The notes under the pieces: model-generated
Told to the model about the DNA's origin: nothing
Databases searched by the model: none
What the model saw: the letters and a program-made list of their open reading frames with translations, nothing else
Shown here: positions 1 through 64,000 of the stretch, piece after piece
Position numbering within the stretch: position 1 is the first letter of the stretch
Layout of the letters: each line of letters begins with the position of its first letter
Position numbers and translations under genes: made by a program
Origin: Cephalotus follicularis
Taxonomy: Eukaryota; Streptophyta; Magnoliopsida; Oxalidales; Cephalotaceae
Length of the DNA stretch: 64,000 bases
Direction of reading: 5' to 3'
NCBI GenBank assembly: GCA_001972305.1
Contig: BDDD01002233.1
Location: forward strand, 111,856-175,855

Positions 1-294
1 GGTCCTACTAGTTTTAATATTTGTTTTCTTCTGATATTTATTTATCGGAGCTTCAGAATGGTTCGGCTCAAGAACTAAAAGTGTTCTAAATAATTTTATG
101 AACAAAATGAGTCTAATATTCAATATTTTTTGAGCCTTAAATTTTGAATTCTCTTGCTTAAACGTATAAACTCTTTAATTGATATTTGACTCCAAACCAC
201 TTAACTTGAAAAACTGCATTTTAGCTCATTTTTCTTTCTCCTCCACAATAATAAACCTAATACCTGTAAATACAATAAATCATACCCGAGTAAC
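1..294. repeat. Left arm of a long inverted repeat
   Basis: These bases are the reverse complement of 2399-2693, with roughly nine mismatches by eye (about 97% identity). The left arm starts at or before the window edge, so its true outer end is not visible. It stops at the sequence GAGTAAC, directly where an LTR-type insertion begins. No reading frame is recognisable in the arm. It could be a terminal repeat of a long-TIR transposon (Mutator or foldback type) or an inverted duplication of older repeat DNA. Confidence 0.8.
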
Positions 295-2150
295 TGTCAC
301 ACCCCGTTATTTCAATCCATCATTAGACAAGCATATATGGTGATATCAGTATTAAACATACATTCCAGCATTTCATTCAACAGTATATAACAATATGCGG
401 AAGCAGTCAATAAGCCGGAATATAAAATACAACCCATCCGTACGCATCCCATACTACGCGCGGGTACAAGTCAAAACTATCCTTAACATAAGGAATACAA
501 CAAGAAAACGATGTATGATTCGTTCGTTCATTACAATACATCAAAAGAAATAACAACCTTAAAAACGATAAAAGAAGCTCTCCAAGCTTCAGCAGCAAGT
601 TCCGAACGTCCTTGCTCAATCTGTAATTGTAGGGGTTAGCCGTTGTCCTCACTTGGCTAAGTAGGAAGATAATGTATGCTGAAGAATATATGAATGCAAT
701 ATGTATGACAGTTTATATCAAATTAACATTTTAATAGCCAATATAAGAGCAATCATGCCAAGTGGCCATAAACAGTTCATATGCAACAATACCGCACAAG
801 GGTACAATCAATTCATTCAGTGGTTGGGTGTCACATGTCGCTAACTCCTAGCACTAACTGTGCACCACCTAACTATCACCCTATACACCGAGGATGATAG
901 AAAAGGTAACATTTACTACCGGCGTTGACGGGTAGTCTAACAGTAATCTCTGCAATTGCAGACAGTAAGTGATACTCTGGCCAACTCCTGGCACCCAGAA
1001 TCACATCCATAGTCAGTGATAACCTCCATCACCGAACTACGGCAGTAAGCATAGACAATCAATTCAATCAATACAATCAGTAATAATATTACATATATAA
1101 TTTATATGCAATATCAAGTGTTTTCTTTTAGAAACGTATATCAGTTCAGTAAGCGTACATCTCATGTGAGGAAAACGATATCAGTACAGTAGTGGTTTCC
1201 AATTCGGAAACAAACAGTAGTTACCTCTCATGTAGGAGGAAAATCAGTAGTTTCATTTAACAATAAGTGTCCTTTGAAAATGATAGTAAACATCATGATT
1301 TTGGGTACAAGGCCCATAAATGGTTTCAATCTTTAGAATTATCAGTAGTAGTGGTATTAATAGCACCAAACCGTTTAACCAACATAAGTAGTTTATGCAG
1401 TAACGATAATCAAAACAGTAGTTCTTGTAAAAATGGTAATTTTCATTAAAGGTGGTGTTTAAAACCATATATTGTACATATAGTACTTAGTTCGATCGAT
1501 CATTGAAATATCAGTAGTAATGATGTAAAATAACATCAACCAGTATATACTAAATGATAGAAACATATACAAATCAATAGCAATGCAAAACAGTAGCAAT
1601 TCATTCAATTATTATGCAATTTCTGTCCAGAACAGTCGACTGCCCTCAAGAACCAGTCGGCTGTTGGGTTGAGTAGTCGACTGTTGGGTGTTGCCAGTCG
1701 ACTGTATCAATTGAGTAGTCGACTGTTTTCAATAACAGTCGACTGTTTTTGCCCAGAATTGCAGGCAGAACAGTGTATATGCAGTGCAATTTCAATACCA
1801 ATCAGTTCAATGCAAGTAGAAATTAACATACATGAAATGCATGGACATATCTTCCAAAACATAACACTACCCCTACCTCAATTTGCTATCCCAAGATCAA
1901 TTGCAAGTGATCTTTCTCTTTAAGTTTCCAAAGCCTTATTCCAAGCTTTCACCAACACTTCTTTTAATCTCAGCAATTGAGTCTATGCATGCATGTTTAT
2001 AAACACATGCATCAGTTACAGTAATTCTATGACAACTATAATATAACAGTAGTTCAATCATCCATTCCCTAAGTCTTAATTTCTATTTCACAACTTCCTT
2101 TTGCTCTAAGCCAACACCATTCAATTTCGGATTAAAGTTGGCAGGAGATG
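295..2150 (-). mobile_element. Probable Ty3/gypsy-type LTR remnant, reverse orientation
   Basis: The stretch begins with TGTCACACCCCG, the reverse complement of a CGGGGTGTGACA-type LTR 3' end, an LTR terminus common among plant Ty3/gypsy elements. It is non-coding, carries short internal repeats (twice-repeated CAACTCCTGGCACCCAGAATC-like text around 840-1010) and a palindromic array at 1637-1746. The right boundary is not defined; 2150 is approximate, and no matching target duplication for GTAAC (290-294) was found. It looks like a solo or truncated LTR and is broken. Confidence 0.5.
1637..1746. repeat. Array of six GTCGAC-core palindromes
   Basis: Six copies of CAGTCGACTG or a one-base variant (such as CAGTCGGCTG) occur at about 18-22 bp spacing inside the LTR-like sequence. 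The spacers are not obviously related, so this is a motif array and not a simple tandem duplication. Arrays of the same core occur elsewhere in the window (5941-6178, 13390-13610, 36965-37125, 53345-53650). Confidence 0.85.
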
Positions 2151-2398
2151 CAGGTATATAATAAAAATGTAATAATAATATTAAAAATTAATATACTTCA
2201 CTAATTAAAAGATTTATGAGCACTGTTAGATCCGACCTAGTTATCGTGTATACTACTAATCGAATGTTGTGCATGCCATTTAGGTGCATTATTAGGTCCA
2301 GCCTTGCTATAGTGTTTACTACCAGCCTAACGTAATTGATGAACACATTTATGTGTGAATTTTAGGTATATAAATCATACATTTTTACACTTGAACAG

Positions 2399-2693
2399 AG
2401 TTACTCGGGTATGATTTATTGTATTTACAGGTATTAGGTTTATTATTATGGAGGAGAAAGAAAAATGAGCTAAAATACAGTTTTTCAAGTTAAGTGGTTT
2501 GAAGTCAAATATCAATTAAAGAGTTTATACGTTTAAGCAAGAGAATTCAAAATTTAAGGCTAAAAAAATATTGAATATTGGACTCATTTTGTTCATAAAA
2601 TTATTTAGAACACTTTTAGTTCTTGAGCCGAACCATTCTGAAGTTCCGATAAATAAATATCAGAAGAAAACAAATATTAAAACCAGTGGGACC
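2399..2693. repeat. Right arm of the long inverted repeat
   Basis: This is the partner of 1-294 in opposite orientation. The sequence just inside it (2200-2398) has no counterpart beside the left arm, which was evidently cut by the LTR-type insertion. Two similar short segments at about 2225 and 2290 (GTTAGATCCGACC and ATTAGGTCCAGCC, each followed by a TAGTG/TCGTGT-TTACTAC motif) form a diverged local direct repeat. Confidence 0.8.
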
Positions 2694-2829
2694 CATGATG
2701 ACATCAACCTGATTTGGATATAGGTTTTGATAGTTATTGGAGGTTTGGGATAGTAGATTGAGAATAAATTTGGTTTTAATGGTATCGTGAGAATAAGATT
2801 TTATAATAGTGGAATAATGGAAAAAAATT

Positions 2830-3240
2830 CTGAATTATAAGTCTACTCTTGACATTGCATAATTAAGTGATTCGCTCTCTATTGCAATAATGTGTACTTG
2901 CATTAGAATGAGACTGATTATGACTTATCTACATTAAATTTAGTTTAGCACAAGAGCCTGTCCTTTTCGGGGACTCGTTCATTAAATAAAATATTAATTG
3001 TGATTATATATACATTTAACATATTATTACATCTCTCTCGTTCTTTACTTCTTTTATTTTTCCTTTCTTTCGATTTGCATTTCCACTTTCCAAATCTGAT
3101 TTGCATAATCAAAACTGATCACTCTAAAATTTGAGTACTGGCTTTAAACTTGTTGAACTACATTGAAGATAGTGGAGATGTCACTTCTATCAAATTAGTT
3201 TGCCTTTTGATTTATATGTCTTGAATCTGCACAAATGATA
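2830..3240. repeat. Copy A of a three-copy non-coding segment
   Basis: It shares long stretches with 10100-10745: the CTTGCATTAGAATGAGACTGA-like region, a TTAATTGTGATTAT block, a run reading like TTCCACTTTCCAAATCTGATTT, and GAGATGTCACTTCTAT. The order of blocks is permuted relative to copy B, as expected when neighbouring tandem copies are cut at different points. No coding potential is visible. Confidence 0.6.
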
Positions 3241-3419
3241 ATTGATTCAAAGAATAATGTAACAAATATAATCGTTTAATTAATAAAAAAATTGAAATAA
3301 TTATTCTTTTAACTGATTAAACAACATATGATATGTGTTAAACATTTAATATATCAATCATATATTGTTAATATCGGTTTTGTGATCGATTATTTAATCT
3401 CTATATCAATAAATTGAGT

Positions 3420-3710
3420 TCAGCACAAGAACTAAGTGCCTATATACATCTCACATGTTACATTTCTATCATTTTTTTGTAGAGTACTTTTTTTTTTCTT
3501 TCAATTTGTATTTCCACTATCCAAATCTGGTAGTCAAAATCGATTGAATCCATACTTTAATTATTTTCATAATAATTATTCAAAAAAAAAAAACAAAAGT
3601 GTGCTTTACGAATACAAGGTTGTAGAGAGAGATTTGTAAGAATGGAAAAATCGACCTTTATGATTTTAGGTAGTATATATAAAATGCTTAGCTATATATA
3701 TATTTGGAAC
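3420..3710. repeat. Copy C (partial) of the three-copy segment
   Basis: It starts at CAGCACAAGAACTAAG and ends near ATATAAAATGCTTAGC, both matched in the 10.4-10.7 kb copy, including the ACAAGGTTGTAGAGAGAGAT block and the GTAAGAATGG block. It lies directly behind copy A, so A and C probably descend from a tandem duplication of a unit of about 0.6 kb. Between them (3240-3420) only AT-rich sequence is seen. Confidence 0.6.
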
Positions 3711-3734
3711 TTGAGACGACACTGAAGAAAATTT

Positions 3735-4395
3735 TATTAATAAAAGCGATTAGGATTTAAAAACCAAGACCAAAGAAAAGGAAGGGTCGGGTAATGCATA
3801 GTGCATGACTCTAACCCCTATAAAATAATGGAACCCATTCTTGAGAGATGAGACAAAATAAAAGCCAAGACTTAAATACCTGAGCATAAAAAAGAAACTA
3901 TAGGATAGAGCATAGATCATACCTCTATATACACTATATTTCCCATTAATAGTGGATGATACAAAAAAAGAACCAGGACTTAAGCACCTGGACTTTACGT
4001 TGAGACTACAGGGTAGATGATAAATCATACCTGTACAAAAATTAATACTAAGAACCCCACTAATGAGGGAAAATACATATAAAGATAAAGCTAATAGACT
4101 ATATAACAATTGGTAGTAGATAAGCTTAAACAGCAAAATGATATGCAAAAATATACACATCACGGGGGTCTGTACTGATGAAGGCCCATGACATCTGCCT
4201 GATAGGCTTTGTAACATGAAGTTGGGAGATGACCCAACTCAAAAATGGTTGTGTCCTTAATAGAGTGCCCATGGGCTGTTAATCTGTCTGCAAGACCATT
4301 ACCTTCCCTGAACACATTGTGAATTGTAGCCCCAGCTAGAAGGATCGATCTGCAGTTGTGAAGGAGGGAGTGGATTTCCAAATTCAATTGCAATC
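3735..4395 (-). pseudogene. LINE 3' end with RNase H-like C-terminus
   Basis: On the minus strand, residues reading HNCRSILL, then VFREGNGLADRL about ten residues later, then CYKAYQADVMG match the end of the RNase H-like domain that closes ORF2 of many plant L1-type LINEs. The short reading frame 4160-4393 ends there, and what follows toward 3735 looks like a 3' untranslated region, ending in an AATAAAA-rich tract. The upstream part of the LINE is missing, cut near 4395 where copia sequence begins. It is a dead fragment. Confidence 0.6.
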
Positions 4396-5906
4396 TCCTA
4401 GATCACATCTTTGGAACCTGTGCCATTGGCCCTGTATTATAAGATGACATTGAGGCAAGACGGTTCAAAGCATGGTTAGTAGCTAAGGGTTTTACTCAGA
4501 AGGAGGGAGTGGACTTCCATGAAGTATTTTCTCCAGTTGTGAAGCACAGTTCGATCCGTGTATTACTTGCTATGGTTGCCTGTCAAGACTTGGAACTTGA
4601 GCAACTGGATGTTAAGACAACGTTTTTACATGGTGAATTAGATTAACAGATTTACATGTCCCGGCTAGAAGGTTATCGTTTTTTGGGGAAAGAAGATCAT
4701 GCGTGTCTACTGAAGAAATCCTTGTATGGATTAAAACAATCTCTGAGACAATGGTACAAAAGGTTTGATACTTTTATGATTAAGAACAATTATTGTCGAT
4801 GTGAGTATGATAGCTGTGTGTACTTGAAGAAACTCTCGGATGGTTCTTTTGTGTATCTGTTGTTATATGTTGATGACATGTTGATTGCATCGAATGATAA
4901 ATTCGAGATCAACAGATTGAAAGCTCAGTTAAGTAGTGAATTTGAAATGAAGGATTTGGGTGCAGCCAAGAAGATATTGGGTATGGAGATCCAAAGGGAT
5001 CGTCAAGCAAGACGATTATATGTATCTCAGAAAAGATATATCGAGAAAGTACTTGAGTGGTTTGGAATGGAAAAGTCTAAACCAGTAAGTACTCCGTTGG
5101 CTGGACAGTTAAAATTGTGACATTCATTGTCGCCGAAGACTGAGACTGAAGTGGAGCACATGACTCGTGTTCCATATGCTAATGCAGTTGGCAGTCTGAT
5201 GTATGTCATGGTGTGCACTAGGCCAGATATTTCGCATGCTGTGAGTGTGGTTAGCAGGTATATGGTTAATCCAGGTGAAGCTCACTGGGATGCTGTGAAA
5301 TAGATAATGAGGTACTTGAGAGGTTTTACAGATGTTGGCTAAGTCTATGGCAGTGGTGGAGCTACTAGTATGGATGTTGTGGGCTATTTAGTATGCAGGG
5401 GACATGGATAAGCGAAGATCTCTCACGGGGTATGTTTTCACTTTGTCCGGCTGTGCAGTTAGTCGGAAGGCAAATTTGCAACCAACATTGGCCTTATCTA
5501 CGACGGAGGCGGAATACATGGCATTGACTGAAGCAGTGAAATAAGTTATCTGGTTGCGTGGTTTGGTTGGTAGTCTTGGTTTGATACAGCAGGTTTCGAC
5601 GGTGTATTGTGATAGCCAAAGTGCCATTCATTTGAGTAAGAATCAGATGTTTCATGAGAGAACCAAACACATTAGTGTCAAATATCACTTCATTCGGGAT
5701 GTTATTGAAGGGGGTGAAATTGTAGTTCAGAAGATAGCCACAGCCGAGAATCCAGTTGATATGTTGACTAAACCAGTTCCTGGAGAAAAGTTCAAGCTTT
5801 GCTTGAACTTAATTGGATGTTGTAGATAAGCTCTTGGGGATGACAAAGGTGATGATATGGAGTAGCTGATGTGAATATTGGAAAAATTTGATCCAATGTG
5901 GAGATT

Positions 5907-6480
5907 TGTTGAATTTGGCTAAAATTTATGCAAATCTGTAGAATCCAGTCGGCTGCCAATGATGGGTAGTCGACCGGTATGTTGAGTCTGGCGTTGTTTG
6001 CTCATTTGCAGAATCCAGTCAGCTGTCAAGGATGGACAGTTGACTGGAAAGATAAGACAGTCGGTTGTGATCTGATAACAATCGACTGTCGGGTCGACTT
6101 GAGAACTTTGATTTTTATAAAACAATCAGCTGCTTTCTGGAGACAGTCGACTGGTTTTATGTCCAACCGACTGTCGCGCGTCTGGTATAAATAGGAAAGT
6201 TTTCTTCTATTAGGTTAAAAGAGAGCAAAAGGAGAGAAAGCAGCAAAGAGCTGATTTTGCACTAGGTGGTGGGTCTTTCTGGGTGTAACAGAGGCTAAGG
6301 TTTGTGAGAAACTCATTGTAATCTCGGATTGACATAGTGAAAGAACCATATCACCTCTGCCCGTGGACATAGATCACATTGATCGAACCACGTAAATTTT
6401 GTGTCGATTTAGTCTTATTGCTTTGCTTGATTAAACATTGCTGCTAGGTTGTTAGAGATTTCTGAAGCTAGTTTACAACA
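5907..6480 (+). mobile_element. 3' LTR of the copia element
   Basis: The LTR is bounded by TGTTG...CAACA and is about 574 bp long. It is preceded by a purine-rich stretch behind the RNase H region. A TATA-like TATAAATAGG lies at about 6185, with GTCGAC-core motifs upstream of it in what would be U3. Its 3' 150 bp match the reverse complement of 13059-13200, which supports both ends. Confidence 0.75.
5941..6178. repeat. Degenerate GTCGAC-core palindrome array in LTR U3
   Basis: About ten sites of the form CAGTCGACTG with one or two changes are spread over 240 bp just upstream of the TATA-like box at 6185. The placement upstream of the presumed promoter suggests, but does not prove, a regulatory role. 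Confidence 0.7.
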
Positions 6481-6607
6481 AAAGTTTTAAAGTTTTTTTC
6501 ACATATTGACAACCTTATCTAGCACCCAACATTAGACTAAGTGATTGAATATAGGAAGGAGAAGGTAAGGTAACGTCCCTGAATCGCCTCTGAGGCTCGG
6601 GTCATTA
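6481..6607 (+). mobile_element. Possible end of another LTR
   Basis: This short piece behind the copia LTR ends in CTCGGGTCATTACA, which resembles a gypsy-type LTR 3' terminus. It contains no gene. The assignment rests only on the terminal motif. Confidence 0.25.
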
Positions 6608-9435
6608 CAATATTAATTAGTTTTTGAAAAAAATCCCAAAGTTACCTTCCAAAATGTATGTTTTTTTTTTTTTCAATTTGACATCTAACTTAAAAATTTT
6701 CTCAATCAAGCGTTTAACTTATCAAAAGCTTCCAATTCCTCGTCTATAGTCTACCCTTGTTAATAACTTAACGAACAATAATCAAATCAACATCTTTTTA
6801 GTTATTTTATTCAATAAATACCACATGTGTCACATGTTTCAAAGAAAAATCATAATGTTATTTCCCAATATATACAAAAGTTTTAATTTAGTGTTCAAAA
6901 TATAATTATTAAGTTATTATTAATTATTTATTATTATTTTGTTATTGTGTTGATTAAATATAATTTGTTTGTTTTTAACGTGTATTATAATTATAATTAT
7001 AATTAATTTGATATGTTGAATTATAATAAATTTTCTTTATTATACAATAAAAAAACTGATAAATCATAATTTTAAATAATAATTCAATAAAAATATTAAA
7101 TGTTCCTTTAATTTCCCTATAAAGTACATGATTGTATTGATAACGTTATCGAACACGTAAAATTATATAAACTACGATTTAATTACTCATATAAAAATAT
7201 GGAATACATGTATATTCTCTCAATTAAGTTTTTATTCATTAACTTTCTTTTTGTTATTGTGTATATTTGTGACATCCGTGTCCTTGTACGGTCTGTGTCT
7301 GTAAGCCTACGTGGCTTCTATCTGTCTGTCGGTCTGTTAATCTATTTTCTGGCATTCATGATATGCATCATGGCATTATTTAAATTTTTACGATTTTATT
7401 CTGATGGTTTTCTGCATAAGAAATGAATTTGCCTTTCCGAAAATTGAACAATGTTTTACTGAAACTGCTGCTGATTTCGGAAAATAGCCCAAGTGGTATG
7501 TCCTAAACATCCAATTTGCATGGCAGTCTCGGTATTGTATATATATGTATCTGATGCCCATGAGAGGCTTGTCTACACGTGTATGACCTTCTGTTCTGAT
7601 ACTTTGACACGACGGTGTCATTGCCACTATTTCTGCTGGACGTTCGGCCCGACGGGGCCCAGGCGTCGACCTTACTTAGTAGACCCCATGGCATCTTTAT
7701 ATATTTTCTGTTTAAACTCTGTTAATTTCTATATATATATGAAATTCTGATGATTTTGAATATGGTTTTTCTGATGTGATTTTCTGTTCTGGTTTTCTGC
7801 TGATTTCTGGAAATACCGATTTTTAAATCGGTTTTTGATTTTATATTCTGTTTAAGCTGTTTTTGATCTGTTTTATAAGTTCAGAGTTTGAACTTAAATT
7901 CTGTTTCTGAAACTTCTATTTAAGTTATTTTATACTTTTGTTTTACATTTCTGTAAAGATATTTATATGCGAGCAAAACTCTGCGGAGTCTTTTGTTCCA
8001 TCTCACTAGTCCTGTGGACTAACCCTCTCCTCTGTTTTTCTGTTTTTAGTTCTGACAGGTTAGTCTGCTGAGCTCTGTCAGCTGGAGTCTGTCTGTCTGC
8101 TGAGGTGAGACCACATAGGGCATGCTACCAGAGTCAACATATGCATAGCATCACTGCATAAGTATTTAAATTTCTGCATTTCATATGTTTTTATATAACT
8201 GTTTTAGTTTTGTTTAAAAAGGGTTGAACCCTATTCAGGTTTTAAGTTTTGCTAATACGGTTGAGGCAGAGCCCAACCCATTACTTGTTTTCTGTTTATA
8301 TTACGATCTGCTGAGGGCTGAGCCCATGTTATAAACTGTTCCTCCTTCGGGAGTGTGTTCTGCTGAGGGCTGAGCCCATTTCAAACTGTTTCCTCCTTCG
8401 GGAGTGTGATTTTTACAAACTGTGTTTTTATTTACAGGGGGCATAGTCCTATAAACGAATACTACATGCCCGATTTTTGTAAAATTTTAAGAGTTAGAAT
8501 TATTTTCAAGTTTTCAATAAACTTTTCTGTTTTCTTTCTGTTTTGAAGAAACTATATGTTTTAAAATGCTTTTCTGAATCTCTGTTCTGCTGAACCTACG
8601 AGGTGAGTCTCTGTTGGGAGGCTTGGCCTCGTAGCTGGCGCGACGAATTCCAGCGGCTCTGGGTCCGGGCGTCACAATATTGAATATAATTTATTTATTT
8701 ATTATTATTGCAGACTATACAATAAGCAATTTCTTTAAGAAAACCTCCAAGAAAAAGAGAGAGGTTTGACAGACCACTACCCGTTTATTATAAATTTAAT
8801 AAAAATACAAAAGAAAACTACATTTAATATAATTTAATACATAAATTATAAGAAATATTCTTTGTTTTACAATAAAAAAATTTGATAATCATAGTTTTCA
8901 ATATATTAAATAGTTTTTCGATTTCCCTTTAAAGCATATGATTGTGCTGAAAACGTTCTCGAGCACATAAGATTGTATAAATTATAATTTAATTAAGTAT
9001 GTAAAATTATTGAATATATGCACATTCTTCGTTATACAATTCAAAATATTAGATTAATTCAAAATATTAGATTTCTTATAATTCAAAATATCAAATTAAT
9101 TATAATTATAGTTTACGTAACCAACAAAATAACAAACTAATAATTAATTAATAAAAACTTAATTAGCATTTTTTTGGTGTTAAATCAAAACTTTTGTATA
9201 TGTTAGATGTGAAATTAAGAACTTTTGATAAATTAGATGTTTTATTGAAAAACAAAATCCAGATTGAGTACCAAATTAAAAAAAAACACTTATATTTAAG
9301 AGCAGTAACATTTGGATTTTGCCAGAACTTTTGATAAATTGGACGTTTTATTGAAGAACAAAAAATTCAGATTGGACACCAAATTAAAAAAAACACTAAT
9401 ATTTAGGAGGAGTAACATTTGGATTTTGCCACAGT
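6608..9435. mobile_element. Non-autonomous foldback/MULE-like repeat hosting a solo LTR
   Basis: The ends are imperfect inverted repeats of about 110 bp: 6615-6730 reads like the reverse complement of 9318-9433, and a second copy of that right-hand sequence lies at 9180-9310. Shared features are a poly(T) run, a CAATTTG/CAAATTG block and AACTTTTGATAAATT. Inside, about 6960-7200 and 8800-9040 form a direct repeat of roughly 200 bp on either side of the solo LTR. No transposase is seen. The superfamily is inferred from the structure alone, and no clear target duplication was found. Confidence 0.45.
7268..8676 (+). mobile_element. Solo LTR with perfect ATATT target duplication
   Basis: The sequence starts TGTGACATCC, ends GGGCGTCACA and is flanked by ATATT on both sides (7263-7267, 8677-8681). 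The length is 1409 bp and it holds no coding region. A 56-bp module ending CTCCTTCGGGAGTGTG is repeated around 8310-8410. The last 90 bp match the end of the LTR fragment at 34570-34661, and the CTTCGGGAGTGTG module recurs in reverse near 36225. The family is probably Ty3/gypsy, judged only from the termini. It is a recombination product of a once complete element. Confidence 0.85.
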
Positions 9436-10099
9436 TTTTTTATTTTTGTCCCCTCTTAACCTAACAAATATTACTGTTCATGTTTTCGTAGTTATTCATC
9501 ATTAGCTTAGTGTGCACTAAGTGCCAACAAAAATCTCTCAATAATTTGGTCTTTGTTGCATGCTTAACAAAGAAAAAAAACATTACATGTGATCTTATTT
9601 AATACATCTGGCCAATTTGGCATTTCTTGGGTACTCTTCCTACTGTTTTTTTTTCCTATTTTCCGTTTTTATTTTCTATGTCTTGTTAACTATAACTGAG
9701 TTGATATAAAACAATATGTAGCTGATCATAATAAAAATATTTCTCTTTACGTCATAAAAACTTTAAATACTCTGTATATTATGTTTATCCTAATGATTTT
9801 ATTGTCCATTAACCGTTTTACAGATCACTAGTAGTTTTTGGGGCAGTAGTTCGTATAGCAACAGTACAGTTTTTCACGCTGAGGTCAAGCCCTAGAGAAG
9901 AGTTTGTTTTTGAGATGTGTAATAAATGTCTTTTAGCATGTAAAGCTTTGAGATATGTTGACATTAATTAGAACTTCAAGGTATTCATGGCTGGTCTCTA
10001 GCTTAAGCCTTACATAAACAACATTTCTTTAGATTTAAGTTTAAGGGCAAGATAAAAGGTTGGTACTAATTATTTCATAATAAAAACTAATCAATCAAA
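9436..10099. other. Intergenic, no gene recognised
   Basis: AT-rich sequence without a credible reading frame. A short stretch near 9870 can be read as FHAEVKA, faintly like the RNase H domain of a LINE, but too little is left to call it. Confidence 0.5.
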
Positions 10100-10745
10100 A
10101 TGTTGGAACACTGACTTTGAAGTTAAACTAGTTGAAATACGTTTAAGATATAATGGGAGATGTCACTTCTATCCATTTAGTTGGCCATTAGTGACAAGCC
10201 ATATGTTTTCTTTTTTGGTACATGATAAGCCACATGTTTTACTTCTTGATTTATATGTTTTGACAAACCAAAACTGTCTCCATAGCAATAAAGTGAACTT
10301 GCATCAGAATAAATTAAAGTATTATCTCAGCTTGACAATGAAGACTCACAAGTCACACCGGAAAAATGAGACTGATTAGGACTTATTTTCCTCTAAATTG
10401 CATTTAACACAAGAACTAAGCAGGCCCTTTTCATGGACTTATCATTCATTAAGTGAAATATTAATTGTGATTATGTATACGTCTAACTTCTACTAACATC
10501 TTTGTCGTTTTTTTACGTTTCTTTATTTCTTTCTATTTCCATTTCCATTTCCACTTCACAAATCTGATTTAGTCACTCTAAATCATTGATTTCAAACTTC
10601 AATTGCTTTCATAATCATGGAAAAAATAAAAGATGTGCTGTACAGAGCACAAGGTTCTAGAGAGATATGTAAGAATGGACAAAATAATAGACGTGTGTGG
10701 TTTTAGTTAGTATATATAAAATACTTAGCATGCTCACGATTGAAA
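10100..10745. repeat. Copy B of the three-copy non-coding segment
   Basis: The longest copy of the segment also seen at 2830-3240 and 3420-3710. It runs from the GAGATGTCACTTCTAT block to ATATAAAATACTTAGC. Small reading frames inside it are not conserved among the copies and are taken to be non-coding. Confidence 0.6.
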
Positions 10746-11447
10746 ACTTAGTTTGTGTTCTTTAGTTTTCACTTTTAGTTTTCTTGATAATTTTATAAAC
10801 TAAAACAAAAGCTACAAAACTTTACAAGCCACAAATGTTGAACTTTCAAGTTACACAATTCACTACAGAACTAATAGCCTTGTTTTTCATTGTAATTCTC
10901 CTTTTGGAGACAATATTATCAAGCATGCTCAAGCCAATTGTATTAACTTTAAGTTAGTCTTCCCTTCACCAACTCATAGTACCTTAAAAGAGCATAGGCT
11001 CGTATATGGGGAGTTTCCTCTCTTGGGTATGGTGAAATTTAATTATGACTGTTTTACACACACAAAAAAAAACATGAGTTTGAGTGGTGGTAATGGTTTG
11101 TTTCAAGATCATATATAGTGGAACATGATTAGGTGACCATGCTTGAAAAATTGGTATTTTCACTATCATTCTAAATGAATTATGACGTATCTTTTCGGAT
11201 CTTAAGCTTAAGATTTAGTATAGATTCAGTTATCTAATTGTGGAAACCGACTCTATGACCGTTGTTGATTTTATTAACACAAATGATACTAGTTCAACAT
11301 GTTTTTCGAAAATGTAGTTGTTGTTGCAAACTCTTTGGCCAATCTCAGTCATGATTTTAATGATCGTGAGGTTTTGTGTGATGCTTCTATCATTTCCTGC
11401 TTGTTGATACTGTCAGCGTCACTTCGGTGAGAATGTAACGTGCTTGA

Positions 11448-11487
<40 letters not shown>

Positions 11488-12437
11488 GAACAAAAAAAAA
11501 CTACAAACTTCAAATTTTTTGTGTTTTTTTTTCATTTTTGGAATGAAAAAAAAAATGCTATGTTCATATAAACATCTAAGGGCAAAACAATGCCAAGTTA
11601 ATTTGAAAATAGTAAAAAAGAGACAACCTATATAGCACAACTAAACATAATAGAGACTAACAATTATAATACTCTTAAAACTTCTTCAAATTTAAAGATC
11701 CACACTTGTGATATGTGAGATATCTTAAATAAGTAACATGTATCCTGAAACATCCTATGCTTCTATCATGGCATACGTAATATACTAAGAAAATTAAATA
11801 TAAAAAATTCGACCTCCTTAAGTTGATTATTACTAGTTGCCTATCAAACTTGTCGGCTTTAATTTTAATTATTCGATTGTGACACTAAAATGTTGGGCCC
11901 CAAATTCTTGATGGTCTTTAAATCTCTGAAATTTTTTGATTTGGGACCAAGCCTGAATCATTGGCATGCCAATTCAAACTACAGTGAAAAAGAAGTTACA
12001 CTATAATTGATTGTTTTTGCAATTGATAGCAATATGAAGAAAAAGTCAAATCCGAAAAAGTCAAATCCAACAACGACAAGTTGTGGTCACTGTTAGAATT
12101 ATTGCGTACATGCATGAACATGATAGTTGAAAGTCGCCTGTGGAAGTCGAATCCAATTTTCTTTAGATAATTTGAGCACATAATTATTCTTTCATTTCGC
12201 GTTTAGTCATTTATAAAAAGAACAAAATGTACATGAAATATATCTTTGAATGGCATGTAATTATATATCCATAAGCATAACTATCCTTTATGTTTTTGTT
12301 TTTTGATATCTTGATTTGGTAGAGAGAGAGAAAGAAATTCAGTAATTAAAGTGTGACATTTAAACATTTTCAACTGTTTCTATTCTAGGAGAAAGTCTTC
12401 CATACAACAATTATACTATCTCAGCATTCCTACGTGC
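10746..12437. other. Intergenic, one AT microsatellite
   Basis: No gene is recognised. At 11451-11484 there is an uninterrupted (AT)17 microsatellite. Around 11235-11300 one frame reads VETDSMTVVDFINTND, weakly like the RNase H segment of LINE ORF2, but the frame breaks at once. The rest is AT-rich and without structure that I can support. Confidence 0.5.
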
Positions 12438-12552
12438 TGTAACAAGTCAATGATAGAAATCTATATAGATTTATTGTCAGATAAATTATGAATAAATATA
12501 CTGACAATCTAAGTTTGTTATACACGTGGATTTCTGTCATTGGTTTGTTACA
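12438..12552. mobile_element. Small MITE-like inverted repeat
   Basis: The ends TGTAACAAGTCAATGATAG and its partner (reverse complement of 12530-12552) pair over about 24 bp with two or three mismatches, and an inner TTGTCAG/CTGACAA pair continues the stem. The size of about 115 bp fits a miniature inverted-repeat element. A target duplication is not obvious, so the superfamily is open. Confidence 0.45.
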
Positions 12553-12689
12553 CCGTATAGAAATAATGAGGTGGTGTAACTGTTACATAAGAGACTTTTT
12601 CCTATTCCAAACTCCACTGATAAGACAAACAAAATATTCAATATGATGAGAAAAGTATTGACCCAAAGTAAAGTGATAAGTAACTAAAT

Positions 12690-13058
12690 GCATGGCTAAC
12701 CTTAGTTCCTATCACACACAAAAATCCAGTCCCAAAACCATCTTTTTTGAAATCCTTGACTAGTTGTCTTGTAGATTCTTCTTCTCAGTTGTCTATCCCC
12801 TTAAAAAATCTAAGCATGTTTCGTGGTGAGCCTTCCATCTTTTTCTCTCAAAATGAAATCTCCTCTCTTGCTCTACCTTTCAAACACGCATTGGTTGGGA
12901 AGTTTTCCCATGGGAGGCCTCCAATGGAGGAGATACAAAAAGTGTTCTTGACCTTGTATTAAAAGCATATTTCTTAATTGGGTTATTAGATCTCAAGCAT
13001 TTATTGATTCATCTGAATAATGAGGAGGATTTTCAAAGGCTTTGGTTAAGGGTTCTAT
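12690..13058 (+). pseudogene. LINE ORF1 fragment (DUF4283-type)
   Basis: The translation contains LALPFKHALVGKFSHGRPPM, which matches the DUF4283 domain at the N-terminus of plant LINE ORF1 and related zinc-knuckle proteins. After a frame change near 12960 the domain continues with IGLLDLKHLLIHL and EEDFQRLWLR, again typical of the family. The fragment ends abruptly where the copia LTR at 13059 begins, so the LINE was present before that insertion. No zinc knuckle or ORF2 follows. It is a dead relic. Confidence 0.7.
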
Positions 13059-13626
13059 TGTAAAACTAGCTTCAGAAATCTCAACTAGCTTCAGAAATCC
13101 CTAACAACCTAAAAACAAAGTTTAATCAAGCAAACACAAGCAAAACAATAAGGATAAATCGACACAAGATTTACGTAGTTCAATCAATGTGATCTACGTC
13201 TACGGATAGAGGTCATATGGATTTTATTATGTGAATTCGGATTAAAATGAGTATCTATGCTCTCTAGGTTGCTCTCTCTATTTGTCACACCGTTTTACAG
13301 CCGCCCTCCTTTGATATATATTTCAGCTAGGTTACACAAAACCCTACTCAATCAAATAAGGAAAGAAAACACAAGGAATAACAATTTTCTCTGTCGAAAG
13401 CGTTGACGGTTTTACTCAAATTGTCGACGCTTTAGTGCATAGCATCGACGGTTTAACGCTGATTGTCAGCGCTTTATTCCAGAAGGTATTTGTCCTTCTC
13501 CGCACTTTCAAAGCGTCAACTGTTTTCTCCTTCATCTTCAAAGCGGCGGCGGTTTCAACTGAAGCGGAAGCGGTTTCGATCAAAGCGTCGGCGCTTTGAG
13601 CAGAAATTTCAAGGCATAATTTAACA
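13059..13626 (-). mobile_element. LTR of the reverse copia element
   Basis: The outer end TGTAAAACTAGC and the inner end TTAACA bound about 568 bp. The outer 150 bp match the 3' end of the LTR at 5907-6480; a short piece of the outer end is duplicated in tandem (13061-13105). The middle (13390-13610) carries about eight degenerate palindromes with core GCGTCGACGC, unlike the CAGTCGACTG version in the other copy. Confidence 0.75.
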
Positions 13627-15208
13627 AATCTCCACATTGACTTGAATTTCCATCTTCACATTAACTACTCCATAACCCTCACCTTTGCCATCCCAAGAGA
13701 TTATCTGCAGTATCCAATTAAGTTCAAGCAAAGCTTGAATTTTCTCTAGGAATTGGTTTAGTCAACATATCAGCTGGATTCTCGGCTGCGGCTATCTTTT
13801 GAACTTCAATCTCACATCCTTCAATAACATCTCGAATGAAGTGATATCTGACACTAATGTGTTTGGTACTCTCATGAAAATTCTGATTCTTACTCAAATG
13901 AATGGCACTCTGGCTATCACAATACACCGTTGAAACCTGCTGTATCAAATCAAGACTGCCAACCAAACCACGCAGTGAAAGAAGGGAAACCTGAACCATA
14001 ATTCTAAACTACTTAGCATTACATGTATTGAACCCAGCCTGACCCAACTACGTAAAAGCCCAGTAAATAGAATATAAGACACAAATCCAATAATCTCCAC
14101 CTTGGCTTGAATTTTTCTGACCAACTATCCTGAAACAACATTGGTTGTCTTCAATTTTCGCTCATGTCTCTGTATGTTTGTTATGCCTGAACCGTCATGA
14201 CCCCACGCCCCCACATAGGGTGTACATGCCCTCTGATGGGGCGTCCCAACTCAATTTCGTTATGTGCGATGTGGATCCACCTCTCTTTTACTATCAGAAA
14301 GAACAATGACATACTCAAGATTAGAAGCAAACAACACTCGTTTCTTCTTCGATCTACATCCGACCTCTATATGAATAATCTCATATCCACGTCTCTCAAT
14401 TGTAACACTCATCTGGAATTTAACAGAACCTCCACATGTCTGAACAATCCCTAAAAGTTTGTACAGTTTTTCAATCATCCTCCCTTGTAGTATCATCAAT
14501 GCCCCATTGGTAACTCTCATGCCTCCACCTTCAATAGTAATCTTGCACTATCTCGAATCCAGAGTACCCAGTGAAATTAGTTTATTTCTTAGATTTGGCA
14601 CATGTCGAACATCAACCAAAGTTCTCACAACTCCATCAAACATGCGAATCCATACTGATCCAATCCCAGCAACCTTGCACTTTGCATATTTTTCCATCTT
14701 GATCGCACCAATATTGCAAGCCTGATACGTGTTAAACTGTTCCCTGACTGCACAAATATGAAATGTACAACCAGAATCTAAAATCCAATCTGAACTAATC
14801 ATACTTGAAGATGTAGCAAGATATACATCATCCTCTGATGATGCCTCAACAACTGCAGCCTCTGATGATTTACCTTTCCCCTTTAGGAAGTTCTTGAATT
14901 GTAGGAAATCTTTCTTTATATTTCCTTCCTCATTGTACACAAAACATTTTTTGTTTTTTGTTGTAAACCTTCAACTTTGTGCGTGCTATGACTAGGCTAC
15001 ACTCATCACCATGATCTACCTTTTCAACCACCACTAGTTATAACCAAGGCACTACACTCTCCTGATGGCACCTCGATGCTACACTTCCTTCTTGTCTCTC
15101 ATTCATTAATAAAGAAGCAATGACCTCATCCAAAGAAAGAGTATCCTTTCCAAAAAAAAATAATGTGGTGACTATATGATCATATGATGTGGGCAGTGAT
15201 GCTAACAA
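13059..15208 (-). mobile_element. Broken Ty1/copia element, reverse orientation
   Basis: Same family as 4400-6480. Reading on the minus strand, recognisable parts are a gag segment (LPTSYDHIVTTL near 15160), a protease region (DWILDSGCTFHIC near 14780), a pre-integrase-like segment near 14400, an RNase H segment (YCDSQSAIHLSKN near 13900) and the LTR 13059-13626. Reverse transcriptase and integrase core are not recognised, and the copy carries many breaks. It is inserted in a LINE relic and is itself interrupted in gag by a CACTA terminus at 15209. Confidence 0.85.
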
Positions 15209-15435
15209 CACTACAGAAAAAGGGGGCAACGGCGAGGGCACTTCCCCTTGCCATCCCCTCGCCATTGAGTCAACGGCGAGGGCATGGCGAGGGGACCACA
15301 CTCTCGCCAAATTACTCCTCGCCAACAAGTACGGCGAGGGGACGACGAGGGTAGAGTCCCCTCGCCATTTACTGCCCTCGCCACACAGAGGGCATGGCTA
15401 GGGCAACCTACCCTCGCCATGCCCTAGACTTTAAT
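15209..15435 (+). mobile_element. CACTA transposon 5' terminus
   Basis: It begins CACTACAGAAAAAGGGGGC, the classic CACTA (En/Spm) terminal repeat, immediately followed by subterminal repeats of GGCGAGGGCA/TGCCCTCGCC in both orientations (about ten copies in 220 bp). The sequence interrupts the copia gag region. No matching 3' end with the CAA duplication is found in the window. A related terminus with the same GGCGAGGGC subterminal repeats lies at 37400-37594. Confidence 0.85.
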
Positions 15436-16690
15436 CGGGGTCAAGTATAACGATGGATTATAGTACACGCGAACCTACGACTCAAAAAGTCTCGCATTAC
15501 GACGATGTGTAATAAATTATGCGAAAATTAATTTGATTAATTTTTCATCTAGATAATATTGGATATTAGTCCGGAAGAATTTTAAATAGATATGTGACTA
15601 TTTAGAATGGCTTAACCAAACCCTATGGGTATTTCTGTAATTTATGAACACCAACAATTCTAACAGAGATTTTAAAGGGTCCCTGTCCGATAATGATTTC
15701 TTCATAAATATGTTGGACATATTTAGTCTTTGTGACAATTATAAAATCAAATATTGGTTAGGTGAATTTTGCAAATTGTGTCATCGTTAAATGGTGACAC
15801 ATTTGATTTATCTTATTTAATTAATATTCGAAGGGATATGTGGCATTACTAAAATGAGTATGACTCATTTAAGTTATTGTTGACTGTTTCTTAGAGAATT
15901 GAACATGTGTCATACAAAGAATGAGGTAGACTCATTTTTGACACATGTAAAGGTTAGCATGTCTAAGCATCGACGTCTTTGGAGAAGGTGTCGACACTTA
16001 GTGCCTTAACGTGGGTGCGCTACGTGGGCACTAGACGTGGGCACGCTAATCTCCCACTCCCAGCTGATTTTTCTTCTCAGAGAGAAAAGATGGAGCACAT
16101 TGGTGAGTGGGAAGTGGGTTTTCTTAGAGAAAATGACGTGGTGTGCGATTGTGGCATGCGCTAGTGCGTTCAACATTTTCGTACGACCGGTTGGCATAAA
16201 AACAGAGGACGTGAAATTGTTGGTTGTGCGTCCAACACTTGAGCAATCCCTTCACTGATTTGGTTCACCAAGCTTGGAGCTAACCTAAGGTGGATTATGA
16301 TTGACTATCTTTGTCAAGTTCAATGCATCATAGGTGAGCATAGTTAGAAAGTGTTGAGTGCGACATTATTAGAACAAAACAGAGACTTCATTTTGGAGAA
16401 CAACGGTTGTCAACGTTTTGAACGTGGTGTTTAGAGCAGGAAGTTCTCAGCGGCTTGGAGGAACTCAAAACTTGAAGGGAGTCTACTGAAGCAAGTAACG
16501 GCAAAGACAAAGGAGTCATCACCATTTGGTATTGTCCTGCTATCCTTCTCTTTGTATTTAGTGCATCACAATTGCATGCTTGTGTGATGCCAATTCAAGT
16601 ATGATTTGATGTGGGTGTTCCTTGCGACCTGTATTCTCTGTGTTGGACCTGTTTTAGTGGTGTTAAGGGTTGCTTCCGCTGCTATGTTTA
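15436..16690 (+). mobile_element. LTR-like remnant, non-coding
   Basis: No gene is found. The 3' half (16400-16680) reads like the R-U5 part of a plant copia LTR, with CACCATTTGGTATTGTCCTG and a following T-rich segment, and two GTCGAC-core sites occur near 15972-15995. Boundaries could not be fixed and no target duplication was found, so this is a tentative call. Confidence 0.35.
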
Positions 16691-17054
16691 AATCAAAAAA
16701 AAAATTATTGTACCTTTAACATCCTATGGTCTGATTCACCTCATGGGGATGTTCTACCATTGCCAGCACTATTGCCCAGTCCCTTTCCTGTTTTCTTCTT
16801 TATTTTTATTAATAAACAAATAGGTATCATACTAAACTCCCTTCCAGCTCTCAGAAGTTTTTTTTATTGAATAAAAAAAAAACTAAATGCATAGGTCAAT
16901 AAAATAGACTATAAATTATAGACCCTAATAAAGCCAATATAATATAATGTAAACTATGGATCCATAGTAACATAGTATTGACGCAAGGTAAGTATGTGTA
17001 TAATTATTTTATGTTAAGAGGATGATAATTGGACCGGTATTTATAGAGGGCTAA
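16691..17054. other. Spacer before the Harbinger element
   Basis: AT-rich. Near 16790-16880 a pyrimidine-rich stretch, a TTATTAATAAA motif and an A-run resemble the tail of a LINE, but no coding part accompanies it. TAA at 17052-17054 is the target duplication of the next element. Confidence 0.4.
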
Positions 17055-19206
17055 AGCTGCGTTTGGTAACGCGTTTTGCGTTACCAAACGCAGTTGTAAG
17101 AAGCGTGTTTTGTAAAACGTGGTATTTTAGCGTTTGGTAAAAAAATTAAAACGCAGTTGCTCAAAACGCCGTTTGAAAGCTTAAGGATTGAGAACGCCAT
17201 AAATTTAACGCGTTCTGGAGCTTCAAGTGCGTTCACAACTCCTCTCTCCCTCACGCTTCTCTCTTCGTGCCTCTCTCCCTCACGCTCCAAGCTTCTCTCC
17301 CTCACGCTTCAGTGCCTCTCTCCCTCACACACGCCTCTGACTCCCACCCTTTCACTCTCCGTCTCGTCGTGCGCTGCGCCTCTACCTCTCAAGCCTCTCA
17401 CTGCCAGTCCGCCACCCTCTCAACTTGAAGCTCTCTGCCTCAACAAGGTATCTCTAATCTCTCTCTTTCCCCATTTTTAATTTTTGTAAATAACTTCCTT
17501 TTTTTAATTCAACTTTCAAATTTCAATATTGCTCAAATTTATTATTTTATATAATTTAACCTTGAAATGATTATTAAAAATACCCAAATATTTGGTTGAC
17601 TTCATCTGTAGTTTATATGATTTTTTTGTTTTTTATTATTAGTTTTTGAGGTATTTTTAAGCATGAATTCGGATTTTGTGTATGGTTGTTATTTTGATGG
17701 AGGCTACGGTGGTGTATTATTGTTTGGTTACTTCTTTGTGATTTGGGATGATTTTCCAGTTGAAGGGTTAACTCGATTAATTGGTTCAACGGTGGTTGCT
17801 TGTGAGGCTGTTTGAATGGTGGTATTTGCTTTGGCTGTGTGGTGAAGGATGGAGGCTATGGAGCTGTTATGTGTGATGATTTGTGTGTGCAATTGTTTCT
17901 CTGTGTGTGTTTGTGTTTTTTGTTGTTTGATTTGTTGGGATTGAATGTTGATATGGTAGTGATTTTGGCTTGAAGAAACTGCTATGGTGTGGAGACAAGT
18001 TGTGCATTTGGGGTTGTTTTGGGTGTGATCTTCCTTCATGAAGTATGTAGACATTCATATCTATAGAATGTAGTCATAATCCAACTAAAATCTGTTCGCT
18101 TGCAAATTTTTTAGTCCTACTCGAACTTCTGTTTGCAGTATTAATTAAATTTGCGTTGGAAGTAATATTCAATTGCTTTTGTGGTCTTAGTGCCGCAAAC
18201 TTTTTGTTGGTTTCTAGTTGCTGCATCTGTGATTGATTACAGTTTTTCAAATGAACATTCAAATTCCTTGTTTCCCACAAGATACACTCTGATCTTCAGA
18301 GCACCCCATGTTGTTGGATATACCGTATACATTAACGTCCCTACAAAACAAATAAAAAAGTGAAAATTGATATTTCAGGACTAATCAACCTTTGAATTAT
18401 TGTGTTGATTGCTTGTCAATATGTCCATGATACTAGGAATTAGTAATATATGAAGAAATGAGCCTTATATGTTGAGTAGGTTGCAGATGGTTGTCATATT
18501 GGTTAGCTATTTTCTTTCTATCACATGTTAGATGTACAAATTGTCAGGCAGATACAACACATAACATAAAATATTAATTTAAGGTGTCTAGTGTTTGATA
18601 TTAACCACAATGAGTCTGAAATAGTGCTATGATTAATGTGAAATTTGAGCTTCCTTTACTAGAATCATCATGTTACAGTGGTTTGGTTGCTGTTGTGAAG
18701 CATTGCAAGCTTGATGATTCTATATGGTTAATTAACAATAGTCCGGAAAGTCTTTTGCTGTTGACCTTTTTGGCATGATTACGCCAACTGTTTGGTTGAA
18801 CCATTGCTGTCAAGGAACCAAACACTTCTAGCAATAAAAGCTTCTTTAGCTTGTTATATTGAAGTTCTTGATCCCAACGCAGTGGCTTGTTTTTTGTGGG
18901 ATTTAATTCCTTTGAAATGTTTTAATTTGATTAGTTGCTTATCCAAATGAAGAGGCTATAGGTTTCTTTTCAAGTCATTACATAATGACTGTTAGAAGCA
19001 CCACCTGACCCATTAATGTGTATCCCTTAAGTTATTCTAGTTCCTTCCATCTTTACATTGTTGTATGTGTAAACGTAGGTCTCCACCTTTCTTCTGTGAA
19101 GTTGTTTTAAGCTATATGCTTTGTTGTACCCATTGGATTTGAGTGTATATTTATATATATTGGCCTTTTCTTTTTATTGTGTAATCGAGGCTTTTTATTT
19201 AACTAG

Positions 19207-19532
19207 ATGGTAATCAAGAAAACAACTCAACAAGCAACTTGGCCTATGCCTCTTGTAATGATATTTTGTGACGCAATCATTAAAGAGATTGCAAGTGGGG
19301 GATTGGCAAACACACATTTAAGTAAGGAAGGTTGGAAAAATGTTGTGGAAGCATTTAACTCATCGACTGGGAAAGACTACGATTACCATCAACTTGAAAA
19401 CAAGTGGGACCAATTAAAAAAAAGATTATTCATTGTGGAAGGATTTGATAGGAAATGATACTGGACTAGGGTGGAGTTATACGAAGCAAACAGTTGATGC
19501 AACCGATGAGTGGTGGGAAAAAAAAATTCAGG
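19207..19532 (+). pseudogene. Myb/SANT-like ORF1 of the Harbinger element
   Basis: The start reads MVIKKTTQQATWPMPLVMIF, followed by KEGWKNVVEAFNSSTGKDY and LENKWDQLKK, the layout of the Myb/SANT-like domain that partners PIF/Harbinger transposases in DNA binding and nuclear import. A frameshift lies in an A-run near 19420; past it the other frame continues with LWKDLIGNDTGLGW and ATDEWWEKKIQ, the normal continuation of the family, and ends at a good splice donor (CAG/GTATATTT). The remainder of ORF1 is missing, and transposase sequence follows almost at once, so the region has lost DNA between the two genes. Confidence 0.8.
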
Positions 19533-19535
19533 TAT

Positions 19536-20607
19536 ATTTGTGAACATTGTCAGTTTAGGATGTTCTAATAGGGCTGCACAAGAACGATTTCAACATTCAG
19601 GCGAGACTGTGAGCAGAGTTTTTGACCAAGTTTTAGACAGTGTATGCAAAATGGCAATTGATATTATTAGGCCAGCTGATCCTTCCTTCAAAGATATTCC
19701 TATGGAAATTCTTAATGATTCAAGATACATGCCTCACTGTAAGGTGAAATTAAGTTTATATGATTATGATTACTCAGGTTGTTATTACAAATATATTATT
19801 AATGTTTTATGTAATTATTATATATAGGATTGTATTGGAGCGATTGATGGGGTTCATGTGCCTGCATGTGTAAGTCCTGCCGATTCCATTCCATTCATTG
19901 GACGGAAAAGGATTCCAACACAAAATGTGATGGCAACATGTGGTTTCGACATGCAATTTACATTTTGTTGGGCAGGTTGGGAAGGTACAGCACATGATAC
20001 TAAAATTTTTTATGCAGCTCTTCGAAATCCAGAACTGAACTTCCCTCATCCACCTGACGGTAATCAAAAGATTGATTTTTTTTTCTTATTACGCATGGTT
20101 TCTTTTTGTCTTTTTAAATTTGATATGTATAATACGTTGTAGGTAAATATTATTTGGTAGATTCTGGATATCCTTCGAGGAAAGGCTACATAGGACCATA
20201 TAAAGGAGAGAGATACCATCTACCTGAGTTTCAAAGAGGGAGATTACCTTCAGGTCCTGAAGAGATTTTTAATCATGCTCATTCATCCCTCAGGAGTGTC
20301 ATCGAAAGAAGTTTTGGGGTATGGAAAAAAAAAATGGAAGATTATAAAATCAATGCCTTCATACCCATACAACAAACAAGTAAAAATTGTAGTGGCAACG
20401 ATGGCATTACATAATTTTATTAGGAGGAATAGCACACAAGATACAGATTTTGAAACATCTGATACTCATGACTCTGAAGATGCAGATGGAATCCAAAACG
20501 TTCAAAGTGAGGCTACTCGTATATCAGAAAGTGCAACTCAAGGCGGAGGAAGAGAAATGGAGATTATACGTGATGCCATTACTCATAGTTTAATGGCATC
20601 TCGTTAG
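19536..20607 (+). pseudogene. HARBI1-like DDE transposase of the Harbinger element
   Basis: Three exon-like blocks are visible: about 19536-19743, 19828-20059 and 20143-20607, separated by short introns with good GT/AG borders. The blocks contain AAQERFQHSGETVSRVFD, then DCIGAIDGVHVPA, then LVDSGYPSRKGYIGPY and SVIERSFGVWKKK. The three catalytic acids are at D in GAIDG (19846), D in VDSGYP (about 20157) and E in VIERSFG (20304). The N-terminal part of the family is absent, and one frameshift in an A-run near 20330 moves the C-terminus (ATMALHNFIRRNS to the stop at 20605) out of frame. The catalytic core was intact until recently; the present copy should be inactive. Confidence 0.88.
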
Positions 20608-20962
20608 TTGTTTTATATCCTGTCAATTTTTAATTAAACTGAGACAAATTAAATGAATCGCATTGTAATACGTTTTTGAATATGAAGATTAGTTATTTTA
20701 TTTCTTGACTATTTATTAATATAACTTTGAACAATTAAGTTCATGTTAATTTGCATTTTTTAATATCATAAACAATTCTTGAGTATTTTTATTTAAACAT
20801 AATGAATAAAATGTTAGATTATATAAATATGTAAAAATAGAAATAAAATAAGGAATCAAATTATAAATACTATCATTATTATGTCTATTTTAAGAAATTT
20901 ATACATTTACAGTAATGTTATAAAAATATTTATCAAATACATAAACAATATATTTTTTTGTC

Positions 20963-21101
20963 AGAAAGCACTTTTTCGTACAGCATTACCAAACAGCTTC
21001 AGCCACAACACAACTTTCTTCCACAGCACTTTCTCCCACAGCACCATCCCACAGTACTTTCTCCCACAGCACTTTCTCCCACAGCATTACCAAACAGAGC
21101 T
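20963..21101. repeat. Subterminal tandem of the Harbinger 3' end
   Basis: About five copies of CCCACAGCACTTTCT-like units lie inside the 3' terminal repeat. The same block, more diverged, is at 27320-27433 in the short derivative. Subterminal repeats of this kind are usual transposase binding sites; here that is inferred. Confidence 0.7.
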
Positions 21102-21104
21102 TAA

Positions 21105-23780
21105 ACTGAATTCAACAGACGAGATGGCTTTTTTTAAAACTACAAAAAAAAAATCAGATTTTTTCTCACATTATATTCCAAGTTGATTTCGGATCCAAAA
21201 TAGTAGTAGGTGTGGGTGCGGATGGTATTAGAACAACATATCCAAACACGAGGCACCTATATTATTAATTACAATATATATCCATATATATATAACTCTA
21301 ATATATATTTGTCCTTAAAATTTTCACCTTTTCCTATAATGAAGTAAAGCTATGATAGGGTTTAAATGAATTATATCTTTAGTGTTTCAATTAAACAAGA
21401 AGTATTGCATATGTATTTGTAATGATAAGAATATAGAGTTATTGTGAAATTTATAGTCTTTTAAGGCATCTTAAGATTTTTGTATAAAAATTATGTGACA
21501 TATTATTCTAATATTTGGTTAAAAATGAGTAATATTACTCTGTCATTTATTTTCGTTTTGAAAATGTGTTTTGAATGATGTGACATTTATTAATACAAAT
21601 AATATGTATTATAATTTATGTATTTTTTATTAATAAATATCACAAATTCGTGATAAAAATTTGAGATAAAAATTCATAACAAAAATCAGCGCTCGTCAGA
21701 AAATATTTTGCTTTTCCAAATGTGTAATGGGCATTGAAGATTAGCATATGACCAAAAAAAAACATAAAAAGTAAAAATGAGACTGTAGTCAACATTTCGG
21801 TGCTGACACAAAATGTTTGTAAAATTACACAAATCTCGATTTGCACAGTTAGTCTAGTTGGATAGCTTTGACCATTGACTAGTAAAAATCGTAACTTCTT
21901 CTAGGATACTCCAAAACATGCATCCTGTCAAGCAAACTAGGCATATATACGCGTTCTTTTTCTCTTTCACGCACATATACGCGTGATTAGGAATATATGA
22001 TCTAAATTAAGGAGGGCTTAAATATTTTAGTTTGATATTTAGTTGGCCAATTCGTTTTCTTATTTGAGTTATTTTTTATTAATTTATTGTGCTGATATGG
22101 ATTAAATTATAATATTTGCATGTCATGTATACGCTCCACGTCAAACCAAACAAATAGTGGTGTGGTAACAACAACTAATGATATGGAGTTGATTGTCCCA
22201 ATTTGTCGCGTTAAGATAGCCAGGTGACTAAGTTTGGAGTTTAGGTAGGTGATTGCATATTTGTGTCAAGTTCACGTAAGAATTTACAATTTATGCTTTC
22301 TATCGATGTAAATCAATTACGTCAAATTTTTAATTTATTTGATATCTCTAATTATTTTATTCACATATAAAATTACATCTGTGATATAATTTTCTAATAT
22401 ACGATAAAAAAATAGTTCATTCAATAATATATATGTAGATGTTTGATTGACTTACATGCATGATCAAAATGGATAAACGATTAAATCTAATGGTAAAATA
22501 CAAAAAACACCTCGGGATTTAAACTCGTTAACACTTAACCCATGTATTTTCAAATAATACATATATCTCTTTGAATTACAATTTATACTTATAACAAAGG
22601 GGATTGATCTTTAAACGGGCTTAAACCTGAGGGAGTTAATCGTTAAACGAACTCAAACCTGAGAAATTTTTTGTAATATTTGAAAACAGATGGGACAAAG
22701 TGTTAATTAACGAGTCCAAACATTGGGTTTTTGTATTTTACCCTAAACCTAATAGTCGAATTTATAAAATATAAATGATCAATCATATGTAGTATGACAT
22801 AGCGCGTAACTTGCGTGCTATTCCAATTATATATATGGAGTATATTATATTAGGTATTTGTCACCTTATTATTGTACTTATGATTTATATTTTACAAATT
22901 TAACTGTTAGATTTGATGTCATGTCCATTCAAATCATGACATTTTTAAATTTTAGAATATATCTAACTATTTTATTAATGTATAAAGGTTTCAATTGCTG
23001 CACAATATTTCATATATACTAAAAAAAGAAAAATTTATTCAATGAAAACTTTTAATTATTCAATTGTTTTAAAAATTGGCATACATGATTAAAGTAAATA
23101 TATGATTAAATCTTAATGATTAGATTAACAAACATATAGTATACTAAATATAGATCAAGATAACATGATAAGTAAATAAATATATATTACCTCACAAATC
23201 ATCAACTAATGAATGCTTAGCTTGCATGATACTTTTCGGCTATTTACTTAATTCATTTAACCACCGAATTATATTATACCCAATTCACTACTTTAATTAA
23301 TAAAAAGAATAGTGTATGAACCTTTCTCTCTACACACTTACCCTACTATATATATCTTTCTTAAATGTGGATAACCGCATTGGGTAAGGCTACTAACTGT
23401 AAACAATAATGGCATTCCATTCTAGACAGTAGAACCACCATAGAATTCTGTAATTTGAAGCCAAGAGGGGCTGATCCATATAATTTATTAATCAACTAAT
23501 TAGTTGAAATGAAAATAAAAATAGTTAACATGTTGACCTGTGCGGGGTCCTTGCTGTGCTAGCTCGATAGTTTGTGATGTCTATGGAGTCTATACAAACG
23601 ACAAGTATAAAGTTCTTTGGTCTTTTTATCATATAAAAGGTGTGAGTTGTGTTCAAGATGTAATAAAGAGTGACACGTAAGATACACACAATGACACAAC
23701 TCAGTTGTTGGTAGATGTTGAAGGATGGAAAAGGGGTTTTAAGCATATTCACATGCCAAATTCACACTCCTCTCTCTCCT
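21105..23780. other. Intergenic region upstream of the KCS gene
   Basis: About 2.7 kb of AT-rich DNA with no convincing gene. It contains one clear MITE at 22492-22743. Two ACGCGT/TACGCG sites near 21950-21985 are the only other small feature noticed. The last 300 bp presumably contain the KCS promoter. Confidence 0.55.
22492..22743. mobile_element. MITE with about 63-bp terminal inverted repeats
   Basis: The left end GGTAAAATACAAAAAACACC pairs with the right end, which finishes GGGTTTTTGTATTTTACCC; pairing extends about 63 bp through ACTCGTTAAC/GTTAATTAACGAGT to TATTTTCAAA/TTTGAAAAC. Flanking sequences TAAATCTAAT (22482-22491) and TAAACCTAAT (22744-22753) match at nine of ten bases and are taken as the target duplication. 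Long TIRs with a 9-10 bp duplication fit a Mutator-type MITE. Two CTTAAACCTGAG/CTCAAACCTGAG copies sit in the middle. No coding capacity. Confidence 0.8.
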
Positions 23781-23787
23781 TATAAAG
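23781..23787 (+). promoter_or_regulatory. TATA box of the KCS gene
   Basis: TATAAAG lies 100 bp upstream of the ATG, behind a CT-rich tract (CTCCTCTCTCTCC), a common plant core-promoter arrangement. Transcription would start near 23815, leaving a leader of about 70 bp that is itself CT-rich. Confidence 0.6.
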
Positions 23788-23886
23788 TCCCGTTTGATTT
23801 TCCCATCTAACAAATGAGCTAAACAATTAAATTCCCTTACTCTTTTTCTCTCTTTATATTTTTTTTAGTAGTCTCTCTTTCTTGTC

Positions 23887-25299
23887 ATGGATGTTCTATT
23901 TTTCATGTATGCTCTTCCTTTTATGTATCTCTTCTTCTTGATCTTGAAGAGAGTTTGTGACAAGAGAGACCAAGAATGTTACATTCTTGACTACGAATGT
24001 TACAAGCCAACTGATGATAGGCAACTTGACACAGAGTTCTCAGGGGAGATAATAAAAAGGAATAGGAACCTTGGTCTCTATGAGTTCCAGTTCCTGTTGA
24101 AAGCCATAGTGAGCTCCGGCATTGGAGAGCAAACTTATGCACCAAGAATCATTTTCGAAGCCAGAGAAGAAAACCCAACTCTTCAAGATGGGATCTTGGA
24201 GATGGAAGAGTTCTTTTTCGATAGCATTGAAAAATTGTTAGCCAGGTCAGGCATTTCTCCAAAAGAAATTGATGTCTTAGTTGTTAATGTATCAATGCTA
24301 GCTGTGGTTCCTTCTTTATGTGCTAGAATCATAAATCACTACAAAATGAGAGAGGATGTCAAGGTTTTTAACTTGACTGGCATGGGGTGTAGTGCCAGTG
24401 TCATATCTGTTGATATTGTACGCAGCATTTTCAAGTCATATAAAAACATGTATGCATTAGTTGTGACATCAGAGTCTTTGAGTCCAAATTGGTACTCAGG
24501 GAATGATAGATCAATGATTCTTGCTAATTGTTTGTTTCGTTCTGGTGGTTGTGCCATCCTCTTGACTAACAAAAGAGCTGCAAAGCATCGTGCCATGTTC
24601 AAGTTAAAGTGCCTAATAAGGACTCATCATGGTGCTAGAGATGAGTCATACCAATGTTGCCTACAAAAAGAAGATGACCAAGGAAGGCCTGGTTTTCACC
24701 TTGACAAGAGCCTCCCTAAGGCTGCTACTCGTGCCTTAGTGGATAACCTTAAGAAAGTAGCCCCCAAGATCTTGCCCACAAGGGAGTTACTTCGATTCTC
24801 GGTTGTGTTACTTGTTAAAAAATTTAGTCGTAACTCAAATAAAGGAGGGCCTAAAGCTATGATCAATTTTAAGACTGGGGTCGATCATTTTTGCCTCCAT
24901 ACTGGAGGTAAGGCAGTGATTGATGGCATCGGTGCTAATCTTGAACTTACTGAGTATGATCTAGAGCCAGCAAGAATGACACTTCATCGATTTGGCAACA
25001 CATCTGCTAGTAGTCTATGGTATGTCTTGGGTTACATGGAGGCCAAAAAGAGACTTAACAAGGGTGATAGAGTTTTCATGATAAGTTTCGGTGCTGGCTT
25101 TAAATGTAACAGCTGTTTATGGGAAGTTGTCAGAGATTTAGGTGATGGTAATGTTTGGGAGGATTGCATTAATAGCTACCCACCAAAGTCACTGGCTAAC
25201 CCATTTATGGAGAAGTATGGTTGGATCAACAATGAAGATCCTGAGACTTTTGTGCTTCCTCCTTTGACAGGTTTAAAAGCTCCAAGTTCTTATTTTTAA
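23887..25299 (+). CDS. 3-ketoacyl-CoA synthase, KCS12/KCS19-like
   Basis: Intronless gene for a 470-residue condensing enzyme of the FAE1 type. KCS enzymes sit in the ER membrane and join malonyl-CoA to an acyl-CoA, the committing step in making very-long-chain fatty acids for waxes, cutin and suberin. One hydrophobic segment (residues 2-21) would anchor the N-terminus; this short single-helix N-terminus is typical of the KCS12/KCS19 subgroup, whereas FAE1 and CUT1 have two helices. The FAE1/CUT1 domain spans about 30-300 and the thiolase-like C-terminal domain 325-415. Catalytic Cys168 lies in NLTGMGCSAS, with His247/248 (RTHHGA), His338 (LHTGGKA), His367 and Asn371 (LHRFGNTSAS). Full length, no breaks. 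The subgroup assignment is from remembered family sequences. Confidence 0.93.
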   Translation: MDVLFFMYALPFMYLFFLILKRVCDKRDQECYILDYECYKPTDDRQLDTEFSGEIIKRNRNLGLYEFQFLLKAIVSSGIGEQTYAPRIIFEAREENPTLQDGILEMEEFFFDSIEKLLARSGISPKEIDVLVVNVSMLAVVPSLCARIINHYKMREDVKVFNLTGMGCSASVISVDIVRSIFKSYKNMYALVVTSESLSPNWYSGNDRSMILANCLFRSGGCAILLTNKRAAKHRAMFKLKCLIRTHHGARDESYQCCLQKEDDQGRPGFHLDKSLPKAATRALVDNLKKVAPKILPTRELLRFSVVLLVKKFSRNSNKGGPKAMINFKTGVDHFCLHTGGKAVIDGIGANLELTEYDLEPARMTLHRFGNTSASSLWYVLGYMEAKKRLNKGDRVFMISFGAGFKCNSCLWEVVRDLGDGNVWEDCINSYPPKSLANPFMEKYGWINNEDPETFVLPPLTGLKAPSSYF

Positions 25300-25322
25300 A
25301 GAGGCATAATCTGTTGATACTT

Positions 25323-25456
25323 ATGAAAAACTTTTCAGTTTTACACCTCATTTCTCGTTATTGATTAATGAAAGAGAAACTCGCGGGAATCATTTTTAAT
25401 ATGAGACCATCCTTAATCAATAATAAGAAATAAAGTACAAAACGAAAAGTTTTATG
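25323..25456. repeat. Hairpin repeat behind the KCS stop codon
   Basis: 25323-25370 and 25408-25456 are imperfect inverted repeats of about 48 bp (roughly 78% pairing, including TTATTGATTAA/TTAATCAATAA and ACTTTTC/GAAAAGT) around a loop of about 37 bp. It begins 23 bp after the stop, so it would lie in the 3' untranslated region. It could be a small MITE or a transcribed hairpin. No target duplication is evident. Confidence 0.6.
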
Positions 25457-26555
25457 TTACGTCTCAATAGATTATAGATTCTTACTCAATTTTTAACTTT
25501 TCCAAAGAAAAAAAAGGGAAAAGGAAAGTTGCATTATTACTGTAATTGATTATTGTTTTTACAGATGTTTCTATTTACTTCTTTTTGTTAAATCCCTCTG
25601 TGGATTTCATGACCCAATAAGTTTGGTATCCTATTGATGGAGGGCTTTTATTTAATTTTATGATTAAATTTTATTACCCTTGCAATTTTCTTCTTCTTTT
25701 GAACTACTGATAGATATTGGATTTGCAATTTTATTATCCTTGATAATGTTCATTGTGGTATAGCATTTGGTTTTTATTGATCCTACCTGATATATTTAAG
25801 AGCATGAATTAAGCAGTTGACATCCCATTTACCAAATCAGGGAACGCCAACACCATTGATAGATTTCGTTTTGTGTTTGTTTGATAGCTTTGGAACTGTT
25901 CCTAAGTCAATGGTCCTAGTCCCTAGCTAGTATTTCCTTTTTCCATTTATTTTTTATAACATAAGTGAGCTCACAATAAATAAATAAACATTATCCTAAA
26001 AATTGTTGTGGCAAAGGGCCATATATATATATATGGAAAGCAACTCTATGCGTTAGGACTTAATTCACTCTACTCTTGTAATATTATCCATCATGACAAG
26101 GGTAGACTCTAATAGTAAAATTTAGGATCTTTAAACCGTCTTTTTTTTTAATTTTTTCGCGATTCTATGTGATTATTACAATATTAAAAACTTGTTTTTA
26201 GATATACAGAGAGTCACACGTCACAGAATAACATAATCACAAAATGATTGACATAAGTTACGAAAAGAAAAAACATTATCCTTTATATCAAGTCTTAAGA
26301 TGTTATAACAAATATTTCCAATCACTTTCATCATAAGTTCTTAAACATATCGATATGTTAAGGCCCGAATTATTATGTTTTCATAAAAAAAATGTATATT
26401 AATTAAGGGAATCGTCTCATAACAAATTTTAAGTTCTACGAGAATAAGTATTTATATGAAATTATATCTTATATTTTTTAGATAATAAAGGCTTTTTCTA
26501 TTGTAAATAATTAAATACTCTACATATTTACAAGAATAAAAAATCGTACCAATAA
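25457..26555. other. Intergenic, nothing recognised
   Basis: AT-rich sequence downstream of the KCS gene. No reading frame, RNA gene or repeat structure that I can support. The final TAA (26553-26555) is the target duplication of the following element. Confidence 0.5.
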
Positions 26556-27433
26556 AGCTGCGTTGCTTTTTGTAGAAAGCAGTATTTTAAGCGTTTGGCT
26601 AAATAATTAAAAACACAGTTATGATGAACGTCATTCTAGTAGCTTAAGAATGAGAACGCGCTATTTTTGCTGCGTTCTGCGTTTCCACAGATTTTGTAAG
26701 TTTTTGATACATATAAATATTAGGTGTAATGTCCTTTCAATTGTTTGATTGGGTTAATTTAATTCATGTATTCGCTTGTATACGCATAATACATACTAAC
26801 TGTAGTACACAGATGATATATACATAACATCAAATTTTAATAGTGTTTATTCATCACATCTCATAGATTATTTTTGCACATTTCAATTTATAATACAAAA
26901 ATAAATTTTTATTTATGTACAACTTGATATCATGAGTGTTCTAAACAAATAAAATAAATTACTGTTAATAGACAAAGAAAAAGAAAACCCGATAAAATTC
27001 GTTAGTTTTTTTATATCTTACCTATTTTTAAGTAAATTGAGAATTGTAATATGTTTTTTAATATAAAAATTAATTATTTTATTTTTGACCATTTATTAAT
27101 ATAATTAGTACAATTAAGTTCATGTTAATTTATATTTGTTAATATCATTACAATTCCTAAGTATTTTTATTTAAGTATAACAAACAAAATATTCCATTAT
27201 ATAAATATGAAAAAAAATTAATAACTAAATAATCAAATTATAAATATTATCATTATTATGTCTATTTTAATAAATTTATACATTTACAACAATATCATAA
27301 AAAGAATACATTTTTTTTTGTCAGAAATCACTTTCTCGTACAGTATTACCAAACAGTTTCAACCACAACACAACTTTCTCCTGCAACACTTTTTCTCACA
27401 GCGTTTTCTCCCACAACATTACCAAACAGAGTT
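26556..27433 (+). mobile_element. Short deletion derivative of the PIF/Harbinger family
   Basis: It begins AGCTGCGTTGC and ends ACCAAACAGAGTT, flanked by TAA on both sides (26553-26555, 27434-27436). The first 150 bp resemble 17105-17215 (for example AAGCGTTTGG and the AATGAGAACGCG block) and the last 450 bp resemble 20640-21101, including the MSILxNLYIY-like AT-rich frame and the subterminal tandem. No transposase is left. At 878 bp it is a non-autonomous member that the 4-kb element's transposase could once have moved. Confidence 0.85.
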
Positions 27434-27436
27434 TAA

Positions 27437-28744
27437 GCCGAAGAGTTCCAGCTCAAAAATTGTTTAGGATAGCTGCATAAAATAATAAACAATTGGTCTA
27501 TTACAGTGGTCCATGACTCCATGAATCACCATTTACCAATAAATTAAATACCATTAAATAGTCCAATAGGTACATTTGCAAATAGAGTAAAATAAATTTA
27601 TGAACACAAAGGTTTCTGGGCTCATTGACTTGCAATAGATGGTCCTGATGCAACCAAACCAAGTCCACTAGATAGGAAAAGAGCTAGCTAACACCTTAAC
27701 GCGCATTGCATACATTGATTTTGGGACACTGACACCGACCCCATTTAAACAAGAAAGACAGGGAATTTATATATATGGCTCTATGTATTGGCCCGTTCAC
27801 AAATGATGGATGGTCCCGTGTCAATACAAGAATTCATCCGCTCATTCTCATCTTCAGGGAGGGGACATGTCAGGGAAAGTTTATTGGTGATCTTATTACA
27901 TTCAGGCATAGTACTGTAATTTATACGGATGGTGTCCATGGTGTCGGTTCCTCTCTCGTTGATTCAAGTCAAGTGTATCTTTTGTGTATTAATTCATTTT
28001 TTGTGCACGGATTTCATTCCAAGATATTAAAAAACAATGTATTGGGCTTGTTCAATAGGGTAAAGGTTATAGAGGATCCCAATTATCATACATTACAATT
28101 GAACATATATTGATAACATATTTAGAAGAATTAATCTCAAAAGTTAATACAAAATATTAAAAAACTCGAAGTTTTATATATCTAAAGAGAAAATAACTAT
28201 ATACGGAAAGGGTTATCTAAATACAGTGAAATTGTTCAGAGTGACAACACTCTTTCTGTTAAGAATGGATATACAAAAACGTTGTTTTATAAAAATAAAA
28301 AAAAATATCATTAATCCCATATAAAAAAAAAGTAACTAAATTTGGGTATATTCGTGTGTGATGATTGCATTCCCATCAAATGGTTGTGGAACTTACCATT
28401 CAAATATCAATTTAAACATGCCTCTAATTTAGCAATTGTAACCATATGAAATATCAGTTTTCCTTTAAATCAAAGTTATAATAGGATCCCATGCATCATA
28501 TCTCATTAAGGCAAAAAGTATGATAAACATTTTCTATTCGGGAGGATGAAAGTGACATAATTAAGCATTTGCAATTGATCTTTTAACGGAATATATATTA
28601 TAAAGACACGAGCATGGAACGAAGATATACGGAAAGCACTTCTCTTCATTTGAGCACTGTAATTACAAGAAAACAGATTTTACACGCAATACTCCTTGAT
28701 TGTGTAGTTAAAAAAAAACCTGACAATGGTCATCAACTAGTGTC
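27437..28744. other. Intergenic, no gene recognised
   Basis: One open frame of 112 codons (27775-28113, plus strand) begins MALCIGPFTNDG but has no recognisable domain, no introns and no supporting context, so I do not call it a gene. The rest is AT-rich. ACA at 28745-28747 is the target duplication of the next element. Confidence 0.5.
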
Positions 28745-29297
28745 ACACACTACTAGAAAAAGAACATTTCTCGATCGCCATTTTAGCCGACCGCTTTAGT
28801 GGTTAGCAAATGTCCTCAAGTGAAATAGTGTTGCTTTCCCATCTGCAACCGCAGTATTATGGAATTACCGACCGCCTAAGCAGTCGGCAATTCCAAATTT
28901 ACTAATATTATTATTTATTTCATTTTAGCAACAACAAATTTTGTTATACCGACCGCTATGGCGGTCGGTATTTGTCATTGTTTCGAATTTATGCAGACTA
29001 CTTTTATGGTTCCTTTTACACAGTTCCTTTTTTTTTTACATCTTCATCGCTCTCTCTCTTTCATCTTCATCGCTCTCTGTCTTCAAATCTCTCTGTCGTC
29101 AACTCCAAATCGATCGCTCCAAGCTCGAAACTCCAAATCGATCGCTCCAAGCTCGAAGCTCCAAATCGACCAACTGTTTATGTCCGGTTCCTCTCGATCG
29201 CTCCAAGTTGCAAATCAACAAACGGTTGCTTCCAGATCTGATTTCAGGTACCGTTTTCACGCAGATGAATATTCTATGATGATTTGTTGTTGGGTTT

Positions 29298-32200
29298 TGT
29301 AACGCCCCAAACCCCAAGGGTTAACCCCCAAGGTTTCACGCGCTACTAACAGTATCATTCATTATCCAATATTCAACGAAAAATTAAAAACTTTTAACAA
29401 TATAATAATGCATGCAAAATAAATTCAATTAAATATCATTTACGTGGATAAACCCAATGTTATACAATATTGTTCATAAAAAGCTCTGCCACATGTCGGC
29501 AGGTCAAGAAATACAATATTCAAAAATATAAATAGGTCGGTCGTCGATTTGCTGTGGAGGAGACTCACCCGGGGCTTCAATCCTCGGCTAACTGCGAAGC
29601 TCCACCTGTACCTGACCCATTACATTAAAATGCAATGGGTTAGCGACCACTGGTCGTGTAGGAACTACCACCATGCATTTATGAATGCAAATGCAGCAAG
29701 CATATGCAATGCAAATGAGATGCAATATTGACGGCACAGTATAACACTTCATCATTTGCTACTAGCATTCAATAACAGTACAATCCATTTCGTATCATTC
29801 CTTAACAGTCATTCACAATCATTAACCGTCAGAGTAAATCCTTCATCGGCATCCCCTACTGAAGGAGGAGCAATAACGCACTCCAGACGTTAAGGCAGAG
29901 GAGCAGGGACATGAATAATCATTACATTTTAGGCAGACCGGTTCCTCGGGTTCCTCGGCTTTAGAAAGAGCAACGTACGCGCTCTAGACGTTAAAGGCAG
30001 AGGAGAGGAACACAAACATTATACAGTGTCAGTAACAGTCATTTAGTATACTATGCAATAATAATGACATTAACAGTAACAGTCAGTGTGGCTCATCTCG
30101 CTCGGTGATCCGTCGGCTCATCTCAGTTGGTGATCCGTCGGCTCATCTCGGTCGGTGATCCATTGGGCTATCTTGGTGATCCACCAGGCTCATCTCAAAG
30201 ATAGCCTTACCGGCTCATCTCGGTCGGTGATCCCGTAGGCTCATCTCGGTTGGTGATCCGATATAATACAGTATATTAACATTTCCTTGTGAGGTCTACC
30301 TTTATCATTTTATTACACTACATTGAAATTCATTATAACTTTGCACTTATTATCCCTTTTATAATCTCCTTTTTCATCACCCATTTTACTGTCCTTATCA
30401 TCATTCTCACTGCTCTTATCATTAAAATAATCCCCATTCATACTACCACGTTGCCTAACATGCACAAGCCCAAGCGCAGGAAGGGACACTGTTCGGGCGC
30501 CATCATTTCATGTACTGGACACGCACTGGTCAAGCTCGGGCACGCAGAGGAACACTAGGCGCATGGTAGCTTGGGATAATCATGCTCTGGCACCATGGCA
30601 TGCATGGAATGCATGCACTGAACTCTATTCGGCGCCATGGCATGCAGAGAAGGAGGAGCCCAACATTGCCAGAAGGGAAGCTCGGCATGGGTGAAGAGCT
30701 CTGTTGATTGATGTCGCATGCAGAGGACGCATGCGTGACAGAGGAGAGCTCACAGGCATTGTTTGGCCATGGTTGAGCATCTTGCATGCCCAAGGAGTAC
30801 GCAGAGGAGAGCGCGGCTCATACACTACATGCTCGGGCGCATGCAGAAGAGAGGTTGGTGCGTACCGGGGGAAAGCTTGTATGCAGAGGAGAGTACTTGG
30901 TATTGCATGGCGCACATGGCAGAGGAGAGCTCGACTCCTGGGCGCATGCTTGGTATGCTTGGCAGAGAACGACACATGCATGGCAGAGGACGACGCATGC
31001 ATGCTCGGATCTTGGCGCATGCTTGGTACGCTTGGCAGATGGCTCCTCAGCGCATGTCTCTACAGCACTTGGATCCTCAGCACATGGATCCTCGGCTGCA
31101 GGGTAGGGGTGCCTCCCCGGGCATTGCGGTGGAGAAAACAATGGCAGAGAACGATGGCGTCCTCAGCGCATGGTGTCCCCGGCGCCTGGCCACCTCGGGC
31201 ATGGTTCCTCTAGCGTTTTGGCACCTCGGCAGTGGAGTCTTGACACCGTGCCACCTCGGGCCTGTCAATGCATGCAGTGGTGCAAGACATCTTGGACGCA
31301 TGGCATGCAGGGTAGAGCCCAGTGCACATCAGGGAAGGGCTCTCATGGTAGAGGAGCGCCCACCTGCGTGCATGTATGGCACATGGCAGAGGACAATGGT
31401 ATCCCCCGCACTTAGTGTCCTCGGGCATTCAACACTAGTGCGTATGTCTCTTTAGCACATGGCCACCTCTGGCACATTCATGGAGAAGAGCCTGGTGCCA
31501 TACATTGCATGCTCGGCAGCACTGGCGCTCACAGAGGGCATGCTTGGGCGCACTAAGGCATGCTTGGGTGCACTAAGTTTGCACTGTGGAGAGGACGACG
31601 CACTTGACGTCGCATACTCAGAGTAAATGCGGAACAGTGATCGGCGTCTTACAAGTATGCTCCTCGGACACATGCCCGAGGAGAGCTGGGTACCATGGAA
31701 GTACGCTATTTGTTCCTCGGATGCATGCTAAGATGAGCTTGAGTGAGGCGTACTCGGCTCGCATAGGAGGCGTGCGCAAGATGCATGTGTGCTGGGGAGC
31801 TCCACACTTAACTTAGCCTTATTAGTCGAGGAACAATTATAACTTGTCAATACAGTATCCTTTTACTAATCTAATCCTTATCAATTACAGAGGTCCCCCT
31901 AAATACACTTCCTAACCTTACCGTTTCTCATTCATCTAGTACATTCAATCTAACAAATGACATAACCCGTGTATAACATTTACAATAGAACACAGCACTG
32001 AGTAGGTAGTAGAACCTACCTGGATTAGACGAGGTTGCAGCACATTATCCTTTGCTCAGCTGCTACTTCTTCAATAGCTCCTTCCTCCACTAATTCTTCT
32101 TCCTTGCTTATTCCCTGATGGCTTCTCTTGTTTCTTCACTCCCAAATCGTCAACACCCGTCTCCTTCACTCCATTCTCCTTTTTATAGGCAACCAGGGAA

Positions 32201-32604
32201 GACTCTAGAATTTGCCACACAATTCTATCAATTTCTTTACAATTTCGGGCTTGGAGACTTGAAGGTAGTCAGCCCAATATCTCCAATTTCCTTTATACCA
32301 TATTTGGCCCAATAACAACAATTCCACTTCCTTTTCTCTTAATTGGCCCAACACATTTTTAGCCCACACCATTTAATCATTTCTAGGCCTAAATGCTCAA
32401 TATAACTTTCTCTTCTTAATAATTAGCCCAAAAATATTATTTATCCATTTAGGGTCCAAAAGGCCATTTTCTTTATTAATCCAATTTCCTCAATGTCACG
32501 TAAAAAACCCGATTTTTCATTCTTTTATCCTTTAGACAATGCGGCCCAACATTCGGTCCAGTCCAACAACCATTCTTTTATATTATAAAATTCCGGGTAT
32601 TACA
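29298..32604 (+). mobile_element. 3.3 kb solo LTR with perfect GGTTT duplication
   Basis: It starts TGTAACGCCCC and ends CCGGGTATTACA; GGTTT flanks it at 29293-29297 and 32605-32609. No internal retrotransposon domain is present, so it is one long LTR left by recombination, probably Ty3/gypsy judged by the termini. It contains a 24-bp tandem with unit near GGCTCATCTCGGTCGGTGAT (30085-30265) and a GC-rich region (30580-31810) built of recurring GGCATGCAGAGGAGAGC-like modules. Long overlapping open frames in that region on both strands come from this composition. The exact duplication suggests a fairly young insertion. Confidence 0.9.
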
Positions 32605-32843
32605 GGTTTTTTGCTATGTTGTTTTTTGTTGTATTTCTTTGTTGGTCCTACAGGTTGCAACCCTGACCATGTTTACCCTAATTACTATGTACTCAACAAT
32701 CATCCCTATATCTTTGTATGTTTCAATTGAGGTACTTATCATTGCCTATTACTACCATAATCCCTTCTATTATCCCGATCCATAAGTGCACATATAAATG
32801 TCGAATAATTTGTGTCCGCGTCATTTTCTTATTGCTACTTCAG

Positions 32844-34782
32844 ATGATCAAGTTTATTAAGTCCACTCAATTTATCAACAAGGACTTACATATGTACCAC
32901 GCTGAAGCCAACACCCCTGCCTTGGCTAGGACTTCCAATCTGAATGAGGAACTTGGGTAGGTGAATTTATGCCTTATTAACTTCCTAAATGGAGGTGTAA
33001 CAAGTGTTACTTATTATTAGCACAAGTGATGTCATATCAGTATAGGAATTATATCCATTGATTTGAATGTTTCTGTTGGAGTCTCTGTTATTTTTATATA
33101 TTGGGCTTTGTCCACGTATGAGTAATTTCATATGAATTGCTGCCTTGGTCAGGTGGAATACATTTTCTCTGATAAAACTGGAACTTTAACAAGAAATCTA
33201 ATGGAGTTCTTTAAGTGTTCTATTGGAGGGGAAGTCTATGGAACTGGTATTACTGAAATTGAGAGGGGGCTTGCAGAGCGGGATGGTAAAAAAATCCAAG
33301 AGGTATAAAAGTGTATCTATCTTGCTTTTTAGTTTAGGATGTGTCATTTACATCTGCATATTGCAGTGACTAGATATTTAATGCCTCCAAATCTTTTGCA
33401 GGCTCCAAAATCAGCCAATGCAGTACATGACAAGGGTTTTAATTTTGATGATGTGAAGCTTATGCGAGGATCTTGGCGGAATGAACCTAATCCTGACACT
33501 TGCAAGGTAGCTTTTTTTTTTTTTGTGTGGAAATTGGAGGAGATATTATTTCTTGTAGTGAATATGGAAATATTATTCATTAGTAATTTTTGCTTTGACA
33601 TTTTAGATTGGGACTTCTTAGGCTTATGAAACCGATAGGATTCTTTCCTTGATAGTGAGGCATCTTATTTTTCTCTGCGGAAATGAGATGCAGTATTAAT
33701 TTTAGTGTAATGAATATGGAGTTAGTATTCTTTAGTAACTTCCTTTTGCATTTTAGTATGATGGATGTGGTTTATCTAATTTGTGGTTTCTGATGTGCAC
33801 ATTTATAATTTCAAAGGATTGACTAGTTCATTCTTTTGTTCGATGGGTATCAAAAGCCTGGTCATTTCATCAAGTTCAGTAATTAAGTTTTTGCTTGTCT
33901 ATTTATGTGGTAATCCTTTACTATTGATTTTACTTAATTGCACGCGCCGGTGACCCTCCGGCGAGAAATTTCGGACATGTTTTCGGACTCCGTTCTCTGC
34001 GGTGATGTGATCCGTTCCAGTTTCGCTGCGGGATTCTGACTCGGTGCTCCGTTTCATCAACTTTCGGTAAATTCCGAACTCTGTTCCGTTAGTTCTGTTT
34101 TTCGCTGTTTTCTGCATTTCTGTATCTGTTCTGTTGCATATGAACTTGAATTACTTATCTGACTCGAATTTGATAACTTGGACAACCACTTGGACTAGCT
34201 TTAATGATTTTGGACTAGCTTTAATGTTTTCAAACGGATGTTTAAAAAAGAGGTTTAAAAGATGTTTTTAATAATCTGATTTCTGTTTCTGTCGATCGGA
34301 TAGGTCGATATGGTTTTCTGACATCTGCACGTATTTCATTGCATTAACGTATTGCACGCCATTGTGCATGTTTGAGTCTGATAGTCTGTTGTCTGTCTGA
34401 GTTCTAATTGTCTGTTATCTGTCTGTTGGTAGAGGATCCTACCGTTGAGGTCGGCCATGGAGGCGACCAGTCGAGGGACTCGCTCGTCTGTACTGTGAGT
34501 GGAACGTCTTTCTTTAACCCTTTTATCTTAAGTACTTTTAACGTTTTGAATGTATTTTCTGAATCTATGTTCTGCTGAACCTACGAGGTGAGTCTCTGAT
34601 GGGAGACTTGGCCTCGTAGCGGGCACGACAGATTCCAACGGGGCTGGGTCCGGGCGTCACAATATGTCATACAGTACTCCCCAAAGGTGATGAATCCCCA
34701 GAAAAAGTCACTTACCAAGCTGCATCCCCTGATGAGGCTGCTTTGGTTACTGCTGTAAAGAACTTTGGATTCTTCTTCTACA
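32844..34782 (+). pseudogene. Captured P4-type ATPase (flippase, ALA3-like) exons
   Basis: Four exon-shaped pieces with native splice borders: 32844-32960 ([17 protein letters not shown]), 33153-33302 ([19 protein letters not shown]), 33402-33506 ([19 protein letters not shown]) and 34662-34782 ([19 protein letters not shown]). These are consecutive parts of a plant aminophospholipid flippase, closest in memory to ALA3, including the phosphorylated Asp in DKTGT (codon 33171). Transmembrane segments and the C-terminal two-thirds are missing, and the CAG closing the first piece has become TAG. Introns are kept, so this is DNA-level capture, not a retrocopy. It lies inside the CACTA ends and cannot encode a pump. 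Confidence 0.88.
33926..34661 (+). mobile_element. LTR fragment inside the captured ATPase gene
   Basis: It ends GGGTCCGGGCGTCACA at 34661, and the last 90 bp match the end of the solo LTR at 7268-8676 with several differences. Its left boundary is uncertain. It sits directly against the fourth ATPase exon piece, interrupting the coding block. No coding parts are present; broken. Confidence 0.6.
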
Positions 34783-34784
34783 TG

Positions 34785-34985
34785 TTTTCATTCTTGATTT
34801 TATTGAACAATTTCCTGTCAAATAGATTTCATAGGGGTGAGAAAACTCAGTCTTGACACCATCGGCGTATGATCCTTTGCCTTCAATTGTCTCAGTAGAC
34901 AGAACAATTGCTGAGGAATAAGCCATGTCATTGATTTTTTTGGAGTTGAGGTTGGAGCTTCTGTTAAACTTCATAGTGAACTTGA
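34785..34985 (-). other. Unidentified coding-like fragment, opposite strand
   Basis: A minus-strand frame reads MKFNRSSNLNSKKINDMAYS and later [19 protein letters not shown]. Composition looks like protein-coding DNA, but I do not recognise the family. It lies directly behind the last ATPase exon piece and within the CACTA ends, so it may be a second captured gene fragment. It could equally be chance. Confidence 0.35.
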
Positions 34986-35349
34986 TTTATCAAATTGTGA
35001 TCCATAAACTTGACACTGAAGTGTTTGGGAATTTAAGTGTTTATGATATGTCATGTTGTTTCTGGTTTTTTTAGTACTGTTTTTTTTTTGGTATGTTCGC
35101 TACATAATTCTTTCGCTTGCTGTTGACTTAGTGACATTAAATGGCTGAATGAAAAATGATCCTAGTTTCATTATATTTGATATACGGTTAACAAATTTTT
35201 GCTATATCATTCAATTGAACTTGCCTTGATATATTTTAAGTACCAATTTTTTTTCGGACCGTTTTTGTGCTTTTAGCTACCGATTAAGCGGTTGCAAGGC
35301 CTAAATTAGTCATGTTCTTTTATTTTTTACACTAATTTAGCAACGGTTT

Positions 35350-36040
35350 TTATAGTGGTAATGTAATTCAATTACCAAAATTTTTTTTATTTTCCGACCG
35401 CTTTTATTATTTTAGCGACCGCTTAAACGGTTGCTTGAAAGAAAATTATCCACGAGTTTTCTAATTATTTACTAATTTAGTAACAGTTTTTTTTTTGCTT
35501 TACGGGTAATTTAATTTTTAAAATTTTTTTCTCTCTCGACCGCCACAACAATTCCCGACCGCTATAGCGGTCGGCAAACAACTCATAAAACTAATCAAAT
35601 TTCCCCGACCGCTTTTCAAAATGCCAGACCGCCATTAGCAGTCGGGAAACCTTTATAAAATAAATTTAATTTCAAAAAATTCTTTTATTTCCCGACCGCT
35701 TTTCAAACATTACCGACCGCCGGAGAGGTCGGGAAACCCTTATAAAATTAATTTTATTTCAAAAATTAATTTTATTTCCAGACCGCTTACAACATTCCCT
35801 GACCGCCGGAGCGGTCGGGAAACCCTTCTAAAATTAATTTTCTGACACCGATCAACAGCAACCGCTTCCCTTCCTGACCGTTTTAACGGTCAGTAAATGA
35901 TAAAAGCAGTCGAGCTATAATCGGCGACCCAATTATAAGCGACGGTCATTGCGGTCGGCGCGGCGGTCCGAGAATCCTTTAGCCGACCGCTTTTAAGGTT
36001 TTTCCGACCGCTTTGGCGGTCGGGAAATGTTCTTTTTCTA
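35350..36040. repeat. CACTA subterminal repeat array
   Basis: More than a dozen CCGACCGC / GCGGTCGG motifs in alternating orientation, spaced about 20-45 bp, with AAATTAATTTTATTTC spacers repeated between several of them. The left end has fewer copies (28775-28970). Such arrays bind the transposase in En/Spm elements; here that is inferred from position. Confidence 0.8.
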
Positions 36041-36049
36041 GTAGTGACA

Positions 36050-37128
36050 TGCACTATTAGTGAGTGCATTAGTGGCACTCACTGATAACCATCATGTTTA
36101 AACTGGTGCCTCTCAATCTCTTATTCTCTCTCTCTCTAGCTTTCACTCTCTCTTCGGTCTCTCTTTGATCTCCTTATCCGTTTATCGGACTATACCCCCT
36201 GTAAAGAAAAACACATTTATATATAACCACACTCCCGAAGGCGAAACCAACAGTTTATAAAGGGCCCAGTCCTCAACAACCACAATCTAAACCAGAAACA
36301 TACTATTCTAAATACGGATATAATCATTTAAATGTCTCAATAGGTGAACATATTCTCATCATTTACATCAACACACATATCTAACTTACGCACTTCCCCT
36401 CGCCGGCAAGTCATATAATGTTCTAAAGCAATTCTTATATAATATATGTTCATTTACATTGACTACCTTTATATAAGGATAGGTCGGATGAGATAAAATC
36501 CTTACTCTGCGATTAACCTGGCTGGCCACTACTACCCCTTACCTAGATCTAAATCTAATCCATTACATTACAATGCAATGGGTCAGCAGCCTATGGCTAT
36601 GTACAATATACATATGCAGTGAAATGTGCAGAGTGAACATATATATCCAATATAAATTATGCATGCATAATATAAAGGATGCGAGCAATGTCACTTATCC
36701 ATTTCAATTCATTCGGTCGGTCACTTATCCGTTTCGGTTCATTCGGTCAGTCACTTAACCATTTCGGGTCATTCAAAGCCCTCATTGTCACTTTACTTGA
36801 AGTCTCACATAGGACTTCGGATGGTCTGCCTTCTTGAGGTCAGCCTCCCTAGCAAGCCTACACTACTTGGCGACCTTAGAAACGGCCTACCATGTAGCCT
36901 TAGGTGTTAGCCTGACCAGAGAATCCTTTAAGGATAGCAACCCAAGCAAAAAAATCGAATGTTTAATAAGAAACAAGGCATTTGGGTGTCGACAACATCC
37001 TCTAGGCGTCGACGTCATCACTGTAGGCATCAACTCGCGTTAACGTGTTCGCGCTAAGCTTCATCATATACTATGTTTAGGCGTCGACGCACTGAGCACA
37101 CATTCAGGGTGTGCATCAACGCGTTGAC

Positions 37129-37164
<36 letters not shown>

Positions 37165-37165
37165 A
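36050..37165 (-). mobile_element. LTR fragment and microsatellite between CACTA ends
   Basis: 36190-36310 is the reverse complement of the region around 8310-8450 of the solo LTR at 7268 (the ACCCCCTGTAAA and CACTCCCGAAGG modules), so an LTR of that family lies here in reverse. 36690-36780 holds four copies of a TTCATTCGGTCGGTCACTTATCC-like 26-bp unit. GTCGAC-core motifs occur at 36965-37125. A (CA)n(TA)n microsatellite spans 37129-37164. 36055-36085 has AGTGAGTGC/GCACTCACT motifs like those near 39600. No coding parts; broken. Confidence 0.5.
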
Positions 37166-37219
37166 AATAACAAATATATACACTTTAATATATATAACAA
37201 AAAAAATGGAGGTTAGATC

Positions 37220-37594
37220 TAGAAATCAATACCTAGAATCGAAGCTTGCGATCTGGTATGAGAGAGATAGCAGCGCGGAGGAGAGAGAAAGTTCGGCGGC
37301 GGTGAGAGTAGGTTAGAGAGAGAAAACGGCGTTTGAGAGAGAGCGGTGGGAGGAGAGAATGAAAAAATGAGAGAGAGGAAGAAAAAAACGTAAGTGTCGG
37401 GTATGTAGGGTTAGGGAGTGGAACGGGCATGGCGAGGGCAATAAGTGCCCTCGCCGTGTATTGAAAAATAGCGAGGGCAGTAGTGCCCTCGCCATGCCTT
37501 TTTAAATAAAAAAATAAAAAAAATTGGCTCAACGGAGAAGGGATTCATGTGCCATCGCCATAAGCCCTCATCGTTGCCTATTTTTCCAGTAGTG
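37220..37594 (+). mobile_element. CACTA transposon 3' terminus (GGCGAGGGC type)
   Basis: The sequence ends CCTATTTTTCCAGTAGTG, a CACTA terminal repeat in 3' orientation, preceded by GGCGAGGGCA/TGCCCTCGCC subterminal repeats as at 15209-15435. The terminal repeats of the two differ (CACTACTGGAAAAAT here, CACTACAGAAAAAGG there), and flanking triplets differ (TTC after this one, CAA before the other), so they are relatives and not the two ends of one element. Confidence 0.75.
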
Positions 37595-37694
37595 TTCCAT
37601 ACAGATTGACAAGCATATGCTTGTATATATATAAAATTACAAGTAAATGTATGTATGGATGTACAATGTGAAAGATGTAACTATGTCATATATT

Positions 37695-38345
37695 TGTATT
37701 GCAGGATGGGTAGGAATTGTTAGAGGTCTACATTGACACCCACAGTAAGAAGATGGATGGCATGGACATCGTTCCACCTGTTGTGCAGGATAGAGTGGTA
37801 AGTATTGTAATTTAGTTAAATCAACACCTAAAGTTTTTAGTGTTCTTTATAAGTTTATGTTGTAAGTAGTTAACAAATATTAACATATATATACACGTGT
37901 TATTGCAGGAAAGGTATACGGGCACTGCCCCATTGCCCTTGACTCAACCGCCGACTGATGCTTTTGATCAGGTTGGTCCATCAGAGATACGTCCATCCGA
38001 TCCGTGTGCATGGGCTAAGGCGTCCAATGGTGTGCGGAATGGGAAGATCCTGGGGCAGGATACTACATGTCTGTCAATGAGATACTTCACCCCGCTTCTC
38101 AGTATACACAAGGTCACACCTTTTGCATGTAGGCCTCTTAAGAACTCTTCAAGTCAGCTGGTACAACAAGCGCATCTCTAGATCCAATGATGCTCTCTCA
38201 GGTAATGTCGACGATGACTCCATCGTTCTTGACGATGTTGAGGCCTTAGATCCGGGGCACGATGGAACGGATGGAGGCCCTGTGGACCTCGAGCTAGTCT
38301 TTCACTGATCATCCATTAAGGCAACCATCTCATATGGAGGATGAG
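37695..38345 (+). pseudogene. CACTA transposase-like fragment (PF03004 type)
   Basis: A splice acceptor near 37704 is followed by ELLEVYIDTHSKKMDGMD, which resembles the end of the plant En/Spm-type Transposase_24 domain (a conserved YxxTHxKxDG pattern). A donor at 37797 and an acceptor at 37908 lead into ERYTGTAPLPLTQPP and a poorly conserved tail running to about 38340. A stop interrupts the first piece. It lies upstream of the CACTA end at 39719 in matching orientation and probably belongs to that element. Confidence 0.5.
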
Positions 38346-38357
38346 GAGGACAACCAT

Positions 38358-39350
38358 TGTAACGCCCCAAACTCCCCCTCTAGTGTTTTAGCACATATTA
38401 CATCATTTGTTATGGTATATATATATATATATATATTGAATAATGATTGTACATATGAATATTGATGGAGTGGAGTATTTTCAATACTCATATAGTGATA
38501 TTGTATGTCTGTTTACTGTATTGATAGTGCATTGAGGGACAATTAGTGAGAAATCTATAAATAAAGAACTAAATCACATTTCATTACATTTTTTCATTTT
38601 CATTCTCTCTCTAGTCTGTTTCTCTCTCTTCTTTCTACCAAAAATTATCCAAAACTCATCCAAACTCTATTAATTTGACACAGAGAATCGACGGGGAATG
38701 GTTGAATATCGATTGAGGACTTCATTAGCACAAAATTGGAACTCCACAAGCTAAGAACTTGAGTTCTTTTTCAGTTTTCTGACCCTAAACACCAAGAACA
38801 AGCTCCAATCTCAAGTAGAAACATTATCTACCTAAATATGCTATGATGTACTTCTTTATGTTGAAATGAAGGATTGTATAAGATAATTACTACATTGAAT
38901 TGTGAGGATATGGTATAATGTTTAATATGTTTCTGAATGAAATACGCATATTATTATTAAAGTTTTTAATTTGTATAGATTTCCACTGTACGGAATAGGT
39001 TTACTAGTACCCGACTTAAGTGATTGATTAGTTTTGGTGATGTCTCGAGACCCTCTACGGGTTCGGAGTATCAGAACGATGACGATTTACCCCCGGTTGA
39101 GATGTAGGAGTTCTCGTTCTTTTGAGAACGATTGCTTGAGAACGTATATGGAGACTCACTACTCACTAGTTTGTAACTATACTAATTTCGAATGATTGTT
39201 TTTTATGAGTTTTTTTAGTTATTTGATCGTATGAAACTGTTTTATTCTTAAAAACTTAATGGAGTCCATGTGTATTGCTTGAAAATTGGATAGTCTTATT
39301 ATCTTGGTTGAAATTCTTTTTTTTTTTTTCGTGGGCTTTTATGGGAAAGT
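38358..39350 (+). mobile_element. LTR-like insertion within a CACTA element
   Basis: It begins TGTAACGCCCCAAACTCC, the same kind of start as the solo LTR at 29298. The body is non-coding and contains a TA microsatellite (38417-38437). The right boundary and target duplication could not be found, so 39350 is approximate. Confidence 0.45.
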
Positions 39351-39719
39351 AAGCATTCCTAAGCCATTTTTGGGGTTATTAGCGAGTGCTCTAACACTCG
39401 CTAACAAACCCAATAGAACCTTATTGACGCCAACGTTGCTTGTATCAATGAGTGCCTCTTGTTAATCGGGAGTGACAATAGCACTCGCTGATAATATTTA
39501 TCAAAAATCGCTAACATCAACATCCTAGTTATCAACGAATGTAAATATATAAACGTGGCACTCGTTATTAAGCGTTATCATCTAATTCCTGACATGACAC
39601 TCACTAAAGTATTGGCGAGTAAGGTTTACGTCACTATTTAGGCTCGTGCCTAAGCACTCACTAATAGCTTATTAGCGAGTGTAAGATGGGGCTCGCTGAA
39701 AGCCTGAATTTTTGTAGTG
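39351..39719 (+). mobile_element. CACTA transposon 3' terminus (GCGAGTG type)
   Basis: It ends GCCTGAATTTTTGTAGTG. The subterminal region holds at least ten copies of CACTCGCT/AGCGAGTG in both orientations. Similar motifs at 36055-36085 suggest that the left part of this element lies on the far side of the intact CACTA element, which would then be nested in it. No left terminal repeat was found. Confidence 0.75.
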
Positions 39720-41188
39720 GTTCCTCTTAAGAGTCATTACAAAAAAAAAATGTGGATTCTATTGGTTGAACATCAGATCTTCCAATGGAAAAAGCGAGGG
39801 GTGAGATATTCTAGTTGTAAGTTTATCCCTGTCCCTAAATATCAATACATCACAGGATGAATAATTAAATTTTATTTATTAATTATATTGACATTTGAGG
39901 TCAAGCTTATAACTGACTGAGTATCCAATTCTCCACCAAATATGAGTAAGTCTTTTCTATGACATAAAGCTAATGTAGAGGAGCATTGAAGAAGTGCTTA
40001 GACCTATCAATGGAAGTCTTTTTGTCAGTTGTGCCAACCAACTCCATAAATGTACCCGAAACCATTGGTCCTATAGACACTTTCGTGGTACCAACATCAT
40101 CACCTCTGTTGACCTTCTTATAAGTTCCATGAAAAACTGGTGTACTAGCATGTCGGATAAATCTTTTATATATTACAATTTGTTTTGGACTTGAAGGAAA
40201 CGTCGGTTTCGAACCAACCAAGCAGAAACTGAAATTATTTCCTTTGTAGGTAACCTTTGGATATAATATACTTGTGATAGTAATAGTTTTTAGTAACAAA
40301 TTCAATGCCCTTTATTGATGCCAATGCTACATTTTACAGCATTTAATAAGTTCCTGAGTTAGTAAAAGGGCCTCATGCCATATGACCCTATGGGAGAAGC
40401 TCTTCGTATAACTGTTGCGTGATTCATTGACACGCCGCATTGTTAGTCTCAATACATTTTATAAACCGCATATCCAATGTTAAATTTCCAAAAAACTTGC
40501 TACAGTATTTTCTTAGTTATATTCAAAATTTTGGTATATGGCATATTTAGATTTCAAATACGAAACACTTTATTCTTGGGATTATTTTGAAAAAATTTTA
40601 AGGAGAATGGCATCACATTGGTGGATTTAACATTCTTGTAAGAAATAACATTATCATTTAGTTGAATTTGATATGTTCTCTGTAAAATGTATCATTTATT
40701 TGTAAGAAACTCGCAAAATTCACTTCTTAACATTCTTTGTTCTTTTTTATTCGAATATAATATACTTTCATCGAAGTTGTACTTTGTCCATAGCAATTGT
40801 GCCTAAGGTCAGAAAGAAGACATGCAATAAATAGTTGCAGTTGCCTCTCATGTTTGGTCGGGCTGCAAATCCCAATCGTTATAATTGGCTGTCTATAACT
40901 GATATGCATAAATATTTATGGGGTTGACTAATTCGATATCTACTCTATCACTCTCATACAAAATATTATGATTAATATTTTATAAATTTAATTATTTTAT
41001 TTAATGTCTTATATTTGTAGATTATATATTCTTATTTTTAAGATAACTGAATTTTCATATTTCATCTAATAAATTATTCTTTACACTGTATGAAAAAAAT
41101 TATATAACGGTTAAAATTATTATATGTAAATGAAATAGTTAAACTTTTTTAATAAACTCAATATTTATTGATAAGGAAAAAAACTTTC
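39720..41188. other. Intergenic with one unidentified minus-strand ORF
   Basis: A minus-strand frame of 111 codons (39970-40305) contains FCLVGSKPTFPSSPK, VFHGTYKKVNRGDDVGTTKV and GPMVSGTFMELVGTTD. The composition looks coding, but no family is recognised and there is no clear promoter or partner exon. It may be a gene fragment. The rest (40320-41188) is AT-rich, with nothing recognised. Confidence 0.35.
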
Positions 41189-42699
41189 TTAAATCGTTTT
41201 AGCAGGTGTCTTCAGACAAACAAGCCAGTGTTCAATCAACCTTACAATATCATAGTATGATTGTAGATACTTCTTCAATTCAGAGTTCAAACTTTCACTC
41301 AATTGGGTAGTAGTCAATCCAGCAGAAAAAGTCATATTCACATATACTTTGGCCCATTTCTTTCTTAGCTCAAATATACCTTGCAACCAAGAATTATCTC
41401 GAACATTATACTTATCAAGCATAGCATCCCAAGCATTAAAAAACTCATCTTCCTCTTCCCAATATTCAAAAAATGGTTGCAAATCACTTTTAAAGTTGCT
41501 TTCACATCTCATAAGATGATTAATATTTTTCATTGCATTTTGCATCATGTGCCACTTGCATAATCTATGGTATGTTTCTGGCATCATCAACGATATATCT
41601 TTTGCCATAGCTGGATCTTGTTCAGTGAAGATAGTCTTTGGTTTCTTCCCTGACATTGCCTCAAAAAAAGTTTCAAACAACCACCGAAAAGACTCCGCAG
41701 TTACATCATATAAAAAGTGCAGCTCCAAACAACACACTTTCTCGATACCGATTAAATCCAACAAACATTGCAAGCGGGCGGTACTCCTTGTTCGTTCTAT
41801 ATGTAGTATCAAAGGAAACCACATCACCAAACAACTTATAGTTAATGATCATTTGTGCATGTACCCAAAAAATATATCAGCATCCAATTGCACTGCATAG
41901 TAGAAGGAAGCATTTGATTTTCTTTGCTGTTAAAAGTATTTTAATAAACTCCCTGCTTCACCATATTTCAGCCTACGTTGCCTCTTTCTATTAAGGTAAT
42001 TCTTCGGGTCTTGTTTAATATAACCAAGGCTCCCTACCACCAGCTTGTCCGCTCATGAATTCCTATGCATATGTCAATTTTATCCCACTGGCATCTGCCA
42101 CATCAATTTGCAAAGCTTGAGTTCTCAGGATTTCTCGTTGTGATGGCAACATGTAACAACATGGTGCGATATGCATAGGGTGATTATGCTCAAGATCAAG
42201 GTTTTGTACATAATATTTTTTTCTTCTCCCTATAAAGTTTAATCGTCAAATGTGCAGGACAAGCCGTGTTCGGAATGAGCTTCTAGATTTATATTCAAAA
42301 AAAAAAAAAAAACCAGTTCTTGTTTCTGCTCGATCGGACTTTTTTCCAATAGGTTCACGTGATGATCGAAAACCCTCTTTGCAAAATGTAAATTTTCTCC
42401 AAATCAATACACCATCTGCCTTACTTTTATTAAAACCTTCCCTACAAACACTAAATCCAGAATCTTTTACAAACTTGTTATAGAAATCATATGCCTCTTT
42501 TTCAGAATCAAACTCAAGACCGAGTTTCGAAACATCATAAGCAACCATATTTTTATCATTGTCTTTATACTGCTCATTCATGAATGTATCGTCTGTTTTC
42601 ACGTGTGATGATTGATTATAATTGAAGCTTTATTTTATTTTTAATTTAAAAAAAAAAAAAGGAGAAGAGAGTATAACCTGATACATTAAGATCTTCCAT
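41189..42699 (-). pseudogene. FAR1-related (FRS/FHY3-like) pseudogene
   Basis: On the minus strand a likely start at 42699 (MEDLNVS, then a donor CAG/GTTATAC) is followed by the FAR1 DNA-binding domain at 42550-42330 (GLEFDSEKEAYDFYNKFVKD, CREGFNKSKADG) and the MULE transposase domain at 41730-41220 (YDVTAESFRWLFETFFEAMS, then YHRLCKWHMMQNAMKNI, then TTTQLSESLNSELKKYL). FAR1 family proteins are transcription factors derived from Mutator-type transposases. The frame changes between 42300 and 41750, and the C-terminal SWIM zinc finger is absent, replaced by unrelated residues before a stop at 41189. It is a broken relative, either a decayed host gene or a MULE transposase; no terminal repeats were found. 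Confidence 0.82.
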
Positions 42700-44176
42700 T
42701 GTTCTGTTTGCGTGCTCTTATTCTGTTTGAATGCTCTGTTTTGGCTCCTTTTTTCATTATTTTTGTGTCTGATATTTTTTTTAATTGGGAAGAACTCAGG
42801 AAAGGTAGAGAAAGCATGGAGTTTTGGTGCCAAACTTGAGAAGAGGAGATTGTGTTTTCGTTTTTTTGAAGCAGGAGAGAGAGTGATTTAATCTTAGCCC
42901 TTGATTGTTACTATGGCCACATGTCAGTTTTTTAGATGGGTAAAGAAAGATTACCTTTTAAGTATGGAAAAGGTCCCAGACAATTAACATACAGAAACAA
43001 TTATGGCAGCAATACATGGACCAAACAGTATCAAAAGACTGCCACAGTATCAACAAATGACAAAAAATCGATATTACAAGACATCCATATTACATAAAAT
43101 CAGCTTTTTAGCTACAAGCCTAGAGTTAACAGTAATATGTTACAAATCTATGAGATCGTTTGTTTATTGTTGAATACTTTACAAATTATATTTAAATAAT
43201 AACATATATACCTAGGATAATTACAGATATTAAGGGGGCATAGCCCTGACCCCTGGCAGCGTTATTTAACGCTGCTACTTCAGTTCATAATGTTCTTTAT
43301 GGAATAAGCAGAAAGTACGGAAAATAATTGCATCAATTTTAACTCAATTTGGCCATTAATGTTAATATTGGCCCAATGTAATGATTGCTTGTCTTTCTTT
43401 CTTTTCTTTTTTTAATAAATCAATGCTCCTTTTTTTTTTTAATATTTCAAGTTTTATTACAGTTGACATTGTGGCCATTAATGTTAATAATATTGGCCGG
43501 TGTTGGTGGTAAAAATGGGTTAGATAAGTAGTTTTGATCTCAACCATATATTTATCATAGATAAGATCTGACGGTTAATAATATATCACGTATATCATAA
43601 ATTTTTAAATCATCAGATTATTTTAATTTTTTATGTGTCAAGTCTGTAACCGTTAGTGAAAAACTAACGAAAATGTCTTAATTACTCTAAAATTATAAAT
43701 TTGATTCTTTAATTATGACCGAATAAAATACAAGATGTAATTTGCATATCTGCGACAAATTCAATAAATAAATTGTCATTTAAAGAAAAAAAAAAGGAAA
43801 AATGTTATGTCTACGCCTCCAATTAAACTATTCACGGTCAAAGATGCTATAAAAGATGAGAGTCAAATCTGTTGATGCAAGAGGACTAAGCTTAAAAACA
43901 TGGTTATGGATAAAATTTGGGATAATACAAATACATAAAAAGGATTCGAAGTAAATTTACTATAAAATAAATAATTATACACATAAGATAAATGTCGGAT
44001 AAAATGTGATATCTACACTTATCGATTAGAGTTGTTAATGTGTTGGGTTTGGATAGGGTTGGGTCGAATCGAACTGTAAAAAAAACATAAACTCGAGCCA
44101 TAATAATGTTATTTACTTCTACATGAAAGATTACTCAATGAAACACTTTGATAAAAAATAAAAATAAAAGATAACA
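42700..44176. other. Intergenic; presumed NUDT9-like promoter at right
   Basis: No gene. An 18-bp interrupted palindrome GCAGCGTTATTTAACGCTGC is at 43257-43276. Several poly(T)/poly(A) runs occur (43390-43440, 43785-43800). The last few hundred bases should contain the promoter of the Nudix gene, but no TATA box is convincing. Confidence 0.45.
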
Positions 44177-47100
44177 ATGAAGAAAGCAGAATCTGCTGCC
44201 TCTTCTCCCTTCAGGCTTTTCTTGTCGTGTCCCTTCGGTCTCTCACCATCCCAGGTTCTTGTTTTTCTCATTACTTTGCTTTACATTTTTATGTGCACAC
44301 ATTATGTTTAATACATGTACATGTATATGACTTCTTTGTTTGTTTAATTGTGCCAAGGTCTCTGTGGATTTTAATGAACTATATGATAGAATTCCTCACC
44401 CAGATATTAACTTGGAGAACTCCATATCTGAGGTTAGTTTCAAGTTAAATATTATCTTAGTTATGTTGTGTATATTGCTTCATGAGAGATGATTCTTGGG
44501 TAATGCTATGATAATCAAATTATGGGAAATTGAATCAGCTAACTGTGTTTTACATGGGATTTAAAATGAACCCATTTTAATTTTATTTTAAGTAGCCTTT
44601 GAGCAAGCAAAACCTATTTGTTTTCCCATTATATCTATTTATAAAGAAAGGATTTGCTGAATTGATTACTAAATAGGTTGCTTTTTGTAATTTCTTGTTC
44701 AGATATGGGATCAGAGAATAAGGAATAATACATCATTGTACAATGGAAAGAAGTTCAGGGTATGTAGATCTTTTTCAGCTTTCAAAAGTTAGCTTCAAGT
44801 TCAGTTTAGATCGTGTTTTGTTATTTCGTTTGCACGACTTAATTTAGTTATTGAATCTATAGGGCGGTCACTATATAGGCTCGTTTTGTTTCTAGTGTTT
44901 ATATGCATCATCTGAATGAACTATTAAGGTAAGCTTCAAAAAGATTTCTTCTCTTGTTGTATCAGTCAACAAAGGAGATAGGGGATTCTGTCACCCATGA
45001 ATGCATTTGTTTTTTAATGGATAAATTTGTACATAATTTCATCTACCAGTACTAAATGGGAAGTTTGTAGTTATATTCTCAGCTGTTATGTTTAGCACTT
45101 TTTTTTTCCTCCATTGAACTGGGTAAATTTTATTTTGTAATTATAAGAACATCCCGGATTTATTAATGCGGCAGGCAAACTGTGGAGGAACTGCAATTCT
45201 ATGCTTTGATTTCTTAATGCGGGAAAATTTATCCTGCACTTTCTATTGCTTTGTTATATTATGAATCAGTCACTTATAATTTTCTTTGCTAAAAATTTTA
45301 CAGTATGGAGGGCATGTCCTGCATGGTGCAGGTGAGCCCAACCAAGAGTCTCATGTATCCCTCCACCTCGGGTTGACAGATTATAGGTTGGTCTCTGTCT
45401 CTCTCCCTCTGTGTGTGTGCGCGCGCGCATGCGCAAATGTTATATTTTGTTTCTGAAAATATAGTTCATAAATGTTACTTTGGCATATTATTCTTCTAAT
45501 GTTTTTCTTTTCTGGTATTCTTCCTTTCACCGTCTTTCCCCTCGTAAAACACAGAGAAAGAGAGGCGGTTCGACTGGGAAAATTTGTTAGTTCACCACCC
45601 CAATGGGGGTTCAAAAGGTCTTCACATTTATAGTTAATTGCAATTAGTATTTAGTAGTACTTAGAAAAATAGAAATACAGTTTCCTTTTGGTTTTATGTT
45701 ATTAATTTTTTGACACTTGGAGGTTGTTTAAATCAGCTGATCCTTTACTTAGACAAGTAGTTGGAGTAGTGTTAACAGAATGTTATCGAATCTGTATGCC
45801 ATACCATTTTAGTGGCCTTGTGCATACGTGGTATGAAGTTTATAGTGTCATATGTAATTTCTATTAAATAAAGGTGGATGTAGCACTTTAATTAGATATC
45901 TCTCTATTTAAGAGCTGCAACAATGGGCATGGAGTAGCTCAAGCAGACAATTCTGTCTCTTAGTTAATCCTTGTCGTCTACCCTATGCACTATATAAACA
46001 AAATATCAAGTCTTGTACTGCTCTAAATTCTTACTCCAACAGTTGCCACTGGTTTGTACCTAATCTGGGTAAACAAGTGGCGATGTAAGATGACACTATG
46101 CTTTGTAGCTTATAATTGGATGTCTGTGCTCTCTATCAAATATTATGCAACCCGATTTATCATTCTGCTTTTCAATTCGGTAATAATCAACGAAGTATTG
46201 CCTTTGGAATATTTTTGTAGGCATGAGCACAAATTCCATTAAAGCATTGTGATGAAACATTGTGATTTATGGTATAACTCATTGGTGCTCTTCGCAAAAG
46301 CAATGATTTAGGTACTTATTTATTTTTCTGCAGGACTTTTTTGGGGACAAATTTGAATCCTTTGTGGGAGAACTTCATGGTTCCATCACAAGGTATATCT
46401 GCATGAATTGAAAAGATGGAAGATTTTCATTTTATCTATTGTTGCCCCTCCTCTCCCCTCTCCATCCTTGATGTTACTTCTGAGTTTTTGTTGCACAAAA
46501 AGGCACATCTTTTCGCCCCCTATTCATCTTGCCAGAACTCGAACTACTTTTTTGTGGACTGCTGTTGAAATTGTCTACTTTTTGGTTATAAAAATTCCAC
46601 AAGAATATATCTCAGAATGAAAACAGTATCAATACTTTCCAAAGCAATGATTTTTGATATCTTGGTTCTAAGGTTAGCTTTCTTTTTTGTTGTTATTATG
46701 ATAAACTGTGATGTTATTGCTTAAAAATGAATCTTGGATAGCTTACTGGGATGGCCATGCTATGATGACTGTCTACAGGAGTACAGGTGTAATTCGTATG
46801 TTTTGAGTGTGTATAGTTTTCTTTCCCGTAGATGAATCAGTACGTTGTCAGCACATGTCAAGTCCACTGGGTAATGGTGCTGTTGTAGAGACATCTGATG
46901 AGAAAATAGTTGTGCTGCAGAGAAGTAATAATGTTGGAGAATTCCCCGGTTACTTTGTTTTCCCAGGCGGCCATCCAGAGGTATTGAATCTGGTTTCTGA
47001 GAAATTGCATCCTTTCGTATATTTATTTATTTTGGTATGCAGAGCAACTCCTTCACTATTTTTCATCACGATGGACCGGGGCAGTGATTTCTGCTAGACA

Positions 47101-49093
47101 AGTTTGTTTTGGAGCTTGTTTATTTGGGTGGCTTTTGTGTGCCAGCAAATTAGTGTCATGTTATTGTACTTATTCATGACTATATGTATTCTCTATCATT
47201 AAGTGATTATGGTAAGTTTTTTCCTCTTCTTCTTCATCGTCTTTTTTTTTTTTTTTGTGCAGAATAATACCTCAATATCTGAATATGTTGGTGTAACTGT
47301 AACTGTACTAATCTGATGGTTGACAGCCCGAAGAAGTTGGAATAAGATCTCATCAGTGTGGCAAGGATTTGACAGACTCTGTGCTTATAAATAAGAAGGT
47401 TTCCCAAGAGATGTTTGACAGCATTGCTCGTGAAGTAGTTGAAGAAGTGGGAGTACCTGAAGTATCCTTGGTAAGTTACTGTCGCTCGGTTGAGTATGAA
47501 GTTATTTTCTATTCTAGCTTACTTTTCTAGTTTTCGTCAACCTATTCTTAATGCTACTTCTTTCACCAGTAAATCCATTCTGTTATTGTGTTTAGTGTGT
47601 TTCTTGTCTTACTCCAAATATTTTCTATTTTCTATTTCCATTTCCTTCTTTTCTTTTTTGGCCAATTGAAGAATCCAAATATCCACTTAACGCATCACAT
47701 TTTGAATCTCAGCCCTCCCCTTTCCATGCATTTTATATAGTATGAGTTTTTCTTCACACAAGTGAGGTTTAATTCTGCATTTTTACTTGCTTCCTCTATG
47801 TTTTCTTTTTTTTTTTTTTATAAATTTTTTTTACTCCCATCCTGGTTTATTCTAATTTATTGATACAATTTTTTTTCTTGTTAAATTAATTGATCTCATT
47901 ATTATCAACCATCTGCGAATAGATATAAGATGTTGAATCTGTTGAATCTCTTGTCTTGCAGAGCAATCCACTTTTTATTGGTATCTCTAGCAGGGAGCTT
48001 AATGTAAGACCAACTGCTTTTTTCTTCATAAAATGCACTCTTCAATCTGAAGAAATTCAACAGTTGTATTCTAGTGCCCAAGATGGTTACGAGTCAACCA
48101 AACTTTATACAGTTTCAATGGTTAGTCCAGTTTTTTTGTTTTCTCTTGTTTCATTTACATTTGGTTCACTTCCCAAGAGTTGTTTTTCTACTATTTTGCT
48201 AGTTGTCAAACACTAGTAGCCAAGCAGATGCCAATATGAGAGTAGTGACAGTGGTGGGAGATGTGTGTGTGAGTGATATCTATCAGTAGTATGGTTGCTG
48301 TGGTAAATAACCCCCTAAAAATTAGTTCTAAGAAGGAAAACTACAACCAGAGAGAGAAGCCACATTTGATGGCCCCCATGCATCAGAATGCAAACAGGCT
48401 AATGAAATTGAAACAATCAGAAGATTGGAATTCGAAGGTGTTGCCCGTGTTTGGCCAGGTGGCAGCTAATAAACCAAGAAGAGAATGAAAGAACCAGCAG
48501 ATGCAGGAAGCAATTGAAGGCGTTATAGTTTGTTCAATGTAGTTCGAAGACCTAACAACCAACAAGAGGACCTCTATAATGGCATTGTAAGAATGTTTAT
48601 AGAGGTGGGGGCATGGGATGCAGTGCTAGTGGAATGGGTGGTTGGAGGCATGAAGAGGGTTATCTGTATATTGTACAAATATTAATGAAGGGTGATGGTA
48701 ATGTTACTATTGGTGTTGGCTGTTGCAGTGCAGCATTGGTGGTGAGTGGTGACTAGTGAGTAGTGGGTGGGTGGTGGGTGGTTCACATTGTTTAGGTTTT
48801 CTTGAAATCAATACTGCAGTGTATGGAATATTTATATATGAGAGAATTAAAATGTTCACCAATCTTATAAAGATGACAGCATTGGTGCTGGGATACTATG
48901 GGAAAATCTTTTAATTGACAGTACTACTTATTGAGATGTATTATCTTATGTTTGTTACTACTTGGATATAACCACTGATAATTTTTTTACATATTAGATC
49001 GATTTAGAAAAAATGGCATCTAAAATGCCAGGATGCCATCATGGTGGATTTGCTCTTTATAAGTTGATGGTAGAAGCTTTGAAGAAAATGTGA
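44177..49093 (+). CDS. NUDT9: Nudix hydrolase, NUDT9-like (nine exons)
   Basis: Coding exons: 44177-44254, 44358-44432, 44703-44759, 45304-45386, 46334-46392, 46832-46980, 47327-47470, 47962-48120, 48998-49093. All borders are GT/AG, phases agree, and the sum is 900 bases (299 residues plus stop). The protein follows Arabidopsis NUDT9 closely, with LGLTDYRTFLGTNLNPLW and SSPLGNGAVVETSD. The Nudix fold cleaves nucleoside diphosphates linked to another group. The Nudix box is split: GG in FVFPGGHPE (end of exon 6) and REVVEEVG (exon 7) are about 40 residues apart, against 13 in the canonical box. I recall the same kind of extended box in human NUDT22, a UDP-sugar hydrolase, so a similar substrate is possible. 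No break is seen. Intron 8 (877 bp) is the largest. Confidence 0.93.
45407..45435. repeat. Short TG/CG repeat in NUDT9-like intron 4
   Basis: A GTGTGTGTGCGCGCGCGCATGCGC tract of about 25 bp (given here only as composition) follows the splice donor of intron 4. It is an alternating purine-pyrimidine run of the kind that can adopt Z-DNA; no function is implied. Confidence 0.6.
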
Positions 49094-50437
49094 TGTAAGT
49101 TCAAGACTGCTCGTTAATTAACGCTGTTGATCCTTAATTTCCAGTTATCCAGCAACTGTATTTGACTTCAGCTCTATTGGATTTTTTATCAGCTTTGCAA
49201 TGGATACTTGATACAATGACGTATGATAGAAGACATGATTAAACAATGTAATAATCTATCGACAGCATTAGTTTTGTTAAGGGATGTTCTTAATTTTTTT
49301 TTTTGTTTTTACTATAATCGTTGTGTATGGAGTGTTTATTTGTATGAGTTGGTTTGATTTATATTGTGTTTATGTTATGTTTAAGTCATATTTGTGTCAT
49401 GTTTAATGGATCAGTTTAGATATGATTCAAACTCAAATCAAGAAAAAAGTATTAACAATGATATAATCTGATAACATTTAAATTAAATTCATTCAAATTG
49501 ATATCTTTTTATTGGATTCGGTGTCATATGATGCAGCGCAAAATTGTATGCAAAATGTCTTTGTTTATAAAGTATAAAGTGATACGAAATAGTAGTAGAA
49601 GACCTTATGTGTAACCTGAACATTCAGAGGTAGATCTATCGTTGATTAGAAACTAAATATCTCCCGACAGTAATTGGGTTAATTTGCTTGGCCATGCGGG
49701 TACCCATTGAGAAGTGGTAGATATTAGTTGACTTAATGTCATAATTTCTACTACGAGAACTGTTTAGTACTGAAATCTGGATTTGAAATTTTTGTTGCAA
49801 GTCAAAGCTATTGATTAAATTGTGAATTAAATAGTTTTTGACAAGATAAAGGAAACTATAAAATATAATATAATTTAATATTTGATGTAATTATTATGAT
49901 AAATGGTATGTTAATTTTTGTTAATAAACATGATTAAAAAATTAAGTATTAATAAACATGATTAAAAAATCGAAAATTGTGATTGTTCTAACTCTATAAC
50001 TAGGGAATGAAGTTTATATAATATTAAGCATTATCTTAACGGAATGATCAACTGTGATTGAAAGTGCATTTATCATTCACTCTTTGAAATAGAACCAGGG
50101 TCAGGTTCTATAAAGACTTTATCAATGGGGCCCATATTCACCAATTGTTTAGACTTTGAAGCTATAGACTATAGTGCGTGGACTCTAGATTTGGCCTTTT
50201 AGGGTTAAACCCACTCTGTATACAATGCGTCTTGATGATGAAAGCAAATAATATTGGGATGTGACTTGATAATGGACTTAATAATGGTCAACAAATGCCC
50301 ATTATCAAATGCAAGATTTCAAAGTACTCAAAGCAAGATTCGAAAATGTGGCGTATGTTCTACACCTATATAGTACAGGCAAATGATAAATCCATAAATG
50401 TGCAAGATTCAAAATATGATTTATGTACTACACTTAT
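49094..50437. other. Intergenic downstream of the Nudix gene
   Basis: Contains the 3' untranslated region of the Nudix gene in its first few hundred bases. A 25-bp direct repeat (AAACATGATTAAAAAATyrA-like) occurs at 49926 and 49953. No other gene or element is recognised. Confidence 0.45.
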
Positions 50438-50641
50438 CACTATAAGAAATAAGGCTATTCAAAACGCACCTTTTTAAAACGAATATATTCATCCGTTTCA
50501 AAAGACTATAGCCTTTTGAAACGGTTATGTTTTATCCGTTTCAAAAGGTCAATTTTATCAAATAAAATTAATTTAACATAAGCATTTCACAATCGTGCAT
50601 TTCCAATCTCTATCTCTCTCTTTATGAACCCTGGGTAGCGC

Positions 50642-50816
50642 AAGGCCGCCGTGGAGTCGGTGCTTGACTCGTCACGGTACTTCGTGCTGAGGATCGAGGA
50701 CGAGTCCGGGAAGCACGCCTTTATTGGGCTAGGGTTCGTGGAGAGGAATGAGGCCTTCAATTTCAACGTGGCATTGTCGGATCACGAGAAGTACCTTAGG
50801 AGAGAGAACGAGGAAG
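50642..50816 (+). pseudogene. NECAP gene fragment
   Basis: The frame reads [20 protein letters not shown] and [20 protein letters not shown], then [10 protein letters not shown]. This is the core of the NECAP (adaptin ear-binding coat-associated) PHear domain of plants, a protein of clathrin-coated vesicles. About 57 residues survive; the N-terminal strands and the C-terminal tail with its WxxF-type motifs are absent. It is higher in GC than the surroundings, uninterrupted in frame, and has no own start codon. It is fused a few bases later to an S18 fragment. Confidence 0.85.
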
Positions 50817-50825
50817 TCGGTGGAT

Positions 50826-50918
50826 CTCCGACACTACTGGGGTCTTCGAGTGCGTGGACAGCATACCAAGACCACTGGCCGTAGGGGAAAGATTGTTGGT
50901 GTGTCTAAGAAGCGATAA
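50826..50918 (+). pseudogene. Ribosomal protein S18 C-terminal fragment
   Basis: The frame reads [20 protein letters not shown], then [10 protein letters not shown] and a stop at 50916, the C-terminus of cytosolic ribosomal protein S18 (uS13), which sits in the head of the small subunit. The fragment follows the NECAP piece after fewer than ten bases but in another frame, so the NECAP frame runs on into nonsense and stops at 50884. The following 100 bases look like the gene's natural 3' untranslated region. Only the last exon portion is present. Confidence 0.88.
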
Positions 50919-51344
50919 ACTGGTTCTCCTTTCTTTCATGCTCTATCTTGCTCTTGCTAGTTTTGCATTTTGATTTAATGAGGTTTTTAGATTTTAATTT
51001 GTTACTACAAATTTATATTGGTGCAGTTGCTCTCTTGTAATTCAGATCTCATTTTACCTATACCCTGTTTTATTTACCTTGTAACTTATTTTTCTCTAAA
51101 TGAATTTCTGTTCTTTATGTTCTACTTGATTACACAAATAAGACTGTTGCTTGTACAATTTTTAAAACTTGATGCAAAGCAGAGTCTGGTGTGTGTCTGA
51201 TCATAAGTTTGATGACATTATCTTACCAATTTAAAATTTGATCCTTCTTTGGAAAATTCTTAAAACTTGTACAATTCTTAAGACTGGAAAACTTGTACAT
51301 TCTCTTAAAATTCTTAAAACTTGTAAAATTCTTAAGACTGCTAC

Positions 51345-52175
51345 CTTGCGAGCATTATTAAGAAGAGCTTTAAGGATTTCTCAAAATCTAGTCAACCAGA
51401 GGAGCCTAGAAAAAGTATTGTTTCAGTAAATGGGCATGCCATATCAGATCGTTTGATTAAGAAGGCTGAAAAACTGGCAGGACCAATTCAACCTGGACAA
51501 TATTGGTAAGTATATGCTCACAACTGATAGGGTATATAAGTTATCCATTATTTTGAGTGATGGAATATTTGAGAGATGCACCTATGCAAGCTCCTATGCA
51601 AAGGAAAAGATAGACAAATAATTTTTTGGTCTACTTGATCTAATCTGGATGCAATCTTAATCTATTCTAATCTAAGTCTCGGTCCTTTACAAGCCTTTTA
51701 AATAGTTTTAAACATTTCTTACACTTAATCGTTACTCATTATTTAGTTGTATTATTTGATTTTCCATATGCTATGTGCTTAAACCGGGTATGATTTTCGA
51801 GTTGGATTTTGGAGTGTCATTGGTGGGCCTTGTCTTGGTGTAATTCCTGTAAGATCAACTAGATTCGTAACTAGCATTAGTGCATCAGTGTCTAGTCATG
51901 GTTTTTATTCCCAGTTATGTTTATGAATAAAATATGTTTTCCTTGTAGCCGTTTATTGAAGAATTCAACTATTCGATGCCAGAGAATTGTGCTGGTCGAA
52001 ATATTGGTGTTTTTGTAAATGGAAGAGAGCTTCACCAAAAAGATTTGGACTTGCTGGTAGAGGACTCCCAACTGATAGAGATAGGTCTTACATTATTGAA
52101 ATTTCCAGGCGAGTCCTAGATGAGGACACCGGTGAAGAGCTAGAAAGCCTTGGCAAGCTCACCCCAACATAAGTT
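51345..52175 (+). pseudogene. Three-exon fragment of an unnamed plant gene
   Basis: Exon-shaped pieces: about 51345-51506 (SKSSQPEEPRKSIVSVNGHA, then DRLIKKAEKLAGPIQPGQYW), 51788-51849 (FWSVIGGPCLGVIP) and 51949-52171 (PFIEEFNYSMPENCAGRN, ELHQKDLDLL, RGLPTDRDRSYIIEIS, DEDTGEELESLGKLTP). I have the impression of a conserved plant-specific family but cannot name it. The acceptor before the second piece has lost its AG, there is a frameshift between DLDLL and RGLP, and the C-terminus is missing, so this is a relic. Introns are kept, as in the captured ATPase at 32844. Confidence 0.65.
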
Positions 52176-52680
52176 CCGATTTATTGATATAATTATTTTA
52201 TTTCTTGTTAATGACTCGAATTAATAGAATGTCTCTATCAATTGTTTTACGACTTGATTTCTTGTGCATCCACTTTGGCTAATGTTTGGCTCGTCACATT
52301 AGCTTTATGCCATATGTAATGATCAGCATTTGTTTCATTTATTTAGGTGTAAGCAACACCGATCCTACTTCTGCCTTATTGATTTTCTAAACCTGTGTTA
52401 TTGGGTAAAAACATATGCATGAGTCTTTATTTATTAAGTTGTAGACTGTTTAGCCGTCTTTCAACCGGATATTCAGCTAAATGTTGTCATATATATCATC
52501 TTAACTCTCTGGTAAAGTTGTTCTTTGGATCATTTTACCACATGGCATTCGTCGTTGCAATGGTCTGTTCTTTTTGTAAAATATTTAGTCTTTGCATCGT
52601 TTTTTAGTTATTATATTCTGGTTTATGTTTAACTTCATTTACTTAAGCTTTTTTTTTCTTCTTCTTATAAACTTCTAATA

Positions 52681-52954
52681 GGGTTGGCATCTCTCATCTC
52701 TCTGATTATACTACTTGGAGTTGGTGCCAGGTTGAATTTCATATCTCTCACTGTATGACAATTCTCTCCATTGTTTTGCCATAGTCAACCGTTTATCTTT
52801 GCAATGCCTGACTTGCTGACTTGCTGAGTTACTGTTTCTTTTTCTATATTGATCAAGGTTGTTAGGAAGAACATTAGCAAATGGTCAACCCATATGGCTA
52901 TGCAATGCTCATAATGCAGATAGCAAAGTTTTCAATCGCTCGCTATTAGCGAAG
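52681..52954 (+). pseudogene. Possible exons of another gene fragment
   Basis: Two pieces with acceptor and donor sites: 52681-52731 (reading VGISHLSDYTTWSWCQ) and about 52860-52954 (reading LLGRTLANGQPIWLCNAHN, then SKVFNRSLLAK). Open frames joined to good splice signals suggest a real exon pair, but the family is unknown to me. It could be a continuation of the unnamed gene or a separate capture. Confidence 0.35.
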
Positions 52955-53299
52955 GTTGGCTGCTACTCCTTGTATGCCATATTTCTATCGAATTCATATG
53001 GATGAACGTACATACATATATATTTTAATGGGCCTTATCGGCTAACGTTTGTTTCTATTTCACTGGCTGGACTTGTTACAAATGTGTCTCCCTCAGAGTG
53101 CATCAATTCAGGTAATAATGAGCTTGCATTGTGCAATTAACTGTATATTTCTCTAATTAAAAACAGATTCAAAGAAGAATGCAAGTCTCTAGGACTATAT
53201 GTGTATTAATATTCGATCATACTTGAATGGATTGTTGTTATTAATTGATGATTGTTGGTTGATCGAATGATTGTGTGTGATGGATGATTGTGTGCTGAG

Positions 53300-54102
53300 T
53301 ATAGAATATTCTGGGTTTCCATCTGTTCTTCAAACTCCCCTGTTAAGGTCAACGCGTCAACGCTTGGCTGATAGCGTCGACGCCTTGAAGTGATTAGTTG
53401 ACACCTTGAGAATAGTGAGTCGACGCGATATGTGTTTCTTCGTGATTTTGTGCACTAATCAGCACAACACGTCGATGCATAGCGTTTACGCGTAACTTGA
53501 TAGCACAACGCGTTAATGCGATTCATGATTGCTGGTTAACGCCTAAGGAAATGGACGAACGCGTAAGCGCATAACATTAAACGCAACATGGAAGAATAAC
53601 GCTTAACGTAGACGCCTCAAGCATTGCAACAACTGAAGCGTAAAGCAGTGTCGATGCCTAAACCCTCTGTTTCGCCCAAAAATTGATTGGTTTCTCATGG
53701 GTTTCAATCCCAAATGATATCGGGCTAACGCCCAAGACTACCGAGCAGACCTACGCCGCTGAATGCCGAGCAGACCTGTCCTTAAGGCTGCCGAACAGAC
53801 CTGCACTACTGAACACCGAGCAGACCTGTCCTTAAGAATGCCGAGCAGACCTGTCTTTAAGGCTGCCGAGCAGACCTGCGCTATTGAATGCAAAGCAGAC
53901 CAACATCCGAAGGCAGAAGGCAGACTAAGTGAAATCTTCTCATAATACCAAGTCCTACGAAATTGGCCTTATGGTTAAAGACCCACAGGGAGGGATGGTT
54001 AGGGATGGTTAAGGATGGTTAGGGATAGTCAATGAACGGTATGGATGGGGATTGATAGTTAAGGAACGGTTATTAATTGATTTTGTATGTGGTTAACTAC
54101 CT
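53300..54102 (+). mobile_element. LTR-like fragment with motif array and minisatellite
   Basis: Non-coding. 53345-53650 carries at least ten sites related to GCGTCGACGC or AACGCGT. 53735-53905 is a minisatellite of units near GCCGAGCAGACCTGTCCTTA alternating with a variant ending CACTACTGAA, seven copies in all. 53985-54060 has GGGATGGTTA repeated five times. A TATA-like CTATATATGCC is at 54100. The order (array, minisatellite, TATA) resembles an LTR U3 region, cut at 54102 where copia integrase sequence begins. Ends not defined; broken. Confidence 0.45.
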
Positions 54103-54575
54103 ATATATGCCGAATAGACTTTATAGGATGATCTGGAAATTGTGCTCGCAATTTATTTATTTGAGCCAATAGTCTCGCAAATGCAACATTGCGAGTTGAA
54201 AGTAAGCATACATGCGACCATCTTGTCGATGCATCTATTAAGACCATAAAATACAGAAATGGTCCAGATGGTGGATTAATCGGTCCACAAATATCTCCTT
54301 GAATTCTCTCTAAGAATTTTGGAGATTCTACAACCACTTTTGTTGTAGATGGTCTTATAATGAGTTTTCCTTGAGAACAAGCAACACAATGGTTCTCATT
54401 ATTCAATAGCATTTTCTGCTTTTTCAATGGATGGCCATGTGAACTTTCAATGATTCGACGCATCATTGTCACACCTGGGTGGCCTAGCCGTTCATGCCAA
54501 ATCATGAACTCTTTTAAGTCTATGACTTTTGAATTTACAACATTATGAGATTCAATTGCTCTTATTTTCATAATG
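54103..54575 (-). mobile_element. Ty1/copia integrase fragment
   Basis: On the minus strand it encodes a GAG-pre-integrase segment (IWHERLGHPGVTMMRRI), a zinc-binding C-x-x-C segment (HCVACSQGK) and the start of the integrase core (GDICGPINPPSGPF, LIDASTRWSHVCL). It is a fragment of a copia pol region from a lineage different from the elements at 4.4 and 13 kb. Nothing else of the element is recognised next to it. Broken. Confidence 0.85.
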
Positions 54576-55225
54576 TATAGCCAAGTCGGGTGAACGTGAT
54601 TTGCAATACAAACTATGGTTAGAAAGTAACACGAGGTGTTCCCCGGGGTTACTCTCCGACGGTTAATTTAGAACAAATCATCGGAGTTATAAGCCTAAGT
54701 AATTATCTGAGATATAGAACTCTGAAATAGGTGTTTTAGGGAATGAGAGAGAGAGGTACCGTATAGGTGGAAAGTGTTGGATCCTTGAACAAGATAAAAA
54801 ATGAGCTATTTATAGGTCAGAACTCATGTCTTGATTACTTGTGTACCCCCGAGGATCATGGCGCTTTCCTTATGTATATCTTTAAAGGGTTCTGTTTGTA
54901 ATTGCCATTTCAGTGGTTACTCATCCACTCCACTGAATAATAGCCACGAAAATAGGAAGTGATTGTCTGTCCATAGCCTTGAGTTCTCCTGTGAAGTCCA
55001 TATGTTGATCCTCGATAGCCAAGGTTTCGAGGTTCGACGTTGTGATCCCCTTTTGTCTTTCTTCAACGATCGATGTTTTTATCCCTAAGTTCATAGTTCT
55101 TCTTCCAGTTGGTCTCGACGTCCGAGGTCTTTTGATCTCCTGTGAGGTTTCCCCGGTGCCAAAGCATGAAGCTTTCTTATTCCACATGTTCGTCTCTTAT
55201 TGGTCTAAGAATTCCAACCCTCATC
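54576..55225 (-). mobile_element. Possible LTR fragment
   Basis: Non-coding sequence; on the minus strand it begins TGATGAGGGTTGGAATTC and has a TATA-like element near 54810 (AATAGCTC/GAGCTATTTATAGG). Structure and terminal dinucleotides suggest an LTR, but no target duplication was found. Confidence 0.35.
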
Positions 55226-55844
55226 AAAGTATAATTATAAATTCATGAATAATAAACCCTAGTAATTAAGTTAGAATTCATCAAATACAAATTAAAAGCG
55301 TGATAGAAAAAACAATTATCTAAGACCATAACCTTATTATAAAAACATTTTATTTAAGTTCAGATCTCAATTATTTTGTGAACAGATCCTTAACACTAAA
55401 TATCGGAATACATAACCCTCCACACTCCATACATAAAAAAAAAAAAAAAACATTTCATCTTATAGAATTCTACGAGTTGCGAGGCATTCTTCACTTTGTA
55501 GTTTTTAGGTTCTTTTCTTTGCCACTATGGTTTATGGTGCAACATGATATTGCTCTTTTCGTTGTTCCCTTTGGGCCTATACCATAAGCCACTCTAATAC
55601 AAATAAAGAGCCCAATCACTTTAATGTTATGACTGTTATAAACTTCTGGGATTATTAACTCACAAAAGAAAATTATGCTAGAGAAAAATTGAGAGAGAAA
55701 GTAAGAGAGAGAATAAGAGATTTCTTATTATGAATTCCTTAATTTCTTCTTAACATTACATTCCTATTTATAGGAGTTTGTTGGAATAGTATTTGGAATA
55801 GTGATTCACTGTGATGGCGGCTGGCGGCTGGCGGCTTTTACAAT
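55226..55844. other. Repeat-like spacer, no gene
   Basis: No coding sequence is supported. Near 55690-55790 the pattern AGAGAGAGAATAAGAG, then CCTATTTATAGGAG resembles another reversed LTR promoter region. GGCGGCTGGCGGCTGGCGGCT at 55815 is a three-fold 7-bp repeat. Confidence 0.35.
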
Positions 55845-57715
55845 AATGACCAATTTGTTGTAGATATTGGTAGTATTTATGTTGCCATAGATCCTGCCTG
55901 TAATAGACTTTTTAAATTTTTGAATTTTTGGTCTGACCATGAGAGTTTTTTGTCTTTAGTGAAAAGTGTTTGGGACATACAGGATGTTTGTCATCCCCTC
56001 AAACAGATCCATTCCAAGCTTAGGATCCTTAAATCTCACCTTAAGGATCTCAATAAAGAACATTTTTCCAGGCCCTCTCTCCTTCAGAGTCCTTCAAAGT
56101 ATCCCTACACCAGATTCAAACAGATTTGGATTTGGATCCCAACAATCCTTCCCTTAAAGAAGCTGAGAGATCCAAGGAGACTGAACTTGCTATGGTTGAC
56201 CGGATTGAGGAGATCTTCTTTAAATAGAAATCCAGGGTCAAATGGTTGAAGGAAGGTGATGCAAACACAGCCTATTTCCATAAAGTTGCTTAAGTCAGAC
56301 AAGCCAAAAACCATTCAATCCTCCTTAGGGGATTGGTTGGATACCCCCAAAGCAATTGCAAATGAGGGAGTCGAATTCTTTAGTAAGCTGCTTGGTTATA
56401 GAGGAACACAGCAACAATATTGGGACTTGAATTTGGATGGCTATTTGAAGCAGATTAGTGATGAGCATAAGGAGAGAATGATGATGCCTTTCACCCCAGA
56501 GGAGATTCAAAAGACCTTTCTTGGGCAGGAGCCTTGCAAGGCTCCTGGTCCCGATGGATACAATGGCTACTTCTATAGGAAAGCTTGGCCTGTGATTGGA
56601 AATGACATCATCGTTCTATGGTGTATCTATTCATGCTGTCTATGGCCACAGGGTTATTTACGAAGCAGGCGTGAGAGGTAATAAGAAAATCAGTTCAGTC
56701 ATTGTGGATGGACAATGGAGATGGCCAGGCAACTCTCGGGTCCTCAGGGAAATCAAAGCCTCAATGGCTGATATATCAATCTCTAACCTACCAGACTCCA
56801 TTCATTGGCAATGACTTGGACAATCCTTCACCACCAAATCTTCCTAGGAGATGTCTAGAATTCCTTCACCAAAGGTCCCATGGTATCAGGTGGAATGGTT
56901 ACCCCTCTAATATTCCCAAACACTCTTTTTGCCTTTGGCTCATTATCCACAGAAGTCACATGAACTCTCAACATGGTCAGAATGCACTAGTATAAATTAA
57001 AGTTCAAATAAAGCAGAATATAAAATTCTTGAGCATGGTCAGAATGCACTAGTATACGAAACCTTTTTTCACTGGCTTCCATAACTGCCTTCAAAAACTC
57101 GTGAGGGCTAACATATGGTCATCAGAATACGAGAAACATTTCGAAAATGGTGTTACACTTTCTGTCAGTACGCCAAGGGAATCCCCACACAATTTCTTCA
57201 AACTCAATACTGATGGTTCCACAAAGGGTAATCCGAGTCTCAGGAGCAGGTGGCCTGATAAGGAGTGCTAGAGGTCAATGGATTACTGGGTTTTCATGCT
57301 TTATTGGTGCATGTTCCATAAACCACGCGGGACTGTGGGGATTGAGAACTGGTTTAATTATTGCATGGCATGCACAGATTCGAAAACTTATTGCAGAAAC
57401 AGACTCTTTGGTAGCTATCAAGTTGATACAAATCCATAGATACAAGCTTTCATCCCCTTGGTGCATTCATTGATGATTGTCGAGAATTTTTCCATGGCTA
57501 TTGGGACTATGCAAGTATACACACCTATGGGGAAGGCAATCGTTCTACGAATGCTTTATTTAATCCCAGTCATGAAAATTTGGAAAGCTGTATTAGTTTT
57601 TATTCGCCTCCTATATGATTGAGGCTTTAAGCACAACTCTTATGGCTGATCTTGTTGGTGTAGTTAACGTAAGAAGCTAGTTATAGTCTATTCGTATTGA
57701 ATAAAAAAAAGAAGA
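55845..57715 (+). pseudogene. 5'-truncated L1-type LINE, ORF2 remnant
   Basis: In order: end of the endonuclease domain (FWSDHESFLSLVKSVW near 55925), the linker (KSRVKWLKEGDANTAYFHKV near 56230), start of the reverse transcriptase (FTPEEIQKTFLGQEPCKAPG, then PDGYNGYFYRKAWP, near 56490-56590), a zinc-binding-like segment near 56860-56960 (PSNIPKHSFCLWL) and the RNase H domain near 57190-57440 (LNTDGSTKGNPSLSGAGG, AETDSLVAIKLI). Several frame changes occur, and most of the reverse transcriptase, including the YADD region, is missing. In RNase H the usual Glu in AELWGL is Gly. The 3' end near 57705 has an A-rich tail, as expected for a LINE. Confidence 0.85.
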
Positions 57716-58189
57716 AGGAGACTTAAATACCTCAGCTCTAGGCATCAACTGATGTAGGGCAATTATGTATAGAAAGAGGTTAGGGAAGTATTGACATAAT
57801 TAGGATAGGAAGATCAGAAGATTATCCAGAGAAAGAAAACAATAATCCGAATTCTCAATCAATATCATCAATATTGACCATAATAAGTTTATCATACTTA
57901 TTTATATAATTAACATCCTAATTCTAATAGCAAATTATCATGGTACCCTATGAAATATGAAAATATCATAATGATCCTCAAATAACGTAAATTAACATAA
58001 AAGCCTAACGCATAATCAGATGTCGATAATATGGACAGCTGAATCCTTGAACCAATATCGAGACAATCTTGCATCAAATGTATAACATTCTGATGCAAAT
58101 TATGCTGAAGTGACAGACAGGTGGAATAGATTATTTTTGGCATGAGTACTACAAGTTGAATATTATCAGAATTTAGAGCCAAAAACTAA
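57716..58189. other. Intergenic, nothing recognised
   Basis: AT-rich stretch between the LINE tail and a MITE-like repeat. No reading frame, structure or motif that I can support. Confidence 0.5.
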
Positions 58190-58721
58190 GGGTGTTCATT
58201 TTTTACTGAAAACAAAAATCCAAACTGAGTTTTTTTAATACGGTCTGATTATTTAGGTTTTTTTGTGTAATTCGGTGTAAAAACCAAATAATCGAACTAA
58301 TTTCTGTTCGGTTTTTGGTTTAGACTTTTGAAAATTCGGTTAAACAGAAAAATCGAATTTTTTAATTAATTAATTTATTTATATTTCTTAATGTGAGTTG
58401 TAGATTTGAGGATTTTTATTTGATTATTTGTAATGTAATTATATTGTAATATGTGTTTAGTTTAGAATTTGATTATTTTGGATGTAATTATGTTTCGTTT
58501 ATGTTACTTTTATATTTTAAAATATTTAATTTTTTTCAAGGATTTTTTTTGAAAAATTTGATTAAGCCAGTTTCATCCGAAAAAACAGATATATTTTTAT
58601 TTTTTTATTTCGGTTTTTACTAATTTCACTTTGGTGTTCAGTTTTAATGAATGAAAAATCAAAAAAAAAAAAAAACAAATCGAACTCTTAATTCGATTCA
58701 ATTTGAAGCGATTGAACACCC
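58190..58721. mobile_element. MITE-like repeat with GGGTGTTCA ends
   Basis: The ends GGGTGTTCA (58190) and TGAACACCC (58721) are perfect 9-bp inverted repeats. The interior is AT-rich with TTCGGTTTTT/AAAACCGAA-like text in both orientations, a pattern I associate with common hAT-type MITEs of dicots. A convincing 8-bp target duplication is not present (AAAACTAA versus CAACCAAA), so the call is moderate. Confidence 0.5.
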
Positions 58722-59250
58722 CAACCAAAGATGGTAAACAAAATTCAATATTCCACCATTGCAAATTCTGTGTCAAAAATTTGTTATGGTTGAAGGTAAC
58801 GTCATTTGAATTGCAATATTGCAGCAACTCCAGACAAAGATTCAATCAACTTTGCACTGATAAGTCAACAATAATTAATGCCAAGTCAAAACAAGTAACA
58901 AGCTTTTAGATAATGAAGTCTCCTTAGTCGCATGATTTCCATCAATAATTATCGAGAGCATGGCATAGCTTCCATTATTTGCAGAGAACTGTTCTTGCTA
59001 GTTCAACTCCTAGTTTCTTTTCATATTTTGGTAGTAATGTGGATTGAACTTGCCATTAAAAAGGAAATATTCATTTGGAAACTTGTTTCATTTCGAATTT
59101 CTTTGTATTATATATGATTTCTTTAAACAGTTATGTTCTGCATTCCCAATTGAGAATAATTTTAACAAACACAAGCATATCCTTAATATTGATAACTCTC
59201 ACACAGGGATTTTAGCACACTGGAAACAACTACCGTCATCTCTAAACACA
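58722..59250. other. Downstream region of the dirigent gene
   Basis: No gene is seen. The right part is presumably the 3' untranslated region of the minus-strand dirigent gene that ends at 59251. Confidence 0.45.
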
Positions 59251-60165
59251 CTAGTAAGCAAGATACACAGTAATCTGCAGCAGAGTCTCAACCCCATCAG
59301 TCTCATGCTGGTTAGTGTCTGGAAAGGTCTTAAGGGTAGCATAGCCCTTAGCATTGGCATACTTTCCGGTGCCTCCCATGACTGCAACTTGTGATTCGGA
59401 AACAGCAGTCTTATGGACACCAAAGAAGCTGATGCTATCGGCATAGCCACCACTCTCAAACATAGCTGTGAAAGCCATAGTCTGGCCATTTCCATCTATA
59501 GAACTCACTACGTAAAACCCCTGTGCCTTACCAACATGACCAGAACCTAACTCATGTCCTTCGGTTAGTTCATCATCAATGACTGTCATTGTCCCAAACA
59601 TGAGCTCTTGAAGGAGAGCTCCTTGAGGGACTTGACCTCCATTCATGATTGGAACCCCAAACCCGCCATTGTTATTGTTATTTCCGTTGTTTTGGATGGT
59701 ATTACCTGCGTTTCCACCGAGGCCAGAAAGGAAAGGAATGTTGTTATTGTTAACAATTCCATTGTTGTTGTTGTTGAGGGGAATACCATTGTTAATTGGA
59801 AGGTTAGCACCATTAGGCTTCGCAAATGGGAGTTGACCATTGACTGCTGGATTGGCAACAATTCCAGTAACCGCGACAGCGGAGGGGTTTGATCCACCAA
59901 GTATGTCGTGCATGAAGAAAATCAGGTCATGAAGAGGGTCTGCATTGGCAGCTGCAGCACTGGTGGCTGCTGCTGGTGCAGTAATCACAGGAGGAACACC
60001 GGCAAGGGGTGATACATCTATGTTAGGTGCCACTGGTGCAGTGGATGGAACTTCTGTTTCTTCATCGAGGATTCTAGCTGAGGTGGTGCAAGTGGTTTTT
60101 AGAGCTAAAAGTAGTATTGAAATTATGGCTTTGATTGGAACTGTGAGGGATTTATGAGTTGCCAT
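59251..60165 (-). CDS. Dirigent protein, ESB1-type (DIR-e subgroup)
   Basis: Intronless gene for a 304-residue secreted protein. Residues 1-30 are a signal peptide ending TTCTTSA. A proline/alanine-rich stretch (39-76) precedes the first part of the dirigent domain (DPLHDLIFFMHDILGGSNPS, 77-96). The domain is then interrupted by an Asn/Gly-rich low-complexity insert (about 105-178, with runs of five Asn) and resumes at 180-304 (LLQELMFGTMTVIDDELTEG, GFYVVSSIDGNG, VMGGTGKYANAKGYATL). This split layout is typical of the ESB1/DIR10, DIR9, DIR18 and DIR24 group, which act in the apoplast; ESB1 is needed for ordered lignin in the Casparian strip. The start is the first ATG behind a TATA box. No breaks. 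Confidence 0.92.
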   Translation of the reverse strand: MATHKSLTVPIKAIISILLLALKTTCTTSARILDEETEVPSTAPVAPNIDVSPLAGVPPVITAPAAATSAAAANADPLHDLIFFMHDILGGSNPSAVAVTGIVANPAVNGQLPFAKPNGANLPINNGIPLNNNNNGIVNNNNIPFLSGLGGNAGNTIQNNGNNNNNGGFGVPIMNGGQVPQGALLQELMFGTMTVIDDELTEGHELGSGHVGKAQGFYVVSSIDGNGQTMAFTAMFESGGYADSISFFGVHKTAVSESQVAVMGGTGKYANAKGYATLKTFPDTNQHETDGVETLLQITVYLAY

Positions 60166-60262
60166 GAGTTTAGGAAGATTTTAAGAAGCTTTGAAGGTAT
60201 TAAATGATTGTGAGTGGGCTTTCTTTTGGTGAAGCGATGATGAAATAAGGTAGTGTGTCTAT

Positions 60263-60271
60263 GTATATATA
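60263..60271 (-). promoter_or_regulatory. TATA box of the dirigent gene
   Basis: TATATATAC on the minus strand, 98 bp upstream of the ATG at 60165. The position fits a leader of about 65-70 bases. Further upstream sequence to 60540 shows no recognised element. Confidence 0.6.
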
Positions 60272-61228
60272 CTATGAATGGGATTGTGAGATGGGGTTGA
60301 TGAAATGGATTCGGTGCTTGCCTCAGGTGTGTTGGTTAGAAGAGAATTTTGTCCAACATATGTGAAGACATGTACAATACAATTAAAAATAATCAAATTT
60401 GAACTTGAGAATTGATATACCAACTCAACTCAGATGTTGTTAGGTACCATAAGTACTCAAGAATTTGGAATTGATTATTCAAGTACAGCAAAAACCGCTC
60501 TAATCCATCGACTCCTCTCTCTAGGGGTTACTTAAATGTATATTAAAGGGCATCACCTGCTACATGTTTGTGCACACTTACGAACTTCCTGCAAAGAAAA
60601 TTTGCAAAAATAATTGGAGAATTGATGCACGAGTTGACTCCAATATGAGATGAAAACAGATCAATCTTTTATCAATGAAATCACTTGTTCTATCTTTAGC
60701 TCTCTGGATAATTAGCCACATTTCTTTTATCTTGAAAGAAAAGAATAACCACCTAGGATTACACAGGCAGTAGTGACCATCAACTTCAAGCTGCAGTCTC
60801 AAAGATTATAGCTTGATTAGTAATACTGGACCCATAATCAAGAAAAAGGTTTCACTCTTCCCTGGAGCCTACAACAAGGCAGGTCAATTGAGTGATAAAG
60901 TCAACCCATAGCCAACATGTTATTTAGGTTAGGGCTTCCAAGGAACCACATCACAACTTTTGCTTTTTCCATCTCATCCAGAACAAAGCACCGTCTGTCT
61001 TCTCAAAGCAAATTTGGCCTGCAGCAAAGCAAGTCGATGTTTAAAGTTAAAACCGTGGATGTCGTGCCGCCACTGAATTGCAGACCTTCATGCTTCTTAC
61101 TCCCAGACAAAACAAAACCCATCAATTATCAAAACCTACCGACATATATCAGTCAAAACAGGACCTCAGCATGAACAACCACAAAAAGCTGTATCAAAAT
61201 TACATCATTATCGCTTCTGAAATGGTAT
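60272..61228. other. Intergenic between dirigent and PPR genes
   Basis: Holds the upstream region of the dirigent gene and the 3' untranslated region of the PPR gene, both on the minus strand. No other gene or repeat is recognised. Confidence 0.45.
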
Positions 61229-62632
61229 TCAACGGGCTGATATAAGTTCACTTAGAAGCTGACATCTACCTTCATCTTCACCACAGATGTCCCTGACTAG
61301 AGCTTCCCAAGCATTTATATCAAATGTCATTTTTCTCTTTCCCATCTCCTCCAAAACAAAGCAAGCACCATCTATATTACCGCACTTCAACAGCCCCACA
61401 GCCAAACAAATTAATTTTTCTGATTGTGGGCAATGCCTTCTTGTCAACATTGCAGTGAAAACCTTCAGGCCTCCATCAAAATCCCGGACCTGGCAAAACC
61501 CATCAACCATCATCCGGTATGTGGCTGCATTCGGATCACAACCTTTAACCTGCATTTCAATCAAAACTTTATAAGCCTCTGCTGCTCTACCCTCCTTGCA
61601 CATGAAATTTATCAATATATTATAGATAACAACATCTGGCTGAAACCGCCTGTTCTTCATCTCAAGAAGCAAAGATTTTGCCTCCTCAATCTTCCCCCTC
61701 TTCCCAAGATCACTCATCAACACACCAAAATTCACAAGCCGCGGTTTACACCCTCGATATGCCATATCAAACATCAACTTTTCAGCTTCCTTATACTCGT
61801 CATTCAGGCACAAACCCTTCATCAACAATGCATATGTCACTGCATTCGGGTACTTCCCCTTCTGCATCATGTCCTCCAGCAATTCCTTAGCTTTCTCCAC
61901 CTCACCCTTTCTGCACTTGAACCCTATTAGACTGTTATAAGTCACAACACTTGGTTGAACTTTTTTCTCAAGCATTTCATCAAACACCTTACACGCTTCT
62001 TCAAAATCCCCCTTCTGAAGCCACCCCTTGATCATTATATTAAACGAAACCGAATTTCGACGAAAGCCCATTTTGTAAGCCTGATCAAACATCTCCTTTG
62101 AATCAACTAACCTATTATTATCAACTAGAACATTAAGAATCGCATTAAAAGACTGTATTGTACGGACACAATCAAAAGACTTGTTCATTGTACGGAATAT
62201 TTCCATGGCCTTATCAACCAAATGGGCTTTTCCATAATGTTGAATCAAAGCAATGAAAAGGGTCTCTCTACATGTAACATTATAATCTCTAATATAACCA
62301 AGAACAGTCTCAACAGCAACAAAATCACGACAATGGGCAAGCTTGTATATGAGAGCAGAATATGAAGGATAGTCATGTTTATATCCCATTCGGTGATACT
62401 CGTGAAAGAGAGATAAAGCCTCATCTGGGTTATGTATCTCTTTGATATTGGAGATGAATGGTATCGGTTTCTGTGGTTTTGGTGTCGGTTTCATAGCATT
62501 TCCATTTCTGGGTTTGGTTTTGGGTCTTCTAGGACCAGGAGTGTGATACTGCTCAAAGAGGTTGTGATTGATGTAATGGAGATATTGAGCTGATTGTGTT
62601 TGATTGATTGCTTTTAATTGTGAAAGGATCAT
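61229..62632 (-). CDS. P-class PPR protein, At1g07740-like
   Basis: Intronless gene for a 467-residue pentatricopeptide repeat protein. Such proteins bind organelle RNA through tandem 35-residue helical repeats and act in processing or stability. The N-terminus (residues 1-60, basic, rich in Pro and Lys with few acids) fits a mitochondrial presequence. From about residue 75 to 440 roughly ten PPR motifs follow, e.g. SVSFNIMIKGWLQKGDFEEA, SVVTYNSLIGFKCRKGEVEK, DVVIYNILINFMCKEGRAAE, NAATYRMMVDGFCQVRDFDG. There is no E, DYW or LAGLIDADG tail. Order and sequence agree well with my memory of Arabidopsis At1g07740, whose RNA target I do not know. No breaks; stop directly after SELISAR. Confidence 0.93.
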   Translation of the reverse strand: MILSQLKAINQTQSAQYLHYINHNLFEQYHTPGPRRPKTKPRNGNAMKPTPKPQKPIPFISNIKEIHNPDEALSLFHEYHRMGYKHDYPSYSALIYKLAHCRDFVAVETVLGYIRDYNVTCRETLFIALIQHYGKAHLVDKAMEIFRTMNKSFDCVRTIQSFNAILNVLVDNNRLVDSKEMFDQAYKMGFRRNSVSFNIMIKGWLQKGDFEEACKVFDEMLEKKVQPSVVTYNSLIGFKCRKGEVEKAKELLEDMMQKGKYPNAVTYALLMKGLCLNDEYKEAEKLMFDMAYRGCKPRLVNFGVLMSDLGKRGKIEEAKSLLLEMKNRRFQPDVVIYNILINFMCKEGRAAEAYKVLIEMQVKGCDPNAATYRMMVDGFCQVRDFDGGLKVFTAMLTRRHCPQSEKLICLAVGLLKCGNIDGACFVLEEMGKRKMTFDINAWEALVRDICGEDEGRCQLLSELISAR

Positions 62633-63330
62633 GGTAGCTTAAAGAGAATTAATTTCTTTACACTTTGTTTGGATCCCGTGATTTTGAGAGAGAAACTGGG
62701 AGGAAGTGTTTCTAAAATTTCCCTCCTCCTGTAGGTTTAAACGGAAATAACGAGAAATTGATTGTTTGGTTGGGAGGTTAATGAGACGAATCTTACATTC
62801 ACATCAAATTTAATGAGATAAAAAATATCCTTTCAATTATTTTACATTCATGTAAGCAAATTAATATTTGTCTTAAGCATTCTATTCAACTATCGTATTA
62901 ATTTTTATCTAAGTTATTAAATTACATTCATATAAGTCAATTAATATTTATCTAACGTAGAGCCTTTAATTTGCATGGCAAAATTGTTGTTTTCATTTGA
63001 GTTAATTTTGAAATTTTGTTACTCCTATATGACATTAGTATAGATATTTTACAAAATCGCATGCATTACACGAGCTTATAATTAGTATTTAATAATTGAA
63101 ATACATATATATCCATAAAATATTAAATTTAGCTGTTGAAATTACAAAACGTAAAATACAGGCTTTAAAATTATGATGATACAACTTGTATTTTATGATA
63201 ACAATACTCACTCTTTCATATATATAGGTAAAATAAGAAAGGCCTCATGGGCTTGGGAAATGTGCTGATGCAAGTAACAGGCACGCACGCCTTATCATGG
63301 GCCATTGAAGCTGACAACTGGGCTTATTAT
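62633..63330. other. Intergenic, PPR promoter side and P450 3' side
   Basis: AT-rich. Contains the upstream region of the PPR gene and the 3' untranslated region of the P450 gene. Direct repeats of TTACATTCATATAAG-like text occur at 62844 and 62930. No gene is recognised. Confidence 0.45.
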
Positions 63331-64000
63331 TTATTCTTTGACCAAAGATTTAACTGGGCCAAAGCGAGCCGTAGGAACACATATAAGATCATTGGCCCTT
63401 GGAGCTGTCAATCCGGGCCTTTCAGTCATGTCGACGACACAAGCACGGCCGTTCATTTCCTTCCCGACCGATGTAACCACCTTCCAATCAAAACACTGAA
63501 TTAAAGATGCCAGCACCGCAGGCAGCTCTTGCAAGGCCAAAGAAATTCCAGGGCATCCCCTCCTCCCAGTACCAAAGGGCAGAAGTTGAAAATGTTGGCC
63601 TTTAACATCTACAAGGCCCAATGGATCTCCGTGATCGAAACTTAAGAATCTCTCGGGCATAAAGTCCAGTGGGTTTTTCCAAATCTCGGGGTCCCTTCCA
63701 ATAGCCCACATGTTCACAAATAGCAATGTTTGTGATGGTATGACATATTTGTCAATGTTACATTTTTCTGTTGATTTTCTTGCAATCATAGGGATTGGTG
63801 GGTGAAGCCGAAATGTTTCCTTGATGATGGCTTGAATGTAGGGTAGATTTGGACAATCTGATTCATTCACTAACCTACTATTTCCAATAACATTCTCAAT
63901 CTCCTCTCTTGCTTTATTAAACACATTTGGATGGTTGATGAGCTCTGCTAGTGCCCATTCAAGCGTAATTGCCGTTGTGTCTGTAGCAGCAGTGAAGAAA
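63331..64000 (-). CDS. Cytochrome P450, CYP93-like, C-terminal part (runs off window)
   Basis: The last 223 or so residues of a plant P450; the 5' part lies beyond 64000. From the edge: the I-helix oxygen-binding motif ([15 protein letters not shown]), ExxR in the K-helix ([13 protein letters not shown]), PERF (DFMPERFL), and the heme-binding loop [11 protein letters not shown] with its Cys ligand, closing with [14 protein letters not shown] and a stop at 63331. P450s of this kind are ER-membrane mono-oxygenases. The I-helix text and the [17 protein letters not shown] region resemble CYP93 enzymes (flavone or isoflavone hydroxylation in several lineages). The family is fairly likely, the substrate unknown. 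No break in the visible part. Confidence 0.9.

Follow-up and report, generated by a model that had tools for sequence, protein, structure and literature searches.

A CACTA-type transposon, probably of the Pack-CACTA kind, with an unspliced piece of an ALA3-like P4-ATPase gene inside it in Cephalotus follicularis

Within the 64,000-nucleotide (64-kb) stretch of Cephalotus follicularis DNA that we analysed, hereafter the window, positions 28748-36046 (7,299 bases) form one CACTA-type insertion, as judged by its ends and its target duplication. The reading that we favour, at a probability of roughly 0.87, is that a non-autonomous Pack-CACTA element captured an unspliced fragment of an ALA3-like P4-ATPase (flippase) gene, inserted here as one unit, and was later hit by LTR elements and decayed. 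The gene-capturing transposon would have taken in the fragment in its genomic form, presumably as a copy of a parent gene elsewhere, and would have depended for its movement on a transposase acting in trans; its insertion at this site as a single unit would have produced the ACA duplication. Two relatives of LTR retrotransposons probably landed in the element afterwards, although one of them, now a 723-bp solo-LTR-like segment, possibly arrived before the capture. The other would account for a solo-LTR-like insert of 3.3 kb, while at the 723-bp segment exon 5 would have lost its start through recombination between LTRs or through a deletion. A stop codon at the end of exon 2 would also have arisen, and the flippase piece would now be a passenger without flippase protein function. 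The features of the element are collected in Table 1.

Table 1. Features of the CACTA-type element, in window coordinates
Feature	Position	Strand	Remarks
Left terminal inverted repeat	28748..28780	+	preceded by ACA; 23/23 and 31/33 against the right end
Left subterminal CCGACCGC/GCGGTCGG repeats	28787..28968	+	motifs at 28787, 28868, 28949 and 28961
CT-rich stretch, 5' leader-like	28990..29297	+	putative role; read from sequence
Nested LTR-like insert, 3,307 bp, TG...CA	29298..32604	.	GGTTT duplication, 5 bp
Flippase exon 1	32654..32731	+	AG before, GT after; presumed ALA3 residues 340-369; limits read from sequence
Flippase exon 2	32844..32960	+	TAG at its end (32958-32960)
Flippase exon 3, with DKTGT phosphorylation motif	33153..33302	+	
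Flippase exon 4	33402..33506	+	
LTR-like segment, 723 bp, TG...CA	33939..34661	.	no 5-bp target duplication
Flippase exon 5, without acceptor and first codons	34662..34781	+	
Stretch without recognised family	34826..35060	.	a 79-aa open frame overlaps it on the minus strand
Right subterminal array, CCGACCGC/GCGGTCGG-type repeats, tandem units of 87 bp among them	35247..36031	+	
Right terminal inverted repeat	36014..36046	-	then ACA

At 28748 and 36046 the element has inverted termini that both carry CACTACTAGAAAAAGAACATTTC, in keeping with the terminal inverted repeats of CACTA elements, and they are identical over 23 of 23 bases and agree at 31 of 33 overall. A preliminary description of this DNA had reported both ends with an 18-bp repeat; the ends are real, and the repeat is longer than it stated. 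The next best opposite-strand match to the left 33-mer anywhere in the 64-kb window reaches 21/33, and a search of the window with the terminal 23-mer gave no third end at fewer than seven mismatches, leaving two ends only, in inverted orientation. ACA stands on both flanks, which confirms the 3-bp target site duplication noted earlier and typical of CACTA elements; the chance of matching 3-bp flanks, computed from base composition, is about 2%, and a 3-bp duplication taken alone is weak evidence. The subterminal arrays of the preliminary description are borne out as well. All 15 exact 8-mers in the 64-kb window, comprising ten occurrences of CCGACCGC and five of GCGGTCGG, fall within the two subterminal zones of the element (motif ranges 28787-28968 and 35394-36023), giving it subterminal repeats at both ends, as is usual in CACTA elements.

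The CT-rich stretch that follows the left repeats holds tandem repeats at 29039-29169, and CAG/GTACCG near 29248 may be a splice donor. A blastn comparison of the element with the 64-kb window (1e-3) gave no second copy, and the joined flanks, used as a query, gave no empty copy of the site; Rfam families gave nothing in the window. The terminal 22-mer has no exact match in viral contigs, where plant DNA is not expected, and the terminal sequence has no occurrence in the literature among the matches listed.

Between these ends, the translated exons, joined into 188 residues with the stop codon omitted, match the P4-ATPase model TIGR01652 at 2.3e-61. The match covers model positions 299-490 of 1058, some 18% of the model, in the region of the phosphorylation site. 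Solved P4-ATPases also match the joined exons (best 1.3e-37), and these 188 residues have no Pfam match up to an E-value of 10. The TIGR01652 score, 207.7 bits, lies below the curated cut-off of 431.25 bits that a whole protein would be expected to reach, and the P4-ATPase piece is, from its sequence, a fragment and not a flippase. A presumed Arabidopsis ALA3 protein sequence, used as a yardstick only, gave four tblastn alignments in the 64 kb, spanning 32648-34763; together they cover the five exon pieces, which follow one another in order and share one orientation. No other flippase exons were detected in the 64 kb, every further match to the presumed sequence having an E-value of at least 3.7. 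The name "ALA3-like", the order of the exons and the absence of exons outside the element all depend on this presumed sequence. Exon 1 encodes 26 residues.

AG and GT borders are present at exons 1-4 and the introns are retained, and the piece is accordingly genomic and unspliced, in five exon parts. The preliminary description had spoken of four consecutive exons with introns kept and with the DKTGT motif; the exons, introns and motif are all there, while the pieces number five, the last of them without its start. Its title had also called them "spliced pieces", which has to be corrected, as the introns are present.

The flippase piece is damaged in several places. If the donor of exon 2 is placed at 32961, the exon ends in an in-frame TAG (32958-32960) at a position occupied by glutamine in the solved relative aligned with it (ATPase IC, three chains listed), and a stop appears to replace this Q of the relative at the exon's end. 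An alternative donor GT at 32957, four bases earlier, avoids the TAG but shifts the frame. The AG nearest before the chosen acceptor of exon 3 is at 33121-33122, with an in-frame TAA after it. In the alignment with the presumed ALA3, the end of intron 2 reads LGQ in frame. The start of exon 5 is missing, seen as a four-residue query gap before ICHT relative to the solved relative; the presumed ALA3 has seven residues at this gap. The captured piece cannot make a flippase, and a transcript of it, if there is one, could be no more than a non-coding or chimeric RNA.

The two LTR-like segments together account for 4,030 of the 7,299 bases of the element (55%), a content that the preliminary description did not mention. 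The larger insert, at 29298-32604, sits between the left part of the CACTA element and flippase exon 1, and runs from TGTAACGCC to GGTATTACA with GGTTT on either side, thus having both the TG...CA ends and the 5-bp duplication of a solo LTR. No direct terminal repeats were found in it, either among the best 20 of 56 repeat families or by blastn against the window (1e-3), and the three of its 25 stop-free pieces (at least 55 aa) that were scanned gave no Pfam match. The 723-bp segment, at 33939-34661, comes after exon 4 and before what is left of exon 5, in place of that exon's start, and its flanks differ (TTAAT versus ATATG), so that the 5-bp duplication of a solo LTR is absent. Beyond its TG...CA ends, the sole support for calling it a solo LTR is that a repeat-family end recurs at 8570-8680 in the same window, a stretch 91% identical to 34555-34665 over 111 bases. 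This match stops four bases past GGGCGTCACA in both copies, and we therefore read that point as the end of the repeat family. The first four bases of the exon 5 piece, ATAT, are present in the repeat copy as well (8677-8680), and this common ATAT could be due to chance or could be part of the repeat. The naming of the segments as LTRs thus rests on their ends, on a single duplication and on the one end shared with the copy at 8570-8680; in the pieces scanned, no protein of an LTR retrotransposon turned up. Missing exon 5 bases beside an LTR-like segment without a duplication would fit unequal LTR recombination or a deletion; the solo LTRs that unequal recombination yields may have target duplications or lack them, according to a passage of PMC7251063.

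Gene capture is well supported because the flippase fragment lies between one left and one right end that have a target duplication in common, and because no other exon is found in the 64 kb (at E below 3.7). With a gene fragment lying between terminal repeats, Pack-CACTA, the type proposed in the preliminary description, appears to be the right class, and the sequence supports this assignment well. The preliminary description had itself named the finding that would overturn it, namely that the flippase exons are the remains of a resident gene bracketed by two unrelated CACTA insertions. The position of the fragment between the ends would suit such an arrangement, and ACA on both flanks would then be a coincidence of about 2%, but two complete insertions should have left four ends, whereas only two are seen at fewer than seven mismatches in 23, inverted and with matching ACA, and the presumed ALA3 finds no other flippase exon in the 64 kb below an E-value of 3.7. 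We consider this explanation scarcely credible and have rejected two independent insertions for these two ends.

It is conceivable, although unlikely, that one or both of the LTR-like segments, together with the exon 2 stop, predate the capture and arose in a flippase pseudogene. The 723-bp segment would lend itself to this, as it lies inside flippase sequence and has no 5-bp duplication, at a point where gene bases are missing; for these same reasons its order relative to the capture cannot be placed. The 3.3-kb insert argues the other way, since it stands between the left part of the CACTA element and exon 1 and has kept its GGTTT duplication intact, as would be expected of a later hit, though this is not proof of one. 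Capture followed by LTR-like hits and decay is the order that we favour. As to how the fragment was taken up, capture by neighbouring (tandem) insertions is neither supported nor excluded by the sequence; no internal subterminal motifs were found around the captured part, though tandem-insertion capture might leave some.

The preliminary description had found no CACTA transposase, and no transposase family was matched in 27 of the 32 stop-free pieces (at least 40 aa) of the non-LTR part scanned with Pfam; this negative is weak, as Pfam also gave no P-type ATPase match for the flippase-exon pieces. The same scan returned five weak matches with E-values from 0.016 to 0.16, all below the curated cut-offs, and the left part of the element gave no Pfam match in its five stop-free pieces. 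The gene-capture reading does not account for the stretch at 34826-35060. The minus-strand frame over it has a sub-threshold Pfam match to GATA-N (0.016) and matched no solved structure up to an E-value of 1.

The preliminary description had gone on to suggest that antisense or hairpin transcripts could silence the parental flippase gene. RNA folding was computed for two stretches, 32840-33506 and 35530-36046. The former, which is exon region, folds much as its shuffled versions do (z -1.07, 2 of 20 shuffles as good), while the latter, at the right end of the CACTA element, folds strongly (z -9.38, 0 of 100 shuffles as good). The strong folding is at the right end and not in the exons, and a hairpin RNA would therefore carry CACTA-end sequence; it would be without flippase sequence unless one long transcript joined both. 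No inverted copy of the flippase exons was found among the best (longest) 25 of 37 inverted pairs, nor by blastn against the window, and a hairpin of the flippase exons was rejected on this ground and on that of the exon folding.

It therefore seems very improbable to us that the element is transcribed and that antisense or hairpin RNA from its flippase exons silences the parental gene, even though its right end is able to form a strong hairpin and captured fragments are reported to do this elsewhere: in maize, captured sequences in Helitrons, Pack-MULEs and Sireviruses have been described as sources of siRNAs against donor genes, in a passage that does not name CACTA elements (PMC13317346). 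By this analogy silencing would be possible in kind, yet it is unsupported by the anatomy of the element, in which the above searches gave no inverted exon copy and the exon region folds much like shuffled sequence. Fainter still is the prospect that transcription from the left end yields one transcript with the unspliced exons and the hairpin-forming right end, and that this transcript feeds small RNAs tuning the parental flippase gene.

Among known systems, Tgm-Express1 of the soybean wp allele is a close precedent (PMC1947982). This CACTA element, 5.7 kb long, has taken in exonic and intronic parts of five host genes. It is located in the second intron of a gene for flower colour, and splicing of the exons it carries into chimeric RNAs has been shown. 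Like the present element it belongs to the CACTA superfamily and carries host exons and introns unspliced. Unlike it, the present element has one recognised gene in place of five and no recognised host gene around it, and is broken by LTR-like DNA.

Pack-CACTA and other Pack-TYPE elements have been systematically described, together with a model of capture by neighbouring insertions, in PMC8903248. The Arabidopsis and maize Pack-CACTA elements treated there are, like ours, non-autonomous and CACTA-ended, with coding DNA between the repeats; they were called from clusters, with singletons removed, and compared with known genes, in contrast to the single element in a 64-kb window considered here. 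CACTA elements of Chenopodium also have host gene fragments inside them, but these come from other genes and, in the cases related in a portion of PMC8978399, precede the coding domains that belong to the elements themselves, whereas no CACTA coding domain was found in the present element. Judged by title, no earlier report of a CACTA-captured flippase was found in the literature.

The earlier observation is thus real and was correctly spotted, is over-interpreted as to function, and is ordinary for plant genomes. Gene capture by such elements is already well known in plants, and knowledge of CACTA elements is unchanged by this one. It adds a P4-ATPase to the captured genes and offers a clean example of capture followed by layered decay, in the succession of capture, insertion, LTR-like hits and a nonsense codon. 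Annotators should be warned that a DKTGT-bearing gene model at this position would be spurious.

Intron 4 of the flippase piece contains a diverged tandem duplication (33515-33606 and 33665-33756, 73%). Inside it, with no subterminal motif nearby, is a 12-mer at 33549-33560 that differs from the CACTA terminus by one mismatch and may be the remnant of an internal CACTA end.

Two more CACTA-like ends were found in the window, with GCGAGGGC/GCCCTCGC motifs adjoining them, and they are of a family other than that of the flippase-bearing CACTA element at 28748-36046. A comparison of the three-base flanks at 15209 and 37594 gave no agreement (CAA versus TTC), and because these flanks differ, the two ends probably represent two distinct elements.

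Features in the window
Feature	Position	Strand	Detail
CACTA-like end	15209-15381		CACTACAGAAAAAGGGGGC at 15209
CACTA-like end	37432-37594		CACTACTGGAAAAATAGGC, terminating at 37594
MULE transposase domain and FAR1 DNA-binding domain	41192-42629	minus	6.2e-14 (MULE), 7.9e-09 (FAR1)
Long open frames (n = 3)	59254-60180, 61232-62638, 63334-63999	minus	

A short way beyond the right end of the flippase-bearing element lies a repeat copy (36175-36287) that pairs in inverted orientation with 8351-8461 at 80%, which suggests an LTR-like right flank. The window also holds a 295 bp inverted repeat with 97% identity (1-295 and 2399-2693). Within the element, 34826-35060 is possibly another captured fragment, the second in the element; a 79-aa open frame on the minus strand overlaps this segment.

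To the left of the element there is a 475-codon open frame (23872-25296), in which an FAE1/3-ketoacyl-CoA synthase domain was found (6.6e-118). Near the window's right edge, the three long frames, judged by eye, look like dirigent-type, PPR-type and cytochrome P450 proteins.
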